NCBI GenBank assembly: GCA_900467185.1
Contig: UBPA01000020.1
Location: 1-64,000, forward strand
DNA length: 64,000 nucleotides
Direction of reading: 5' to 3'
DNA from: Hyphomicrobiales bacterium
Lineage (GTDB): Bacteria; Pseudomonadota; Alphaproteobacteria; Rhizobiales; Rhizobiaceae
The translations under genes and the position numbers were made by a program. This document shows, piece by piece, positions 1-64,000 of this stretch. Position 1 is the first letter of the stretch, and every line of letters starts with the position of its first letter. The notes below the pieces were generated by a model. That model saw only the letters and a program-made list of their open reading frames with translations. It made no database searches and was not told the origin of the DNA.

Positions 1-18
1 GCTTCGATCGTCGAGTAA
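1..18 (+). CDS. tuf: Elongation factor Tu, last five codons (partial)
   Basis: Only the 3' end lies in the window: codons for A-S-I-V-E, then TAA. EF-Tu of alphaproteobacteria commonly ends in this sequence, and tuf normally directly precedes rpsJ at the end of the str operon. The identification rests on this short tail, the position before S10 and the terminator that follows. The rest of the gene is outside the window. Confidence 0.75.
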   Translation, partial: ASIVE

Positions 19-41
19 TCAGCGGCTAGGCCGTTGACCTA

Positions 42-81
42 GCAGGGACCGGGCGCTAACAACCCGGTTCCTGCGCTTTTT
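42..81 (+). terminator. Rho-independent terminator after tuf
   Basis: A 12-bp stem (42-53 with 63-74, one G-U pair) closes a 9-base loop and is followed by GC and five T's at 77-81. It should end the str operon transcript and separate it from the S10 operon. Confidence 0.85.
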
Positions 82-107
82 GACAAGACGCGGCCGACCG
101 TAACAAT
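80..107 (+). promoter_or_regulatory. Putative S10-operon promoter
   Basis: A perfect -35 hexamer TTGACA (80-85) overlaps the last T's of the tuf terminator. AACAAT/ACAATT lies 16-17 bases downstream at about 102-108. This is the best promoter candidate in the tuf-rpsJ gap and would give a leader of about 45 bases. The -10 match is only moderate. Confidence 0.5.
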
Positions 108-118
108 TGAAGATTTGG

Positions 119-140
119 CGTATGGCCAGTTGCCCATACG
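119..140 (+). promoter_or_regulatory. Leader hairpin just before the rpsJ ribosome-binding site
   Basis: CGTATGG (119-125) and CCATACG (134-140) form a perfect 7-bp stem with an 8-base loop. It ends a few bases before the AAGGA that serves rpsJ. No T-run follows, so it is not a terminator. A role in S10-operon feedback control is possible but unproven. Confidence 0.4.
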
Positions 141-158
141 GAAAAAAGGACTAGTCGA

Positions 159-467
159 ATGAACGGCCAGAATATCCGCATCCGCCTCAAGGCGTTTGAT
201 CACCGGATCCTCGATGCCTCCACGCGTGAAATCGTGTCGACGGCCAAGCGTACGGGCGCCAGCGTCCGTGGCCCCGTGCCGCTGCCCACGCGTATCGAAA
301 AGTTCACGGTCAACCGGTCGCCCCACGTCGACAAGAAGAGCCGCGAACAGTTCGAGATGCGCACGCACAAGCGTCTTCTTGATATCGTCGATCCGACCCC
401 CCAGACGGTCGACGCCCTGATGAAGCTCGATCTGGCCGCCGGCGTCGACGTCGAGATCAAGCTCTAA
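159..467 (+). CDS. rpsJ: 30S ribosomal protein S10
   Basis: This 102-residue protein is full length for S10, a small-subunit head protein that also acts in transcription antitermination as NusE. The N-terminal [18 protein letters not shown] and the segment [20 protein letters not shown] are diagnostic of S10. AAGGA lies about 8 bases before the ATG. It is the first gene of the S10 operon. A 173-base gap separates it from rplC, longer than any other gap inside this operon; the gap shows no further gene. Confidence 0.98.
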
Positions 468-640
468 AGGCCCCTCCCGGAACGCTTCGGACCGGGTGGA
501 TATAACAAGGAAGGTACGTGGACATTCCGTCCAACGACTTCCAGAAACGGGTGACCAATGGCGCGAATGCCGGATGGAAGCCTTGAACAAAGAGGCTGAA
601 GGGGTTTTCCCCGACAGGGACTCTGAAGAGGAATGAACCG

Positions 641-1336
641 ATGCGTTCAGGTGTGATTGCACAGAAAGTGGGAATGACCCGGGTCTACAACGACGCCGGC
701 GAGCACATTCCAGTGACCGTGTTGCGGATGGAAAACTGCCAGGTGGTAGGCCAGCGCACGGAAGAAAAGAACGGCTACGTCGCCGTGCAGCTCGGCGCAG
801 GCCAGGCCAAGGTCAAGAACACGCCGAAGGCGATGCGCGGCCATTTCGCCGCTGCAAACGTCGAGCCGAAGGCGAAGCTCGTTGAGTTCCGGGTGACCTC
901 GGAAAACCTGATCGACGTCGGTTCCGAGCTGACGGCAAGCCATTTCGTCACCGGCCAGCTGGTCGACGTGACCGGCACCTCGATCGGTAAGGGCTTTGCC
1001 GGCGCCATGAAGCGCCACAACTTCGGCGGTCTGCGTGCGACGCACGGCGTTTCGGTCTCGCACCGTTCGCATGGTTCGACCGGTTCCAACCAGGATCCGG
1101 GCCGCGTCTGGAAGGGCAAGCGCATGGCTGGTCACATGGGCCAGACGCGCATCACCACCCAGAACCTCGAAGTCGTATCCACCGATGAAGACCGCGGTCT
1201 GATCCTCGTCAAGGGCGCCGTCCCCGGCTCCAAGGGCTCCTGGATCGTCGTCCGCGACGCCATCAAGGCCGGCATCCCGGAAAACGCTCCGCGTCCGGCC
1301 GGCGTCCGCGCAGCAGCACATGAGGGAGCCGAATAA
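641..1336 (+). CDS. rplC: 50S ribosomal protein L3
   Basis: A 231-residue L3, an early-assembly protein that reaches the peptidyl-transferase centre. The start [16 protein letters not shown] and the loop [20 protein letters not shown] are family hallmarks; the Gln in SNQDPG is the residue methylated by PrmB in other bacteria. AGAGGAA precedes the ATG. The stop overlaps the rplD start by one base (TAATG), which suggests translational coupling. Confidence 0.98.
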
Positions 1337-1956
1337 TGGATCTCACCGTCACCACACTGGATGGTCAGGACGCAGGCACGGTTTCCCTGTCCGACGCCAT
1401 CTTTGGCCTGGACGTACGCCAGGACCTGATCGCCCGCGTCGTTCGCTGGCAGCTCGCCAAGAAGCAGCAGGGCACGCACAAGACGCTGACGCGCGGCGAA
1501 GTCTCCCGCACCGGCGCCAAGATGTACAAGCAGAAGGGTACGGGCCGCGCTCGTCACCATTCCGCACGCGCTCCGCAGTTCCGCGGCGGTGGCAAGGCTC
1601 ACGGCCCGGTCACGCGCAGCCATGAGCATGACCTTCCCAAGAAGGTTCGCGCACTCGGCCTGCGTCACGCCCTCTCTGCCAAGCTGAAGGCCGATGAGCT
1701 GATCATCGTGGACAGCCTGGTCGCGACGGAAGCCAAGACGAAGGCCCTGACCGGTGCATTTGCATCGCTGGGTCTCACCAACGCCCTGTTCATCGGCGGC
1801 GCCGAGCTCGACAACAACTTCAAGCTCGCTGCCAAGAACATCCCGAACGTGGACGTTCTCCCGATCCAGGGCATCAACGTTTACGACATTCTGCGCCGCG
1901 GCAAGCTCGTGCTTTCCAAGGATGCGATCGAGGCTCTGGAGGAGCGGTTCAAGTGA
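1336..1956 (+). CDS. rplD: 50S ribosomal protein L4
   Basis: A 206-residue L4, an exit-tunnel protein and, in E. coli, the autogenous repressor of the S10 operon. The conserved tunnel loop is visible in [20 protein letters not shown] and [14 protein letters not shown]. It starts inside the rplC stop codon and overlaps the rplW start by four bases. Whether L4 regulates this operon here cannot be told; no E. coli-like S10 leader is evident. Confidence 0.98.
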
Positions 1957-2246
1957 CGGATCTTCGCCATTATGATGTGATCCTCTCTCCGTCGATCACC
2001 GAAAAATCCACGCTGGTTTCTGAACAGAACCAGATCATCTTCAACGTCGCCAAGGACGCATCGAAGCCCGAGATCAAGGCTGCGATCGAAGCTCTGTTCG
2101 GCGTCAAGGTCACGGCAGTGAACACGCTTCTCCGCAAGGGCAAGCTCAAGCGCTTCCGCGGCTTCGCTGGCCGGCAGCGGGATGTCAAGAAGGCGATCGT
2201 CACACTTGCTGACGGTCAGTCCATCGACGTCTCCACCGGACTCTAA
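1953..2246 (+). CDS. rplW: 50S ribosomal protein L23
   Basis: A 97-residue L23, located at the exit of the peptide tunnel where trigger factor and SRP dock. The start is GTG within GTGA, overlapping the end of rpl[20 protein letters not shown] and the region [19 protein letters not shown] fit L23. The overlap makes coupled translation likely. Confidence 0.97.
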
Positions 2247-2305
2247 AGGTTAAACCCAGAGCGGTTTCATAACCCCCGGGTAAAGACCCAAAAGGGAACA
2301 AGAAA

Positions 2306-3142
2306 ATGGCATTGAAAAGTTTCAATCCGACGACCCCGAGCCAGCGTCAGCTGGTCATCGTCGATCGGTCCTCGCTCTACAAGGGCAAGCCGGTCAAGGC
2401 GCTGACACAGGGTCTCACCAAGAGCGGTGGTCGTAACAACCTGGGCCGCATCACCGCCCGCTTCATCGGCGGCGGTCACAAGCGGACCTATCGCCTGATC
2501 GACTTCAAGCGGCGCAAGTTCGACGTTGACGGCACGGTCGAGCGTCTGGAATACGACCCGAACCGTACGGCGTTCATCGCGCTGATCAAGTACGAAGACG
2601 GCACGCAGGCCTACATCATCGCGCCGCAGCGCCTCGCCGTCGGTGACAAGGTCATCGCCTCCGAGAAGGCGGTCGATGTGAAGCCCGGCAACACCATGCC
2701 GCTGCAGTTCATCCCGGTCGGCTCCATCATCCACAATGTGGAAATGAAGCCCGGCAAGGGTGGCCAGATGGCACGCTCGGCAGGCACCTACGTGCAGCTC
2801 GTCGGTCGTGACCAGGGCATGGCGATCCTGCGCCTCAACTCCGGCGAACAGCGCCTGGTTCATGCGAGCTGCCTCGCATCGATCGGCGCCGTGTCCAACC
2901 CGGATCACGGCAACATCAACGACGGCAAGGCCGGTCGCACCCGCTGGCGCGGCAAGACCCCGCATAACCGCGGTGTCGTCATGAACCCGGTCGACCACCC
3001 GCACGGCGGCGGTGAAGGCCGCACCTCGGGCGGCCGCCACCCGGTCACACCGTGGGGCAAGCCGACCAAGGGCAAGCGTACGCGTTCGAACAAGTCGACC
3101 GACAAGTTCATCATGCGTTCGCGCCATCAGCGCAAGAAGTAA
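2306..3142 (+). CDS. rplB: 50S ribosomal protein L2
   Basis: A 278-residue L2, a primary 23S rRNA-binding protein needed for subunit association and peptidyl transfer. [17 protein letters not shown] at the N-terminus and the C-terminal [19 protein letters not shown], which includes the conserved functional His, are clear. GGGAACAAGAAA precedes the ATG. It lies 59 bases after rplW and 16 before rpsS. Confidence 0.98.
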
Positions 3143-3158
3143 GAAGAGGTAGTCACAA

Positions 3159-3437
3159 ATGGCTCGTTCAGTATGGAAAGGTCCGTTCGTCGACGGCTAT
3201 CTTCTCAAGAAGGCTGAGAAGGTTCGCGAAGGCGGGCGCAATGAGGTCATCAAGATGTGGAGCCGTCGCTCCACCATCTTGCCGCAGTTCGTCGGTCTGA
3301 CCTTTGGCGTCTACAACGGTTCCAAGCATGTTCCCGTCAGTGTCAATGAAGACATGGTCGGCCACAAGTTCGGTGAATTCTCTCCGACCCGGACCTACTA
3401 CGGTCACGGTGCGGACAAGAAGGCAAAGAGGAAGTAA
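3159..3437 (+). CDS. rpsS: 30S ribosomal protein S19
   Basis: A 92-residue S19, a head protein contacting 16S rRNA and the A-site finger. [19 protein letters not shown] and the C-terminal [20 protein letters not shown] are typical. A good AGAAGAGG ribosome-binding site precedes the ATG. The next gene follows after two bases. Confidence 0.98.
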
Positions 3438-3439
3438 CG

Positions 3440-3829
3440 ATGGGTAAGGCAAAAGCCGAACGTCGGCTGGCGGATAATGAAGCGCAGGCTGTTGCGCGCA
3501 CGATCCGCGTCAGCCCCCAGAAGCTCAACCTGGTTGCCGCGATGATCCGCGGCAAGAAGGTCGACCGTGCTCTGGCCGAACTTGAATTCTCCCGCAAGCG
3601 TATCGCCGGCACGGTCAAGAAGACCCTGGAATCGGCCATCGCAAACGCCGAGAACAACCACGACCTCGACGTCGACTCGCTCGTCGTCGCGGAAGCTTTC
3701 GTTGGCAAGTCGATGGTGATGAAGCGCTTCCACGCTCGTGGTCGCGGTCGTGCATCGCGGATCGAAAAGCCGTTTGCACACTTGACGATCGTTGTTCGTG
3801 AAGTGGAAGCCAAAGGGGAGGCCGCATAA
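3440..3829 (+). CDS. rplV: 50S ribosomal protein L22
   Basis: A 129-residue L22 whose beta-hairpin lines the peptide exit tunnel. [20 protein letters not shown] and the hairpin region [21 protein letters not shown] are conserved. The stop overlaps the rpsC start by one base (TAATG). Confidence 0.97.
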
Positions 3830-4560
3830 TGGGCCAGAAAATCAATCCAATCGGTTTCCGTCTCGGCATCAACCGGACCTGGGATAGCCGTTGGTTCGCT
3901 GACAATGCCGAATACGGCAAGCTGCTTCACGAAGACCTGAAGATCCGCAAGTATCTGATGGACGAGCTGAAGCAGGCCGGCATCTCGAAGGTTGTCATCG
4001 AGCGTCCGCACAAGAAGTGCCGCGTCACGATCCACTCGGCTCGCCCGGGTCTGATCATCGGCAAGAAGGGCGCGGACATCGAAAAGCTGCGTCGCAAGCT
4101 GTCGGAAATGACGAACTCGGAAACGCACCTCAACATCGTCGAAGTGCGCAAGCCGGAAGTCGACGCGACGCTCGTCGCGCAGTCTATCGCTCAGCAGCTC
4201 GAGCGCCGCGTGGCTTTCCGCCGTGCGATGAAGCGTTCGGTTCAGTCGGCCATGCGTCTGGGTGCCGAAGGCATCAAGATCACCTGCGCCGGCCGCCTGG
4301 GTGGCGCCGAAATCGCCCGTACCGAGTGGTATCGCGAAGGTCGCGTTCCGCTTCACACGCTGCGTGCCGACATCGACTACGGTGTTGCCGAAGCTGTAAC
4401 GGCATTCGGCATCTGCGGCATCAAGGTCTGGATCTTCAAGGGCGAAATCCTTGAGCACGATCCGATGGCCTCCGAGCGCCGTGCGAGCGAGAGTGACAGT
4501 CAGGGTAGTGGCGGACGTGATCGCGATCGCGATCGTGATCGCCGTCGTGAAAACGCGTAA
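3829..4560 (+). CDS. rpsC: 30S ribosomal protein S3
   Basis: A 243-residue S3 at the mRNA entry site. The KH domain is visible around residues 60-80 ([20 protein letters not shown]) and the C-terminal S3 domain follows ([20 protein letters not shown]). The last ~20 residues are a low-complexity Arg/Asp tail ([16 protein letters not shown]) encoded by tandem GATCGC-like hexamers at about 4516-4545. Such tails vary between species and probably carry little function. Confidence 0.98.
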
Positions 4561-4598
4561 CAGTCGCGTTTGGCAGCCAATATCGGAGAATTAAAAAA

Positions 4599-5012
4599 AT
4601 GTTGCAGCCAAAGCGTACGAAGTATCGCAAGCAATTCAAGGGCCGCATCAAGGGCGTTGCCAAGGGCGGATCTGATCTCGCTTTCGGCGAATTCGGCTTG
4701 AAGTCCTTGGAACCGAACCGCGTCAATGCGCGCGAGATCGAAGCGGCCCGCCGCGCGATCACGCGTCACATGAAGCGTGCCGGCCGCGTTTGGATCCGCG
4801 TATTCCCGGACGTTCCGGTCACCGCGAAGCCGACCGAAGTCCGCATGGGTAAGGGTAAGGGCTCCGTCGAATACTGGGCGTGCAAGGTCAAGCCTGGTCG
4901 TATGATGTTCGAGATCGATGGCGTCAACGAGGAGCTCGCACGCGAAGCCCTTCGTCTTGGTGCTGCGAAGCTCTCCGTCAAGACGCGCTTCGTACAGCGC
5001 ATTGCGGAGTAA
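4599..5012 (+). CDS. rplP: 50S ribosomal protein L16
   Basis: A 137-residue L16, which binds the A-site tRNA elbow region. [16 protein letters not shown] and [20 protein letters not shown] are hallmarks. A GGAGAA ribosome-binding site precedes the ATG. It is followed 11 bases later by rpmC. Confidence 0.98.
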
Positions 5013-5023
5013 GGAGAAGCCCC

Positions 5024-5224
5024 ATGAAAGCCAATGACGTTCGGGCGCTCAGCGCCGACCAGCTCAACGACGAGCTTGCCAAGCTGAAGAAGGAGCAGTT
5101 CAACCTGCGCTTCCAGAAGGCGACCGGCCAGCTTGAAAAGTCGTCGCGCATCAACGAGGTCCGCAAGGACATCGCGCGCATCAAAACCATTGCCCGCCAG
5201 AAGGCGGCAGAAGCCAAGGCCTAA
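5024..5224 (+). CDS. rpmC: 50S ribosomal protein L29
   Basis: A 66-residue L29, a helical protein near the exit tunnel. It starts at the ATG preceded by AAGGAG ([20 protein letters not shown]). An in-frame upstream extension to 4880 is ignored because it runs through rplP and lacks family similarity. [18 protein letters not shown] is the L29 signature region. Confidence 0.97.
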
Positions 5225-5236
5225 GGACCAAGAAAA

Positions 5237-5473
5237 ATGCCGAAACGCATTCTGCAGGGCACCGTCGTCTCCGACAAGAACGAGAAGACCGTCGTCGTAA
5301 GGGTCGAGCGCCGCTTTGCGCACCCGATCCTCCAGAAGACCGTCCGTCGCTCCAAGAAGTACAAGGCGCACGACGAGAAGAACCAGTTCAAGGTCGGCGA
5401 CCTTGTTTCCATCCAGGAATGCGCGCCGATCTCCAAGGACAAGACCTGGACGGTTATTTCCGCCCAGGCCTAA
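5237..5473 (+). CDS. rpsQ: 30S ribosomal protein S17
   Basis: A 78-residue S17, a primary 16S rRNA-binding protein. [20 protein letters not shown] and [22 protein letters not shown] match the family. It is the last gene of the S10 cluster: a structured 440-bp gap with a terminator follows before rplN. Confidence 0.98.
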
Positions 5474-5495
5474 GCCGAACAGACGTCACGCCGAT

Positions 5496-5555
5496 GGCGC
5501 CGCGCAGTGTCGCAAGACACGAGAGCGCGGCGTCTTCGTAAGATCGGCGCCGCGC
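5496..5555 (+). promoter_or_regulatory. Two mutually exclusive hairpins downstream of rpsQ
   Basis: GGCGCCGCGC occurs twice (5496-5505 and 5546-5555), flanking its complement GCGCGGCGTC (5525-5534). The complement can pair with the upstream copy or the downstream copy, about 10 bp each with one G-U. The upstream form encloses a second perfect hairpin, GTGTC-GCAA-GACAC (5507-5520), closed by a GNRA tetraloop. The arrangement resembles a switch or protein-binding RNA, but no function is shown. Confidence 0.5.
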
Positions 5556-5630
5556 GCTTCTGGCCAAATTGGTCGGGGTTTGGGGTGTCGCCTCTTGTAA
5601 TCGGCGAGAATCTCTGTATGAAGCAGCCAC

Positions 5631-5659
5631 GGAACGCTCGGGGTTACGAGCGTTCTTTT
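5631..5659 (+). terminator. Rho-independent terminator in the rpsQ-rplN gap
   Basis: A 9-bp perfect stem (GAACGCTCG, 5632-5640, with 5647-5655) and a 6-base loop are followed by TTTTGCTTT. It should end, or attenuate, the S10-operon transcript about 160 bases after rpsQ. From here to rplN (5660-5913) I find no gene and no convincing promoter, though spc genes must be transcribed from within this stretch or by read-through. Confidence 0.85.
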
Positions 5660-5913
5660 GCTTTGAGCGCACGGAAGGTCCTGTCTTCAGGAAACCACCC
5701 TGGCAAGATCGATCCCGCGCTGTCGCATCATGTCCCGCCTGCTTCTCCCAAGAGGCGAGGGACTGGGAATGCCATTGAAAGCATTGTGGCGTGCCGCCCT
5801 TCGCAAGAGGGTGCAGCGCGCCGCATGCAAATTTTCATAAGCCGGAACAGGGGGCTCTCTTTCACGATGAGGAGATCCCAACCGGTTCGGTCACAACAAG
5901 AAGGCGACCTGAC

Positions 5914-6282
5914 ATGATTCAGATGCAAACAAACCTCGACGTGGCGGATAATTCCGGCGCACGTCGTGTCATGTGCATCAAGGTGCTGGGCGGCTCCAAG
6001 CGCAAGTATGCTTCCGTGGGCGACGTCATCGTCGTTTCCATCAAGGAAGCCATCCCGCGCGGCCGCGTCAAGAAGGGCGATGTGATGAAGGCGGTCGTCG
6101 TACGCACCGCCAAGGACATCCGTCGTCCGGACGGCAGCGTCATCCGCTTCGATAACAACGCAGCCGTTCTTATCGACAACAAGAAAGAGCCGATCGGCAC
6201 CCGTATCTTCGGACCGGTTCCGCGCGAGCTTCGCGCCAAGAACCACATGAAGATCATCTCGCTGGCTCCAGAAGTACTGTAA
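5914..6282 (+). CDS. rplN: 50S ribosomal protein L14
   Basis: A 122-residue L14, which forms an intersubunit bridge. The start is the ATG at 5914 ([20 protein letters not shown]), the universal L14 N-terminus. The open frame continues upstream to 5791, but that stretch has no L14 similarity. It opens the spc operon. The ribosome-binding site (AAGGCGACC) is moderate. Confidence 0.98.
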
Positions 6283-6295
6283 GGGGCGATTAGAG

Positions 6296-6598
6296 ATGAA
6301 CAAGATTCGTAAGGGCGACAAGGTCGTCGTACTCGCCGGCAAGGACAAGGGCCGCACCGGCGAAGTTATCCAGGTCATGCCGAAGGACGACAAGGCTGTC
6401 GTGCGTGGCGTCAACATGGTGAAGCGTCACCAGCGCCAGACCCAGAGCCAGGAAGCCGGCATCATCAACAAGGAAGCCCCGATCCACCTGTCGAACATCG
6501 CGATCGCTGACACGGACGGCAAGCCGACCCGCGTCGGTTTCCGCATCGATGGCGACAAGAAGGTTCGCGTGGCCAAGCGTTCGGGAGATGTTATCTGA
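6296..6598 (+). CDS. rplX: 50S ribosomal protein L24
   Basis: A 100-residue L24, an assembly-initiator protein. The KOW motif [20 protein letters not shown] lies at residues 5-24. The stop overlaps the rplE start by one base (TGATG), implying coupling. Confidence 0.97.
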
Positions 6599-7158
6599 TG
6601 GCTGAGACCAAGACCTATGAGCCGCGGCTCAAGAGCGAGTACATCGCGCGCATTCGTCCGGCACTCCGGGAGAAGTTCTCCTACGCCAACGAGATGATGA
6701 TCCCGAAGCTCGACAAGATCGTCATCAACATGGGCGTGGGCGAAGCGACCGGCGATTCGAAGAAGCCTTCGATCGCAGCCGCCGACCTCGCAGCGATTGC
6801 CGGCCAGAAGCCGGTCGTCACCAAGGCCCGTACCTCCATCGCCGGCTTCAAGCTGCGCGAAGACATGCCGATCGGCGCGAAGGTCACCCTGCGCGGCGCA
6901 CGCATGTATGAATTTCTGGACCGCCTGATCAACATCGCGCTCCCGCGCGTTCGCGACTTCCGCGGACTGAACCCGAAATCCTTCGACGGCCGTGGCAACT
7001 TCGCCATGGGCGTGAAGGAACACATTGTGTTCCCTGAGATCAACTACGACAAGGTCGATCAGATGTGGGGCATGGACATCATCGTTTGCACGACGGCCAC
7101 GACGGACGACGAAGCGCGGGCTCTGCTCACAGAGTTCAACTTCCCGTTCCGCCAGTAA
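6598..7158 (+). CDS. rplE: 50S ribosomal protein L5
   Basis: A 186-residue L5, which binds 5S rRNA in the central protuberance. [20 protein letters not shown] and the C-terminal [20 protein letters not shown] fit the family. In E. coli S8 represses the spc operon by binding near the L5 start; here that start is embedded in the L24 stop codon. Confidence 0.98.
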
Positions 7159-7189
7159 GCCGTAACGACAAGCAGAAGGATTACGTTTC

Positions 7190-7495
7190 ATGGCGAAAAC
7201 GAGCGCAGTTGAAAAGAACAAGCGCCGCCGCAAGCTGGTTACCCAGCAGGCCTCCAAGCGGGCCGAGCTGAAGGCGACCATCATGAACCAGTCTCTTCCG
7301 ATCGAAGAGCGGTTCAAGGCAACTCTGAAACTGGCAAGCCTGCCGCGTGATGGGTCGAAGACCCGCGTTCGCAACCGTTGCGAAGTCACCGGCCGTCCGC
7401 GCGCCTACTACCGGAAGCTGGGAATGTCCCGTATCGCCCTGCGCGAACTGGGCAATTTCGGCAAGATTCCGGGTATCGTGAAGTCGAGCTGGTAA
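7190..7495 (+). CDS. rpsN: 30S ribosomal protein S14 (zinc-independent type)
   Basis: A 101-residue S14 of the long, zinc-independent form: it lacks the CxxC pairs of the short form. [17 protein letters not shown] and [20 protein letters not shown] are typical. An AGAAGGA site precedes the ATG. It lies between rplE and rpsH as in most bacteria. Confidence 0.97.
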
Positions 7496-7507
7496 GGAGA
7501 CGGGCAA

Positions 7508-7906
7508 ATGACAATGACTGATCCCTTGGGCGATATGCTCACCCGTATCCGTAACGGCGCCGCACGCCGCAAGACGAACGTAACGACGCCGGCTTCCAAG
7601 CTGCGCGCGCGCGTTCTCGACGTGCTGCAGTCGGAAGGCTACATCCGCGGCTACTCCGAAGTCGATTTCGACAACGGCAAGTCCGAGCTCAACATCGAGC
7701 TGAAGTACTACGAAGGCGCGTCGGTGATCCGTGAGATCGGCCGCGTGTCCAAGCCGGGCCGCCGGGTCTATGTCTCGGTCAAGTCCATTCCGCAGGTCGC
7801 GAACGGTCTCGGCATCACTATCCTTTCGACTCCGAAGGGTGTGATGGCCGATCATCAGGCTCGTGAACAGAACGTCGGCGGCGAGGTCCTCTGCTCCGTA
7901 TTCTAA
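7508..7906 (+). CDS. rpsH: 30S ribosomal protein S8
   Basis: A 132-residue S8, a primary 16S rRNA-binding protein and, in E. coli, the repressor of the spc operon. [20 protein letters not shown] and the C-terminal [19 protein letters not shown] are conserved. AAGGAGA lies close to the ATG. Confidence 0.98.
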
Positions 7907-7948
7907 TACGGATCAGGGATCTCCAGAACGAACAGACAGGATTGAAAC

Positions 7949-8482
7949 ATGTCTCGTATCGGTAAGAAGCCCGTTCAGGTTCCCGCTGGTGTCACCGCGA
8001 CTGTCGATGGACAGAAGGTGACGGCAAAGGGCCCGAAGGGCGAACTGTTCTTCGTCGCGAACGACGAAGTTTCTGTAAAGCTGGAAGACAACGCCGTTGT
8101 CGTCGAGCCGGTCAGCCAGTCCAAGGATGCTCGTTCCAAGTGGGGCATGTCCCGCACGATGGTCGAGAACATCCTGAAGGGCGTCAAGGATGGCTTCGAG
8201 CGCAAGCTCGAGATCAACGGCGTCGGTTACCGCGCGGCCCTGCAGGGCAAGAACCTGCAGCTGGCACTCGGCTTCAGCCATGACGTCGTCTACCAGACGC
8301 CGGAAGGCATCACGATCGCTGTTCCCAAGCCGACGGAAATCGTCGTCTCGGGCATCAACAAGCAGCAGGTCGGCCAGGTGGCCGCAGAGATTCGCGAATA
8401 TCGCGGCCCCGAGCCCTACAAGGGCAAGGGCGTCAAGTATGCGGGCGAGCGGATCATCCGCAAAGAAGGCAAGAAGAAGTAA
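7949..8482 (+). CDS. rplF: 50S ribosomal protein L6
   Basis: A 177-residue L6, near the sarcin-ricin loop. [20 protein letters not shown] at the start and the C-terminal [20 protein letters not shown] are hallmarks. It is 42 bases after rpsH and 12 before rplR. Confidence 0.98.
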
Positions 8483-8494
8483 GGATCACGCGAA

Positions 8495-8857
8495 ATGGCT
8501 AGCAGGAAAGATAATCTTGTACGTCGCGCTTCGCGCGTTCGTCGTCAAATCAAGGCGGTCGCCAACGGCCGTCCGCGCCTGTCGGTTCATCGCTCGTCGA
8601 AGAACATCTACGCACAGGTCATCGACGATGTCGCCGGCACGACGCTGGCGTCCGCTTCGACGCTCGACACCGGTCTGCGCACGTCTCTGAAGACGGGCGC
8701 CGATACGGCAGCAGCTGCTGCCGTCGGCAAGCTCCTTGCAGAGCGTGCATCCGAAGCCGGCGTCAAGGACGTCGTCTTCGATCGTGGCGCCTTCATCTAT
8801 CATGGCCGCATCAAGGCCCTGGCTGAAGCCGCCCGCGAAGGTGGCCTCAACTTCTAA
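8495..8857 (+). CDS. rplR: 50S ribosomal protein L18
   Basis: A 120-residue L18, a 5S rRNA-binding protein. [20 protein letters not shown] and the C-terminal [20 protein letters not shown] fit. It is followed by a 191-bp gap before rpsE that holds no gene. Confidence 0.97.
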
Positions 8858-9048
8858 GTTCGGTTGGGAAAGTCGAAAACCGGCTTTCCGAATCTGACGA
8901 AGACACGTAAGGCTCCCATTTCCACGACGGGCCGGCCCGGTATATCCGGGCCGCAGCCTTGTCGGGAATTCGCCGTACTCTCCGACCATCGAGGGGCGGC
9001 ACCGATCAATCTGCCGATTGCACCCGGAAAAGAAAAAGGAAAAGGACA

Positions 9049-9618
9049 ATGGCACAAGAAAGAAGAGGTTCTCGCGACGACCGCCAGAACCGTGACGAGC
9101 GCGACAGCGAATTCGTTGACAAGCTCGTCGCTATCAACCGCGTCGCCAAGGTGGTGAAGGGCGGCCGTCGTTTCGGCTTCGCTGCTCTCGTCGTCGTCGG
9201 CGACCAGAAGGGCCGCGTCGGCTTCGGTCATGGCAAGGCACGCGAAGTGCCGGAAGCCATCCGCAAGGCCACCGAAGCCGCCAAGCGCGAACTGATTTTC
9301 GTTCCGCTGCGCTCCGGCCGCACCCTGCATCATGACGTTCACGGCCGCCACGGCGCCGGCAAGGTCCTGCTGCGTTCGGCCAAGGCTGGTACCGGCATCA
9401 TCGCCGGCGGCCCGATGCGCGCCGTTTTCGAAACGCTCGGCATGCACGACGTCGTTGCAAAGTCGACCGGTTCGTCCAACCCCTACAACATGATCCGCGC
9501 CACCTTCGATGCTCTGAAGAACCAGATGCACCCGAAGGACATCGCGGCACAGCGCGGCCTCAAGTTCGCCACGCTGCAGGCCCGTCGCGAAGCGGCTGGC
9601 GTCACGTCGGAAGAATAA
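9049..9618 (+). CDS. rpsE: 30S ribosomal protein S5
   Basis: A 189-residue S5, important for translational fidelity. The start is the ATG after AAAAGGA ([20 protein letters not shown]); an open frame upstream to 8959 is dismissed. The domain region [20 protein letters not shown] and the later [17 protein letters not shown] are typical. Confidence 0.98.
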
Positions 9619-9631
9619 GGGAGTCCGTACG

Positions 9632-9832
9632 ATGGCCACTGAAACCACCGGTAAGACGGTTACTGTCGAGCAGATCGGCAGCCCCATCCGCCGCCCCGCC
9701 AGCCAGCGCGCAACGCTGATCGGCCTGGGTCTCAACAAGATGCACCGGGTGCGCACGCTGGAAGACACGCCTTCCGTTCGCGGCATGATCCGGTCCGTCC
9801 AGCACCTCGTCCGCCTTATCGACGAGAAGTGA
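9632..9832 (+). CDS. rpmD: 50S ribosomal protein L30
   Basis: A 66-residue L30 with the family core [20 protein letters not shown] and [20 protein letters not shown]. It starts 13 bases after rpsE and ends 13 bases before rplO. Confidence 0.96.
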
Positions 9833-9845
9833 GGGAGATACCATC

Positions 9846-10328
9846 ATGAAGCTGAATGAAATCAGAGACAACGAAGGTGCCACCCATTCGCGCAAGCGTC
9901 TGGGCCGTGGTATCGGCTCGGGCTCCGGCAAGACGGCCGGCCGCGGCGTCAAGGGTCAGAAGGCCCGTTCCGGCGTCGCGATCAACGGCTTTGAAGGCGG
10001 TCAGATGCCCATCTACCGTCGTCTGCCGAAGCGCGGTTTCAACAACATCTTCCGTTCGGACTTTGTTGTCGTATCGCTCGGCCGCATCCAGACCGCGATC
10101 GACGCCAAGAAGCTGGACGCTGCTGCAACGATCGATGCCGCTGCCCTGAAGGCTGCCGGCATCATCCGTCGCGCTCGCGACGGCGTCCGCGTTCTCTCGG
10201 ACGGCGAACTGACGGGCAAGGTCACGATTGAAGTGGCCGGCGCATCGCAGTCCGCGATCGAGAAGATCGAGAAGGCCGGCGGCTCCATCAAGCTGCTGTC
10301 TGTCAAGCCGGTCGCTGCCAGCGAATAA
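9846..10328 (+). CDS. rplO: 50S ribosomal protein L15
   Basis: A 160-residue L15. [20 protein letters not shown] and the Gly-rich [20 protein letters not shown] are diagnostic. In many bacteria secY is tightly joined to rplO; here 314 bases with a strong hairpin intervene. Confidence 0.98.
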
Positions 10329-10339
10329 TCTTGAAGTCG

Positions 10340-10373
10340 AACCGCCCGGGGTGTTACACACCGGGCGGTTTAT
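10340..10373 (+). terminator. Terminator-like hairpin between rplO and secY
   Basis: A perfect 10-bp stem, AACCGCCCGG (10340-10349) with CCGGGCGGTT (10361-10370), has an inner GTG/CAC step. It is followed only by TATT, so termination may be partial. It sits 11 bases after the rplO stop. The remainder of the 314-bp gap (10374-10642) has no gene, only a possible promoter near 10529. Confidence 0.65.
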
Positions 10374-10528
10374 TGCGTCTGGAGGACGCGCGGGAAGCGC
10401 GGGCGAGGCGTAGAGGGCAGGGGATGCCGGTCGGTTGGCTAACATCTTCGTGCCGGATTTCCGGGGCGACCGGACGACATTCCCTGGTGGATGTGACGAT
10501 ATGCCCGGAGATATCGACAAGCGCATGA

Positions 10529-10558
10529 TTGCTCTTTCAATCGATTTGGTTCTAAGAC
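10529..10558 (+). promoter_or_regulatory. Possible secY promoter
   Basis: TTGCTC (10529-10534) and TAAGAC (10553-10558) are spaced by 18 bases, about 85 bases before the secY ATG. With the hairpin after rplO this would let secY-adk be transcribed separately from the spc genes. The hexamers are imperfect. Confidence 0.3.
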
Positions 10559-10642
10559 GTCGTGCAGAAACGTAATTCAAGCTTTTCCGGAGTCGGCCGG
10601 GTCTGACGCCGCGGGTTCGGAACTGGCTACGCGGAGAATCGC

Positions 10643-11983
10643 ATGGCTTCTGCAGCGGAACAGCTCGCCTCCAATCTCAATTTCAGAACGTTCGCGAAGG
10701 CGGAGGACCTCAAGAAGCGCCTCTGGTTTACGCTCGGCGCGCTGCTGGTCTACCGGCTCGGCACCTACATCCCGCTTCCGGGTCTGAACCCTGATGCGTT
10801 CGCCCAGGCCTTTCAGGGGCAGAGCGGCGGCATCCTCGGTCTCTTCAACATGTTTTCCGGCGGCGCGGTCTCGCGCATGGCGATCTTCGCGCTCGGAATC
10901 ATGCCCTATATCTCCGCCTCGATCATCGTCCAGCTCATGACCTCGGTCGTTCCCTCCCTGGAACAGCTGAAGAAGGAGGGCGAGCAGGGCCGCAAGATCA
11001 TCAACCAGTACACGCGCTACGGCACCGTGCTGCTCGGCCTGCTGCAGGCCTATGGCATCGCGGTCGGCCTCGAGAGCGGCAATGGTCTCGTGAATGATCC
11101 GGGCTGGTTCTTCCGCGTATCCACCGTCATCTCGCTGCTTGGCGGCACGATGTTCCTGATGTGGCTCGGCGAGCAGATCACGTCGCGCGGCATCGGCAAC
11201 GGCATCTCGCTGATCATCTTCGCCGGCATCGTCGCGCATCTGCCGACGGCTCTTGCCGGTACGCTCGAACTCGGTCGCACGGGCGCCCTGTCCACGCCGC
11301 TGATTCTCGGCATCATCATCATGGTCGTCGGCGTCATCGCGCTGATCGTCTTCGTCGAACGCGCCCAGCGTCGCCTGTTGATCCAGTATCCGAAGCGCCA
11401 GGTCGGCAACCGCATGTTCCAGGGCGACACCTCGCACCTGCCGCTGAAGCTGAACACCGCCGGCGTCATCCCCGCGATCTTCGCCTCGTCGCTGCTGCTA
11501 CTTCCGGCAACGCTGGCAGGCTTTGCTGACAGCGCCACGCTTCCGGGCTGGGCGACGGCCATCGTCGGCTCGCTCGCCCACGGTCAGCCGCTCTACATGG
11601 TGCTCTATGCCGCCATGATCGCCTTCTTTGCCTTCTTCTACACGGCGATCGTCTTCAATCCGAAGGACACGGCCGACAATCTGAAGAAGCACGGCGGCTT
11701 CATCCTCGGGATTCGCCCGGGCGAACGCACGGCCGAGTACATCGACTACGTCCTGACGCGCATCACCGTCGTCGGCGCGATCTATCTGATCTTCGTCTGC
11801 ATCCTGCCGGAATTCGTCATCGCGCAGACCGGCGTGCCCTTCTACCTTGGTGGTACGTCGCTTTTGATTGTTGTCAGCGTGACGCTTGATACTGTAGCAC
11901 AGATCCAGGGTCATCTGATCGCCCAGCAGTATGAGGGGCTGATCAAGAAGTCGAAGTTGCGTGGAGGGAAGAGGGGCCGATGA
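10643..11983 (+). CDS. secY: Preprotein translocase subunit SecY
   Basis: The 446-residue channel subunit of the SecYEG translocon in the inner membrane. Ten hydrophobic segments are apparent. [17 protein letters not shown] (first helix and periplasmic loop), the plug region [20 protein letters not shown], and the cytosolic loop with [20 protein letters not shown] and [17 protein letters not shown] are hallmarks. GCGGAGAA precedes the ATG. The 3' end overlaps adk by four bases. Confidence 0.98.
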
Positions 11984-12576
11984 GACTGATATTTTTAGGA
12001 CCGCCCGGGGCCGGCAAGGGAACGCAGGCCAAGCTTCTGACGGAACGCTTCGGCATTCCCCAGTTGTCGACCGGTGACATGCTGCGGGCCGCCGTCGCCG
12101 AGGAGAGCGACGTCGGCAAGCGGGCAAAGGCGGTCATGGACGCGGGCCAGCTCGTCTCCGACGAGATCGTCAACGAGATCGTGTCGGATCGTATCGACGC
12201 TGACGATTGCGCCATTGGCTTCATTCTGGACGGCTACCCGCGGACGGTTCCGCAGGCGGTCGCTCTCGGGCAGATGCTGGAGGGCAAGGGGCTCAAGCTG
12301 GATGCGGTGATCGAGCTGAAGGTCGACGAAGCAGCCCTTCTGCGCCGGATCGAGAATCGAGTCGCGGAAACATTGGCCGCCGGCGGTAAAGTTCGCTCGG
12401 ACGACAATCCAGAATCGGTTAAGAAGCGTCTTGTCGAATATCGCGAGAAGACCGCACCGCTTTCGCAGCATTATGCCAGGACCGGAGAGCTGAAGACGCT
12501 CGATGGCATGGCACCTGTGGAAACGGTCACGCGACAGATCAACGAGATTCTTGCTTTGGCCGCGGCCGAAGCCTGA
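11980..12576 (+). CDS. adk: Adenylate kinase (short form)
   Basis: A 198-residue cytosolic enzyme converting ATP + AMP to 2 ADP. The P-loop [10 protein letters not shown] spans residues 7-16; the AMP-binding region [10 protein letters not shown] and the segment [11 protein letters not shown] follow. It is the short type: the zinc-finger LID insertion of long bacterial forms is missing, as is common in alphaproteobacteria. It overlaps secY and takes the secY-rpsM position where rpmJ often lies elsewhere. Confidence 0.96.
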
Positions 12577-12625
12577 CGAGACCAGGCGCAAAGCCTTGTT
12601 GGACAAGAAAAGGACTGGCCGGGAG

Positions 12626-12655
12626 TTGACTTTTCCGGCCGATTCCGTCTAAAGA
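12626..12655 (+). promoter_or_regulatory. Putative alpha-operon promoter upstream of rpsM
   Basis: TTGACT (12626-12631) is followed, after 17-18 bases, by CTAAAG/TAAAGA (12649-12655). This fits the relaxed rhizobial sigma-70 pattern (CTTGAC-17-CTATAT). It leaves a leader of about 155 bases before rpsM. It is the best promoter match in the 242-bp adk-rpsM gap. Confidence 0.55.
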
Positions 12656-12818
12656 CCGCGCTAACTCGCAACATGCAGGGGAATGGCGCGGATTTCACAA
12701 GTGAAGTCCGGGCTCGGCATTTGTCCCGTGTTCCGAACGAAAATTGAAACTGACGGCTATTCAAGGCTGCATAGAAGCACCTATTGCCGGATGGCAACTG
12801 GAAGCAAGGAGAACAGAC

Positions 12819-13187
12819 GTGGCTCGTATCGCTGGCGTCAACATCCCGACGGCAAAGCGCGTTGTTATCGCGCTGACCTATATTCACGGGATCGGACCGA
12901 AATTCGCACAGGAAATCGTCGAGAAGGTCGGTATCCCGGCTGAACGCCGCGTGCATCAGCTCACGGATGCTGAAGTCCTTCAGATCCGCGAAGCCATCGA
13001 CCGCGAATACCAGGTCGAAGGCGACCTGCGTCGCGAGACGTCGATGAACATCAAGCGCCTGATGGACCTCGGCTGCTACCGCGGCCTGCGTCATCGCCGC
13101 TCGCTGCCCGTCCGCGGCCAGCGCACGCACACCAATGCCCGCACCCGCAAGGGTCCGGCAAAGGCGATTGCCGGCAAGAAGAAATAA
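12819..13187 (+). CDS. rpsM: 30S ribosomal protein S13
   Basis: A 122-residue S13 in the small-subunit head. The start is GTG at 12819, preceded by AAGGAG at 12816-region spacing ([20 protein letters not shown]). The frame is open from 12744, but that extension is not part of S13. [20 protein letters not shown] near the end is the family signature. A terminator follows, so rpsM may be partly monocistronic. Confidence 0.97.
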
Positions 13188-13205
13188 TCTCCCGGAAACG
13201 GGGGT

Positions 13206-13238
13206 GAGGGGGCTGGTGCGAAGCACCGGCCTCTTTTT
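13206..13238 (+). terminator. Terminator between rpsM and rpsK
   Basis: A G-rich arm ending GGTGC (13206-13219) pairs with GCACCGGCCTC (13223-13233) across a GAA loop, about 11 bp with G-U pairs, and TTTTT follows. It should reduce read-through from rpsM into rpsK-rpoA. Confidence 0.8.
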
Positions 13239-13310
13239 GGTATGTCGAAGATGGCTCGGCCATCATTCGGTGGAGCTGCTGGAAATACGGCAGCGTTGAT
13301 ATCGCCGCGA

Positions 13311-13372
13311 TGCCGGGGAGCCCTTCTGGGGTTCCGGCATTGCTGATGAAAGTGGGGAGCAGGGCTCCCCGG
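13311..13372 (+). promoter_or_regulatory. Competing hairpins in the rpsK leader
   Basis: GGGCTCCCCGG (13362-13372) can pair with CCGGGGAGCCC (13313-13323, 11 bp) or locally with GGGGAGC (13354-13360). A third pairing, TGCCGG (13311-13316) with CCGGCA (13334-13339), competes with the first. The element lies 49 bases before the rpsK ATG. It is a candidate autoregulatory leader; no known ribosomal leader motif was recognised. Confidence 0.45.
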
Positions 13373-13420
13373 TGTAGCCGCTGGAATTACGGCGGTGCAG
13401 AGATCCGTGAAAGGGTAAAC

Positions 13421-13810
13421 ATGGCCAAGGAAGCCACACGCGTACGTCGTCGCGAACGCAAGAATATCTCGACGGGCGTCGCCCACGTGAACTCGTCGTT
13501 CAACAACACGATGATCACCATCACCGATGCGCAGGGCAATGCCATTGCATGGTCGTCGGCCGGCTCGAAGGGCTTCAAGGGCTCGCGCAAGTCGACCCCG
13601 TTCGCCGCGCAGATCGCCGCTGAAGATGCTGCCAAGAAGGCGCAGGAACACGGCATGAAGACGCTCGAAGTCGAAGTCACCGGCCCGGGTTCCGGCCGTG
13701 AGTCGGCGCTGCGCGCCCTGCAGGCCGCCGGCTTCATGATCACGTCCATTCGCGACGTGACGCCGATCCCGCACAATGGTTGCCGTCCGCGCAAGAAGCG
13801 CCGCGTCTGA
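13421..13810 (+). CDS. rpsK: 30S ribosomal protein S11
   Basis: A 129-residue S11, part of the 30S platform. The start [20 protein letters not shown] follows AAAGGG. The open frame upstream from 13310 is not family-like. [20 protein letters not shown] and the C-terminal [17 protein letters not shown] are diagnostic. No rpsD follows; rpoA comes next, as usual in alphaproteobacteria. Confidence 0.98.
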
Positions 13811-13866
13811 TACGCACTCGTCATCAGGTCCGGCGGGAGATCGCTCTCGCCGGCGCTTCAGGGCTC

Positions 13867-13893
13867 CGTTGCCACGAATGGATGGTGGCAACG
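13867..13893 (+). promoter_or_regulatory. Hairpin before the rpoA ribosome-binding site
   Basis: CGTTGCCAC (13867-13875) pairs perfectly with GTGGCAACG (13885-13893) around a 9-base loop. It ends five bases before the GGAAGG that serves rpoA. No T-run follows, so a translational or stability role is more likely than termination. Confidence 0.45.
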
Positions 13894-13910
13894 AACGGAA
13901 GGCAAAACAT

Positions 13911-14921
13911 ATGATTCAGAAAAACTGGCAGGAACTGATCAAGCCGAACAAGGTCGAGTTCACGTCTTCCGGCCGCACCAAGGTTAGCCTTGTCGCGGAA
14001 CCGCTGGAACGTGGCTTCGGTCTGACGCTCGGCAACGCGCTGCGCCGCGTTCTTCTCTCGTCGCTGCGCGGGGCCGCTGTAACGGCCGTGCAGATCGACG
14101 GCGTTCTGCATGAGTTCTCGTCGATCCCGGGCGTTCGCGAAGATGTCACCGACATCGTCCTGAACATCAAGGAGATCGCCATCAAGATGGACGGCGACGA
14201 TGCCAAGCGCATGGTCGTTCGCAAGCAGGGCCCGGGTGTAGTCACGGCTGGCGACATCCAGACGGTCGGCGACATCGAGATCCTGAACCCGAACCATGTC
14301 ATCTGCACGCTCGACGAGGGCGCGGAGATCCGCATGGAGTTCACGGTCAACAACGGCAAGGGCTATGTACCGGCGGATCGTAACCGTTCGGAAGATGCGC
14401 CGATCGGCCTCATTCCGGTCGACAGCCTCTACTCGCCGGTCAAGAAAGTGTCCTACAAGGTGGAAAACACCCGTGAAGGCCAGGTTCTCGACTACGACAA
14501 GCTGTCAATGACGATCGAGACCGATGGTTCCGTCACCGGTGAAGATGCCGTTGCCTTCGCAGCGCGTATTCTCCAGGACCAGCTTGGCGTCTTCGTCAAC
14601 TTCGACGAGCCGCAGAAGGAAGCCGAAGAGGAAGCCGTTACCGAACTCGCGTTCAACCCGGCACTCCTCAAGAAGGTGGACGAACTCGAACTGTCGGTTC
14701 GCTCGGCAAACTGCCTGAAGAACGACAACATCGTCTACATCGGCGACCTCATTCAGAAGACGGAAGCCGAAATGCTCCGGACTCCGAACTTCGGCCGCAA
14801 GTCGCTGAACGAAATCAAGGAAGTTCTCGCTTCCATGGGTCTGCATCTCGGCATGGAAGTGCCCGCATGGCCGCCCGAGAACATCGAAGATCTCGCAAAG
14901 CGTTACGAAGACCAGTATTGA
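13911..14921 (+). CDS. rpoA: RNA polymerase alpha subunit
   Basis: A 336-residue alpha subunit. The N-terminal dimerisation domain (roughly 1-235) contains [20 protein letters not shown] and [20 protein letters not shown]. The C-terminal domain (about 250-320) contains [20 protein letters not shown], a helix-hairpin-helix surface that contacts UP elements and activators. The start is the ATG at 13911 ([20 protein letters not shown]), not the longer upstream frame. Confidence 0.98.
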
Positions 14922-15007
14922 TCGCGGAATGAGGAAAGATGTGAAGCGGTGTTCCGCTCGCATTCCGCGATGTGAAAAATAGACAAGGCAGGTCCAAACT
15001 CTGCCTT
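14921..15007 (+). promoter_or_regulatory. Paired hairpins between rpoA and rplQ
   Basis: ATCGCGGAATG (14921-14931, starting in the rpoA stop codon) pairs perfectly with CATTCCGCGAT (14961-14971). Inside is a second stem, AGCGG-TGTT-CCGCT (14945-14958). A third stem, AAGGCAG with CTGCCTT (14985-14991/15001-15007), follows and is terminator-like but weakly T-tailed. The 191-bp gap to rplQ otherwise holds no gene. Confidence 0.5.
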
Positions 15008-15112
15008 TCCCCGTCAAACAGCAGGCCCGGCCGGACATGGCGCGGTGCCTGTATGTGCCAGGAAACGGCAGGTCCTCCAGAGAGAGCGACACCTGCATAA
15101 AGGAGAATAGCC

Positions 15113-15538
15113 ATGCGCCACCAGAAAGCCGGCCGCAAGCTGAACCGTACCGCCAGCCACCGTAAGGCGATGTTCGCCAACATGGCGGCGTCGCTGATCC
15201 AGCACGAGCAGATCATCACGACCCTGCCGAAGGCCAAGGAAATCCGCCCGATCGTCGAAAAGCTCGTCACGCTCGGCAAGCGCGGCGACCTGCACGCTCG
15301 TCGTCAGGCCATCTCGCAGATCCGTGACGTCACCGTCGTCGCAAAGCTGTTCGACGCCATCGCAACGCGCTACGCGACCCGCAACGGCGGCTACCTTCGC
15401 ATCATGAAGGCCGGCTACCGTCAGGGCGACAACGCGCCGATCGCTGTCATCGAATTCGTCGATCGCGACGTCGATGCCAAGGGCGCAGCCGACAAGGCCC
15501 GCGTTGCAGCCGAAGCGGACGCCGCCGAAGCAGCCTGA
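15113..15538 (+). CDS. rplQ: 50S ribosomal protein L17
   Basis: A 141-residue L17 near the exit tunnel. [20 protein letters not shown] and the core [20 protein letters not shown] are unmistakable. AAGGAGA precedes the ATG. It ends the ribosomal block; a strong terminator follows. The C-terminal [10 protein letters not shown] tail is species-variable. Confidence 0.98.
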
Positions 15539-15560
15539 TTTCGTCAGGTCACTGCATTTC

Positions 15561-15590
15561 AAAACAGCCGGGCGAAAGTCCGGCTGTTTT
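15561..15590 (+). terminator. Terminator after rplQ
   Basis: AAAACAGCCGG (15561-15571) pairs perfectly with CCGGCTGTTTT (15580-15590) around an 8-base loop, giving the T-run within the descending arm. It closes the alpha operon. Downstream, TTGCTT (15661) and TATTTC (15683) form a weak promoter candidate for the protease gene. Confidence 0.9.
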
Positions 15591-15826
15591 CGTTCGCGCA
15601 CTTGCTCGGATGATGGCCGGCCTACCGAGACGCGTCGTGTTTTTGCAGCGGACAATGTCTTTGCTTTCCGGGCGCTTCATCCTATTTCTCATCGCGAGGG
15701 TATTTCCGGACGGAGCCTGTTCGCTTCGCCGTCGGACAATGCCATAGAACAACGACCCGGAGTTTCGGATGGACACGCGTTCATCCGTATCGCTCCGGCC
15801 AATCCTCGTTTCACCAAGGGTTCTTT

Positions 15827-17332
15827 ATGCGTCGCTCGCCATTGTCGCTCGTCCTGTCCGGCATTGCCGGCCTTGTCATCATCATGTTCCTTGCGCATTT
15901 CGTGGCGCCGACCGATCTCAGCGAGTCGTCTCCCACGGTGGACCAGCTGAAGACGAGCGCGGTGGCGACACCCGTGGCCGCGACGAGCCCGGCAACCGAC
16001 GGGACGACGAAGACGGTCCCGGAAAGCCGGGCGGACATGCAGATGTCCTTCTCTCCGCTCGTCAAGCAGACCGCGAACGCGGTGGTGAACGTCTATGCGG
16101 AGAAGCTCGTGGAAAGCCGCTCGCCGCTGGCCGACGATCCCTTCCTGCAGCAGTTCTTCGGCCAGCGCATGCCGAACCGCTCGGAAAAGCAGTCGTCGCT
16201 CGGGTCCGGCGTGATCGTCGGAGCGGATGGCATCGTGGTGACCAACAACCATGTCATCGAGGGTGCCGACGACATCAAGGTGGCACTGGCGGATGGCCGC
16301 GAGTTCGAATCGAAGGTCGTTCTGAAGGATGACCGGCTGGATCTCGCCGTCCTCAAGATCGAGGGAACGGCCCCGTTCCAGACGATCCCGCTCGGTGATT
16401 CCGATAGCGTGGAGGTCGGCGATCTCGTTCTGGCGATCGGCAACCCCTTCGGCGTCGGACAGACGGTGACGAGCGGCATTGTGTCGGCCCTTGCGCGCAA
16501 TCAGGTCACGCCGGGCAGCGACTTCGGCTTTTTCATCCAGACGGATGCGGCGATCAACCCGGGCAATTCCGGTGGCGGTCTGATCGATATGAGGGGCGAA
16601 CTTATCGGCATCAACACCGCGATCTTCTCGCGCGGCGGCGGGTCGAATGGTGTTGGCTTTGCCATTCCGGCCAATCTCGTGAAGGTCTTCATCGAATCGG
16701 CCAAGGGCGGCACGGGGAGCTTCGTGCGACCCTTCATCGGCGCGAGCTTCGAACCCGTGACCTCGGAGGTGGCCGACGCCTTGGGCCTTGATCGGGCGCG
16801 TGGTGCGCTCGTCAGTTCGGTCATCGAAGGCGGCCCGGCCGAGAAGGCTGGCATTCGCCCCGGCGAGGTCGTGACCGCCGTCAACGGCATTCCGGTCGAG
16901 CACCCGGACGCGCTCGGCTATCGCCTGACCACTGTCGGTATCGGCAAGGATGCGCGGCTGAGCGTCGCCGATAACGGCAAGGTGCGCGATGTCGTGCTGC
17001 GACTCGAGCGGGCTCCGGAGACGGCCCCGCGTGACGAACGGCTGATCGAGGGACGTACGCCCTTTGCCGGCGCGGTCGTCGGAAACCTCTCGCCGCGTCT
17101 GGCCGACGAGCTCCGCATGCCCGCGACGGCCGAAGGCGTCGTGATCACGGCGATCAATCGTGGTTCGCCCGCCGCCCGCGTCGGCTTCGCGCCCAAGGAT
17201 ATCATTCTGGCCGTCAACGGCGTACCGATCGACAAGACCGAGACGTTGGTCAAGGCGACGGCGGACGATCCGGCATTCTGGCGTGTGGAAATCCTGCGCG
17301 ACGGGCAGCGGATCCGCCAGTTCTTCCGATGA
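15827..17332 (+). CDS. Deg/HtrA-family periplasmic serine endoprotease
   Basis: A 501-residue Do-like protease and chaperone for misfolded envelope proteins. An N-terminal hydrophobic segment (about residues 5-25) anchors or exports it. The trypsin-like domain has the catalytic triad His142 (TNNHVIEG), Asp172 (RLDLAVLKI) and Ser248 (NPGNSGGGL). Two PDZ domains follow, roughly residues 300-400 and 410-495. It resembles DegQ/MucD types; which paralogue cannot be decided. The 3' end overlaps rarA by four bases, an unusual but common rhizobial pairing. Confidence 0.93.
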   Translation: MRRSPLSLVLSGIAGLVIIMFLAHFVAPTDLSESSPTVDQLKTSAVATPVAATSPATDGTTKTVPESRADMQMSFSPLVKQTANAVVNVYAEKLVESRSPLADDPFLQQFFGQRMPNRSEKQSSLGSGVIVGADGIVVTNNHVIEGADDIKVALADGREFESKVVLKDDRLDLAVLKIEGTAPFQTIPLGDSDSVEVGDLVLAIGNPFGVGQTVTSGIVSALARNQVTPGSDFGFFIQTDAAINPGNSGGGLIDMRGELIGINTAIFSRGGGSNGVGFAIPANLVKVFIESAKGGTGSFVRPFIGASFEPVTSEVADALGLDRARGALVSSVIEGGPAEKAGIRPGEVVTAVNGIPVEHPDALGYRLTTVGIGKDARLSVADNGKVRDVVLRLERAPETAPRDERLIEGRTPFAGAVVGNLSPRLADELRMPATAEGVVITAINRGSPAARVGFAPKDIILAVNGVPIDKTETLVKATADDPAFWRVEILRDGQRIRQFFR

Positions 17333-18645
17333 GCGATCTGTTCGCGCCGCACGAACCCGAGGGGATGCAGGCAAAGCGGCCGCTGGCGGACCGGCTGCGT
17401 CCGCAGACGCTGGCGGACGTCACGGGCCAGGCGCATCTGACGGGGGAAGACGGCGCGCTGCGGCGCATGATCGATTCGGGTTCGCTTGGCTCGATGATTT
17501 TCTGGGGACCGCCGGGCACGGGCAAGACCACCGTCGCGCGGCTTCTCTCCGGCGAGACGGGGCTCGCCTTCGAGCAGATCTCCGCGATCTTCTCCGGCGT
17601 CGCCGATCTGAAGAAGGTTTTCGAGACGGCCCGTGCGCGCCGCATGTCGGGCCGTCAGACCCTGCTCTTCGTGGACGAGATTCATCGCTTCAATCGCGCG
17701 CAGCAGGATAGCTTCCTGCCGGTGATGGAAGACGGGACGATCATCCTCGTCGGCGCCACCACGGAAAACCCGTCTTTCGAACTCAATGCGGCTCTCCTGT
17801 CGCGCGCGCGCGTGCTGACTTTCCGCTCCCATGACGAGGAAAGCCTGGCGGAACTCCTGGGCCGTGCCGAGGCGACCGAGGGCAAGCCGCTGCCGCTCGA
17901 CGGCGACGCGCGGGCGAGCCTGATCCGCATGGCGGATGGCGATGGACGGGCGGCACTGACGCTGGCCGAGGAGGTCTGGCGCGCGGCGCGCAAAGGCGAG
18001 ACCTTCGACGTCGCCGGGCTGCAGGACGTGGTCCAGCGCCGGGCGCCCGTCTATGACAAAGGGCAGGACGGCCACTACAATCTGATCTCAGCGCTGCACA
18101 AGGCCGTGCGCGGCTCGGACCCGGATGCGGCGCTCTACTATCTCTGCCGCATGTTCGATGCGGGAGAGGACCCGCTCTACCTCGGACGGCGTCTGGTGCG
18201 CATGGCCGTCGAGGATATCGGGCTAGCCGATCCGCAGGCGCTCGTCGTCTGCAACGCCGCCAAGGATGCCTATGACTATCTCGGTTCGCCGGAAGGGGAA
18301 CTGGCGCTGGCGCAGGCCTGCGTCTACCTCGCGACCGCGCCGAAATCGAACGCCGTTTACACAGCCTACAAGACGGCGATGCGGGCGGCCAAGCAAAACG
18401 GCTCGCTTCTGCCGCCCAAGCATATTCTCAACGCTCCGACCAAGCTCATGAAGGGCGAGGGCTATGGAGACGGTTACCGCTACGATCACGACGAGCCCGA
18501 CGCGTTCTCCGGTCAGGATTATTTTCCCGAGAAAATGGGCCGCCAGAAATTTTACGATCCGCCCGAGCGCGGCTTCGAGCGTGACATCCGAAAGCGCCTG
18601 GAATGGTGGGACAAGCTGCGCAAGGAGCGTGGCGGCGACCACTGA
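17329..18645 (+). CDS. rarA: Replication-associated recombination protein A (MgsA/RarA AAA+ ATPase)
   Basis: A 438-residue clamp-loader-like AAA+ ATPase acting at stalled replication forks. Walker A GPPGTGKTT is at residues 60-68 and Walker B LLFVDEIHRF is around 112-121; sensor GATTENPSFELNAALLSRAR follows. The C-terminal tetramerisation domain includes GSDPDAALYYLCRMFDAGED and HYNLISALHKAVRGSDPD. Translation is probably coupled to the upstream protease by the ATGA overlap. Confidence 0.96.
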   Translation: MSDLFAPHEPEGMQAKRPLADRLRPQTLADVTGQAHLTGEDGALRRMIDSGSLGSMIFWGPPGTGKTTVARLLSGETGLAFEQISAIFSGVADLKKVFETARARRMSGRQTLLFVDEIHRFNRAQQDSFLPVMEDGTIILVGATTENPSFELNAALLSRARVLTFRSHDEESLAELLGRAEATEGKPLPLDGDARASLIRMADGDGRAALTLAEEVWRAARKGETFDVAGLQDVVQRRAPVYDKGQDGHYNLISALHKAVRGSDPDAALYYLCRMFDAGEDPLYLGRRLVRMAVEDIGLADPQALVVCNAAKDAYDYLGSPEGELALAQACVYLATAPKSNAVYTAYKTAMRAAKQNGSLLPPKHILNAPTKLMKGEGYGDGYRYDHDEPDAFSGQDYFPEKMGRQKFYDPPERGFERDIRKRLEWWDKLRKERGGDH

Positions 18646-18682
18646 AGATTGCCCATTGGCCCGAAATGTGGCATAGGGACAC

Positions 18683-18727
18683 GGCGGACGACCGCACCTT
18701 CACACCCCTGCGAGGACGACCTCGCGC
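18683..18727 (+). promoter_or_regulatory. Guanidine-II (mini-ykkC) riboswitch upstream of sugE
   Basis: Two adjacent hairpins share the same ACGA tetraloop. P1 is GCGG-ACGA-CCGC (18684-18695). P2 is GCGAGG-ACGA-CCTCGC (18710-18725). A 14-base linker separates them. Twin stems with ACGR loops are the defining feature of the guanidine-II riboswitch, in which the loops kiss and bind guanidinium. P2 ends five bases before the GAAGGAG site of a SugE/Gdx gene, the classic target, so translational control is likely. Confidence 0.85.
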
Positions 18728-18745
18728 CTCGAAGGAGTGATCTCC

Positions 18746-19060
18746 ATGTCCTGGTTTCTGCTTTTTCTCGCCGGACTGTTCGAAATCGGTTGGGCCATCG
18801 GCTTGAAATATACCGAGGGCTTTTCCAAGCCGCTTCCCACCATCCTGACCGTCGCCGCCATGGTGGCCAGCATCGTGCTTCTCGGCATGGCCCTGCGCAC
18901 CCTGCCGCTCGGAACGGCATACGCGATCTGGACCGGCATCGGCACGGTCGGAACCGTCATTCTCGGTATCGTGCTGTTTGCGGAGCCCGCAACGGCGCTT
19001 CGGCTCGGCTGCATCGGCCTCATCGTCGCAGGTATCGCCGGCCTCAAGCTGACGGCCTGA
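18746..19060 (+). CDS. sugE: Guanidinium exporter SugE/Gdx (small multidrug resistance family)
   Basis: A 104-residue inner-membrane protein with four predicted helices. [20 protein letters not shown] carries the conserved Glu13 of helix 1 used for proton-coupled export; [20 protein letters not shown] is the SugE-type helix 3 region. The ATG at 18746 is chosen over the in-frame GTG at 18737 because GAAGGAG (18731-18737) lies 8 bases upstream. The riboswitch in front supports guanidinium as the substrate. Confidence 0.93.
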
Positions 19061-19063
19061 GGG

Positions 19064-19855
19064 TCAGGCCGTCCGGAGCGAATCCAGCACGGCATTTGCT
19101 GCCTGCATATCGCGCCAGCGCAGCTCGCGCCGCTGGAATGCCTCGTCGTCCGTCCCCCAGTGCTCGATCTGCCAGTCCTCGTCGAGATGGGCGAGCGCCC
19201 AAGCCTCGTCCACGCTCAGGCGACGCTCGGCAATGGCAAGCGGCAGGATGGCGGAGCCGGTGAGGGTCGTCATGGCGTGGATGGCAGAGAGGCCGAGCGG
19301 CGTTGCATAAGCCCGCAACGCTTCGGCAAAGGCCGAAATGGCCGCCTGCGGCTGACGCTGGTGGATGACGCCCTCCGCAAGGATGAAACGGGCAGCGAAC
19401 GCGTCCGACATCCAGGCGAGAATCGGATCCCACTGCGCTTGCTGGCGGGAGACGAGCCCCTCCGGCTGGTCGGCGCGGTAGCAGAGCATATCGGTTCCGG
19501 CGAAGTTCAGGATGTCCTCGAACACGCCGCGAATGTTCTTGGCCACGCCGTCCAGCGCGCTGTTGACCAGACGCGTGACAGGCATTGTGCCGGGATCGAT
19601 GGTCTCGACCTGCGCCTCCCACTCCGCCGCCAGAAGCTCGGCCAGTCTTTCCGTCGGCGCGGCCAGAACCTGCTTGGCCGGCGTCTTGATCGGGCGGCCG
19701 TCCAACAGGATCGCAAAGCCGTCGCTCTCGCTGCGGCCGATCGAGACCTCCTTGTAGAAACGCTTCGGCAGGGGCTTCAGCATCTGGATCTGCGCGCGGC
19801 GAACCGGATCCGGATCGCTGAAGGTGTTCGTGAATTCGTCGCGGATATCAGACAT
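19064..19855 (-). CDS. ATP12-like F1-ATPase assembly chaperone
   Basis: A 263-residue protein of the ATP12 family, which chaperones the F1 alpha subunit in mitochondria and occurs in alphaproteobacteria. Typical stretches are KRFYKEVSIGRSESDGFAIL, LDGRPIKTPAKQVLAAPTE and the C-terminal ALAHLDEDWQIEHWGTDDEA. The start (MSDIRDEFTNTFSD) is preferred over an upstream frame that runs through the phosphatase gene. It overlaps the upstream HAD gene by 8 bases and converges on sugE with three bases between the stop codons. Confidence 0.9.
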   Translation of the reverse strand: MSDIRDEFTNTFSDPDPVRRAQIQMLKPLPKRFYKEVSIGRSESDGFAILLDGRPIKTPAKQVLAAPTERLAELLAAEWEAQVETIDPGTMPVTRLVNSALDGVAKNIRGVFEDILNFAGTDMLCYRADQPEGLVSRQQAQWDPILAWMSDAFAARFILAEGVIHQRQPQAAISAFAEALRAYATPLGLSAIHAMTTLTGSAILPLAIAERRLSVDEAWALAHLDEDWQIEHWGTDDEAFQRRELRWRDMQAANAVLDSLRTA

Positions 19856-20507
19856 GCGCAGTCTCCAGCAGGGCAAGAATATCGTCCGGCGTCTGGACGA
19901 TATGGTCGGCGCCGGCGGCGAGGAGGGCGCTGGCAGGCGCATAGCCCCAGGAAACGCCGATGGCCGTGGCGCCCGCACCCTTCGCCATCTGCATATCGTA
20001 AATCGCATCGCCGATGACAAGCGTATCGCGCGGATCGAAACCGGCTTCCGCACAGCACTCGGTTACCATGGCGGGATGCGGTTTGGACGGGCAGTCGTCT
20101 GCGGTGCGCGAGACCGCGAAGTCGAAGCCGTGCGACGTGCGGATGAGATCGAGCCCGCGCCGCGATTTTCCGGTGACGGCGCCGATCACGAGATCGTCGC
20201 GTCGCGAGAGCGTTTCCATCATGGCGGCGATGCCGGGAAAGGGCAGTTCGGACATGCCCGCGGCGCGAACGTCCGTGTAGATGGCCTTGTAATGGGCCGT
20301 CATCGCGCGCGCCTGGTCGTTGACATGCGGTTCGCCGGTCAGTCGGGCGATGGCGATGTCCAGCGTCAGGCCGATGATCGCCTTCGTATCGCCAAGCGCC
20401 GGCGGTGTAAGATCGAAAGCCTCGAATGTCCGCGCCATCGTCGCGTGGATCACGCCGGCGCTATCGACCAGCGTGCCGTCGCAGTCGAACAGGACGAGCC
20501 GCATCAT
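19848..20507 (-). CDS. HAD-superfamily hydrolase (phosphoglycolate phosphatase-like)
   Basis: A 219-residue HAD hydrolase. Motif I is FDCDGTLVDS (residues 7-16), with a cap domain after it. Motif II/III regions are GAVTGKSRRG and KPHPAMV, and motif IV is VIGDAIYDMQMAKGAG. Substrate is unknown; small phosphomonoesters are typical. It overlaps rluC upstream by four bases and the ATP12-like gene downstream by eight, so the three are surely one operon. Confidence 0.9.
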   Translation of the reverse strand: MMRLVLFDCDGTLVDSAGVIHATMARTFEAFDLTPPALGDTKAIIGLTLDIAIARLTGEPHVNDQARAMTAHYKAIYTDVRAAGMSELPFPGIAAMMETLSRRDDLVIGAVTGKSRRGLDLIRTSHGFDFAVSRTADDCPSKPHPAMVTECCAEAGFDPRDTLVIGDAIYDMQMAKGAGATAIGVSWGYAPASALLAAGADHIVQTPDDILALLETAHV

Positions 20508-21490
20508 TCCTCTCCAGCATTGGCCATGTCGAAACCGAAGAGGTTCCAGGTCTGGACCATATGCTGGGGCATCGGCGCCGTGATCGTCAGACGTCCGCCA
20601 TCGGGATGGGGAATATCGATCTTGCGCGCATGAAGGTGAAGCCGGTTCTGGACGCCACTCGGGAAATTCCAGCCGGGGGCGTCGTCGAAGTACTTCGGGT
20701 CGCCGATGATCGGATGGCCGATATGGAGGGCATGGACGCGCAGCTGGTGCGTCCGGCCCGTATAGGGCTCCATCTCCAGCCAGGCGAAATTCTGGCCGGC
20801 CTGCTCCAGAACGCGATAGTAGGAAATCGCATGGTCGGCGCCGTCGTCGCCGTGGCGGGCGATGCGCATACGGTCGCCATCGGGCGTCTGTTCCTTGACG
20901 AGCCAGCTGGACACCTTGTCCTCGCGCTTGCGCGGAACGCCCTTCACCAGTGACCAGTAGGTCTTCTTCGTGTCGCGCTGGCGAAACGCGGCCGTCAGCT
21001 TCTGGGCAGCACCGCGGGTGCGCGCCACGACCAGCACGCCGGACGTGTCGCGATCGAGCCGGTGCACGAGCCGCGGCTTCTCGCCCCGCGGGCTGGTCCA
21101 GGCTTCCAGCATCTGGTCGATGTGCCGGTTGAGGCCGGAGCCGCCCTGAACAGCGATGCCCGGCGGTTTGTTCAGCACGATCACCTTGGCATCTTCGTGC
21201 AGCAGCATGCGCGACAGCAGCTCGTGGTCGGAAGAGTGCTTCAGGTCATGGTTCGGGATCGGCCCCGACTTGCGGTTTTCATCGACATCCATCGGCGGAA
21301 TACGGATCATCTGGCCGGCTTCCACCCGAAAGTCGGATTTCACGCGACCACCGTTCACACGGACCTGACCGGAGCGGAGCAGCTTCTGCAGCGGCCCGAA
21401 TCCGAGTCCGGGATAATGCACCTTGAACCAGCGATCGAGGCGCATGCCGTTTTCGTCGGCTTCCACCGTCTTGTGCTCGATACCCGCCAT
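20504..21490 (-). CDS. 23S rRNA pseudouridine synthase, RluC/RluD family
   Basis: A 328-residue RluA-type pseudouridine synthase. The N-terminal S4 RNA-binding domain (about residues 15-70) contains MRLDRWFKVHYPGLGFGPLQ. The catalytic motif HRLDRDTSGVLVVAR holds the nucleophilic Asp, and YTGRTHQLRVHALHIGHPI is the C-terminal signature. RluC is the usual annotation of this alphaproteobacterial neighbour, but exact target sites are not readable. The start (MAGIEHKTVEADENG) is at 21490. Confidence 0.9.
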   Translation of the reverse strand: MAGIEHKTVEADENGMRLDRWFKVHYPGLGFGPLQKLLRSGQVRVNGGRVKSDFRVEAGQMIRIPPMDVDENRKSGPIPNHDLKHSSDHELLSRMLLHEDAKVIVLNKPPGIAVQGGSGLNRHIDQMLEAWTSPRGEKPRLVHRLDRDTSGVLVVARTRGAAQKLTAAFRQRDTKKTYWSLVKGVPRKREDKVSSWLVKEQTPDGDRMRIARHGDDGADHAISYYRVLEQAGQNFAWLEMEPYTGRTHQLRVHALHIGHPIIGDPKYFDDAPGWNFPSGVQNRLHLHARKIDIPHPDGGRLTITAPMPQHMVQTWNLFGFDMANAGEE

Positions 21491-21555
21491 GTCAGTGGTC
21501 TTTCGTCCTCGGCGGCCAAAGGCCCGCCATCCATCATCGTCTTCAAGCGCCCGCT

Positions 21556-21933
21556 TTAGACGATTGCGCGCATCAGGGCCAGACCTGCAAAGACGCCGAG
21601 GCCGGAAAGCACGAGACTGAGGGCCACATAGAGCGCCGCCGAGCCGAATTGCCCCTGTTCGGCCAGCATCGCGGCATCGAGCGAGAAGGCCGAGAAGGTG
21701 GTGTAGCCGCCGAGAATGCCGGTGACAAGGAAGAGGCGCAGCTCGGGCGAAGCCCCGAGCCGCCGAACGACGACCTCGGAGAGCACGCCGATGAGGAACG
21801 AGCCGGTGACGTTGACGAACAGCGTGCCCCAGGGAAAGCCGGCACCCATCAGCCGGACGCCGGCGATGCCGCAGAGATAGCGCAGGACGGAGCCGAGTGC
21901 TCCGCCCAGCGCGACGAGGAGAACGTTCAGCAT
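21556..21933 (-). CDS. crcB: Fluoride channel CrcB/Fluc
   Basis: A 125-residue inner-membrane fluoride exporter working as a dual-topology dimer. Four helices are predicted. LVALGGALGSVLRYLCGI, GTLFVNVTGSFLIGVL and GILGGYTTFSAFSLDAAMLA carry the conserved Asn and Phe-box residues. The start is MLNVLLVALGG; upstream in-frame sequence reaches into fghA territory. No fluoride riboswitch is seen in the 58 bases upstream. It probably heads the crcB-rluC-HAD-ATP12 operon. Confidence 0.94.
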   Translation of the reverse strand: MLNVLLVALGGALGSVLRYLCGIAGVRLMGAGFPWGTLFVNVTGSFLIGVLSEVVVRRLGASPELRLFLVTGILGGYTTFSAFSLDAAMLAEQGQFGSAALYVALSLVLSGLGVFAGLALMRAIV

Positions 21934-21991
21934 CGCGCTGCTCTCGTGGCACGGATGGCGGACGCCTGTACGCGGTCTGTCGATCCCGGCA

Positions 21992-22825
21992 TCAGGCCAG
22001 CCGCTCCGCATGCCACCGTAGGTGATCGTCCATGAAGGTGGAGATAAAGTAGTAGGAGTGATCGTAGCGCTCCTGCATGCGCAGCGTCAGCGCGATGCCG
22101 GTGCCCTTGATCGCCTCCTCGAACAGCCACGGACGCAGGCCGTTTTCCAGGAACCCGTCGGCTGTCCCCTGATCGATCAGGAAGTCGGGGAAGCGCGCCC
22201 CGTCTTCGACCAGCGCGCAGGCGTCGTAGGCGCGCCAGGCGGCCGTGTCCGCGCCGAGATATTTTTCGAAGGCACCGACGGACCAGTCGGCCGTCGAAGG
22301 CTGAACGATGGGGGCGAAGGCCGAGCAGCTGCGGAAACGGTCCGGGTTCTTCAGGGCGATCGTCATCGCGCCATGTCCGCCCATGGAGTGGCCAAAGATC
22401 GCCTGACGGTTCATATCCGCGCGGAACTGCGCGGCGATCAGCGCCGGAAGCTCCAGCGTGATATAGGTCTCCATGCGATAATGGCGGGCCCACGGCGCCT
22501 GCGTCGCATCGAGATAGAAGCCCGCGCCCTTGCCCATCTGCCAGTTCGCCGCTTCGTCGGCCACATCGTCGCCGCGCGGGCTCGTGTCCGGGCAGACGAT
22601 GATGAGGCCGAGTTCGGCCGCAAGTCGCCGGTACTCGCCCTTTTCCATGACGTTGGCATGGCTGCAGGTCAGGCCGGAGAGATACCAGACGACCGGGCAG
22701 GGCTGGCTGACCGCCTGCGGCGGCACGAAGACGGCAAAGGTCATATCGCAGTCGCACGCTTCCGAGCGGTGCGAGTAGACGCCTTGCATGCCACCGAAGG
22801 CGACGTTCTGGGACAGGACTTTCAT
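21992..22825 (-). CDS. fghA: S-formylglutathione hydrolase
   Basis: A 277-residue esterase-fold enzyme that hydrolyses S-formylglutathione to formate and glutathione, the second step of glutathione-dependent formaldehyde oxidation. The nucleophile elbow GHSMGGHGA gives Ser147. MYLSGLTCS-type region VVWYLSGLTCSHANVMEKG and the N-terminal FGGMQGVYSHRSEACDCDM are family marks. adhC, encoding step one, lies upstream on the same strand, with three other genes between. Confidence 0.95.
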   Translation of the reverse strand: MKVLSQNVAFGGMQGVYSHRSEACDCDMTFAVFVPPQAVSQPCPVVWYLSGLTCSHANVMEKGEYRRLAAELGLIIVCPDTSPRGDDVADEAANWQMGKGAGFYLDATQAPWARHYRMETYITLELPALIAAQFRADMNRQAIFGHSMGGHGAMTIALKNPDRFRSCSAFAPIVQPSTADWSVGAFEKYLGADTAAWRAYDACALVEDGARFPDFLIDQGTADGFLENGLRPWLFEEAIKGTGIALTLRMQERYDHSYYFISTFMDDHLRWHAERLA

Positions 22826-22858
22826 GGGAGACTCCCTTAAGGCAAACCGGACGATGCG

Positions 22859-23524
22859 TTAGAGCAGGGCAACCGCAGCATTGACCGCCACGGCGATGAG
22901 CACGGTGTTGAAGAAGTAGGATATGATGGCGTGCAGCAGGTTGATCTTGCGCATCGCCGTCGTGTTGATCGCGACATCCGACGTCTGCGCCGTCATGCCG
23001 ATGACGAAGGAGAAATAGAGGAAATCGAAGATCCCCGGCATGTCCGTTCCGGGAAAGTCGAGGCCGCGGCGTTCGCCGTCCTCTCCTGCGCCGACATCGG
23101 AAAGCTCCGGGCTCCAGTAGCGATGCGCATAGTGGATCGCCGCCATCGTATGAACCGTCAGCCAGCCGAGCGCCACCGAGGCGAAGGCGAGGATCTGGTC
23201 GGCAGGCGGTGCGCCATCCTTCTCGTTCAACGCCTGAAACAGGGAGACGAGGCAGATGACGACGGCGGCGAGCGTGACGCCGAGGATGACGATCTCGGGC
23301 TCGTCCGTGCCGGCGGCGTTTTCCTTGAGATAGGCGCCGCTGAGCCTGGGAATACGGATCGCGATCATGACGAGGTAGACGAGGAAGAAGAGAACGGCCG
23401 CAAGCTCGATGGCGAATCGCTCGCTTTCGATGAAGCCGATCGGCAGCGACAGGGCGGCCACGATCGCGCCGAGTGTGAAGGGGAGGTGTCGCCGGGGGAT
23501 GAGCCCGCTGCGCGCCCGCGCCAT
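22859..23524 (-). CDS. DUF1345 integral membrane protein
   Basis: A 221-residue membrane protein with about five hydrophobic segments. The conserved stretch is TVHTMAAIHYAHRYW followed by DFLYFSFVIGMTAQTSDVAI, typical of DUF1345. Function is unknown. The start MARARSGLIPRRHLPFTLGA is 4 bases after the stop of the DUF188 gene, so the two are co-transcribed. It sits inside the formaldehyde cluster, which may be only positional. Confidence 0.82.
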   Translation of the reverse strand: MARARSGLIPRRHLPFTLGAIVAALSLPIGFIESERFAIELAAVLFFLVYLVMIAIRIPRLSGAYLKENAAGTDEPEIVILGVTLAAVVICLVSLFQALNEKDGAPPADQILAFASVALGWLTVHTMAAIHYAHRYWSPELSDVGAGEDGERRGLDFPGTDMPGIFDFLYFSFVIGMTAQTSDVAINTTAMRKINLLHAIISYFFNTVLIAVAVNAAVALL

Positions 23525-23528
23525 CGCC

Positions 23529-23972
23529 TCAGGCCTGCTTCGCGCGACGGCAGAGCCGGTCGAGCGTTTCGAGAAAGGCCGAGCGGTCGCGGGCGGTGAA
23601 GGCGGCATTGAAGCCGCGACTTTCGCCGGTCTCGCGAAGATGGGCGCCGAGATCCCGCATGGCGGTCGCCATGCCGATATTCGCGACATCGAAGACGCGG
23701 CCGGTCGGCCCGGTGACGAGTGCGCCCTTAGCCACGCAGCGACCGGCCAACGGCACATCCGCGGTGATCACGACATCGCCGGGGCCGGCACGTTCCGCAA
23801 TCCAGTCGTCGGCCGCATCGAAACCGGCGGACACGATGACATTGGTCACCATCGGATCACGCGATGGCCTGAGCCCGGAATTGGCCACCAGCGTTACCGG
23901 CAGGGCGTGCCGCTCGGCCACCTTGAGGATCTCGGGCTTGACGGGGCACGCATCGGCATCGACGTAGATCAT
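23529..23972 (-). CDS. DUF188/YaiI-YqxD family protein (PIN-like)
   Basis: A 147-residue conserved protein. MIYVDADACPVKPEILKVAE is the defining N-terminus, with acidic residues resembling PIN-domain nucleases; GDVVITADVPLAGRCVAKGA is the second conserved block. Biochemical function is not established. The start overlaps the end of the GNAT gene by four bases. Confidence 0.88.
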   Translation of the reverse strand: MIYVDADACPVKPEILKVAERHALPVTLVANSGLRPSRDPMVTNVIVSAGFDAADDWIAERAGPGDVVITADVPLAGRCVAKGALVTGPTGRVFDVANIGMATAMRDLGAHLRETGESRGFNAAFTARDRSAFLETLDRLCRRAKQA

Positions 23973-24450
23973 GAGATGTCCGTGGATCGGGGTGAGACGG
24001 GCCGCAGCATATCCACATGCGGAATGCCATCTTCGAGATACTCGTCCGAAGTTGCGACGAAGCCGAAGCCGGCATAGAAAGCGCGCAGATGGCTCTGCGC
24101 CGAAAGCGCGATCGGCGCGCCGGGAAACGTCGTTTGACAGGCCGAGATGGCCTCGCGCATCAGGGCCTCTCCGAGCCGCCTGCCGCGGTGTTCCGGCGAG
24201 ACGACGACGCGGCCGATACGCGCCGGCGCGCCCGGCTGCGGCGGCGTCCGCAATCGGGCCGCGGCGACGAGCACGCCGCCCTCGATCAGTCGCAGATGCA
24301 GGGCCGCTGCGTCCCTGCCGTCCAGTTCCGGATAAGCGCATTGCTGCTCCACCACGAAGACATCGACACGCAGCTTCAGCAGCGCATACAGGTCGCCTGC
24401 GGACAGGGCGTCCATCGTCCGCAGATCGACCGTGTAGGCGGTTTCCGGCA

Positions 24451-24451
<1 letters not shown>
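23969..24451 (-). CDS. GNAT acetyltransferase, ElaA-like
   Basis: A 160-residue GNAT protein. The ElaA-type N-terminus LYALLKLRVDVFVVEQQCAY is followed by the acetyl-CoA loop VVVSPEHRGRRLGEALMREA and the C-terminal FYAGFGFVATSDEYLEDGIP HVDM region. Acceptor substrate is unknown. Its start shares a base with the adhC stop codon, so it is coupled to the dehydrogenase. Confidence 0.87.
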
Positions 24452-25578
<1,127 letters not shown>

Positions 25579-25656
25579 GAAATGTCTCCTGGATGTGTAG
25601 ATCTTGGTTGGTCGTGGCGTCACGCGGACCAGCGTCCACGATTCGGTTCTTGGCTT

Positions 25657-26052
25657 TCAGATACCCTTTAGGACGCGGCGAAGCGAGGTCTCAAGCGCTT
25701 CTATCGCCTTGCCCGTCTGCGCATGCAGCGCCTTGGCGCTGGCAAGCTCGTCCAGCAGGCCCTGCACGGCCGAGGGGGAGAGGATCACGCCGGAGGGTTC
25801 CGCAATGCCGGCGATCAGCCATTTCGGGGTGACGCCCAGCAGGCCTGCGAGACGCGCCAGCGTGTCACCCTCCGGCTCGCTCCGGTCGCGTTCCCAGTCC
25901 GAAAGCATGTCGGGCGAAACGGTAAGGCGCTCCGCGAGATCCGCAAGGCTCAGGTTGAGCGCGCCGCGGGCGCGAAACAGCCGCCCACCGGGCGTGTCCG
26001 TGTCGCGCGGCTGCCGCAGCATCGCCATCATGGCTTCCGTCGATACGCGCAT
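25657..26052 (-). CDS. XRE-family helix-turn-helix regulator
   Basis: A 131-residue protein with an HTH at about residues 22-80 (LFRARGALNLSLADLAERLT, VSPDMLSDWERDRSEPEGD). The C-terminal part (residues 90-128) is helical and probably mediates dimerisation. Located 78 bases upstream of adhC in the same direction, it is a reasonable candidate regulator of the formaldehyde cluster, but no operator was identified. Confidence 0.82.
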   Translation of the reverse strand: MRVSTEAMMAMLRQPRDTDTPGGRLFRARGALNLSLADLAERLTVSPDMLSDWERDRSEPEGDTLARLAGLLGVTPKWLIAGIAEPSGVILSPSAVQGLLDELASAKALHAQTGKAIEALETSLRRVLKGI

Positions 26053-26260
26053 GGCGTTCTCCCTGATCGCGCTCCGGTGCCGAGACCGCCTTCCGACGAC
26101 GCGGGCTGACCGGAGCCTTCCATGATCATGAGCCTACAGCCGCGACCGGGAAAGAAAAGAGCCTGCAGCGGCAAATATCTGTCGGGACACGCCTTGCGGA
26201 AAAGCCTGCAAGGGCATTGCCATGGGCTGCGTCCGACACCGGACCGGGAGCCTGATTCGC

Positions 26261-27199
26261 ATGACACGTCCATCTCCGTCCGCTCTGCCTGCAACGGTCC
26301 TGCCTGTCACGGCGATGCGAGGCGTGATCCTGCTGCTGACCGCCATGATGATCCTGCCCTGCATGGATGCCATCGCAAAATACATGGCGGTCGAACTCGG
26401 CATGTCGCCGGCGCAGGTGGCCTTCTACCGCTTCTTTTTCCAGCTCGTCGCGACCCTGCCGATGCTGTTGCGGCTTGGCGGTCCGAAAGCCCTCGTGCCG
26501 CAAAGGCCGTGGTACAACATGCTGCGCGGTATTCTACTGGCGGCTGCATCGTTGTTCTTCTTCGTGTCGGTCAAATACATGCCGCTCGCCGACGTCTTCG
26601 CCATCTATTTTGTCGAGCCGTTCATTCTCACCTGCCTGTCGGCGCTCATCCTCGGCGAAAAGGTTGGCTGGCGGCGATGGTTGGCGATCGGCATCGGCTT
26701 CTTCGGCGCGATGATCGTCATCCAGCCAAGCTTTCAGGCGTTCGGCCTGACCGCGCTGATGCCGGTGGCCTGCGCCTTTCTCTTCGCCTGCTATCTCCTG
26801 ATGAACCGCGCCTCGGGCGCAGCGGACAGTCCGCTGGCGATGCAGACCTTTGCGGGCGTCGGCGGCACGCTGTTCATGACGGCGACGATTGCCGTCGGTC
26901 ATGGCATGGGCGCTGCCGATTTCGTGCCGTCGCTGCCGCACACGCCGCTCGGCTGGGGGCTGGTCATCGCGCTCGGCACGATTTCCGGCTATGGCCACCT
27001 CATGGTGGTCAAGGCCTTTCAGGCCGCACCCGCCTCGGTGCTGGCGCCGCTGCATTATTTCGAGATCATTGCGGCAACCGTGCTCGGCTATCTCGTCTTC
27101 GGGGAGTTCCCGACAGCCTCCAAATGGCTGGGCGTCGCCATCATCGTCGGCTCCGGCCTGTTCATGATCTGGCGGGAGCGTCGCCAGCCGGCGCACTGA
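26261..27199 (+). CDS. EamA/DMT-superfamily permease
   Basis: A protein of 312 residues with ten predicted helices in two EamA repeats (for example [20 protein letters not shown] and [20 protein letters not shown]). Substrate unknown; metabolite export is typical. The ATG at 26261 has GGGAG upstream, but an in-frame ATG at 26222 would add 13 residues. The 3' end overlaps lipB on the other strand by 38 bases. Confidence 0.85.
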
Positions 27200-27917
27200 C
27201 GGTCGGCTCCGTCACGGTCGGCCCGAACACGGCCTCGAACGCATCGCGAAGCCGCATATCGGCATCTTCCATCATCACCGGCAGGCCGAGATCGACGAGG
27301 CTGGTGACGCCATGGCCGCGAATGCCGCAGGGCACGATCCCGCCGAAATGGTCGAGATCGGGCTCCACGTTGAGCGAGAGCCCGTGAAAGCTCACCCAGC
27401 GACGCAGCCGGATGCCGATCGCGGCGATCTTGTCTTCCGCCGGCGTTCCATCGGGCAGGGGCGCCTTTTCCGGCCGCCGCACCCAGACCCCGACGCGATC
27501 CTCGCGCCGCTCGCCGGTGACGTTCATGCTGGAGAGCGTCCGGATGACGAGATCCTCGAGCGCTGCCACGAAGGCGCGAACGTCTTGCCGCCGACGCTTG
27601 AGGTCGAGCATGACATAGACCACGCGCTGTCCCGGGCCATGATAGGTGTATTCGCCGCCGCGGCCGGTGGCGTAGACGGGAAAACGATCGGGCATCACGA
27701 GATCGGCCGCATCGGCGCTAGTGCCGGCGGTATAGAGCGGCGGATGCTCCACCAGCCAGACGAGCTCGTCGGCCTCGCCGGCGGCGATCGCCGCCACCTC
27801 GCGCTCCATGGTCTCCACGGCCACCTCATAGGGCACAAGGCCCTCCGCGATCCGCCAACGGACCGGAGGACAGCCATCATCGGCGAAAAAACGGCTGTCG
27901 AGAGCGTCGCGCTGCAT
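27162..27917 (-). CDS. lipB: Octanoyl-[acyl carrier protein]:protein N-octanoyltransferase
   Basis: A 251-residue LipB that moves octanoate from ACP to lipoyl domains. [20 protein letters not shown] (residues 86-105) is the signature; the catalytic dyad is Lys163 ([10 protein letters not shown]) and Cys197 ([15 protein letters not shown]). The start is [11 protein letters not shown]; an in-frame upstream ATG at 27968 would extend it. The gene runs into the permease 3' end. Confidence 0.95.
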
Positions 27918-28138
27918 GGTCCGTCCTGAATAGGCTGCGGTCTGCGCAGAGCCATTTCGTGGCCGCACAGATCCGTTCGAATGAAAGATCGGCTGCGGCT
28001 TTCGCTGAAAAGCGATCCGGTCAACCGGTTTCCCTGTAGATGGGGCGTCGTCACGAGCGGTTAAAGGCGGAATTCCGGGCTCTGTCCACAGGCACCGGAA
28101 ATAGTTTTCACCACCGCCAACTTTTCCGCATTCCGCCC

Positions 28139-28167
28139 TTGTGCCCCTGAAATCCTTTTGCTAAACG
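28139..28167 (+). promoter_or_regulatory. Putative promoter of the tRNA-Leu gene
   Basis: TTGTGC (28139-28144) and TAAACG (28162-28167) are 17 bases apart and 35 bases before the tRNA. Given the free-standing tRNA with its own terminator, a promoter is required about here. Confidence 0.45.
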
Positions 28168-28201
28168 CACCCCTGCCGGAGCAATTCGGCTCTACCACGA
28201 T

Positions 28202-28286
28202 GCGGTCGTGGCGGAATTGGTAGACGCGCAGCGTTGAGGTCGCTGTGGGGCAACCCGTGGAAGTTCGAGTCTTCTCGACCGCACCA
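28202..28286 (+). tRNA. tRNA-Leu(GAG)
   Basis: The acceptor arms GCGGTCG (28202-28208) and CGACCGC (28276-28282) pair fully, followed by A and an encoded CCA. The anticodon stem CAGCG/CGCTG holds the loop TTGAGGT, giving anticodon GAG at 28236-28238 for CUC/CUU. The variable arm (about 28246-28260) is long, as class II tRNA-Leu requires, and TTCGAGT gives the T loop. Confidence 0.98.
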
Positions 28287-28290
28287 AAAG

Positions 28291-28314
28291 AAACCGGCTT
28301 TTGCCGGTTTTTTT
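28291..28314 (+). terminator. Terminator of the tRNA-Leu gene
   Basis: AAACCGGC (28291-28298) and GCCGGTTT (28303-28310) form an 8-bp stem with a TTTT loop, followed by TTTT. It lies five bases after the CCA end. Confidence 0.95.
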
Positions 28315-28364
28315 GTGTCTTCTCATCAGCTTAGGCCTGATCCCACGATCGGCGGGCGTCTCGC

Positions 28365-28865
28365 TTACGCCATCTTCACCGCCTTCTCGTAGCGCCTTAC
28401 CAGCCGCTCCCGCTTCAGCCGCGACAGGCGCTGGAGCCAGAAGATGCCGTTGATCTGGTCGATCTCGTGCTGCAGGCAGATGGAGAGGAGGCCGTCGGCG
28501 TTCTCTTCGCGCCAGTCGCCGTCGAGCGTCTGGTAGCGCACGGTCACGGTTGCAGGCCGCTCGATCGCATCGGTGAAGCCGGGCATGGAGACGCTACCTT
28601 CCATATGGCGGATCATGTCCGTGCCGGCGCTGAGGATCTGCGGATTGACGAAGATCCGGGGGCCCGTCGTCTCGTCCGTCTCGATGACGGTCATCGCCCT
28701 GAGGATGCCGATATGCGGGCCGGTGATGCCGATGCCGGGGGCGGCGCGCATCGTGTCCAGCAGATCGCCGGCGAGCGCGGCAAGGTCGCGATCGAAGATG
28801 GTGATGGGTGCTGCCGGCGTCTTCAGCCGGATGTCCGGGTAGGGGATGATCGGTCTGATCGTCAT
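28365..28865 (-). CDS. Peptide-deformylase-like protein, metal ligands lost
   Basis: A 166-residue protein with the peptide deformylase fold order but degenerate motifs. Motif 1, normally GxGxAAxQ, reads GIGITGPHIG (44-53), with His51 in place of the active-site Gln. Motif 2, EGCLS, reads EGSVS, with Ser91 replacing the metal-binding Cys. Motif 3, HExDH, reads HEIDQ, with Gln137 replacing the second His; His133 and Glu134 remain. Deformylase activity is therefore doubtful. It stands alone, convergent with tRNA-Leu. Confidence 0.88.
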   Translation of the reverse strand: MTIRPIIPYPDIRLKTPAAPITIFDRDLAALAGDLLDTMRAAPGIGITGPHIGILRAMTVIETDETTGPRIFVNPQILSAGTDMIRHMEGSVSMPGFTDAIERPATVTVRYQTLDGDWREENADGLLSICLQHEIDQINGIFWLQRLSRLKRERLVRRYEKAVKMA

Positions 28866-29206
28866 GTGGGCGGGCTCCGGCGGCGTCGGGAGGGGATGGG
28901 CGTTGTCGCGTTCGCTCTTTCTATATCATCCGGTTTCCCCGTCTGTATCGGCATCGCGGCCTGCGGCCGAAACGATGGTCGATTTGGAGGTGATTTGCGA
29001 GGTTCTGCAACAGCTTGAACAAATTTTCCCGATATGGTCGGCCTGTGCGTCATCTTCGGTAGACCCACGCCTTTTCATGGTCTAGCAGGGAGTGCGGCCG
29101 GCCCTGGTTTCCGGTCTGCAACCATCGAGACACTGGCAGAGCCTTCCCACACGCCTCGGGCATCGGTCCGGCGCCCGGAACGGCTGAACGATCGCGAGGC
29201 GGGCAG
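28866..29206. other. Intergenic region between the divergent deformylase-like gene and mgtE
   Basis: These 341 bases must hold both promoters. The only clear -10-like sequence is CTATAT at 28921-28926, without a good -35. A 36-codon open frame (ATG 28975 to TAG 29085) lies before mgtE, but it has no ribosome-binding site and is not called. No riboswitch for magnesium was recognised. Confidence 0.5.
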
Positions 29207-30634
29207 ATGAGCAACACCGGCGACGACATGGACACGCGCGTTCTCGAAGCGGACGACGCCTATGATGGGGCTGACATCTATGCCGAGGATGGATCGGTCC
29301 GCTCCGATTACCTGATGCATGTCGGCGCGGCGATCGCCGACCGGGATGTGCTCTATCTTCGTCAGCACGTGGCGCGCCTGCACGCGTCCGAAATGGGCGA
29401 TCTTCTCGAAGCCATCAATCCCGAACAGCGCCGCGCCATGGTCTCGCTGCTGGGCGACGAGTTCGATCTCTCGGCCCTGACGGAGGTGGACGAGGCGATC
29501 CGTATGGACATCGTCGAGCACCTGCCGAACGAACAGATCGCCGCGGCGCTCGGCGAGATGGATTCCGACGACGCCGTCTACATTCTCGAGGACATGGACC
29601 AGGAGGATCAGGAAGCGATCCTCGCCAAGCTGCCCTTCACGGAACGCGTGCGCCTGCGCCGCTCGCTCGATTATCCCGAATCGACCGCCGGTCGGCGTAT
29701 GCAGACGGAATTCGTGGCGGTGCCGCCGTTCTGGACGGTCGGACAGACGATCGACTACATGCGCGAGGACACGGAGCTTCCCGAAAGCTTCACCCAGATC
29801 TTCGTGATCGACCCGACCTTCCGCCTGCTCGGAACGATCGATCTCGACCGCATCCTGCGCACCAAGCGCTCGGTGAAGATCGAATCGATCATGCGCGAAA
29901 CCAACCATCCGGTGCCGGCCGAGATGGACCAGGAAGAGGCGGCGCAGGTTTTCGAGCAGTACAATCTGCTTTCGGCCGCCGTCGTGGACGAGAATCAGCG
30001 CCTCGTCGGGGTGCTGACCATCGACGACGTCGTCGACGTCATTCAGGAAGAAGCCGAAGAGGACATCATGCGCCTCGGCGGCGTCGGCGACGAAGAGCTG
30101 TCCGACTCGGTCCTGGATACCTCGCGCTCCCGCGTCGTCTGGTTGATGGTCAACCTGTTCACCGCCATGCTGGCCGCCTCGGTCATCGGTCTGTTCGACA
30201 AGGCGATCGAGCACATCGTTGCGCTCGCGGTTCTCATGCCCATCGTCGCCGGCATGGGCGGCAATGCGGGTTCGCAGACGATGACGGTGACGGTGCGCGC
30301 GCTGGCGACGCGCGATCTCGACATCCACAACGCCTTCCGCGTCATCCGGCGCGAGGCGGGCGTCGGCCTTATCAACGGCGCGCTGTTCGGCCTCCTCATC
30401 GGTCTTGCTGCCGGCACCTGGTTCCAGAGCGCGGATATCGGCGGCATCATCGCGACCGCCATGCTGATCAACATGATCGCCGCGGCTCTGGCCGGAATCT
30501 TCATTCCCCTGCTGCTCGACAAGTTCGGCGCGGACCCCGCCGTGTCGTCCGCGGTCTTCGTGACCACCGTCACGGATGTCACCGGCTTCTTCGCGTTTCT
30601 CGGCCTTGCCACCTGGTGGTTCGGCATTCACTGA
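29207..30634 (+). CDS. mgtE: Magnesium transporter MgtE
   Basis: A 475-residue Mg2+-gated channel. The N-terminal helical domain (about residues 35-150) is acidic (DEVDEAIRMDIVEHLPNEQI type repeats). Two CBS domains follow (about 155-280), then five helices with the pore segments PIVAGMGGNAGSQTMTVTVR and SAVFVTTVTDVTGFFAFLGL. Start MSNTGDDMDTRVL follows GAGGCGGGCAG. Weak stems followed by six T's at 30640-30656 may terminate it. Confidence 0.95.
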   Translation: MSNTGDDMDTRVLEADDAYDGADIYAEDGSVRSDYLMHVGAAIADRDVLYLRQHVARLHASEMGDLLEAINPEQRRAMVSLLGDEFDLSALTEVDEAIRMDIVEHLPNEQIAAALGEMDSDDAVYILEDMDQEDQEAILAKLPFTERVRLRRSLDYPESTAGRRMQTEFVAVPPFWTVGQTIDYMREDTELPESFTQIFVIDPTFRLLGTIDLDRILRTKRSVKIESIMRETNHPVPAEMDQEEAAQVFEQYNLLSAAVVDENQRLVGVLTIDDVVDVIQEEAEEDIMRLGGVGDEELSDSVLDTSRSRVVWLMVNLFTAMLAASVIGLFDKAIEHIVALAVLMPIVAGMGGNAGSQTMTVTVRALATRDLDIHNAFRVIRREAGVGLINGALFGLLIGLAAGTWFQSADIGGIIATAMLINMIAAALAGIFIPLLLDKFGADPAVSSAVFVTTVTDVTGFFAFLGLATWWFGIH

Positions 30635-30706
30635 CGGGCAAGCTGCCGGCTTTTTTCGCGGTTCGGGCGCCAAGTCGGCACCGGTCAGACGATCTGTCAG
30701 CATGCA

Positions 30707-30726
30707 TTGACTTTTACGTAAAAGTC
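30707..30726 (+). promoter_or_regulatory. Perfect palindromic operator upstream of the MerR gene
   Basis: GACTTTTAC (30709-30717) and GTAAAAGTC (30718-30726) form an uninterrupted 18-bp palindrome. It overlaps a TTGACT -35 element at 30707-30712. The placement fits an autoregulatory MerR site. The TTTACGTAAA core resembles the site reported for LiuR-type MerR regulators of branched-chain acid catabolism; that comparison is from memory. Confidence 0.8.
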
Positions 30727-30748
30727 GCACAGGATTTGCCTCTGGCAG

Positions 30749-31147
30749 ATGAGGCATGGTTTGGACAAGTATTATACCATCACGGAACTGACACGGGAAT
30801 TCGGTGTCTCCACGCGCACGCTTCGTTTTTACGAAGACGAAGGGCTGATCCATCCCGAGCGGCGCGGTCGCACGCGTTTCTTCCGCTCGACGGACCGGCA
30901 CCTGATCAAGGAGATCCTGCGGGGACGGCGGATCGGCTTCAGCATCTCGGAGATCCGCGAGATCATCCAGGTCTACAAGGAGCCGCCGGGCGAGGCCGGG
31001 CAGCTCCGGCTGATGATGAAGCGGCTGGAAGACAAGCGCGTCGAGCTCATCCAGAAGCGCCGCGACATCGAGGAAACGCTCGAGGAAATGAGCAATGTCG
31101 AGGAAGCCTGCCTGACCCGTCTGGCCGAGATCGGCGTCGGCACCTGA
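30749..31147 (+). CDS. MerR-family regulator (LiuR-like)
   Basis: A 132-residue regulator with an N-terminal winged HTH (YTITELTREFGVSTRTLRFY EDEGLI, residues 8-33) and a long coiled C-terminal dimerisation helix (residues 85-125). It lacks metal-binding cysteines in the C-terminal loop apart from one Cys. The ATG at 30749 has no good ribosome-binding site; TTG at 30761 (MDKYYTITEL) has GAGG at a fair distance and may be the real start. No catabolic genes adjoin. Confidence 0.88.
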   Translation: MRHGLDKYYTITELTREFGVSTRTLRFYEDEGLIHPERRGRTRFFRSTDRHLIKEILRGRRIGFSISEIREIIQVYKEPPGEAGQLRLMMKRLEDKRVELIQKRRDIEETLEEMSNVEEACLTRLAEIGVGT

Positions 31148-31174
31148 TACCACCGCATGAGACGGCATGACGCA

Positions 31175-31205
31175 CGCCGCGGCAGACCTCTGTCGCGGCG
31201 TTTTT
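31175..31205 (+). terminator. Terminator after the MerR gene
   Basis: CGCCGCGGCAG (31175-31185) pairs with CTGTCGCGGCG (31190-31200), 11 bp with one G-U and a 4-base loop, and TTTTT follows. Confidence 0.9.
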
Positions 31206-31289
31206 CGTCAAAACGCGCCGTCCGGAAATGTGCAGCGGCTTCGGGCGAACGACATGCGTCTTGACAGGCAAGCCGCGGTTCTGGCCGCG

Positions 31290-32300
31290 CTATTCCTGCG
31301 CCTTCATCGTGCACTGTCCGGCAATCTCCGAGATACGGCTGTCCGTGCGCACGTCGATCTGTCCCTGATCGAGCGGATCGAGCAGATTCTGTTCCACCAG
31401 CCGGTCCAGCGTGCAGCCGCAGAAGAGTGTGCAAAACGCCTCCGTCTGGTCGCCGGTGCAGGTTGCCATGCAGCTGGATTGGAACGCGGGCCGGGGATCG
31501 GGCCGGGGTGCGGGATAGACCATGGCAAAAAGGGCGACCAGCGAGAACAGCAGCGGCTGATGGATGAGGTAGATCGGCAGGCTGTGACGGCCGGCAAAGG
31601 CGAGGCCCCGCGCAATCGTGTTCGGCAGACCGTCCGACGGCGCGGTACGGTCGAGCCATTTCGTGGCCAGCGCGATGCGGCCGAGCGCGATGCCGGTGAG
31701 GAACGGGGCGAGCCACGGCAGCAGAGGCACATAGTCGTTCGACCGCGGCAGTGTTTCGGAGAGCCCGACCCACCAGAGCGCCGGCGTATCGAAGAAAGCC
31801 GACCGCAGGTAGAGCGGCGCGACGAAGGCGGCTGCGGCCGCCGCCAGCGTGACCACGACCGGCAGGCGGAGAAAGAGAAGGCCGATGAGGCTGGCTGCGG
31901 CAATGGAATGGAGAATGCCGAAAAAGATGAAGCCCGAGGGAAAGGCAAACCACGTCGCGATGCTGATCACGGCGGCCGCGGCTGCGATCTTGGCGAAGCG
32001 GATCAGGAACGCACGGCCCCGAAAGCGGGGGACGTGGCCGAGCACGAGGCTGAAGCCGGCGAGCAGCAGAAAGCTGCTGGCGATGCCCCGCGCATAATAC
32101 TTGAAGAGGCCGGTGCTGACGGTTGCGGGCGCGAGATAGCCGAAATATTCGAGATCCCAGGAAAAATGATAGCTCGCCATGGCGAGGATCGCGATGCCCC
32201 GGACGACGTCCAGCCAGCCGAGCCGGCGGCGACGCGTCTCCGCCGGTGGCGGCCCGGAGGCTTCGAGGGACGGCGGTGACGCCAATTCGGTCTGTGACAT
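31290..32300 (-). CDS. DUF1624/HGSNAT-like membrane protein with cysteine-rich C-terminal tail
   Basis: A 336-residue protein with about eight membrane helices. The N-terminal RRLGWLDVVRGIAILAMASY H and the C-terminal helix region GRHSLPIYLIHQPLLFSLVA are typical of DUF1624, related to heparan-alpha-glucosaminide acetyltransferase and acyltransferase-3 proteins. The last ~70 residues form a polar extension with Cys277, 281, 290, 294, 296 and 330, a CX3C-X8-CX3C pattern. Function unknown. The start MSQTELASPP is at 32300; an in-frame upstream ATG lacks support. Confidence 0.82.
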   Translation of the reverse strand: MSQTELASPPSLEASGPPPAETRRRRLGWLDVVRGIAILAMASYHFSWDLEYFGYLAPATVSTGLFKYYARGIASSFLLLAGFSLVLGHVPRFRGRAFLIRFAKIAAAAAVISIATWFAFPSGFIFFGILHSIAAASLIGLLFLRLPVVVTLAAAAAAFVAPLYLRSAFFDTPALWWVGLSETLPRSNDYVPLLPWLAPFLTGIALGRIALATKWLDRTAPSDGLPNTIARGLAFAGRHSLPIYLIHQPLLFSLVALFAMVYPAPRPDPRPAFQSSCMATCTGDQTEAFCTLFCGCTLDRLVEQNLLDPLDQGQIDVRTDSRISEIAGQCTMKAQE

Positions 32301-32413
32301 GGGAATTCCCCTAAAACATGCCCGGCGGAGGGTGACGCCGGTCGCGAACCGGCGCATGCGCGAACATCAGGACGAAGAGCGGGCGGGTCTCGGCCCGCGA
32401 TGACGGGAACGGA

Positions 32414-33097
32414 TCACGGCTCCAGCAGCGCCTCCCGCGCTTCGGAAAAGAACTGGCGGCGGAAGAGGACGACGATGACGATGCCGGTGGCGCCCATCAG
32501 GATATAGGGGCTTACGAACCAGCCGAGATAACCGATCGAGAGGAAAATGCTGCGCAGCCCGGCATTGAAGTGCATGGCGGCGACGACGTTCATCCGGATG
32601 GCCCGCTCGGCCGCCCGTTCCGCGGCTGCCCGGTCGAGCTTCGCTTCCGACAACATGGGTATGCCGCCGATCAGGATCGAGCAATAGTTGAACAGGCGGT
32701 ACGACCACCCGAACTTGAAGAAGGCATAGCCGAAGATGCAGGTGAGACCGCCGACCTTGAGCTCGAAGGCCGTGCGCCCGCCCTGGAAGACGTAGGGAAG
32801 GTCGTTGAAGATCGCCTGCGCCTCCATCGCCCGGCCGAGCAGAGCAAAGCAGCCGCCGAGGGCGAAGATGCAGGTGGACGCGAAAAAGGCGGTGCCGGCC
32901 TGCAGGCCGGCGATGATCTGGGTGTCGATCATCTTCAGGTCGCGATTGAGCGAATTGAGAATCCAGCGGCGCCGGCGCTCGATCATCAGTCGCGACAGGC
33001 TCGTGCGGCCGAAGACGGTGCGCCGGTCCGTCACCCAGACATAGCCGCCCCAGAGCAGCGCGAACACGAAGAGTGCGATATAATCGACCAGAACCAT
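32414..33097 (-). CDS. DUF599 membrane protein
   Basis: A 227-residue protein with four to five hydrophobic segments (residues 4-20, 60-85, 110-135, 180-215). The conserved core includes MIDTQIIAGLQAGTAFFAST and FFKFGWSYRLFNYCSILIGG. DUF599 has no assigned function. It is divergent from sdaA, with the intervening 169 bases free of genes. Confidence 0.85.
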   Translation of the reverse strand: MVLVDYIALFVFALLWGGYVWVTDRRTVFGRTSLSRLMIERRRRWILNSLNRDLKMIDTQIIAGLQAGTAFFASTCIFALGGCFALLGRAMEAQAIFNDLPYVFQGGRTAFELKVGGLTCIFGYAFFKFGWSYRLFNYCSILIGGIPMLSEAKLDRAAAERAAERAIRMNVVAAMHFNAGLRSIFLSIGYLGWFVSPYILMGATGIVIVVLFRRQFFSEAREALLEP

Positions 33098-33266
33098 GCG
33101 GCTCTTGTGGCATGCCCGCCTGAAAAAGCAATATGCTGCAAATCAGGGCCGATCTGCATGTCGCGCGCGTCCAACCGGATGTCGGTCGATCACCGCCAGG
33201 AGGGGGTGGCAATGCCCTATGGTCGGGGAAGAGGAATGCGCAGATCCGGCGCAGATCGGGGTTTCG

Positions 33267-34667
33267 ATGTTTCTTTCGGTTTTCGACGTCTTCAAGATCG
33301 GCATCGGCCCATCGAGCTCCCACACCATGGGCCCGATGTCGGCGGCGAACCGGTTTCTGGACCTGATCCTGTCGCCGGACTGGCCGCGTCCGGCCGGTGC
33401 CGCCGTGGCTTCCATCACCGCAAGCCTGCACGGCTCGCTCGCTTTTACCGGCATCGGCCACGGCTCGGGCAGGGCGGTCGTGCTCGGGCTGATGGGCGAG
33501 CGTCCCGACAGCGTGGATCCCGACCGCATGGAGGCGATCATCGAGCGTGTCGAGCGGACCGGGGACATCACGCCGCCGGGGCATCCCGCTTACCGCTTCC
33601 AGCCGAAGATCGATCTGGTGTTCGACAAGAAGGTGCCGCTACCCGGCCATGCCAACGGCATGTCGTTCTCCGCCTTCGACAAGGACGGCCGCCTGCTCCT
33701 GAAACGGATCTACTATTCCATCGGCGGCGGCTTCGTGGTGACGGATACGGAACTCGAGGCGATGCGCACCTCCAAGACCAAGCCGGGTGGCGTCAAGGTG
33801 CCCTATCCCTTCGCCAGTGCGAAGCAGATGCTCGACATGGCGGCGCGGTCGGGCCTTTCGATCGCGCAGATGAAGCGCGCGAACGAGGAATGTTCGATGT
33901 CGCGCGAGGAGCTGGATGCCGGCCTCGACCGGATTTGGGCGGCGATGAAAAGCTGTATCGAGCGCGGGCTCGCACAGGAAGGCATTCTTCCGGGCGGGCT
34001 GAAAGTTCGCCGCCGCGCCGGGATGATCCATGACAAGCTGGAACAGGAGTGGCGCTCCAACAAGGTCAATCCGCTGCTCGCCAACGATTGGCTGAGCGTC
34101 TACGCGATGGCCGTCAACGAGGAGAATGCGGCCGGTGGCCGGGTCGTGACCTCGCCCACCAATGGCGCGGCCGGCGTCGTGCCGGCAACCATCCGCTACT
34201 ACCTGCATTTTCACGAGGATGCGGATGACGACGGCATTCGCGATTATCTGCTGACCGCCGCCGCCATCGGCGGCATCATCAAGTTCAACGCCTCGATTTC
34301 CGGCGCCGAAGTCGGCTGTCAGGGCGAGGTGGGCTCCGCCTCGGCCATGGCCGCCGCCGGTCTCGCCGCCGTCATGGGCGCAACGCCGGAGCAGATCGAG
34401 AATGCCGCCGAAATCGCGCTGGAGCATCATCTGGGCATGACCTGCGATCCGGTGGGGGGGCTCGTGCAGGTGCCCTGCATCGAGCGCAACGCGCTTGGCG
34501 CCGTCAAGGCGGTCACCGCTGCGTCGCTCGCCCTGAAGGGTGACGGCAGCCATTTCGTGCCGCTGGATGCCTGCATCGAAACCATGCGCCAGACCGGTGT
34601 CGATATGCACGACAAGTACAAGGAGACCTCGACCGGTGGCCTCGCGGTCAATGTCGTCGAGTGCTGA
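33267..34667 (+). CDS. sdaA: L-serine ammonia-lyase (iron-sulfur type)
   Basis: A 466-residue single-chain enzyme converting L-serine to pyruvate and ammonia. The N-terminal beta domain begins [20 protein letters not shown]. The alpha domain holds the [4Fe-4S] ligands Cys351 ([10 protein letters not shown]), Cys393 (MTCDPVGGL) and Cys404 (QVPCIERNA). The ATG at 33267 is preferred over an open extension back to 33096. Cytosolic; stand-alone gene. Confidence 0.96.
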
Positions 34668-34717
34668 GCGCGCGCGCCTCTTGACGCGGCTCCGGCAAGG
34701 GTGTTGAACGCGCCATC

Positions 34718-35146
34718 ATGGCCTTGCATCTTCTCAAGCTTTGCGTCGGCGCGAATTCGATAGACGATCTGCGCGAATGGGTCGCCCACCGGGCGCTGAA
34801 CGCGATGTCCGCCGGCCACGCGCCGCACTCCTTTCACACCACCCGCATGGTGCCGAAGCGGATGGAGGAACTGCTCGACGGCGGTTCCCTCTACTGGGTC
34901 ATCAAGGGGCAGGTGCAGGCCCGCCAGCGCCTGCTCGACATCACCACGTTTACGGACGGCGAAGGCATCGGGCGCTGCAATCTTATCCTCGGTCCCGAGG
35001 TCATCGATACGGATTTCCAGCCGCGGCGCCCCTTCCAGGGCTGGCGCTACCTGACGGAAGCCGATGCGCCGCGCGATCTCGCCTCGGAGACGGCCGATAT
35101 GCCGAGCGAGCTGCGCCGCGAACTGACCGAACTCGGCCTTCTCTGA
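34718..35146 (+). CDS. DUF1489 family protein
   Basis: A 142-residue conserved alphaproteobacterial protein. HTTRMVPKRMEELLDGGSLY WVIKG and DTDFQPRRPFQGWRYLTEAD are the recognisable blocks. Structural homology is not evident; function unknown. It follows sdaA by 50 bases and ends at a strong bidirectional terminator. Confidence 0.85.
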   Translation: MALHLLKLCVGANSIDDLREWVAHRALNAMSAGHAPHSFHTTRMVPKRMEELLDGGSLYWVIKGQVQARQRLLDITTFTDGEGIGRCNLILGPEVIDTDFQPRRPFQGWRYLTEADAPRDLASETADMPSELRRELTELGLL

Positions 35147-35161
35147 ACGACCTTGCCCGAA

Positions 35162-35206
35162 CAGAAAGAGCCCGCCGGTGGGAAACCACGCGGCGGGCTC
35201 TTTCTG
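35162..35206. terminator. Bidirectional terminator
   Basis: CAGAAAGAGCCCGCC (35162-35176) pairs perfectly with GGCGGGCTCTTTCTG (35192-35206), enclosing a GTGG-GAAA-CCAC mini-hairpin. A- and T-rich ends on both sides let it serve the DUF1489 gene (+) and the small gene ending at 35225 (-). Confidence 0.85.
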
Positions 35207-35224
35207 TTGGGTGCGAGCCTGAGC

Positions 35225-35494
35225 TTACTTGATCCGAAGCCGGACCGGGCGGCGCGAGGAGGGCGCCGTGACATGCAGGTGGATCGCGACGTCCGGCTGC
35301 GTCGAGCGCCAGGCCCGGGCGCCGTGGGTGAGAAGCATTCCCACCAGATCCTTGGTCTTCGACCGGGGCTTGGCCCCGAGTTCCGCAATCCGCATCGCCG
35401 CCTCGTGGAGCGGATGAAGGCCCCGGCGCGGCGCGCGGCGAACCTTGTTGTCGGGCACCAGCGGTGCTCCCGAGCCATTCTCATTCATCGACAT
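35225..35494 (-). CDS. Small conserved hypothetical protein
   Basis: An 89-residue basic protein (MSMNENGSGAPLVPDNKVRR) with a helical middle (HEAAMRIAELGAKPRSKTKD LVGMLL) and a C-terminal strand-rich stretch (VAIHLHVTAPSSRRPVRLRI). No family recognised. It has coding-like GC3 and a terminator downstream, so it is probably real. Two starts, at 35494 and six bases inside, are possible. Confidence 0.6.
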   Translation of the reverse strand: MSMNENGSGAPLVPDNKVRRAPRRGLHPLHEAAMRIAELGAKPRSKTKDLVGMLLTHGARAWRSTQPDVAIHLHVTAPSSRRPVRLRIK

Positions 35495-35613
35495 GACTGA
35501 CCCCGTTACGCAAAACAAATCCGAGGAGGAGGCCGGCGGAACTGAGAGGTGCCGGCGCTCGAAAGTTGGGGGAGGGTCGGCGGCGTCGCCGGCCCGCCCT
35601 TGAAGCGGTCGTC

Positions 35614-37083
35614 TTACTGGGCCGCAGCCCAGCAGGCGAAGCCCTTCTTCTTCAGCGCGGAGCAGGCGTTGATGGCCTTGTCCTGGCTGGAGAAGCCGCC
35701 GAAGCGGGCGCGGTAGAGCTGGCTGCTGCCACTGGAGACGGCGACGGTGAAGGGCTTTGCGGCCGACAGAGCCTTGCCGCCCTTTTCCTTGGCGTTGCCG
35801 AGAAGGGTCATGGCCTGGCCCTTGTCCGGCGTTGCGCCGATCTGGATGATCCAGCCGGAAGACGGTGCGACGACCTCGTCTTCGGTGACCGGCTCGGAGA
35901 CCGTCTTGGCGACGGAGTTGGTCACCTGACGGTCGATGGTCGTGTTGGTGCCGAGGGCGGCAAGCTTCTGGCTCTGGGCTTCCAGCGTGTTGGGTTTGGC
36001 CGCGAGAACCGGGTTGGCACTGACCTTGGGCTCGGCGGCGTAGGCGACTTCGACGCTGCGGGTGGTCTCTTCGCTGTAGCGTGCGCCCGGCAGCGGGCCG
36101 CTGTTGGGAAGATTGAAGCTGCCGCCGGTGACGGCTGCGGTCGAGACGGGGCGCTGCTGCGCTTCCGAAAGGGTGGGCGCGTCCTGCGTTTCCGCAACGA
36201 GATTGCCGCTGCCGCTGCGCGAGGCTGCCGGCATGTACTTGGCAACGAGAGCCCGCATCTGGGCGTCGCGGGCGCCGCCCGACTTGCCGCCGAGCACGAC
36301 GCCGACGATGCTGCGGCCATCGGCCTGGGCCGAGGTCACGAGATTGAAGCCGGCCGCGCGGGTGTAACCCGTCTTGATGCCGTCGACGCCGCGGACATTG
36401 CCGAGAAGCCGGTTATGGTTGCCGATGACCTGCTTGCCGAAGCGGAAGCTGCGGGTCGAGAAATAGCTGTAATACTGCGGAAAATGCTGACGGAGGGCCA
36501 TGCCGAGCCGTGCCTGGTCGCGTGCCGTCGTCATCTGGTCGTCGTTCGGCAGGCCGTTGGCGTTGCGATAGGTGGTGCGCGTCATGCCGAGCGCACGGGC
36601 CTTGCTGGTCATGATCCGGGCGAAGCGGTCTTCCGAGCCACCGAGGAATTCGCCGAGCGCCGTTGCCGCGTCGTTGGCCGAGCGTGTGACGAGCGCCTGG
36701 ATGGCCTGCTCGACGGTGATCGTCTGGCCGGAGCGCACGCCGAGCTTGGACGGCGGTTCGGCGGAGGCCTTCTTCGTGAAGGGGACGGGTGTGTCCTTGC
36801 GGACCTTGCCGGCTTCCAGCGCTTCGAAGGTGAGGTAGAGGGTCATCATCTTCGTCAGCGATGCGGGATAGCGCAGGCTATCGGCATCCTCGCTGTAGAG
36901 CACCTTGCCGGTTTTCGCATCGACGACGATGCCGGCATAATTGGCTGCCAGGGCAGGTGCTGCGAAAACACAGACCGCCACGACGGAGGCAACGATCATA
37001 CGTGAAGCCGCTTTGAAGAATGGGGTCGGCTGACGCTCGGTGGAACCGTTCAATGTTGGCATGGACACTACGCTTCTCTTCAT
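35614..37083 (-). CDS. D-alanyl-D-alanine carboxypeptidase with C-terminal SPOR domain
   Basis: A 489-residue penicillin-binding protein of peptidase family S11. The signal segment ends near residue 46 (CVFAAPALA). Active-site motifs are SLTK (75-78), SAN (135-137) and KTG (237-239). After a Pro/Ala-rich linker, the C-terminal SPOR domain (about 405-489, SGWIIQIGATPDKGQAMTLL) should bind denuded glycan at the septum. Start choices are 37083 or 37062. Cell-wall trimming during division is the likely role. Confidence 0.94.
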   Translation of the reverse strand: MKRSVVSMPTLNGSTERQPTPFFKAASRMIVASVVAVCVFAAPALAANYAGIVVDAKTGKVLYSEDADSLRYPASLTKMMTLYLTFEALEAGKVRKDTPVPFTKKASAEPPSKLGVRSGQTITVEQAIQALVTRSANDAATALGEFLGGSEDRFARIMTSKARALGMTRTTYRNANGLPNDDQMTTARDQARLGMALRQHFPQYYSYFSTRSFRFGKQVIGNHNRLLGNVRGVDGIKTGYTRAAGFNLVTSAQADGRSIVGVVLGGKSGGARDAQMRALVAKYMPAASRSGSGNLVAETQDAPTLSEAQQRPVSTAAVTGGSFNLPNSGPLPGARYSEETTRSVEVAYAAEPKVSANPVLAAKPNTLEAQSQKLAALGTNTTIDRQVTNSVAKTVSEPVTEDEVVAPSSGWIIQIGATPDKGQAMTLLGNAKEKGGKALSAAKPFTVAVSSGSSQLYRARFGGFSSQDKAINACSALKKKGFACWAAAQ

Positions 37084-37093
37084 TCTCAGATCA

Positions 37094-37130
37094 AAAATTG
37101 TCGTCCGGGCATCGCCCCCCTTCGGACGAC
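37094..37130 (-). terminator. Terminator-like hairpin in front of the carboxypeptidase gene
   Basis: GTCGTCCG (37100-37107) pairs with CGGACGAC (37123-37130). On the minus strand it is followed by AATTTTTGA. It would end the transcript of the upstream anchored protein (37229-37984), only 11-17 bases before the carboxypeptidase ATG, so it could also attenuate the latter. Confidence 0.55.
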
Positions 37131-37228
37131 CGTTCCCCAGACTTTATCCTGACAGCGTTACCAATCGGTTTATGATGAAGGATTGGTTTCGAAATCGGGA
37201 CAGGCCCGCGCGGCCGCGCCGATCCTCG

Positions 37229-37984
37229 TCAGCGAACCAGCTTCGCCTCCACGAAGCGAAGAACGGCCTCGTCGATGGCGCGCCATTGTGGCAGCAATTG
37301 GCTGGAGAACCGGTAAAGCACCACGAGGTCCTGTCCCGCGTGAACGTCGCGCTGGCAGTCCGCACTGGTCGCAAGCTCAGGCCGCTCCGGCAGAAGACAG
37401 CGGATGCCATAGTCTGGAGCGGCCTGGGCGGTGCCGGCGGGGCCGGTGAAGAAGATCTCGGCGCCATAGCCGGAGCCGGCCTTCATGCTGTGTGCCGTGA
37501 GGCCTGCGGGCCCCGCGGAGGGGTCTCCCTCGAAGAGATGGCTGTAGATCGGCGCGATCCTGCCGGACATATCGCGCGACATGGTGCTCTGGGAGATCTG
37601 CAGGAAGATCAGACCGTCCGTCCGCGTGACGTCGTTGAAACGGCTCCGCGTCTCGTCGCTATAGCCCTGCATTTCCGGCCACGTCGCATAGAGATCGACA
37701 CGTTCGGCGGCACCCGTCTGGCGTTGCTCGGCAAAGCGGATGTGGTTGGAAGGAAGGCGCAGGTGATCGGTGCCGATCACGATATTGTTGTCGTCGGTGC
37801 TGGTGGTGTTGCCGCCCAGCGCGAGCGTTGTGCCGATGCGTTCGCCGCCGACACAGATCGCCACCGTCAGGCTGGCGAGCAGGCCGAGCATCAGGCCGGC
37901 GCGCAGCAGAAGGCGCGAGCCCGGATGCCCGAGGCTCGGGCCGGATCCACCGGATGTCGCAGCGAACTCTGATGAAGTGGTCAT
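37229..37984 (-). CDS. Membrane-anchored hypothetical protein
   Basis: A 251-residue protein with one N-terminal transmembrane segment (LLLRAGLMLGLLASLTVAIC, about residues 25-44) and a periplasmic remainder. The segment IVIGTDHLRLPSNHIRFAEQ and the repeated aromatic/acidic blocks have no family I recognise; similar proteins are annotated as hypothetical in rhizobia. The start MTTSSEFAATSGGSG is preferred over a longer frame. Confidence 0.75.
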   Translation of the reverse strand: MTTSSEFAATSGGSGPSLGHPGSRLLLRAGLMLGLLASLTVAICVGGERIGTTLALGGNTTSTDDNNIVIGTDHLRLPSNHIRFAEQRQTGAAERVDLYATWPEMQGYSDETRSRFNDVTRTDGLIFLQISQSTMSRDMSGRIAPIYSHLFEGDPSAGPAGLTAHSMKAGSGYGAEIFFTGPAGTAQAAPDYGIRCLLPERPELATSADCQRDVHAGQDLVVLYRFSSQLLPQWRAIDEAVLRFVEAKLVR

Positions 37985-38155
37985 CCGATCGTCCCAGCAT
38001 CCCTCCCGGCGCGGCGCGCGCCTGTGTCGTGCCGACACGGGATCGACCGCCACAGGATCGATGGGCACGGATGAACGAACCGCAAATCGATACCCGTTCA
38101 GGCTGGGGCAAGAAGGTTAATTTTTCGTCAATCGCGTGTCCCGCGGACCGGGCAT

Positions 38156-38191
38156 GAAAAAGGCCGGCTCCGGGGACAGCGGAGCCGGCCT
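38156..38191 (-). terminator. Terminator of the cysteine peptidase gene
   Basis: AGGCCGGCTCC (38161-38171) pairs perfectly with GGAGCCGGCCT (38181-38191); on the minus strand TTTTTC follows. It lies about 80 bases after the peptidase stop. Confidence 0.9.
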
Positions 38192-38272
38192 GTAGGGCCG
38201 CTGGTGACGGGGATCACCGTGCAGGCCCAAACGCGGGGTCGTCGTTCACTCGTCGTCGCGGGTTGGCTGCCG

Positions 38273-38884
38273 CTACTGGGTGCGGACGCTGCCAACCGCC
38301 ACGGCGCGGCCGTCCTGAAGCTTGACCCACCGGCCGGCATGGTCCACTGACTGGCGCTTGAGGTAGGTGTACTCGGTGTCCGACCAGATCAGCACCTTGC
38401 TGCGCATGTTGTCGAGAATGAAGTCGCCACGGTCCGTGCGCACGGTCAGCACGGCATGACCATCGCCATTCGGCTGGAGGACGACGGTGATCAAAAGGTT
38501 GCCCGGCGCGATGCCGGCCTGCATCAGTTCGCGACGCTTCAGGAGAACGTAATCCTCGCAGTCGCCGACGGTGTCCGGGTAGGCCCAGTGCTCTTCGACA
38601 CCGTAGATTTCCTTGTCCGTCATCGGCGTAATCTGCTCGTTCACGTCGTAGTTGACCTCCAGAATGGTCTTCCAGGTCTCGCGCGTCAGTGTCAGCGGTT
38701 CGGCCTTGGTCGGGTTGGCACGGCATTCGTCCGGAGCCGTGCGGCAGAATTCATAATGGCCGACCGGAGGATTGGTCGGGCCCTCGGTTTCCATGTTGGC
38801 TGGGAATGCGAATGCGGAGGTCGCCAGGGCGAGAGTGCCGAGTGCGCCGAAGATGCCTGCTTTGAAGCTTTTTGCTTTTGTCAT
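38273..38884 (-). CDS. Transglutaminase-like cysteine peptidase (BTLCP family)
   Basis: A 203-residue secreted protein. A signal peptide ends around residue 26 (ALATSAFA-FP). The BTLCP triad is Cys109 (TVGDCEDYVLLKRRELM), His143 (GDGHAVLTVRT) and Asp158 (DRGDFILDNM). LapG of this family cleaves a surface adhesin under c-di-GMP control, but no LapD or adhesin gene is adjacent, and many rhizobial paralogues have no known target. Confidence 0.92.
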   Translation of the reverse strand: MTKAKSFKAGIFGALGTLALATSAFAFPANMETEGPTNPPVGHYEFCRTAPDECRANPTKAEPLTLTRETWKTILEVNYDVNEQITPMTDKEIYGVEEHWAYPDTVGDCEDYVLLKRRELMQAGIAPGNLLITVVLQPNGDGHAVLTVRTDRGDFILDNMRSKVLIWSDTEYTYLKRQSVDHAGRWVKLQDGRAVAVGSVRTQ

Positions 38885-39418
38885 TGTCCGTGTCCCCGTT
38901 ACAGGCACAGAATGACACCGACACTTTGACCTCCGCCGAAAATTCGAAGTAAAACAAAGTACAAATACGGATCAACTCAATATAAAATACGCGGAAAATT
39001 GTCGCTGTATTTGACGCGTGTTTGATGAAATGTCGTCGAAAATTTGACCGATCCCGGTAAGAAGATGCCTGCGGAAAATCGATAAGTAGAGGATCGGATT
39101 GAGAAAAATGGTAAATCGTGAGAGAGGTAGGGCGGTTCGGTATCGCGAGACGATGTAGCGAAAGTGCGTGCTTTCCGACAAAGGTGCTTGTCCAGTAACG
39201 GGAGACCGGACGCTTTTTTGTTCATGATCTGGTTAGGATAATCTGCAAAGGCCTTTTTCGCCTTTGCCAGGGGAGATCATCCGCGCCGGTTGGGCAAGGC
39301 CCGCATCACGCGTCGGGTCACGCCGTTCGACAGCCCGCGCGAGCTTGCAGCGCGCGCGGGTCGAATGCGTGCGCGACGACGACGGACGACGCCCTTGGGA
39401 TGTCGATGAAAGAACGGA
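38885..39418. other. 534-bp intergenic region with hairpins, possible small RNA
   Basis: No protein gene is convincing here. The first 250 bases are distinctly AT-rich. A terminator-like stem (39189-39212, one mismatch) with six T's at 39214-39219 points rightward although no plus-strand gene precedes it. Two more stems follow: GCAAAGGC/GCCTTTGC (39245-39267) and TTCGA...CCCGCGCG with its complement (39326-39365). The region must also contain the promoter of the cysteine peptidase on the minus strand. Confidence 0.5.
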
Positions 39419-40027
39419 TCAGAGAAATTCGCGCAGCGTATCGCGGGATTGGACGCCTAGGAACTCGATGGCGACGCCTTCCTGGAAGTGACGCACGATG
39501 CGTCCGCGCATGTTGCCGAGCAGCATGGGCGTGCCGAGGTCGAAGCGGAATTCCGTATCCACGGCGGCACCGGAGAGCGAAAGGTCGATGATGCGGCAGG
39601 CGTAGCGCGAGCCGTCTTCGAGCGTGATTTCCGTGTGGGTCTTGCGCGGTGCCAGACGGTCGTGGCGTCGGTCTTCCGGCAGGCCGAGTTCGTGCTTGTT
39701 GGCGATCCAGGTCAGCTGGGCCGCAAGCTTGTCGCGCTTGCGCTCGGTCGCGTTGATGCGGACCGTGAAGGAGCCGTCGGCCAGCCGCGAGACCAGGCCC
39801 TCGATGCGCCCGACATGATCGACATAGGCGATCACGCGCTCGCCGATCCGCGGGCGGGCGGTGGTGGCGAGGAAGACGTCGCCGGGCGACATTTCCGTTG
39901 CGATGCAGTCAAACTCGTCGTGACTGGCCAGCATCAGGCGGCCGCTGAGGTTCACGGTGACGCGCTGGAACGAGCCTTCATCATGCGGCTTGGATGCCGC
40001 GGATCGAGATTGGTTGAAATTGAACAT
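39419..40027 (-). CDS. PilZ-domain protein
   Basis: A 202-residue protein with two PilZ-like halves. The N-terminal half (about 20-105) lacks clear c-di-GMP ligands. The C-terminal half has the binding pair RLAPR (124-128, RxxxR) and DLSLSG (148-153, [DN]xSxxG), so c-di-GMP binding is expected there. It lies 71 bases downstream of the PAS gene on the same strand and could be co-transcribed. Confidence 0.9.
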   Translation of the reverse strand: MFNFNQSRSAASKPHDEGSFQRVTVNLSGRLMLASHDEFDCIATEMSPGDVFLATTARPRIGERVIAYVDHVGRIEGLVSRLADGSFTVRINATERKRDKLAAQLTWIANKHELGLPEDRRHDRLAPRKTHTEITLEDGSRYACRIIDLSLSGAAVDTEFRFDLGTPMLLGNMRGRIVRHFQEGVAIEFLGVQSRDTLREFL

Positions 40028-40098
40028 CGCGACGCGCCCATGGACCTTGCGTCATCACGAATACTAGACACGGGTTAATAGAGTCTTCGAATACAACC

Positions 40099-40740
40099 TT
40101 ATCGGCCCTTGCCGCCATCCATGACAGAGAGGTGCATGACCCGTGCGATCACCTGCCGGAGAGCCGAATCGCGTGTCTGCGAGGCAAAGCTCCGCACCAC
40201 CGCGGCACGGGCCGCGACCTCGGTCACCGGCGCATCCCGATCCGGATAGGCGACGTGATCGAGCGAGAGGAAGGGCAGGGGATGCGCACCGATCCAGACC
40301 GGTCGCGAGAGGGGGGTCAGCGAGCCGAAGACGCGGTCGTTGCGGCCGTCGCGCGAGCGAAGCGGCAGAAGGACCAGTTCCACGGCCAGCTGTTCGCCGT
40401 GCGACGTGGTGCCCGACGCGGCAATGACCGCGGGCTCCCCGGCAAGCATGACCCGACGCGTGACGGTGGACAGGTCCTCCATGTCGGAGGCGGACCAGAG
40501 ACTGTCGAGCCGCGCACCGCGCAGTTCGCGGACGAACAGCGAGCAGAGGCGCGTGCCCGCGAGGCGAAAGCGAGGGGATGCCACGCGGCCATGGGTGGCC
40601 TCGGCCTCCTCGAGGATGAAGACATCCGGCAGGGCATGGCGAATCGCACCCGGATCGAGCTGATCCCGGCAGGGAACGCGACCATTGCTGCGAAGGCTCT
40701 GCCAGTACCGGAAAATGTCGGCGGATGTGCGCGTCTTCAT
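40099..40740 (-). CDS. PAS_5 (PF07310-like) domain protein
   Basis: A 213-residue protein made almost wholly of a PAS-type domain of the alphaproteobacterial PAS_5 family. RDQLDPGAIRHALPDVFILE, RFRLAGTRLCSLFVRELRGA and PLRSRDGRNDRVFGSLTPLS are the conserved blocks. No output domain is present. The start (MKTRTSADIFRYWQSLR) is chosen over an upstream frame. Neighbouring PilZ suggests signalling, without direct evidence. Confidence 0.85.
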   Translation of the reverse strand: MKTRTSADIFRYWQSLRSNGRVPCRDQLDPGAIRHALPDVFILEEAEATHGRVASPRFRLAGTRLCSLFVRELRGARLDSLWSASDMEDLSTVTRRVMLAGEPAVIAASGTTSHGEQLAVELVLLPLRSRDGRNDRVFGSLTPLSRPVWIGAHPLPFLSLDHVAYPDRDAPVTEVAARAAVVRSFASQTRDSALRQVIARVMHLSVMDGGKGR

Positions 40741-41014
40741 GTCGTTCGTCCCGCTTTGGTGCACAGGCGTCCCGCATCGGAGCGATGGAGGACCACTTGG
40801 CGCTTTGCAGAGAGAGCCTCGCAAATCCCGTGCCACAGAGGGTGTTAAGGATAATGGACCGTTTCGATCGAAGTCTTCTAAAGGGTCAAGAGACGGTGCC
40901 ATCGCCGGACGAAGCGTCCCTTTTCGGACGCAGCCGGCCGCAGGCGCGCCGAGTCCTTGCCAGCTGCAACCGGGCAGGAGATAAACGCCGCTCGCATCCG
41001 ACGATCGAAAGCCC

Positions 41015-41872
41015 ATGCCCATGACCGACCCAGACAAGGTGCCACAGCCCGGCACGCCGCGACATTCCGACGTTCCCACCCCTGACGGTCGCGCAACCGA
41101 TCAAGGAGAGACGGCCGATCCCGCGGTGCAGCCGGACCGTCCGGACGACTCCGGCTACGATTCGGCGACAACCGTGCGCGAGCCGGCCTTCAACCTGCCA
41201 TCGAGCCTCGTCTGGATCCTCACGGTTCTCGTCATCATCCACGCCGTGCGCATGTATCTGCTCTCCGTCGAGATCGATGATGAGCTGATTTTCAACTTCG
41301 CCTTCCTGCCCGCCCGCTACGACCACCCGCTGGCGGATCAGGGCCTCGCATGGCTCTGGACGCCCATCACCTATTCCTTCCTGCACGGGTCGTGGGAGCA
41401 CCTCATCTTCAATGCCTTCTGGATGCTGGCCTTCGGCGCACCGGTCGTTCGTCGCATCGGCGCCGGCAGGTTGGCGATCTTCTGGTGTCTGTCCGCCATC
41501 GCGGCCGTCGGGCTGCACCTTGCGCTTCACTGGGGCGACATGACGGTCGTCATCGGTGCGTCCGGCGTCGTCGCCGGCCTGATGGGGGCCGCCGCGCGGT
41601 TCGTCTTCTCCCCCAGCGGCCGCATCAGCCGCCAGTTCGCCCATCGCAATCCGCGGCTCAGCATGGGTGAGGCGCTGTCCAACCGATCCGTTCTCTTCTT
41701 TGCCGGCGTCTGGTTTGCCACCAACCTTCTGATCGGGCTTGGCCTGTTCACGGTGGATGGCGGGGCCGGCATTGCCTGGGAAGCCCATATCGGCGGCTTT
41801 CTCTTCGGCTTCCTGTTCTTCGGCCTGATCGATCCGCCGACCGAATTCGGCGCGCGCATGCAGGAGGAATGA
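41015..41872 (+). CDS. Rhomboid-family intramembrane serine protease
   Basis: A 285-residue protein with a ~60-residue polar N-terminus rich in Pro/Asp/Thr, then six helices. The catalytic dyad is Ser173 (IGASGVVAGLMG) and His248 (WEAHIGGFLFGF); the upstream SFLHGSWEHLIFNAFWMLAF is the conserved helix 2 motif. Substrates unknown. The start may be the second Met (MTDPDKVPQ). Confidence 0.92.
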   Translation: MPMTDPDKVPQPGTPRHSDVPTPDGRATDQGETADPAVQPDRPDDSGYDSATTVREPAFNLPSSLVWILTVLVIIHAVRMYLLSVEIDDELIFNFAFLPARYDHPLADQGLAWLWTPITYSFLHGSWEHLIFNAFWMLAFGAPVVRRIGAGRLAIFWCLSAIAAVGLHLALHWGDMTVVIGASGVVAGLMGAAARFVFSPSGRISRQFAHRNPRLSMGEALSNRSVLFFAGVWFATNLLIGLGLFTVDGGAGIAWEAHIGGFLFGFLFFGLIDPPTEFGARMQEE

Positions 41873-41981
41873 CAGCCCGATCTGGAGATTTCGGCTTCCC
41901 GCATTTCCGTTTTCGCGGCAAATGCGGTATTCTCCGCCTGCGTCAAACTGTCTCAGGCGCATCGGAAACGGGAGGTTTCGA

Positions 41982-42410
41982 ATGACGGTGAAGAGGATAC
42001 TGGACGAGAAGGGCCGCAAGGTCGTGACCATCGCACCGGAGATGGCGGTGCGAGAAGCAGCCGCGCTTCTTGCGGAACACCGGATCGGGGCCATCGTCGT
42101 GCTCGACGACCGGCAGGCGATCACCGGCCTGCTTGCAGAGCGCGACGTGGTGGCGGCCATCGCGCGGTACGGCGCGGAATGCCTCGACCGGACAGTCGCG
42201 GAGGTCATGTGCCGGGATGTGCATACCTGCACGGAGGACATGGAGATCGAGGCCGTCATGGAGATCATGAACAGTCGCCGCGCCCGCCACCTGCCCGTCG
42301 CCCGCAACGGCCGCCTCGTCGGCATCGTCTCGATCGGCGACGCGGTGCGCAGCCATATCCGCGCGATCGAGCATGAGACCCGCGAGATCAAGGCCTATAT
42401 CGCTGGCTGA
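41982..42410 (+). CDS. CBS-pair domain protein
   Basis: A 142-residue stand-alone pair of CBS domains (about residues 8-62 and 72-125; TIAPEMAVREAAALLAEHRI and MEIMNSRRARHLPVARNGRL). Such proteins bind adenine nucleotides, but the ligand is not readable here. GGAGG lies 7 bases before the ATG. It converges with the patatin gene. Confidence 0.92.
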   Translation: MTVKRILDEKGRKVVTIAPEMAVREAAALLAEHRIGAIVVLDDRQAITGLLAERDVVAAIARYGAECLDRTVAEVMCRDVHTCTEDMEIEAVMEIMNSRRARHLPVARNGRLVGIVSIGDAVRSHIRAIEHETREIKAYIAG

Positions 42411-42437
42411 AGCCCTACACGGGAGGCCGTCGCGCGA

Positions 42438-43424
42438 TCAGCGCAGCACGGTGTCCTGCAGGCGCTTGAGCTCCGTCAGCCGGTTCCTGGTCTCGACATA
42501 GCCGCGGTCGATCGCTTCGCCGGCACGGTGGAACTCCGACAGGCCGATATCGCTGAGCTTCGGATGCAGCGACAGGTCCGGCGGATCGCCGGCGAGCTTT
42601 GCCCGCGAGATGCGGTCCTGAATGACGTTGAAGGCCTGGACCATGACGCTGGTCATGCCGAGGCGCGCGACGGGCGTGGCGGTCTGCTGGGGCTCGGGAT
42701 GGGCGGCAGGATTGCCGGCCCGCAGCTTGATGACGGCCGAGCGGCCGTAGAGGTCATACTGCAGATTGACGGCCACAACGAGTGGCTGTTCGTAAGCGCG
42801 GCAGACCGACACCGGAACCGGATTGACCAGCGCCCCATCGACCAGCATGCGGCCGTTGCAGCGAATGGGCTCGAAAATGCCGGGCAGGGCATAGGAGGCC
42901 CGCAACGCCGTGATCAGCGATCCCTCCGCCAGCCAGACCTCGTGACCGGACTTGATGTCGGTGGCGATGGCCACGAACGGGCGACCGAGATTTTCGATCA
43001 GAACGTCGTCGAGATGCTCCTGCATGCGCTTGGTCAGCCGCAGCCCGCCGAAGAGTCCGCCGCCGCCGATGGCCAGATCCAGGAGGCCGGCAATGCGGCG
43101 CATGGTCAGGGATCGGGCGAAGGCCTCCAGTTCGTCGAGCTTGCCCGCGAGATAGCAGCCGCCGACCAGCGCGCCGATCGAGGTGCCCGCGATCATGCCG
43201 ACGGGAATGCCTTCCTCGTCCAGCGCGCGCAGCACGCCGATATGGGCCCAACCGCGGGCAGCGCCGCCACCCAGCGCGAGCGCAATCCGTGTCTTTTCCG
43301 GAGCGACGGTCAAAGCCTTGCCGATTCCTTCCTGCTGGTGGCGGACAGGCGCGCTGCCCAAGCCGTCATGCGGTGCAGGATTTTCCGCACCCGTTCCGTG
43401 TCGTGAGAATGTCCAGTTCAGCAT
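42438..43424 (-). CDS. Patatin-like phospholipase (RssA/NTE type)
   Basis: A 328-residue hydrolase. The oxyanion loop LGGGAARGWAHIGVL (51-65), the nucleophile Ser82 in GTSIG and Asp196 in DGALVNPVP form the patatin dyad. No signal peptide. Lipid acyl hydrolysis is expected; the physiological substrate is unknown. It is downstream of hisI and folE on the same strand. Confidence 0.92.
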   Translation of the reverse strand: MLNWTFSRHGTGAENPAPHDGLGSAPVRHQQEGIGKALTVAPEKTRIALALGGGAARGWAHIGVLRALDEEGIPVGMIAGTSIGALVGGCYLAGKLDELEAFARSLTMRRIAGLLDLAIGGGGLFGGLRLTKRMQEHLDDVLIENLGRPFVAIATDIKSGHEVWLAEGSLITALRASYALPGIFEPIRCNGRMLVDGALVNPVPVSVCRAYEQPLVVAVNLQYDLYGRSAVIKLRAGNPAAHPEPQQTATPVARLGMTSVMVQAFNVIQDRISRAKLAGDPPDLSLHPKLSDIGLSEFHRAGEAIDRGYVETRNRLTELKRLQDTVLR

Positions 43425-43553
43425 GGGGCACCTGTCCACCAATACGGCCGAGCCTCGACGGAAGATCTGGGCCTTTTATGCCGACATTAGAGCGCCAACA
43501 GCGTTGAAACTTCGTTTAACACGGCAGCGCCTGTCTCAAATAAAAGCAGATGC

Positions 43554-44006
43554 TCATTTTTTATCGTAGACCGCGTCCGGATCGAAATGCCGGACATCGT
43601 CGCGGATCGTGAGCTTGACCGCGCCGTCCGCAATGTCCACGGAGCGGTAGAAGCACGAGCGCCGGCCGGTGTGGCATGTCGCATCGTGGCCCGCGACCGT
43701 GACCCTCAGCCAGACGGCATCCTGATCGCAGTCCGTCCGCAGTTCGACCACCGTCTGGAGATTGCCCGATGTTTCGCCCTTCTTCCAGAGCGCCTTGCGG
43801 GAGCGGCTGTAGTAATGCGCGACGCCGGTCTCGACGGTGAGCGCCAGGGCTTCGGCGTTCATATGCGCCACCATCAGCAACATTCCGTCTTGCGCATCCG
43901 TCACGACGGCCGTGACCAGCCCATGCGAATCGAACCGCGGCGTGAAGGCAAGGCCTTCCTCGACCTTTGCATGATCGGACGACGGCTGGGCAAAAACGAG
44001 AGGCAT
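43554..44006 (-). CDS. hisI: Phosphoribosyl-AMP cyclohydrolase
   Basis: A 150-residue enzyme for histidine biosynthesis, opening the adenine ring of PR-AMP. The metal site DCDQDAVWL and [11 protein letters not shown] are present, as is [26 protein letters not shown]. It lacks a HisE domain, as in other rhizobia. The start [11 protein letters not shown] is at 44006. Confidence 0.95.
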
Positions 44007-44121
44007 CAAGGGAACTCCGGCTGGATCGAGCGGTCGCGTCACAGGGGAAGACGCGTTACCCCGCGGATTTTACAGCCTGCCAACGCGCGCGACAATGCCG
44101 CTCTCAGACGGCGGGATCAAA

Positions 44122-44165
44122 CGACGAGAAGGCCGGCACGCAGCGCGTCGCCGGCCTTCTCGTCG
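44122..44165. terminator. Long perfect hairpin between folE and hisI
   Basis: CGACGAGAAGGCCGGC (44122-44137) pairs perfectly over 16 bp with GCCGGCCTTCTCGTCG (44150-44165). It lies 18 bases after the folE stop. On the minus strand only TTT follows, so it may terminate folE inefficiently or protect its 3' end. Confidence 0.65.
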
Positions 44166-44183
44166 GTCTGTATCACGAAAGGA

Positions 44184-44801
44184 TTAGCGAAACCCGCGAA
44201 CCATCGACATGAAGCGGGCCTGCTCGGCGGCGTCCGTCTTAAACGCGCCGGTGAAGGTCGTGGTCAGCGTGGTCGAACCCTGCTTCAGCACGCCGCGCAT
44301 GGCCATGCACATATGCTCGGCCTCGATCATTACGGCAACGCCCCGCGGGCGGAGCGTTTCGGCGATCGCACCGGCGATCTGCGCCGTCATGGTTTCCTGC
44401 GTCTGCAGCCGGCGCCCGAAAATATCGACGACCCGGGCGATCTTGGAGAGACCGAGAACGCGGCCTTCCGGCAGGTAGGCGACATGCGCGTGGCCGACGA
44501 CCGGCAGCATGTGATGTTCGCAATGGGAGTGAAAGGGAATGTCCTTCACCAGCACGATATCGTCGAAGCCGGCGACCTCTTCGAAGGTGCGGCCCAGCAC
44601 GTCCTCAGCCGCCAGATCATAACCGGAGAAGAGTTCCTTATAGGCTTTCACCACACGCGTCGGGGTATCGATCAGGCCTTCGCGCTGCGGATCGTCGCCG
44701 GCCCAACGCAGGAGAACGCGAACGGCGTCCTCGGCTTCCTTCTGCGACGGCCGACCGTCGACGTCCGTTTGCGACGGAAAATTCTTCACGATGGCATCCA
44801 T
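44184..44801 (-). CDS. folE: GTP cyclohydrolase I
   Basis: A 205-residue type I enzyme making dihydroneopterin triphosphate for folate. The zinc site [42 protein letters not shown] and the late Cys in [14 protein letters not shown] are intact. A promoter fits just upstream. The order folE-hisI-patatin is common in rhizobia. Confidence 0.97.
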
Positions 44802-44821
44802 GATGGCCTCTGCTGCGTGGC

Positions 44822-44851
44822 GCGTAGCTTGACGTTGATCGTTACGGACAA
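44822..44851 (-). promoter_or_regulatory. Putative folE promoter
   Basis: On the minus strand TTGTCC (44851-44846) and CTACGC (44827-44822) are spaced by 18 bases, about 20 bases before the folE ATG. The match to the rhizobial sigma-70 pattern is fair. Confidence 0.45.
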
Positions 44852-44971
44852 CTCGCCACTCACCGGTAGCCTGGACGTCTCGTCAGGCTTCGGCTGCCAT
44901 TGGCGGGCTCCGGGGCTTTGCGGAAAGAGAGGTCAAGGCTCTCTCCCGTTCGGCACGGTTCCCCAAACAAC

Positions 44972-45006
44972 AGGCGACAGCGGGCGTCTGTGCCCTGTCG
45001 CCTTTT
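44972..45006 (+). terminator. Orphan terminator upstream of the NifU-like gene
   Basis: AGGCGACAG (44972-44980) pairs perfectly with CTGTCGCCT (44995-45003) and TTT follows. No plus-strand gene precedes it; folE is divergent. It may end a small RNA transcribed from the folE upstream region (about 44860-45006), or attenuate a long leader. The rest of the 378-bp folE-NifU gap shows no gene. Confidence 0.7.
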
Positions 45007-45015
45007 CCGTCGCTA

Positions 45016-45030
45016 CCATATAATATATGG
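45016..45030 (+). promoter_or_regulatory. Dyad overlapping a consensus -10 box
   Basis: CCATAT-AAT-ATATGG (45016-45030) is a perfect inverted repeat with a 3-base centre. It contains TATAAT (45019-45024), the best -10 in the area; no good -35 is seen (TGTCGC at 44996). A regulator binding the dyad would block the promoter of the NifU-like and yidD genes. Confidence 0.5.
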
Positions 45031-45179
45031 CAAGGTGTGTAAAAGAGCCGGACGCGACGCCCTGGTTCTTTTTTCCGCTCTGGTGGAGAAAATCCTCCGC
45101 CTGCTTCTTATATCCACGCGAAATCATATCGATTGCCCGTTCCACCTACGGACGGACATGCCAGCGGGATGGCCGTATC

Positions 45180-45641
45180 ATGGATGACATCTACAACAGC
45201 CGCATTCTCGAATTTGCCGGAAACATCCCGCGCAGCGGACGCCTCGATCCGGCGGATGCCGAGGCCGCCGCGCATTCCAAGCTTTGCGGCTCCAAGGTCA
45301 AGGTGACCATCCGCATGGCTGACGGTCACATCACGGATTTCGCCCATGACGTCAAAGCCTGTGCGCTCGGGCAGGCGTCCTCCTCGATCATGGCGCGCAA
45401 CATCGTGGGCGCGAGCGTGGAGGAGGTGCGGACGGCGCGCGAGGCGATGCTGGCCATGCTGAAGGCCGATGGCGAGGGGCCGGACGGCCGGTTTGCCGAC
45501 ATGCGCATCCTGCGCCCGGTCAAGGATTACAAGGCCCGCCACGCCTCGACCATGCTCACCTTCGACGCCGTCGTGGACGCGATCGGACAGGTCGAAGCCG
45601 CCCGCTTGGCATCGCCGGAGCTTCAGAAGGCGAACGTCTGA
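45180..45641 (+). CDS. NifU/IscU-like iron-sulfur scaffold domain protein
   Basis: A 153-residue protein of the IscU-like N-terminal fold. Cys36 (HSKLCGSKVKVTI) and Cys61 (VKACALGQASSSIMARNIVG) match two of the three cluster-binding cysteines of IscU; the third is absent, as in other alphaproteobacterial members of this branch. A role in Fe-S handling is likely but unproven. It is two bases upstream of yidD. Confidence 0.87.
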   Translation: MDDIYNSRILEFAGNIPRSGRLDPADAEAAAHSKLCGSKVKVTIRMADGHITDFAHDVKACALGQASSSIMARNIVGASVEEVRTAREAMLAMLKADGEGPDGRFADMRILRPVKDYKARHASTMLTFDAVVDAIGQVEAARLASPELQKANV

Positions 45642-45643
45642 CG

Positions 45644-45997
45644 ATGTGCGACGGCAAGCCCGATTGCGGCCACGAGGCCGGAAAGCCGGGCCCCTATCGC
45701 GGTCGCAACTGGCGGGGGCCGTTCCCACGGACACCGGGGCGCCTTGCCGGCATGGGGCTGATCCGCCTTTACCAGCTGACGCTGTCGAGCTTCATCGGTC
45801 ATGGCTGCCGCCACATCCCGACCTGCTCGGAATATGGCTATGAGGCGATTGCCCGACACGGCCTCTGGCCCGGCGGCTGGATGACGCTCTACCGGATCGC
45901 CCGTTGCGGCCCCGGCGGCACGGGCGGGCTCGATCCGGTGCCGCCGCATCTGGCCGGCAGGCTTCGCTGGCTGGCGCCCTGGCGTCGCCCTTCCTGA
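45644..45997 (+). CDS. yidD: Membrane protein insertion efficiency factor YidD
   Basis: A 117-residue small membrane-associated protein. The YidD core [30 protein letters not shown] and the closing GGLDPVP motif are clear. It assists YidC-dependent insertion in E. coli. In this lineage it sits apart from the rnpA-yidC locus, next to the scaffold gene and thrS. Confidence 0.94.
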
Positions 45998-46063
45998 CGG
46001 TTGCGGCCAATCCGGCCTCTTTCCACATCCGGCAAATGCCTTTATACCGCGCGCGTCCATACA

Positions 46064-46100
46064 GAAGACCGGGTGCATCTGCGTGCCGGCCGGACCCGGT
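46064..46100 (+). promoter_or_regulatory. Leader hairpin upstream of thrS
   Basis: AGACCGGGT (46064-46072) pairs perfectly with ACCCGGTCT (46092-46100). TTATAC at 46042-46047 could be a -10 box just upstream. The stem ends 57 bases before the thrS ATG. No T-box, threonine-codon leader or T-run is seen, so its role is open. Confidence 0.4.
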
Positions 46101-46157
46101 CTCATTCATCGCATTCCCCACCCGCATTCGTTGGCGGGACTGGATAGGAGAAACAGC

Positions 46158-48149
46158 ATGTCCGTCGCCCTTACTTTCCCCGATGGCTCCATTCGCGAAT
46201 TCGCGCCCGGCACGACCGGCCGCGAGGTCGCCGAGTCGATTTCCAAGTCGCTGGCCAAGAAGGCCGTCGCCATCGCGCTCGACGGCGAGCTGCGCGACCT
46301 GTCCGATCCGGTCGAGAATGGCCGCCTCGAGATCGTCACCCGCGACGACCCGCGCGCGCTGGAGCTGATCCGTCACGATGCCGCCCACGTCATGGCCGAA
46401 GCCGTGCAGGAGCTTTGGCCCGGCACGCAGGTCACGATCGGACCGGTCATCGAGAACGGCTTCTATTACGACTTCGCAAAGGCCGAACCTTTCACGCCCG
46501 ACGATCTCCCGAAAATCGAAAAGCGCATGAAGGAGATCATTCAGCGCAACAGGCCCTTCACCAAGGAAGTCTGGCCGCGCGACAAGGCCCGTCAGGTCTT
46601 CGCCGACAAGGGCGAAGCCTACAAGGTTGAGCTGGTCGATGCGATTGCCGAGGGGCAGGACCTCAAGATCTACTATCAGGGCGACTGGTTCGACCTCTGC
46701 CGCGGGCCGCATATGGCATCCACGGGCCAGATCGGCACGGCCTTCAAGCTGATGAAGGTGGCCGGAGCCTACTGGCGCGGCGACAGCAACAATCCGATGC
46801 TGACCCGCATCTACGGTACGGCCTGGCACACACAGGAAGACCTCGACCACTATCTGAACGTTCTCGCCGAAGCCGAGAAGCGCGACCACCGCAAGCTCGG
46901 CCGCGAAATGGACCTGTTCCATTTTCAGGAAGAGGGACCGGGCGTCGTCTTCTGGCATGGCAAGGGCTGGCGCATCTTTCAGACCCTCGTCGCCTATATG
47001 CGCCGTCGTCTCGCCGGCACCTATCAGGAGGTCAACGCCCCGCAGGTGCTGGACAAGTCGCTGTGGGAGACCTCGGGCCACTGGGGATGGTATCGCGACA
47101 ATATGTTCAAGGTGACGGTCGCCGGCGACGATACGGATGACGATCGCGTCTTTGCGCTGAAGCCGATGAACTGCCCGGGCCACGTGCAGATCTTCAAGCA
47201 TGGTCTGAAGTCCTACCGTGAACTGCCCATCAGGCTTGCGGAATTCGGCAACGTCCACCGCTACGAGCCTTCGGGCGCGCTGCATGGGCTGATGCGCGTG
47301 CGCGGCTTCACGCAGGACGACGCCCATGTCTTCTGCACCGACGAGCAGATGGCCGCCGAATGCCTGCGCATCAACGACCTGATCCTCTCGGTCTATGAGG
47401 ATTTCGGCTTCGACGAGGTCGTGGTCAAGCTTTCCACGCGCCCGGAAAAGCGCGTCGGTTCCGACGAACTCTGGGATCGCGCCGAAAGCGTGATGATGGA
47501 TGTGCTGAAGACCATCGAGGCGCAGTCGGAAGGCCGCATCAAGACCGGCATCCTGCCGGGCGAGGGCGCTTTCTACGGTCCGAAGTTCGAATATACGCTG
47601 AAGGACGCCATCGGCCGTGAGTGGCAGTGCGGCACGACGCAGGTCGACTTCAACCTGCCGGAACGCTTTGGCGCCTTCTACATCGACAGCAATTCGGAAA
47701 AGACGAAACCCGTCATGATCCACCGCGCCATCTGTGGCTCGATGGAGCGGTTCCTCGGCATTCTCATCGAGAACTTCGCCGGCCACATGCCGCTGTGGGT
47801 TTCGCCGCTGCAGATCGTCGTTGCCACCATCACGTCGGAGGCCGATGCCTATGGCGAGGAAGTGGCCGAGCTCCTGCGCGAGGCGGGCCTCACGGTCGAG
47901 ACCGACTTCCGCAACGAGAAGATCAACTACAAGGTCCGCGAACACTCGGTGACCAAGGTGCCGGTCATCATCGTCTGCGGCAAGCGCGAAGCCGAAGAGC
48001 GCACGGTCAATATCCGCCGCCTCGGCAGCCAGGCCCAGACGCCGATGACGCTCGATGAGGCGATCGCAAGCCTCGTGGACGAAGCGACACCGCCCGACCT
48101 TCGCCGCAAGGCGGAGGCCAGGAAGGCCCGCGCCGCCGCCGCGGTCTGA
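46158..48149 (+). CDS. thrS: Threonyl-tRNA synthetase
   Basis: A 663-residue class II synthetase with all domains: TGS (1-62), the second additional/editing domain with [10 protein letters not shown] (His73, His77), the catalytic core (about 265-540; [20 protein letters not shown] with a zinc Cys) and the anticodon domain (about 550-645). AGGAGAAAC precedes the ATG at 46158. The C-terminal Ala/Arg tail is species-specific. Confidence 0.98.
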
Positions 48150-48169
48150 GCGTCTCGACGGACAGTGAA

Positions 48170-48201
48170 CGAAAAGCCGGGCCTCAAGGTCCGGCTTTTC
48201 G
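48170..48201. terminator. Bidirectional terminator between thrS and an exported protein gene
   Basis: CGAAAAGCCGG (48170-48180) pairs perfectly with CCGGCTTTTCG (48191-48201) around a 10-base loop. The AAAA/TTTT tracts in the arms let it act for both converging genes. Confidence 0.85.
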
Positions 48202-48245
48202 CGTTCGGCGAAGGGGGGGAAATGTCCGGTTCGCCCGCGCTCGGC

Positions 48246-49301
48246 TCAATCCTGAGCGTTGGCGGGCGCGGCAGCGGCGGACTCGGCGCCGGGTTGCGCT
48301 GCCGTGTTCGACAGCAGCACCTCGACATCGGCATTCACGCCTGCCGTCACGGTGAAGTCGCGCTGGTAGATCTTCTCGTTGTTGCGCGCCACGGCGCTAT
48401 AGTCGCCTTCGGCCAGGACGAGCGTGGGGAAGGCCCCCACGCTTTCGCTGACCACGTCGCCGGATGCCGTGAGAATCGACCATGCGGTGTCGGCAATGGC
48501 CTCGCCGCCCGGCTCGGCCACCAGTTTCAAGGTCAGTTTCGCTGCCCGATGCTGGATCGTCGCTTCGGTGAGCTTGCCGGCTTCGACCTGGATATCGGCC
48601 CGGATGACCGCATTGACGGAGCCGTAGTTCGACACGACGTGGTAGGTGCCGGTGTTCAGGCGCACGACGGTGTTGGGTTTCACGTCCGCAACCACAAGCG
48701 CCCGCTCGCCGTCTTCCTTCACGTCGGAGGAAAAGATCGAGAAGGAAAGCTCGCCCTGGGGGATCCGCACGTCGGCGCCGGAGACGGCGTTGAGCGTGAC
48801 GCCGCCAGCGTCGAGCACCAGCACCTGCCGTTCGAAGGTTCCGGTGTCCGCGACGCGGATCTTGCGCGTGGCGCCCGCACGTCCGAAGGCGACATTGACG
48901 AAATACTCGCCCGGCACCAGCTGGAACGCGGCCGAGCCGCCCTGCGACGTCGCCACCAGTGGCAGCTTGCCGTCCGAGCCGGGGATCGGGCTGAACACGC
49001 GCCACGTCAGACCCTGCTCCACGGCGCCGCCCTTGTCCTTCAGAAGCGCCTCCAACCGCACGTCGTGGGTGGTCGGTCCATGCGCGGCCTCGCTCGGAAT
49101 GACCGGGCTGAAACTGTTCAGCTTGGGCATCTTCGGCGGCGCCGAGATCGACGGAAAGCTCTTGAAAGGGTCGTCCTGCACCGTCTGCGCCCATGCCTTG
49201 CTGCTCAGGCCGCCCGCCATGCCGAAGACGATTAGGGCAGCAAGCGCCACGCCCGGACGCGGATCCAGGGGCAGGCGGATAAGAAGAGCCGGGTGACGCA
49301 T
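48246..49301 (-). CDS. Exported protein of unknown function
   Basis: A 351-residue protein with an N-terminal signal (VALAALIVFGMAGGLSSKAW A, cleavage near residue 35) and a beta-rich periplasmic body. Repeated blocks such as GEYFVNVAFGRAGATRKIRV, TGTYHVVSNYGSVNAVIRAD and EGDYSAVARNNEKIYQRDFT look like carboxypeptidase-regulatory or PEGA-like beta repeats, about three copies. Similar proteins are hypothetical in Rhizobiaceae. Start MRHPALLIRLPLDPRPG. Confidence 0.8.
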   Translation of the reverse strand: MRHPALLIRLPLDPRPGVALAALIVFGMAGGLSSKAWAQTVQDDPFKSFPSISAPPKMPKLNSFSPVIPSEAAHGPTTHDVRLEALLKDKGGAVEQGLTWRVFSPIPGSDGKLPLVATSQGGSAAFQLVPGEYFVNVAFGRAGATRKIRVADTGTFERQVLVLDAGGVTLNAVSGADVRIPQGELSFSIFSSDVKEDGERALVVADVKPNTVVRLNTGTYHVVSNYGSVNAVIRADIQVEAGKLTEATIQHRAAKLTLKLVAEPGGEAIADTAWSILTASGDVVSESVGAFPTLVLAEGDYSAVARNNEKIYQRDFTVTAGVNADVEVLLSNTAAQPGAESAAAAPANAQD

Positions 49302-49584
49302 GATACGGTTGACTTCCTGACGAGGTGGCTCCACTTGAGACGCCGGTATGGCGAATTCGTGGCTACCGGCAATGGACCTCTCCTGCGGCAACCTACTGCA
49401 TAATGTGCAGGACCGGTACAGGGTTGCGCAAGGTTAAAGCATCTCCGCTGTGCATATCGGTCTGCGGCGCCACGCCCCGGCATTCGTGCCAAGCCATTCC
49501 GGCCGGCGGACGACGTCGGCAGAAGACGACATTCCGGCACGCGACGGCATCCGTCGCAGGGCCGCTTCCGTGAAAGTGACCGAT

Positions 49585-50169
49585 ATGACGACGGCTCCCG
49601 GCCTCAAGGACTACCTCGCAACGCGCCGCTCCATCCCCGCTTTCCAGATGTGCGAACCCGGCCCCGGACAGGCGGAGATCGAGGAGATGCTGACGCTCGC
49701 CTCCCGCGTTCCCGACCATGGCAAGCTCGCCCCCTGGCGCTTCATCGTCTATCGCGGCGACGAGCGCGCCCGCATCAGCGCGGAACTCGCCCGGCTGGCG
49801 CTCGAAGCCAAGCCCGATCTCTCCGAGGAGATGATCAAGGTCGAGAACACGCGGCTGACCCGCGCGCCGGTCGTCATCGCCGTCGTCAGCACGGCAGCGC
49901 CGCATGCCAAGGTGCCGGAATGGGAGCAGATCATGTCGGCGGGTGCCGTCTGCCTCAACCTGCTGATGGCCGCCAATGCGCTCGGCTTCTGCTCGAACTG
50001 GCTGAGCGAGTGGTTCGCATTCGATCAGCGCGCCTTTCCGGTTCTCGGCATTCGGGACAGCGAGAAGGTTGCGGGCTTCATCCATATCGGCTCGCCGCAG
50101 GTCCCGCCGACGGAGCGTCCGCGTCCGGCGCTTTCCGACATCGTCACCTGGGTCGGCCGCGACGCATAA
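49585..50169 (+). CDS. Nitroreductase family protein (YdjA-like)
   Basis: A 194-residue FMN-dependent oxidoreductase. [39 protein letters not shown] and the C-terminal [22 protein letters not shown] match small YdjA-type nitroreductases. Substrate unknown. The ATG at 49585 is assumed; GTG at 49570 is an alternative. It is 10 bases upstream of a flavin-reductase-like gene, so a flavin-linked pair. Confidence 0.88.
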
Positions 50170-50179
50170 GGGATTTCCG

Positions 50180-50782
50180 ATGTTCTACAGCACCGACACG
50201 AACGCCCACGGCCTGCCGCACGATCCGTTCAAGGCCATCGTCTCGCCGCGGCCGATCGGCTGGATCGGCACGCGGGCGAAGGATGGCAGCCTCAATCTCG
50301 CGCCTTACTCCTTCTTCAACGCCATCTGCGATGTGCCGAAGATGGTGATGTTCTCGTCTTCGGGATGGAAGGACACGGTGCGCAACATCGAAGACACCGG
50401 CGTCTTCACCGCCAGCTTCGTCAGCCGCGATCTCATCGACCCCATGAACCGCTCCTCGGCCCCCTTGCCGCACGGGGAGAGCGAGTTCGCCGCCGCAGGC
50501 CTGACGCCGGTCGATGGAAACCTCGTCGAGGCGCCGTTCGTCGGGGAAGCCTACGCCGCGCTCGAGTGCCGCATGACGGAGTTGTTCCGGCCGAAGGCGC
50601 TCTCCGGCGAGCCGGCCGAAAACTATGTTGTCATCGGGCAGGTGATCGGCATCCACATCCGCGAGGACGCCCTGCGCGACGGGCGTTTCGATATGGCGAA
50701 GGTGCGTCCCGTCGGCCGGCTCGGCTATATGGATTATGCCGACGCCGGCGATGTGTTCGAACTCATCCGCCCGACGCGCTGA
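50180..50782 (+). CDS. Flavin reductase-like (DIM6/NTAB) protein
   Basis: A 200-residue FMN-binding split-barrel protein. DPFKAIVSPRPIGWIGTRAK, NLAPYSFFNAICDVPKMVMF SS and KDTVRNIEDTGVFTASFVSR are diagnostic. It could supply reduced flavin or act as an oxidoreductase itself. Probably co-transcribed with the nitroreductase. Confidence 0.88.
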   Translation: MFYSTDTNAHGLPHDPFKAIVSPRPIGWIGTRAKDGSLNLAPYSFFNAICDVPKMVMFSSSGWKDTVRNIEDTGVFTASFVSRDLIDPMNRSSAPLPHGESEFAAAGLTPVDGNLVEAPFVGEAYAALECRMTELFRPKALSGEPAENYVVIGQVIGIHIREDALRDGRFDMAKVRPVGRLGYMDYADAGDVFELIRPTR

Positions 50783-50810
50783 CCGGCACAGTCGGTCGGC
50801 TCCGTGGATG

Positions 50811-51473
50811 TCAGTTTGGACCGCTGACATCCCGAAGCGCGATCCATTGCGCTGCCGTTTGCACAAGCACGTTCCGAAACCCGTTTTCGCGCGCGGCATG
50901 GTGCAACCGCTTCAGCGCGTCCTCATCGGTTTCGCGCGACGGCAGGGACCAGAAGCAGGGCACGCCGGCGTCCGCAGCCTGGAGGACGGTGGTGGCACGC
51001 GCCAGGATGACGGCGGGAGAGGTGGACCGTACGGCCTCCGCCGGCAGTTCGAGCGCCGCGGCCAGCGCGTCCTCGTCCAGCACCAGCGCGATCAGCCGCG
51101 CCGACGCGCCGGACAGGCGTTCGGCCCCGAGGAAGCTGACCGGGGAAACACCGAAAGCGGCGACGATCGCAAAGCAGCCTTCCGCAAGTCCCGCTTCCGC
51201 CTCGATCACGCCCAGCGCGACGTCCGCCGCCTGCAGATCGGCGCGCCCTCGACAGTCTTGCAGCAGTATGCCGTGCGGGCGGACGGCCTCGACCACGGCG
51301 ACGGCATCGTCCCGTTCGAGCATCTCAAGGCTGATCTCGAGGAGCAGACGCTGCGGCCGCGGTGCCGGGACAGGGTCGCCCGGACGTATCACGACGGCGA
51401 AGGCTGCTGGCGGCGGCGTATCGCCCGGGGCCAGTCGCACGAACGGGCCGGTTTCGCTGGCGTTAATCGACAT
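50811..51473 (-). CDS. Degenerate CitE/HpcH aldolase-like protein
   Basis: A 220-residue protein whose C-terminal half follows the CitE/HpcH pattern: RAEAGLAEG-type ETA region (VIEAEAGLAEGCFAIVAAFG), RLIALVLDEDALAAALEL, STSPAVILARATTVLQAADA and NGFRNVLVQTAAQ. The metal-binding Glu/Asp and the R-x-N segment of CitE are not visible and the protein is about 70 residues short. It is probably a divergent family member without lyase activity; identification is tentative. It is divergent from the DUF2336 gene. Confidence 0.55.
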   Translation of the reverse strand: MSINASETGPFVRLAPGDTPPPAAFAVVIRPGDPVPAPRPQRLLLEISLEMLERDDAVAVVEAVRPHGILLQDCRGRADLQAADVALGVIEAEAGLAEGCFAIVAAFGVSPVSFLGAERLSGASARLIALVLDEDALAAALELPAEAVRSTSPAVILARATTVLQAADAGVPCFWSLPSRETDEDALKRLHHAARENGFRNVLVQTAAQWIALRDVSGPN

Positions 51474-51548
51474 GGTGAACCAATCTTAAACGTTTCGCAT
51501 CTAACGTGACGACATCAGCATCTGTCCGGTTTGCGTAGTGGGGCGTCG

Positions 51549-52676
51549 GTGATCATACAAGCATTTCTTCGCTGGGTCGAAACCGCCAAGGCAACGGACC
51601 GCGCCCGCGCAGCCAGCGCCCTGGCGCGCGCCTATTGTGCGAAGGATGGCGACCGGATCGACCGGCATGCCGCCGACATGGCGATGACCTTTCTCCTCGA
51701 CGATCCCTCGCCGAAGGTGCGTCTGGCGCTTGCCGAAGCGCTGGCCTCGACGCCGCAGGCCCCGCGTTCGATCATCTTGTCGCTGGCCGAAGACCAGCCG
51801 GAGATCGCCTTCGCCGTCGCCACCCGCTCCCCGGTCCTCTCCGACGACGACCTGATCGATCTCGCCGCACGCGGAACGCCCGAACTGCGCGCCTTCATCG
51901 CCTCGCGCCGAACGGTGTCCCGCACGGTTGCGGCCGCCATCAGCGAAATCGGCGGCGTGCCGGAGGTCGTGATCCTCCTCGAAAATCCCGCGACCGATCT
52001 CTCGCGCCGAACGCTGAAACGGCTTGCGGATCGTCACGGCGACGTCTGCGTCGTGCGCAACATGCTTCTGGAGCGCGAGGATCTGCCGGCGGATGCACGG
52101 CAGGTTCTGGTCGAGCATGTCGGCACCGCGCTCAACGGCACTGCCTTCCTGCAAGCCGTGATCGGCACCGAACGCCTGCAACGCGTGGCCCGCCAGGCTT
52201 GCGAAACCGCCGTCGTCGATATGGCCGGCGAGGTCGCGGACGTGGATATCAAGGCGCTGATCGGCGAGCTGCGCACGACCGGACGCCTGACGCCCGCACT
52301 GCTGGTCAACGCGCTCTGCCACGGCCGCATCGACTTCTTCGCCGCGGCCATCGTGGAACTGACCCATGTCGGAGAAAAGCGGGTGCGCTCCATTCTGTCG
52401 GACGGTCGCACGCAAGCGCTCCAGGCCCTGTTCGAATCGGGTGGTCTCGGCCGGGAGATCGCCGCGCTCTTTGCGGAAGCCATCCTGATCTGGCGGCGGG
52501 AACGGCGGCAGGGCAGCCACCTCCCGGCGGCGTCCATCGCCGCCGTCCTCGTCCACCGCCTCCGCCAGACGGCGGATGGCTCCGGCCTGTCGGAATGTGT
52601 GGAAAAGCTCGCCATCGCCGAGCAGCGGCGCTTCGCCCGCGACTACGCCCAACTGGCGGCGCGACAGGCGGCCTGA
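51549..52676 (+). CDS. DUF2336 helical repeat protein
   Basis: A 375-residue all-helical protein of the alphaproteobacterial DUF2336 family. The N-terminal part (about 10-150) has HEAT-like repeats (DRARAASALARAYCAKDGDR, DDPSPKVRLALAEALASTPQ), followed by AVIGTERLQRVARQACE and LLVNALCHGRIDFFAAAIVE LTHV. Function unknown. The start is taken as GTG at 51549; TTG at 51531 is an in-frame alternative. Confidence 0.82.
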   Translation: MIIQAFLRWVETAKATDRARAASALARAYCAKDGDRIDRHAADMAMTFLLDDPSPKVRLALAEALASTPQAPRSIILSLAEDQPEIAFAVATRSPVLSDDDLIDLAARGTPELRAFIASRRTVSRTVAAAISEIGGVPEVVILLENPATDLSRRTLKRLADRHGDVCVVRNMLLEREDLPADARQVLVEHVGTALNGTAFLQAVIGTERLQRVARQACETAVVDMAGEVADVDIKALIGELRTTGRLTPALLVNALCHGRIDFFAAAIVELTHVGEKRVRSILSDGRTQALQALFESGGLGREIAALFAEAILIWRRERRQGSHLPAASIAAVLVHRLRQTADGSGLSECVEKLAIAEQRRFARDYAQLAARQAA

Positions 52677-52821
52677 CCTGCGCGAACGGCTCCCTGTCGC
52701 CTTAACCATGCTCTCCACCGAAGGCTTTTGTCCGGCAAAGAATTCCGATTGCCGGCTGGATACTGTAAGGCAGGGATCACGCCGGAAACGGCGGAGATGA
52801 TTGCAGGCCAAGGAGAAGCTT

Positions 52822-53844
52822 ATGTCCGAAACGAATCGGCGCGTCGTCGTCACCGGTGCGGGTGGGTTTCTCGGTCGCCACCTGACGCTCTCCCTCCTGC
52901 AACAGGATTTCTCTGTCCGTGGGACATTTCGTTCGGCCGTTCGGGGCAAGCAGGCGAAAATGGCCCTCGAGGAGCGGCAGGCGCAGCCCGTCGGAAAGCT
53001 CACCATCGCCCTTGCGGATCTCGAATCGGATGAGGGCTGGCCGGAGGCCCTGAAGGGCGCCGATGCCCTGTTCCACACAGCCTCGCCCTTTCCGGCGAAG
53101 ACGCCGGACGATCCGCAGGACGTCATCCGCCCGGCCGTCGAAGGCACGCGGCGCGTGCTGCGGGCAGCAGCCGAGGCCGGCATTCGCCGCGTCGTGCTGA
53201 CCTCGTCGATCGCCGCCGTCATGTATGGCGATGGCGTGGCCCCTTATGACGAACGGAACTGGACGGACGCGGACGGCAAGTTCGCCACCACCTACTACGC
53301 ATCGAAGACGCTGGCAGAGCGCGCCGCCTGGGCCGAGGCCGAAACCCTGGGTCTCGACCTGACGGTGCTCTGCCCGGGCATGATTCTCGGCCCGATGATC
53401 GGAAAGACCGCTGCGACTTCGGTCGGCATCGTGCGCAATCTGTTGAACGGCCGCTATCCCGCCATGCCGAAGTTCACCGTGCCCGTCGTCGATGTCCGGG
53501 ATGTCGCGGCGGCCCATGTTCTGGCGCTACAGACGGAGGCATCGATCGGCGAGCGGATCATCCTTGCCGGACAGTCGCTCAGCGTCGTGGAGATCGTCGC
53601 CATCCTGCGCGAGGCAATTCCCGAGCGAGCGGGGAAATTGCCGGGCATGACCGTTCCGAACTGGACGGCCAAAGCTGCGGCCTCCATGCATCCCGGCCTC
53701 GCGATGATCGTCAAGGAACTCGGACGCGACAACCGCGTGACCAGCGAGAAGGCACGACGGCTTCTCGGCTGGACGACCCGCCCGGAGCGCGAAACCGTCG
53801 CGGCAACCGCCGAGAGCCTGATTGCGGCCGGCCTGATCGTCTGA
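52822..53844 (+). CDS. NAD(P)-dependent epimerase/reductase (extended SDR, DFR-like)
   Basis: A 340-residue extended SDR. The nucleotide loop TGAGGFLGRH is at residues 11-20; the catalytic region TSSIAAVMYGDGVAPYDERN W followed by TTYYASKTLAERAAW supplies Ser, Tyr and Lys. The overall pattern resembles dihydroflavonol-4-reductase-like SDRs acting on small carbonyls. AAGGAGAAGC precedes the ATG. Substrate unknown. Confidence 0.86.
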   Translation: MSETNRRVVVTGAGGFLGRHLTLSLLQQDFSVRGTFRSAVRGKQAKMALEERQAQPVGKLTIALADLESDEGWPEALKGADALFHTASPFPAKTPDDPQDVIRPAVEGTRRVLRAAAEAGIRRVVLTSSIAAVMYGDGVAPYDERNWTDADGKFATTYYASKTLAERAAWAEAETLGLDLTVLCPGMILGPMIGKTAATSVGIVRNLLNGRYPAMPKFTVPVVDVRDVAAAHVLALQTEASIGERIILAGQSLSVVEIVAILREAIPERAGKLPGMTVPNWTAKAAASMHPGLAMIVKELGRDNRVTSEKARRLLGWTTRPERETVAATAESLIAAGLIV

Positions 53845-53893
53845 CGGCAGGTCGTTGGCCGTTCGCGGCGTCGAGACAGCAGCCCGAAGGATG

Positions 53894-54358
53894 TCAGCGG
53901 GAGATTCGCGTCGCGACCCATGAATAGCCGTCACCCAGATAGTGAACGGGAACGGATATCGCGTGGCGGATCTTCTGCGTGTCCGGTAGGACGCCCCGGA
54001 TCATCGCATATGCGCGCTGGGGCAGGGGCTGGCGCTCCGAAGCGGCCGCATCGGCCGGAAGAGGCGCGGCGGGCGGTGAAATCGTGGTGGGGGAGGACGT
54101 GGAGGCCTGCGGCGGTGCCGTCGGCGTAACGGTGCCACTCAGCGCCGCCGATGCGATCGGCGCATCCGCCGTCTTCTCGCACATGGCGACGATCACGGGA
54201 TAGCTGGCCTTCGCGTAGGCGGGAAGCTTTCGCTGGGACTGGTCGTCGCAGGCCGCCACCGTCTCCCACGAGCCCTTGACCGTATCGACGTAATGGCACT
54301 GGCTGACACTGTCGTCACATCCGAGAATCGTCATCACGACGAGCGCTGCAGTCACCAT
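53894..54358 (-). CDS. Putative lipoprotein
   Basis: A 154-residue protein with a short signal and lipobox (VVMTILGC, Cys14). Four cysteines lie in the mature N-terminal half (CDDSVSQCHYV, AACDDQ, AMCEKT). A Thr/Ser/Pro/Ala-rich linker (residues 70-110) leads to a C-terminal segment. No family recognised. It is transcribed toward the SDR gene. Confidence 0.7.
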   Translation of the reverse strand: MVTAALVVMTILGCDDSVSQCHYVDTVKGSWETVAACDDQSQRKLPAYAKASYPVIVAMCEKTADAPIASAALSGTVTPTAPPQASTSSPTTISPPAAPLPADAAASERQPLPQRAYAMIRGVLPDTQKIRHAISVPVHYLGDGYSWVATRISR

Positions 54359-54569
54359 GATCCGTCCGGTCTCCTGTTTCGTTCGCTATGGTAAACAGAC
54401 CGTTGTTCGGAATTATGGCGCGAACCTCCGCGGGGCCGTCGATTTTCCTGCGGCGCAGGCGCCACGGACCGTGCCCTCTGGATCGCTGCCAGAATCGGTA
54501 TAGAAACGGCTTGAGCCGTTTTCGCGGCGCTCCACCCCGCAGATTCTCTCTCTCAGGACATTACGCCAA

Positions 54570-55028
54570 GTGACTCTGGACATTCGCAAAGAAGCTCCGC
54601 GCCAACCCGGCGTCATCGATCTCCTCAACCAGTCCGACGTCTACGCCCAGTCGCTCTATCCGGCCGAGAGCAACCATCTGGTCGATCTCGAAACGCTGGA
54701 AAAGCCCGAGGTTTCGTTTCTTGTCGCCCGGCATGACGGCGCGATCATCGGCTGCTGCGCGCTGGTCGCGGCCGGTGACGGCAGCGGCGAGATCAAGCGG
54801 ATGTTCGTCGATCCGAAGGCGCGCGGCATGCGCGCAGGGCGGGCTCTTCTCGACGCTATCGAGCAAACGGCGCGGGAGACCGGGCTGACCACGGTCCGGC
54901 TTGAAACCGGCATCTACCAGCCTGAAGCCATCAGCCTCTACCGCAAGGCGGGCTACCGCGACATCGAGCCGTTCGGCAGCTACCAGCCCGACCCGCTCAG
55001 TCTCTTCATGGAGAAGATCGTCGCCTGA
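54570..55028 (+). CDS. GNAT-family N-acetyltransferase
   Basis: A 152-residue GNAT. The acetyl-CoA loop VDPKARGMRAGRALLDAIEQ and TTVRLETGIYQPEAISLYRK AGYRDIEPFGSYQ are characteristic of the small amino-group acetyltransferases. It uses a GTG start. The acceptor is unknown. It converges on parE with 28 bases between stops. Confidence 0.9.
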   Translation: MTLDIRKEAPRQPGVIDLLNQSDVYAQSLYPAESNHLVDLETLEKPEVSFLVARHDGAIIGCCALVAAGDGSGEIKRMFVDPKARGMRAGRALLDAIEQTARETGLTTVRLETGIYQPEAISLYRKAGYRDIEPFGSYQPDPLSLFMEKIVA

Positions 55029-55056
55029 CCGATTGGGGCTGGCGCAACGGTGCCGA

Positions 55057-57177
55057 TCAGATGTCGAGGTTTTCGGCGAAGACGGCACGTTCCTGAATGA
55101 AGCGGAAACGGGCTTCCGGCTTGGTGCCCATCAGATTGTCCACCGCGTCGCGCGTGCCCTCGAAGTCGACATCATCGATGGAGACCTTGAGGAGCGTGCG
55201 CTTTGCCGGATCCATCGTCGTCTCCTTCAACTGCGCCGGCATCATCTCGCCGAGGCCCTTGAACCGACCGATCTCGACCTTGCCGCGCCCGGTGAATTCC
55301 TTCTCCATCAACTCGACACGGTGGAGGTCGTCACGCGCATACAGCGTCCGCGTACCCTGCGTCATGCGGTAGAGCGGGGGCACAGCGAGATAGAGATGAC
55401 CGCCGCGAATGAGTTCCGGCATCTCCTGATAGAAGAAGGTGATCAGCAGCGAGGCGATATGCGCGCCGTCCACGTCGGCATCGGTCATGACGATGACGCG
55501 GTCGTAGCGCAGGTCTTCCTGACGATACTTCGACCGCGTGCCGCAACCGAGCGCCTGCACGAGATCCGAGATCTGCTGGTTGGCGCCCAGCTTTTCACGG
55601 CCGGCGCTTGCCACGTTGAGGATCTTGCCGCGCAGCGGCAGGATCGCCTGGTTGGAGCGGTTGCGCGCCTGCTTGGCCGAGCCACCGGCCGAATCGCCTT
55701 CGACGATGAAGAGTTCGGCACCCAGCGCCGAATTCTGCGAGCAGTCGGCGAGCTTGCCGGGGAGGCGCAGCTTGCGCACCGCACTTTTGCGCGTGACTTC
55801 CTTTTCCTTGCGGCGGCGGACGCGCTCGTCGGCGCGCTCGATCACCCATTCGAGCAGCTTCGCCGCTTCCTGGGGATTGCCGGCCAGGAAGTGGTCGAAC
55901 GGATCGCGAATCGCATTCTCGACGATTCGCTGTGCCTCGACGGTGGCGAGCTTGTCCTTGGTCTGGCCGACGAATTCCGGCTCGCGGATGAACACGGACA
56001 GCATGCCGGCGGCTGAAATCATCACATCGTCCGTGGTGACGATCGCCGCGCGCTTGTTCTGCGTCAGTTCCGCATAGGCCTTGAGGCCCTTGGTCAGCGC
56101 GATGCGCAGACCCGCTTCATGCGTCCCGCCCTCGGGCGTCGGAATGGTGTTGCAATAGGAGTGGACGACCGAATCGCCGCCGTACCAGGTGACAGCCCAT
56201 TCGAGTGCGCCATGGCCGCCGGTCTTCTCGGTCTTGCCGGCGAAGATCTCGCGCGTTACGGTGAACTCGGAGCCCATGGTCGCCTTGAGATAATCCTTCA
56301 AGCCGCCTGGGAAGTGGAAAACCGCCTTGTCCGGCGTGTCCGTGCCCTCGACCAGTGCCGGATCGCACGACCAGCGGATCTCGACGCCCCCGAAGAGATA
56401 GGCCTTGGAGCGGGCCATGCGGAAGAGGCGTGCCGGCTCGAACTTGGCATGCGGCCCGAAGATCTCCGGGTCGGGGTGGAAGCGCACGCGTGTGCCGCGC
56501 CGGTTCTGTACGTCGCCCAACTCTTCCAAACCGCCTTGCGGAATACCGCGCGAAAAACGCTGGCGATAGAGGCGCCGGTTGCGTGCGACTTCCACTTCCA
56601 GCACGTCGGACAGTGCGTTGACGACGGACACGCCGACGCCGTGCAGACCGCCGGACGTTTCGTAGACCTTGCTGTCGAATTTGCCGCCGGCATGGAGCAC
56701 GGTCATGATGACTTCAAGCGTCGATTTGCCCGGAAATTTCGGATGGTTCTCGACCGGAATGCCGCGACCGTTATCGGTCACCGCGAGGCATCCCTCCGCG
56801 TCGAGATGCACGTCGATGAAATTGGCGTGGCCGGCCACGGCCTCGTCCATCGAGTTGTCGATGACTTCGGCGAACAGATGGTGCAGCGCCTTTTCGTCCG
56901 TGCCGCCGATATACATGCCGGGGCGACGGCGGACCGGCTCGAGGCCCTCGAGAACTTCGATCGCAGACGCGTTGTAATCGCCCGTATCGGCCTTCAGCTG
57001 GGACGCAGGGGTCCCCGGAGCACGCGTGGCCGCTTTCGGTTCCTCCGCTTTCGCCGGCACGTCCGGTTTTGACTCCACGGACGTGCGGGCGGACGACGCC
57101 GGATCGGGCGTCTTCGGCTCGGCGGGTTTCCGGGGAGCGGGCGGAGTGTTTGCGAAAAGGTCGTTGCTGTCCGTCAT
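55057..57177 (-). CDS. parE: DNA topoisomerase IV subunit B
   Basis: A 706-residue type IIA ATPase subunit that decatenates chromosomes with ParC. After a ~75-residue Pro/Ala-rich N-terminal extension, the GHKL ATPase motifs are EVIDNSMDEAVAGHA, VTDNGRGIPV and GGLHGVGVSVVNAL. The TOPRIM domain has VEGDSAGGSAKQARNRSNQA and MTDADVDGAHI. The closing PLYRMTQGTRTLYARDD region and the lack of a GyrB insert favour ParE over GyrB. The start is MTDSNDLFANT; four codons upstream is an alternative ATG. Confidence 0.95.
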   Translation of the reverse strand: MTDSNDLFANTPPAPRKPAEPKTPDPASSARTSVESKPDVPAKAEEPKAATRAPGTPASQLKADTGDYNASAIEVLEGLEPVRRRPGMYIGGTDEKALHHLFAEVIDNSMDEAVAGHANFIDVHLDAEGCLAVTDNGRGIPVENHPKFPGKSTLEVIMTVLHAGGKFDSKVYETSGGLHGVGVSVVNALSDVLEVEVARNRRLYRQRFSRGIPQGGLEELGDVQNRRGTRVRFHPDPEIFGPHAKFEPARLFRMARSKAYLFGGVEIRWSCDPALVEGTDTPDKAVFHFPGGLKDYLKATMGSEFTVTREIFAGKTEKTGGHGALEWAVTWYGGDSVVHSYCNTIPTPEGGTHEAGLRIALTKGLKAYAELTQNKRAAIVTTDDVMISAAGMLSVFIREPEFVGQTKDKLATVEAQRIVENAIRDPFDHFLAGNPQEAAKLLEWVIERADERVRRRKEKEVTRKSAVRKLRLPGKLADCSQNSALGAELFIVEGDSAGGSAKQARNRSNQAILPLRGKILNVASAGREKLGANQQISDLVQALGCGTRSKYRQEDLRYDRVIVMTDADVDGAHIASLLITFFYQEMPELIRGGHLYLAVPPLYRMTQGTRTLYARDDLHRVELMEKEFTGRGKVEIGRFKGLGEMMPAQLKETTMDPAKRTLLKVSIDDVDFEGTRDAVDNLMGTKPEARFRFIQERAVFAENLDI

Positions 57178-57322
57178 CTGGTGCGTCAAACGTCTTTCGA
57201 TGTGTCGGCTGATCCTGTAGGTCGGGCATCGCCTGTCCGTCGTCTGCCCGCCTCTTCATACAAGGGCCGGCCGCCCGGCGAAAGAGCCAAGGGCGCCAAA
57301 GAGATCAAAAAGGGAACAAGAG

Positions 57323-58219
57323 ATGGCCCGGTCCACACTTTCTTTGCGGCACATCGCGGCGTCGAGTGCGCTTGCCCTCGTTTTCGCGTTCTCCATCGGC
57401 CTCACGCAGGTCCGCGCCGCGACGCTGGAGCCCTTCAAGGACGATCTCTTCGGATATGGCCGCATCCTGGAATCGCGCGACGATGGCAACTGGCTGACGA
57501 TCGACTATGACGAGATGCGCGATATCAATGGCCGGGACGAAATTCCCGAACGGCGCGTCAAGCGGCCTTATGTGTCTCTCGGGGTCAAGCGCCAACAGGC
57601 GAACGAGACCGTCGATATCGGCGGGCGGGGTGTCGATGTGTTCCGGGTGGGCGCCGCGCAGAATGCCGCCTTCACCGTGATCTTCATCCATGGCCGTGGC
57701 GGCGACCGGCGGCTCGGCGCGAACGACTATTCCTTCGGCGGCAATTTCAATCGGCTGAAAAACCTCGCGGTCGAGAATGGCGGCGCCTATTACGCGCCGA
57801 GCGCCCGCTCCTTCGATACGGATGGCGCGGCGGATATTGTCGGCCTGATCGACGCTCTGGCGCGCCGGTCCCCCGGCAAGCCGATCATCCTCTCCTGTGC
57901 GTCCATGGGCAGCTTCCTCTGCTGGGGCGTGACGCGCAATGCGACGGCGGTCGGTCACCTCTCCGGGATGATGATCATGGGCGGGGCGACCGATCCCGAC
58001 TTCGGCAAGAGCGCGGCTTTCGCTCGAAAGTTGCCGATGTTCTTCAGCCATGGCAGCGCGGATGGCACCTATAAAGCGGAGGATCAGGCGGCGCTCTACG
58101 GTCGTCTGAAGAAGGGCGGCTACCCCACCCGCTTCGTCCTGTTCCAGACGGGCACGCACGGAACGCCGGTGCGGATGACCGATTGGCGGGACGCTATCAA
58201 CTGGATCCTGTCCCGCTGA
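57323..58219 (+). CDS. Secreted alpha/beta hydrolase
   Basis: A 298-residue protein with a signal peptide (cleavage near residue 32, VRA-AT). The fold is seen from FTVIFIHGRGGDRR, the nucleophile elbow SCASMGSFLC (Ser194), the acid GSADGTYKAEDQ and His in GTHGTPVRMTDW. It resembles esterase/dienelactone-hydrolase-like proteins; the substrate is unknown. It is divergent from parE. Confidence 0.85.
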   Translation: MARSTLSLRHIAASSALALVFAFSIGLTQVRAATLEPFKDDLFGYGRILESRDDGNWLTIDYDEMRDINGRDEIPERRVKRPYVSLGVKRQQANETVDIGGRGVDVFRVGAAQNAAFTVIFIHGRGGDRRLGANDYSFGGNFNRLKNLAVENGGAYYAPSARSFDTDGAADIVGLIDALARRSPGKPIILSCASMGSFLCWGVTRNATAVGHLSGMMIMGGATDPDFGKSAAFARKLPMFFSHGSADGTYKAEDQAALYGRLKKGGYPTRFVLFQTGTHGTPVRMTDWRDAINWILSR

Positions 58220-58409
58220 CCCCTGTCGCGCAGAAAGCCGCATCGGCTTTGCAAGGACGACCTGCGTGAGAGTGAACCGAACGCGTGCCGAGCGAAGCTG
58301 AAAGATCGCGGCACACGTGGGATGCAACCTGAACGATTTTCCGTTCATTAACCACCGATTGAAGTCCCACCCCGATCGACGACCGTGTTTGTCTTTCGGA
58401 AAGCAGAGC

Positions 58410-59891
58410 ATGACACTCTCCCGGCAATCGAAAACCGGGAGTGCGATCATGGATGCGCGAACCGACACACGGCTTGTTCCGCTTTGCGTCGATTTGGATG
58501 GTACGCTTGTCGCAGCGGATACGCTGTGGGAAGGCGTCGCCGTCATCCTGTTCCGCAATCCGCTGATGCTGTTTGCGGTCGTTCTCTGGGCGTTGCGCGG
58601 CAAGGCGCATCTGAAGCACGAGGTGGCGGCACGCTCCGGACGCACGGGGGGCGACTGGCCTTATCGTCCCGAGGTCATGGAGCGGCTGCAGCAGGAACGG
58701 GCGTCCGGCCGCGATATCGTGCTCGTCACCGGTGCTGCCGAACGGGTGGCGCTGGACGTCGCAGCCCATGCCGGCATCTTCACGGACGTGCTGTATTCCT
58801 CGCCCACCCACAACCTGACGAGCCACCGCAAGCGCGAGGAGCTCGTTGCGCGCTATGGCGAGGCCGGGTTCGACTATATGGGCAACAGCCGTGACGACGT
58901 GGCCGTGTTCGATGCCGCCCGCACGGCCATTGTCGTCGCACCGGATCGGGCGGCGGAAGCCTGGCGGCGCCGGCATGGTGCCGAGCGTCTCGAAACCGGC
59001 ACGATCGGCTTCAAGGACACGCTGAAATCCATTCGCGTCCATCAATGGGCGAAGAACATCCTGATCGCCGTGCCGATGGCGCTCGATCACGACATCTTCC
59101 AGTGGAACGCGCTGGTCAACACGGCCATCGCCTTCTTCGCCTTCAGCTTTCTCGCCTCGGCCGTGTACGTCATCAACGATATCTCGGACCTGACGAACGA
59201 CCGGCGCCATCCGAAGAAGCGGTTCCGGCCGCTGGCAAGCGGTCGCATGTCCGTTCCCACCGGTCTCGCGCTTGCTGCGATCCTCCTCGTCGCGTCGGTC
59301 GCGCTGACGCTCACCATGCCGGTCGACTTCATTCTGACGCTCGGAATTTACCTCGTTATCACGACGGCTTACACGTTTTTCCTCAAGCGAAAACTGCTGG
59401 TCGATGTCTTCACGCTGGCAGGCCTCTACACCATCCGCATCGTCGCCGGCGCAACGGCGACCGGCACGGATCTTTCCTTCTGGCTTCTCGCCTTCTCGAT
59501 CTTCTTCTTCCTCAGTCTGGCGCTCGTGAAGCGCTACGTCGAGCTGGACGAGCATGGCGGCGACGCCGGAACGCAGGTTCCCGGGCGCGGCTATCTGCAG
59601 GTCGATTTCGAGATGGTCGGGCAGGCGGGCGTGTCCTCGGCCTTTGCCTCCGCGCTCGTTCTGGCGCTCTACATTCACAGCGTCGAGATGCAGCAGATGT
59701 ATAGCATGCCGGCCGCGCTCTGGCCGCTCTGCCCCCTGGTCCTCTACATGCTGCTGCGCATCTGGATGCTCGCTCGTCGCGGCGCGCTGCATGAGGATCC
59801 CGTCGTCTTCATCATGCGCGACTGGCGCAGTATCGCCACCATGGCCGCCGGCGGCGTGCTTGTGATGATCGGCGCGGTCGGTATTCAATGA
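58410..59891 (+). CDS. HAD-UbiA fusion: polyprenyl-phosphate phosphoribosyltransferase-like protein
   Basis: A 493-residue fusion. The N-terminal HAD phosphatase domain (about 20-210) has VDLDGTLVAAD with Asp28/Asp30 and GNSRDDVAVFDAART. The C-terminal UbiA domain (about 220-493) has eight or nine helices with KSIRVHQWAKNILIAVP and the Asp-rich INDISDLTNDRRHPKKRFRP. The UbiA part resembles decaprenyl-phosphate 5-phosphoribose synthase (Rv3806c), and a fused phosphatase could play the Rv3807c role of removing the 5-phosphate. It overlaps the next gene by four bases. Confidence 0.9.
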   Translation: MTLSRQSKTGSAIMDARTDTRLVPLCVDLDGTLVAADTLWEGVAVILFRNPLMLFAVVLWALRGKAHLKHEVAARSGRTGGDWPYRPEVMERLQQERASGRDIVLVTGAAERVALDVAAHAGIFTDVLYSSPTHNLTSHRKREELVARYGEAGFDYMGNSRDDVAVFDAARTAIVVAPDRAAEAWRRRHGAERLETGTIGFKDTLKSIRVHQWAKNILIAVPMALDHDIFQWNALVNTAIAFFAFSFLASAVYVINDISDLTNDRRHPKKRFRPLASGRMSVPTGLALAAILLVASVALTLTMPVDFILTLGIYLVITTAYTFFLKRKLLVDVFTLAGLYTIRIVAGATATGTDLSFWLLAFSIFFFLSLALVKRYVELDEHGGDAGTQVPGRGYLQVDFEMVGQAGVSSAFASALVLALYIHSVEMQQMYSMPAALWPLCPLVLYMLLRIWMLARRGALHEDPVVFIMRDWRSIATMAAGGVLVMIGAVGIQ

Positions 59892-61225
59892 CGCGCGCGA
59901 CCACACCACCGAGACCTGCGAATTTCGACAGCTGGGGTCGCATCGATACGCGCCCGCGCCGGGCCGTCAGCCCGGATGCCTTTGAGGACGAGATCGGTGC
60001 TGCGGCGCCGGGGGCCTACCTGCCGTTCGGCAACGGACGCTCCTATGGCGACAGTTGCCACAATGATCCGGGTCTGCTGATCGACAATCGTCGCCGCGGC
60101 CGCATTCACGGCTTCGATCCCGGCACCGGCATACTCTCCGCGGAAGCCGGCGTCACGCTGTCGGCCATTCTGGCGCGCGCCGTGCCGCACCGCTTTTTCC
60201 TGCCGGTCACCCCCGGCACTGCCCATGTCACGCTGGGCGGCGCGATCGCCAACGATGTGCATGGCAAGAACCACCACGCCCGCGGGACCTTCGGACATCA
60301 TATCCGAAGGCTGACGCTGCTGCGCTCGGATGGCGGCGTTCTCACCTGCTCGCAGACCGAGAACCCGGAGATGTTCCGCGCCACCATCGGCGGCATGGGA
60401 CTGACCGGCCTGATCCTCGATGTCGATCTGCAGATGATGAAGGTGCCCTCCGCACACATCCAGCAGCACGCCATCCGCTTCGACAGCCTCGACGCCTACT
60501 TCGAGATGATCGACCGCGTCGATGCCGAGCATGAATATTCCGTCGCCTGGATCGACCAGCTGGCAACGGGCCGCAAAGCGGGCAGGGGCATCCTGCTGGC
60601 CGGCGACCATGCCGACGCATCCTGCGAATTTCCCGATCTGCCGCGCGGACGCACGCTCGGCATCCCCGTGACACCGCCTTTCAGCCTTCTGAACCGCCTG
60701 ACGCTGCGGGCCTTCAATGCCGCCTATATCCGCAAGGCCAAAGCCGGCGAGACGGTCGAGACGGTGAAATGGTCCGGCTATTTCTATCCCCTCGATGCGA
60801 TCAGGAACTGGAACCGCCTCTACGGCCCCAAGGGCCTCTACCAGCACCAGAGCGTCTATCCCGCCGAGGTGGCGCCTGCCGTCACCGCGCGGCTGATGGA
60901 AACCGCACGCGATGCCGGACATGGGTCCTTCCTGACGGTCCTCAAGCGCTTCGGCGAGCACCGTTCGCGCGGACTGTTCTCCTTCCCGCGCCCCGGCTTC
61001 ACGCTCACGCTCGATGTCGCCAACCAGGGCGAGGGCACGCTGAAATTGCTCGACGCGCTCGACCGGATCGTCGTCTCGGCGGGCGGGGCGGTCAATCCTT
61101 ACAAGGACGCGCGGATGAGCCCGCAGACCTTCGCGGCGTCCTTCCCCGAATGGCGAAAGCTCGAGGCGATGCGGGATCCCGCGATGATGTCCGACTTCTG
61201 GCGACGCACGGCGATGGCACTCTGA
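59888..61225 (+). CDS. DprE1-like FAD-dependent oxidase
   Basis: A 445-residue VAO-family flavoprotein. The FAD region LPFGNGRSYGDSCHNDPGLL, then FFLPVTPGTAHVTLGGAIAN DVHGKNHH and GTFGHHIRRLTLL, and the closing FPEWRKLEAMRDP with MSDFWRR match decaprenylphosphoryl-beta-D-ribose 2'-oxidase. The reaction would be oxidation of a polyprenyl-phospho-ribose at C2. It is translationally coupled to the UbiA gene, strongly supporting a shared lipid-linked substrate. A 126-bp AT-rich gap with overlapping hairpins follows. Confidence 0.9.
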   Translation: MTRATTPPRPANFDSWGRIDTRPRRAVSPDAFEDEIGAAAPGAYLPFGNGRSYGDSCHNDPGLLIDNRRRGRIHGFDPGTGILSAEAGVTLSAILARAVPHRFFLPVTPGTAHVTLGGAIANDVHGKNHHARGTFGHHIRRLTLLRSDGGVLTCSQTENPEMFRATIGGMGLTGLILDVDLQMMKVPSAHIQQHAIRFDSLDAYFEMIDRVDAEHEYSVAWIDQLATGRKAGRGILLAGDHADASCEFPDLPRGRTLGIPVTPPFSLLNRLTLRAFNAAYIRKAKAGETVETVKWSGYFYPLDAIRNWNRLYGPKGLYQHQSVYPAEVAPAVTARLMETARDAGHGSFLTVLKRFGEHRSRGLFSFPRPGFTLTLDVANQGEGTLKLLDALDRIVVSAGGAVNPYKDARMSPQTFAASFPEWRKLEAMRDPAMMSDFWRRTAMAL

Positions 61226-61351
61226 ACCGCGAGATAGAATCAATTTTAATAAAAGAAATCAGCAAGTTTCACCGAATAGTGGACTCTCCCCCGTAAGGTG
61301 GGTTCCACGGAGTTACAAGCCCGGAGAGGGTGCCCGAAAAGGGAGTACGAC

Positions 61352-61792
61352 ATGAAATATCTGGCCTTCATACTGTTTACCGTGCTGACCAATGCGGCGG
61401 CACAGCTGATGCTGAAGCAGGGCATGCTGAGCCTCGGTCCGTTGACCTTCACGCCGGACACCGCGATCGCCCGCTTCTTTCAGATCCTCTTCAACCCGTG
61501 GGTTTTTGCCGGGCTTGCAACCTTCGCCATCTCGATGGTGTCGCACCTCTATGTGCTGTCGAAGGTCGAATTGTCCTTCGCCTATCCTTTCCTCAGCCTC
61601 GCCTATGTGGCGGTGGCCATCTTCGCTTACTTCATCTTCCGCGAGGACCTGAACGCCTGGCGCATCGCCGGCATCGGCTTCATCTGCGTGGGAACCGTCC
61701 TCATTGCCCAGTCCGGCCGCTCGACGCCCGCGCAAGCCGCAGCGATCGACACCCCGGCCGCAAAATCCATCCATATTGGGAGCCCGACATGA
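61352..61792 (+). CDS. Small DMT/ArnF-like membrane protein
   Basis: A 146-residue protein with four helices (residues 3-22, 50-70, 78-95, 103-122) resembling ArnE/ArnF or half-EamA proteins; LTNAAAQLMLKQGMLSLG and LSFAYPFLSLAYVAVAIFAY are typical. Its size, and its place between a DprE1-like oxidase and an SDR, suggest it flips a polyprenyl-phospho-sugar to the periplasm. GGGAGTACGAC precedes the ATG. The 3' end overlaps the SDR by four bases. Confidence 0.85.
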   Translation: MKYLAFILFTVLTNAAAQLMLKQGMLSLGPLTFTPDTAIARFFQILFNPWVFAGLATFAISMVSHLYVLSKVELSFAYPFLSLAYVAVAIFAYFIFREDLNAWRIAGIGFICVGTVLIAQSGRSTPAQAAAIDTPAAKSIHIGSPT

Positions 61793-62805
61793 AACACGTC
61801 ATTTTCGGAGGCGACGGCTTCGTCGGTCGCCACCTTGCCGAGCGCCTCGTCAACGAAGGCGAACAGGTTCTGATCGCCGACATCGTCAAGTCCGATCTAC
61901 CGCATTACGCCCATGGCCGCGTCCGCTTCGTGCACTGCGACGTGACCGATCTCGACCAGGTCATGAAGGTCGATATCGGCCCCGAGGACATGGTCTACAA
62001 CATGGCGGCAAAGATGCTTTCGCCGCTGCAGGTGCGCGCCAAACGCTGGAAATTCTTTTGGCCGGTCAACTATTACGGTGCTGAGAACATCATGAAGGCG
62101 ACGGCGGCTTCGGGCGCCAATCGCCTCGTCCAGTTCACGACCGACATGATCTACGGCCACACGGTGCAATCGCCGCAGGCTGAAGATCATCCGGTCAAGC
62201 CGCTCGGCGAATACGGCAAGTCGAAATGGGCGACGGAGCAGCTCTGCCATGCCTATCGGGAGAAGGGCATGCGGATCTCGATCTTCCGTCCGCGCCTGAT
62301 CATTGGCCCCGGCCGGCTCGGTATCCTGGAAAAGCTGTTCAAGCTGATCGACGCCAATCTGCCGGTGCCGATGATCGGCTCGGGCAAGGCACCTTACCAG
62401 TTCATCTCCGTGTTCGATTGCGCCGAAGCCGCGCGTCTCGCCTGGAAGGGTGGCGTGCCGAACGAGGCCTACAATCTCGGCTCCGACAATCCGCCCTCGG
62501 TGCGCCAGCTTCTCGGCGGGCTGATCAAGCATGCGGGCTCGAAATCCATCCTGATCCCCACGCCGGGCTTCGCGGTCAAGGCGACGCTGGCCGCCTTCGA
62601 TGCGATCAACCTGCCGATCATGGATCCGGAACAGTACCTGATCGCCGACGAGATGTGCGTCCGCGAAACCGGCAAGCTGAAGCAGGAGCTCGGCTGGAAG
62701 GCCCAGTTCAATGACGGCGCCATGCTGATCGCCGCCTATGACGAATATCGCGCGAAGAAATCCAAAGGCACCGTCGGCACGCCCGCCGCCCTGCCGGCCG
62801 AATAA
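61789..62805 (+). CDS. NAD-dependent epimerase/dehydratase (extended SDR)
   Basis: A 338-residue extended SDR. GGDGFVGRHL at residues 7-16 is the Rossmann loop; FTTDMIYGHTVQSP and GEYGKSKWATEQLCHAYRE supply the Thr/Tyr/Lys centre. FRPRLIIGPGRLGILEKLFK is a sugar-nucleotide epimerase block. It could act in place of DprE2 or provide a keto-sugar for the downstream aminotransferase. It is coupled to the ArnF-like gene. Confidence 0.9.
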   Translation: MKHVIFGGDGFVGRHLAERLVNEGEQVLIADIVKSDLPHYAHGRVRFVHCDVTDLDQVMKVDIGPEDMVYNMAAKMLSPLQVRAKRWKFFWPVNYYGAENIMKATAASGANRLVQFTTDMIYGHTVQSPQAEDHPVKPLGEYGKSKWATEQLCHAYREKGMRISIFRPRLIIGPGRLGILEKLFKLIDANLPVPMIGSGKAPYQFISVFDCAEAARLAWKGGVPNEAYNLGSDNPPSVRQLLGGLIKHAGSKSILIPTPGFAVKATLAAFDAINLPIMDPEQYLIADEMCVRETGKLKQELGWKAQFNDGAMLIAAYDEYRAKKSKGTVGTPAALPAE

Positions 62806-62819
62806 GAGGGAACGACAAG

Positions 62820-64000
62820 ATGCTCGATACGCCCGCCCGTGTGCTTGTTGACGCCCCCGCCATCGACGGCCCGCAGCCCGTCCGCAGAGCGGTTGCCAAG
62901 CCCGACCTCCTCTCCGTCGAAGACGCCAAAGCCCTGACCGTTCCGGAAATGACGACCCTGTTCAAGGACCACGTCAATCCGGGCCAGCTCCACTTCATGA
63001 AGCTGCTCGGCTTCCACAAGGTGAAGATCGAAAGCGCCGAGGGGATGTACTACACCGACCAGAACGGCCGGAAGATTCTCGATTTCTTCGGCGGTTTCGG
63101 TTCGCTCGCCTTCGGCCACAACCATCCGCGTCTCATCGAAGCCCGCAAGCGCTTTCAGGACGAGAACCGCCACGAGATCGCCATCGCCTTCATGTCGCAA
63201 TATGCGGCAGCCTTTGCAAAGAATCTCGCGACCGTTTCGCCCGGCGATCTCGACATGGTGTTCCTCGGCTCGTCCGGCTCCGAGGTCATGGAAGCCGCCG
63301 TCAAGCTTGCCGAGCGCGCTGCCGGCCCGAAGCGGCCCAAGGTCGTCTATGCTGAGAACTCCTTCCACGGCAAGACGAAGGGCGTGTTGAACATCACGGA
63401 CGGGGCCCTCTACCGCGCCGATTTCTCGGTGTCGGGCAACACCGTCCGCGTGCCCTTCGGCAATATCCAGGCGATCGAGAGCGCCTTCCGCGCCGATCCG
63501 CAGATCGGGGCGATCGTTCTGGAAACCATCCAGGGCGGCGGCGGCATCATCCGCGCACCCGACGGCTTCTGGACGGAACTCCGTGCGCTCTGCGACCGCT
63601 ATGGCGTCGTCTGGGTCGCGGACGAGGTCCAGTGCGGTTACGGCCGCTCCGGCCGCTTCTTCGCGTTCGAACATGAGAATGTCGTGCCGGACATCACGGC
63701 GCTCGCCAAGTCGCTCGGCGGCGGCAAGGCGGCGGTGGGCGCCATGATCGCCCGGCGCGAGATCTACATGAAGGCCTATGGCACGCCGAAGACGGCGATG
63801 ATCCACGCGATGGCGACGTTCGGCGGCATGGGCGAGGCCTGCGTCACGGCCATCGAGGCGCTGAACATCCTGTATGACGAGGGCCTGATCGACAATGCCG
63901 CGGAGCAGGGCGCCTACCTGCTCGCCCGCCTCGAGGCGCTGCGCGAGAAATACCCGAAGATCATCAAGGAGGTTCGCGGGCAGGGCCTGATGGTCGGGCT
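62820..64000 (+). CDS. Class III PLP-dependent aminotransferase (3' end beyond the window)
   Basis: At least 393 codons, starting MLDTPARVLVDAPAIDGPQP with AGAGGG upstream, and open to the window edge. FFGGFGSLAFGHNHPRLIEA, LGSSGSEVMEAAVKLAERAA, WVADEVQCGYGRSGRFFAFE and ALAKSLGGGKAAVGAMIARR are class III motifs; Lys297 should bind PLP. An unusual ~45-residue N-terminal extension precedes the fold. Position 14 bases after the SDR indicates the product pathway involves an amino sugar or amino acid conjugate. Confidence 0.92.
   Translation, partial: MLDTPARVLVDAPAIDGPQPVRRAVAKPDLLSVEDAKALTVPEMTTLFKDHVNPGQLHFMKLLGFHKVKIESAEGMYYTDQNGRKILDFFGGFGSLAFGHNHPRLIEARKRFQDENRHEIAIAFMSQYAAAFAKNLATVSPGDLDMVFLGSSGSEVMEAAVKLAERAAGPKRPKVVYAENSFHGKTKGVLNITDGALYRADFSVSGNTVRVPFGNIQAIESAFRADPQIGAIVLETIQGGGGIIRAPDGFWTELRALCDRYGVVWVADEVQCGYGRSGRFFAFEHENVVPDITALAKSLGGGKAAVGAMIARREIYMKAYGTPKTAMIHAMATFGGMGEACVTAIEALNILYDEGLIDNAAEQGAYLLARLEALREKYPKIIKEVRGQGLMVG

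Follow-up and report, generated by a model that had tools for sequence, protein, structure and literature searches.

Five consecutive genes at the end of the analyzed window (a 64,000-nucleotide stretch of contig UBPA01000020.1 from a Hyphomicrobiales bacterium) probably direct the synthesis of an amino-pentofuranose linked to polyprenyl phosphate; from sequence comparison, the likelihood of this general reading is estimated at about 60%. The genes encode a UbiA-HAD fusion, a DprE1-like oxidase, an ArnF-like small transporter, a GalE-like short-chain dehydrogenase/reductase (SDR), and a class III aminotransferase (AT) (Table 1). As the preliminary description of this DNA had proposed, they are real genes on the same strand with the boundaries given there, as confirmed by coordinates and by Pfam and NCBIfam domains. 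The junctions, namely two 4-base overlaps, one 126-base gap, and one 14-base junction, also agree with the coordinates. The likely ATG of the UbiA gene lies 39 bases after position 58410, from which the region had previously been counted. The AT gene crosses the window edge; its full-length product has 489 aa, and the gene ends at position 64289 of the contig (5821-7290 in locus L004).

Table 1. Genes of the predicted amino-pentofuranose operon
Gene product	Position	Strand	Predicted role
HAD phosphatase-UbiA fusion, 480 aa	58449..59891	+	Predicted polyprenyl-phosphate phosphoribosyltransferase and 5-phosphatase
DprE1-like FAD oxidase, 445 aa	59888..61225	+	Predicted C2 oxidation of lipid-linked pentofuranose
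ArnF-like four-helix small transporter	61352..61792	+	Predicted flippase of lipid-linked sugar
GalE-like extended SDR, 338 aa	61789..62805	+	Predicted pentofuranose C3 epimerase or dehydrogenase
Class III PLP aminotransferase (AT)	62820..64000, on to 64289	+	Predicted amination of keto-pentofuranose

Conservation of the Operon

Eighty named alphaproteobacterial loci were collected with the SDR as the query, and the presence of the SDR in all 80 is therefore by design. The counts for the other genes are 80 for AT, 79 for the ArnF-like protein, 78 for UbiA, and 75 for the oxidase. Since automatic gene calls in GC-rich loci were misplaced, presence was counted by BLAST on DNA or on six-frame ORFs. 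Among the measurable cases, gaps within -30 to 200 bases were found for UbiA-oxidase in 73 of 75 loci, oxidase-ArnF in 71 of 75, ArnF-SDR in 78 of 79, and SDR-AT in 78 of 80. The five genes are a conserved operon, and their arrangement is not due to chance.

Among 121 genomes of the order, SDR orthologs (E 1e-45) occur in 7, adjoining UbiA in each, and AT orthologs (E 1e-90) in 6, all of which belong to these 7. Thus, the co-conservation of AT and SDR with the UbiA/oxidase pair in relatives, on which the preliminary description had made its pathway depend, holds in both the 121 genomes and the 80 named loci. The sole find of a plasmid search was Neorhizobium sp. SOG26, in which all five genes are present.

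Wherever a close AT was found in the loci examined, the SDR is present too; genome G748 has a distant AT (35-39% identity) and no SDR nearby. The genes for UbiA, ArnF-like protein, SDR, and AT are kept with no oxidase gene between them in three loci (L110, L129, and L132), as seen within the locus, and both UbiA and the oxidase are locally absent from L119. Genome G043 has the SDR and no AT. The SDR (E 1e-60) was absent from all three sampled members of the G043 family, and the search found no further AT-less relatives of G043. The extended SDRs of the L065, L066, and L168 clusters were considered as kin of the operon SDR and proved not to be close relatives. Outside the order, genome G323 offers a second assembly, in which the ArnF-like protein (66%), SDR (58%), AT (69%), and a putative membrane transferase are encoded next to a UbiA that is divergent and not fused. 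This UbiA passes the equivalog cut-off for DPPR synthase (242 vs. 234 bits). The G323 oxidase differs as well, having a long branch in the tree and, at each of the four diagnostic sites, a residue of the DprE2 type.

Predicted Functions of the Encoded Proteins

Both parts of the UbiA-HAD fusion score above their Pfam cut-offs (UbiA, 87 bits; HAD, PF12710, 30.1 bits vs. a cut-off of 27), and the HAD part is thus assigned by sequence to the HAD-family phosphatases. The best NCBIfam match of the fusion is PRK08238 (583.6 bits, cut-off 351); the DPPR synthase models give 134-154 bits, below their cut-offs, and the quinone/heme UbiA models 31-33 bits. The closest solved relative is the decaprenyl-phosphate phosphoribosyltransferase 8j8j (E 1.9e-29), with which the fusion has the stretch ND..D...D..HP.KRFRP in common. 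A grouping of this UbiA with quinone or heme prenyltransferases had been named beforehand as evidence against the pathway; in a tree including 10 of the 80 named loci, it stands apart from the quinone/heme UbiA proteins of its own genome. These matches classify the protein as a putative UbiA-type polyprenyl phosphoribose synthase and agree with the earlier proposal of a fused phosphatase.

The oxidase matches PF01565. It scores 340.4 bits against the NCBIfam DprE1 model, under the equivalog cut-off of 500, and phmmer aligns it with solved DprE1 at E 2e-67. It is identical at the positions aligned to DprE1 R58, Y60, H132, K134, W230, Q334, Q336, K367, and K418, which we take to be active-site residues. 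This set is near-universal across 95 aligned oxidases, an alignment from which a length filter removed L081, one of the 83 module oxidases, whose sequence is split into two parts. In an oxidase tree including 7 of the 80 named loci, a single clade for the AT-module oxidases is rejected (AU p 0.001).

The ArnF-like protein scores 57.0 bits against NCBIfam ArnF (cut-off 99), is also below the cut-off of the ArnE model, and exceeds the Pfam cut-off for EamA (31.8 bits), which is consistent with the flippase suggested previously. The SDR matches PF01370 (125.6 bits); its YxxxK motif is present, and GGDGFVG, Thr118, Tyr142, and Lys146 are invariant across 7 orthologs. The AT matches PF00202 (282.4 bits), and K297 and D268, presumably residues with PLP roles, are invariant across 6 orthologs. 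The closest named NCBIfam models of AT are PigE and putrescine aminotransferase, both far under cut-off. The substrates of these two enzymes are aldehydes or terminal amines.

Alternation of AT and DprE2

The survey of UbiA loci covered 32 of the 33 that had been found. The oxidase is present in 18 of these 32 loci: 11 with a local DprE2, 6 with AT, none with both, and 1 with neither. The last is G043, the genome of which contains an unlinked DprE2, 67% identical to the query. No DprE2 match was found at E 1e-20 in the 6 AT genomes, including the genome of the operon itself; the same search finds the DprE2 of G043. Neither DprE2 nor GtrA was found in the covered stretch of any of the 80 named loci. 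Of the 11 local DprE2 matches, three reach no more than 37-38% identity and come from genomes that are absent from the genome-wide list at E 1e-40.

Since the oxidase is paired with AT or with DprE2 and never with both, AT is inferred to replace DprE2 and would thereby make a polyprenyl-phosphate amino-pentofuranose. Only three independent pairs underlie the swap, too few for a sign test to attain 0.05 (p 0.25); the labels in this test, AT or DprE2, were assigned by the analyst from earlier homology searches.

Comparison with Known Pathways

The preliminary description compared the operon with mycobacterial and noeC-type arabinosylation. The closest published kind, beyond these two, is the three-component pentofuranose system, which consists of a phosphatase-UbiA synthase, an ArnE-like flippase, and a membrane glycosyltransferase (passages of PMC11127046). 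There, the HAD-UbiA fusion makes polyprenyl-P-ribofuranose and acts with an ArnE-like partner and a GT-C transferase; some systems add a GalE-like SDR or DprE1/E2, epimerising the lipid-linked ribose, and deletion of the GalE-like SDR changes xylofuranose to ribofuranose (PMC11127046). The Citrobacter youngae O1/O2 systems described there and the operon have in common the HAD-UbiA fusion, a predicted ArnE-like small transporter, and a GalE-like SDR, as well as, in many relatives of the operon, a large membrane protein nearby. Unlike them, the operon combines a DprE1-like oxidase with the SDR, lacks DprE2, and contains a class III AT; the word "aminotransferase" is absent from the main text of PMC11127046. 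With this system as the closest kind, the greater part of the pathway has been described before, which leaves the AT variant as the new part. The aminated donor suggested in the preliminary description is probable and is the distinctive part.

The mycobacterial decaprenyl-phospho-arabinose pathway (Rv3806c, DprE1/DprE2) has a phosphoribosyltransferase and an oxidase homologous to those of the operon. The operon differs in its fused HAD phosphatase, in an ArnF-like instead of a GtrA-like protein, and in the extra AT and extended SDR; the mycobacterial pathway has the DprE2 for which the genome of the operon gave no match at E 1e-20. The Arn pathway, which puts 4-amino-4-deoxy-L-arabinose on undecaprenyl phosphate, has in common with the operon the idea of a lipid-linked aminopentose and an ArnF-like flippase, a predicted role in the operon, where the protein does not reach the ArnF cut-off (57.0 vs. 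99 bits). The Arn sugar is made from UDP-glucuronate and its ArnB-type aminotransferase has the DegT fold, whereas the operon sugar is predicted to be built on the lipid from PRPP and the operon AT belongs to class III. Arabinosylation of Nod factor by Azorhizobium noeCHOP is likewise a rhizobial route. Its first steps were likened to mycobacterial arabinosylation, and noeC, noeH, and noeO were tied to the D-arabinose precursor, with no aminotransferase mentioned in the relevant passages (PMC2443382). A literature search for aminopentose lipids found nothing on such a pathway apart from PMC11127046.

Candidate Glycosyltransferases

The preliminary description suggested that a glycosyltransferase may lie beyond position 64000 or elsewhere. 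None lies in the operon or directly past it, where the next genes encode triosephosphate isomerase, SecG, and CTP synthase. Elsewhere in the genome, a candidate is an unlinked protein at G000:C5. It is a relative of an operon-flanking membrane protein, and one of two unclassified membrane protein families lies beside the operon in 28 of the 80 named loci. These families gave no Pfam glycosyltransferase match except for the neighbor in L052 (PMT_2, above cut-off) and only very weak NCBIfam matches; profile searches retrieved no solved relative below E 0.1. Three comparisons found no profile link between the two families or to two PMT_2 proteins. The AlphaFold model of one family, with a mean pLDDT of 56 too poor to decide, had no Foldseek match under E 0.001. 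A GT-C identity of the two families was thus not established by Pfam, NCBIfam, profile, or fold comparison. The own genome also has one PMT_2 match, at C9, in a gene that adjoins another, in a different neighborhood; it was not taken as the operon partner because no link to the operon was seen.

Proposed Pathway and Alternatives

The analysis agrees with the earlier proposal of a polyprenyl-phosphate pentose pathway. On balance, we favor a scheme in which an amino-pentofuranose would be made on polyprenyl phosphate and exported past the cytoplasmic membrane, the position of the amine being left open. In its C2 version, the GalE-like SDR would invert C3, by analogy with ORF13 in Citrobacter youngae O2, the DprE1-like oxidase would make a 2-ketone, and AT, replacing DprE2, would turn it into the amine of a 2-amino-2-deoxy pentofuranose. 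The ArnF-like protein may then flip the lipid-linked sugar, and a membrane glycosyltransferase, here perhaps the G000:C5 protein, may transfer it to an envelope acceptor.

The placement of the amine at C2 is tentative, at somewhat less than an even chance, and is weakened by the three loci that keep AT without a local oxidase. The SDR is kept there as well, which would fit SDR and AT acting as an aminating pair, with a 3-ketone made by the SDR and converted by AT to a 3-amino-3-deoxy pentofuranose; the general claim would then hold for another position, with the oxidase as an add-on at C2. These two genes are also the tightest pair (AT in all 80 loci where the SDR was found, the SDR in every examined close-AT locus). 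However, G043 has the SDR without AT, the surveyed oxidases are partnered by AT or DprE2 and never both, and nothing obvious in the operon would be left to reduce a 2-ketone if the oxidase acts on C2. A GalE-like epimerase normally retains its keto intermediate, and such a pair appears rather unlikely. Another version of the general claim, in which the flavoenzyme would first oxidize the primary alcohol and AT would then aminate C5, has a parallel in aminoglycosides, where flavin dehydrogenases and class III aminotransferases carry out these two steps, and it would suit the kinship of AT with PigE and putrescine aminotransferase. It is very improbable given that the oxidase retains the DprE1 active-site set and occurs together with DprE2 in G043.

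The product could also be a donor of plain xylo- or arabinofuranose. The SDR would then act as DprE2, and AT would belong to another reaction on that acceptor or glycan; under the scheme in the passages of PMC11127046, the core enzymes would suffice. Yet G043 has the SDR and nevertheless carries DprE2, so the SDR is not simply a DprE2 replacement, and AT accompanies the SDR and ArnF-like protein in the divergent synthase context of G323. A plain donor is therefore considered quite unlikely.

Implications

We lean towards the amino-pentofuranose operon being an undescribed route in Rhizobiaceae, Phyllobacteriaceae, and Aurantimonadaceae, in which a class III AT in place of DprE2 would aminate a lipid-linked pentofuranose for an envelope aminopentose decoration. 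If so, pentofuranose donors built on lipid from PRPP could be aminated and not only epimerised, which would add a branch to the pathway family described in 2024. It would also link named genes to a product that the literature search did not find in print and set a clear target for mass spectrometry, and the alternation of AT and DprE2 would serve as a sequence rule for predicting the lipid-linked pentose of a genome. A positively charged surface sugar would then be predicted for many plant-associated and environmental bacteria.

Organization and protein content of the operon

The preliminary description had placed five consecutive same-strand genes at the end of the window, and their overlaps and gaps match the coordinates found here; the gene for the class III aminotransferase (AT) runs past the window edge. 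The window belongs to a contig of 270,204 bases in a genome of 5.04 Mb, where the operon is followed by genes for triosephosphate isomerase, SecG, and CTP synthase.

Coordinates of the operon and of related features.
Feature	Location	Coordinates	Remark
Alpha/beta-hydrolase-like protein	Window	57323-58219	Directly upstream of the operon; hydrophobic N-terminus; Pfam matches slightly below cut-off
Aminotransferase gene, end	Own contig	64289	Beyond the window edge
Large membrane protein	Own genome, G000:C5	37003-38679	Unlinked to the operon
Locus of uncultured Hoeflea	L119	8528-12537	Hydrolase, ArnF, SDR, and AT present; locally without UbiA and oxidase
Cousin cluster	L169 (G079)	5320-9563	Extended SDR, 31% identical to the window SDR

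The phosphatase-UbiA fusion (UbiA-HAD) scored 583.6 bits with PRK08238, 134-154 bits with decaprenyl-phosphate phosphoribosyltransferase models, and 31-33 bits with quinone and heme models. Its best solved relative is the mycobacterial decaprenyl-phosphate phosphoribosyltransferase, and very long branches part 45 proteins of this kind from the quinone and heme UbiA of the same genome in a phylogeny of 47 UbiA domains. The oxidase is a DprE1 relative retaining what we take to be the active-site residues of that enzyme. The small protein is ArnF-like, with a score below the cut-off of the ArnF model. The short-chain dehydrogenase (SDR) is GalE-like, with catalytic residues invariant in 7 orthologues; K297 of the AT, invariant in 6 orthologues, is presumably the PLP lysine.

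Three-component pentofuranose systems are known (PMC11127046). There, polyprenyl-P-ribofuranose is the product of a phosphatase-UbiA fusion; a flippase role is proposed for an ArnE-like protein, and the sugar is transferred by a GT-C enzyme. Xylo in place of ribo is attributed to a GalE-like SDR, and the arabino versions carry homologues of DprE1/E2. UbiA-HAD, ArnF, and SDR of the window match this plan as presented there, whereas DprE1 without DprE2 and the additional AT depart from it. No description of the AT operon was found in the literature searched, mostly outside subscription journals, and no chemistry was found there for any protein of the module.

Distribution of the operon

Of the 121 genomes sampled from the order, 33 have relatives of UbiA (E 1e-20), 7 have the SDR (E 1e-45), and 6 have the AT (E 1e-90), all six being SDR genomes with the AT adjoining UbiA. 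In wider draws, the AT (E 1e-75) was found in 2 of 337 genomes of the class and 8 of 398 of the phylum, own genome counted. One of these eight, G748, has a 39% match within a long frame, with no SDR within the 4 kb examined. The SDR adjoins the AT in the other wider-draw loci checked (G692, G550, G594, G798, G788, and G323).

When the genomes of named species were scanned with the alignment of the SDR, 433 candidate relatives came up, of which 80 were examined (37 Rhizobiaceae, 20 Phyllobacteriaceae, 11 Aurantimonadaceae, and 12 other or unplaced). In these 80 of 433 loci, where the SDR is present by selection (80/80), the AT was found in 80, ArnF in 79, UbiA in 78, and the oxidase in 75; DprE2 and GtrA were found in none (0/80 each). 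Nearly all retain gene order and tight spacing. The miss in L103 reflects truncation at a contig end. Among the matches listed (80 of 433), the SDR is 99% identical in the closest loci, including Rhizobium sp. PP-CC-3A-592 and Ferranicluibacter rubi. Matches to UbiA, oxidase, or AT are split in two pieces in L081 and L113, which suggests frameshifts or sequencing errors. The upstream alpha/beta-hydrolase-like protein occupies the same place in L068-L109 except the cut L103, and in L116 and L119, with no match in the remaining named loci.

Candidate glycosyltransferases

In 28 of the 80 named loci (80 of 433), the operon is flanked by a large membrane protein from one of two unclassified families (alignments A3 and A4): 0/39 in L068-L106 and 28/41 in L107-L147. 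In the latter, these proteins lie 3' of the AT, with a Trp-Asp conserved close to the first of the predicted loops. Among the 121 genomes of the order, all 6 module loci other than that of the own genome have a large membrane protein nearby; only the one in L052 exceeds the PMT_2 cut-off. One flanking family has no match in the own genome at E 1; the unlinked member of the other is 35-45% identical to five module-linked proteins. A3 and A4 have no Pfam match, and Pfam, PDB profile, profile-profile, and fold comparisons for GT-C identity were empty or too weak. They are possibly new GT-C families.

Proposed replacement of DprE2 by the aminotransferase

Of the 33 UbiA loci, 32 were examined in stretches of 5-20 kb. 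The oxidase was found in 18, accompanied by a local DprE2 in 11 (identity a mere 37-38% in 3 of these matches), by the AT in 6, by both in 0, and by neither in 1 (G043). A genome-wide search (E 1e-40) found DprE2 in 10 of 121 genomes: eight of the eleven, G085, whose UbiA locus is without oxidase, and G043, where the unlinked protein is 67% identical to the query. The 6 genomes with the AT gave no DprE2 match at E 1e-20.

A phylogeny of 28 oxidases puts the ones from AT modules at two positions, with the G043 oxidase inside the AT clade; a single clade including G043 was rejected (AU p 0.001), although the G323 oxidase is a long branch. All three independent pairs point in the same direction (p 0.25), too few for significance. 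Four sites (T374, N403, Y405, L425) are nearly fixed and distinguish module from DprE2-linked oxidases; three of them align at DprE1 C387 or within 3 residues of K418, a placement that would agree with a changed substrate. The AT-less G043 oxidase has the module letters. G323 has DprE2-type letters at 4/4 sites; thus these sites are not required for AT pairing.

ArnF, SDR, and AT of G323 are 66, 58, and 69% identical to the window proteins and adjoin a different oxidase, a candidate membrane transferase, and a divergent, unfused UbiA that exceeds a DPPR-synthase equivalog cut-off. In the UbiA tree the latter groups with the unfused UbiA of L169, apart from module UbiA. From this set, the survey of UbiA loci, and the oxidase tree, ArnF-SDR-AT seems to travel as one unit and to have joined a ribose-lipid synthase through more than one history. 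Mainly for this reason, the AT is predicted to belong to the pentofuranose pathway. The cousin cluster L169 also encodes a small multidrug-resistance-type protein and a GMC oxidoreductase, its UbiA being over a DPPR-synthase cut-off; DprE1, DprE2, and AT are all absent in the 11 kb examined.

Proposed pathway

In the proposed route, ribose would be attached to the lipid and would lose its phosphate, the SDR would invert C3, the oxidase would form a 2-ketone, and the AT, standing in for DprE2, would aminate it. Alternatively, the AT may take the ketone of the SDR, giving a 3-amino product. Counting against the 2-ketone route and for this reading, L110, L129, and L132, where the oxidase is the only gene missing, retain UbiA-ArnF-SDR-AT with no intervening oxidase; as L110 and L132 are near-identical and L129 lies elsewhere in the UbiA tree, the oxidase-less state represents two lineages. 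Their oxidase may otherwise be located elsewhere in the genome.

G043 (L050, L165) encodes UbiA, a DprE1-like oxidase, ArnF, SDR, and the unlinked DprE2, without AT. By the published scheme, both C2 and C3 would be inverted and lyxofuranose would result, a sugar reported to be present in no solved carbohydrate structure (PMC11127046). The operon itself is real and conserved, a variant of the three-component pentofuranose kind that is set apart by its aminotransferase and has a predicted product.
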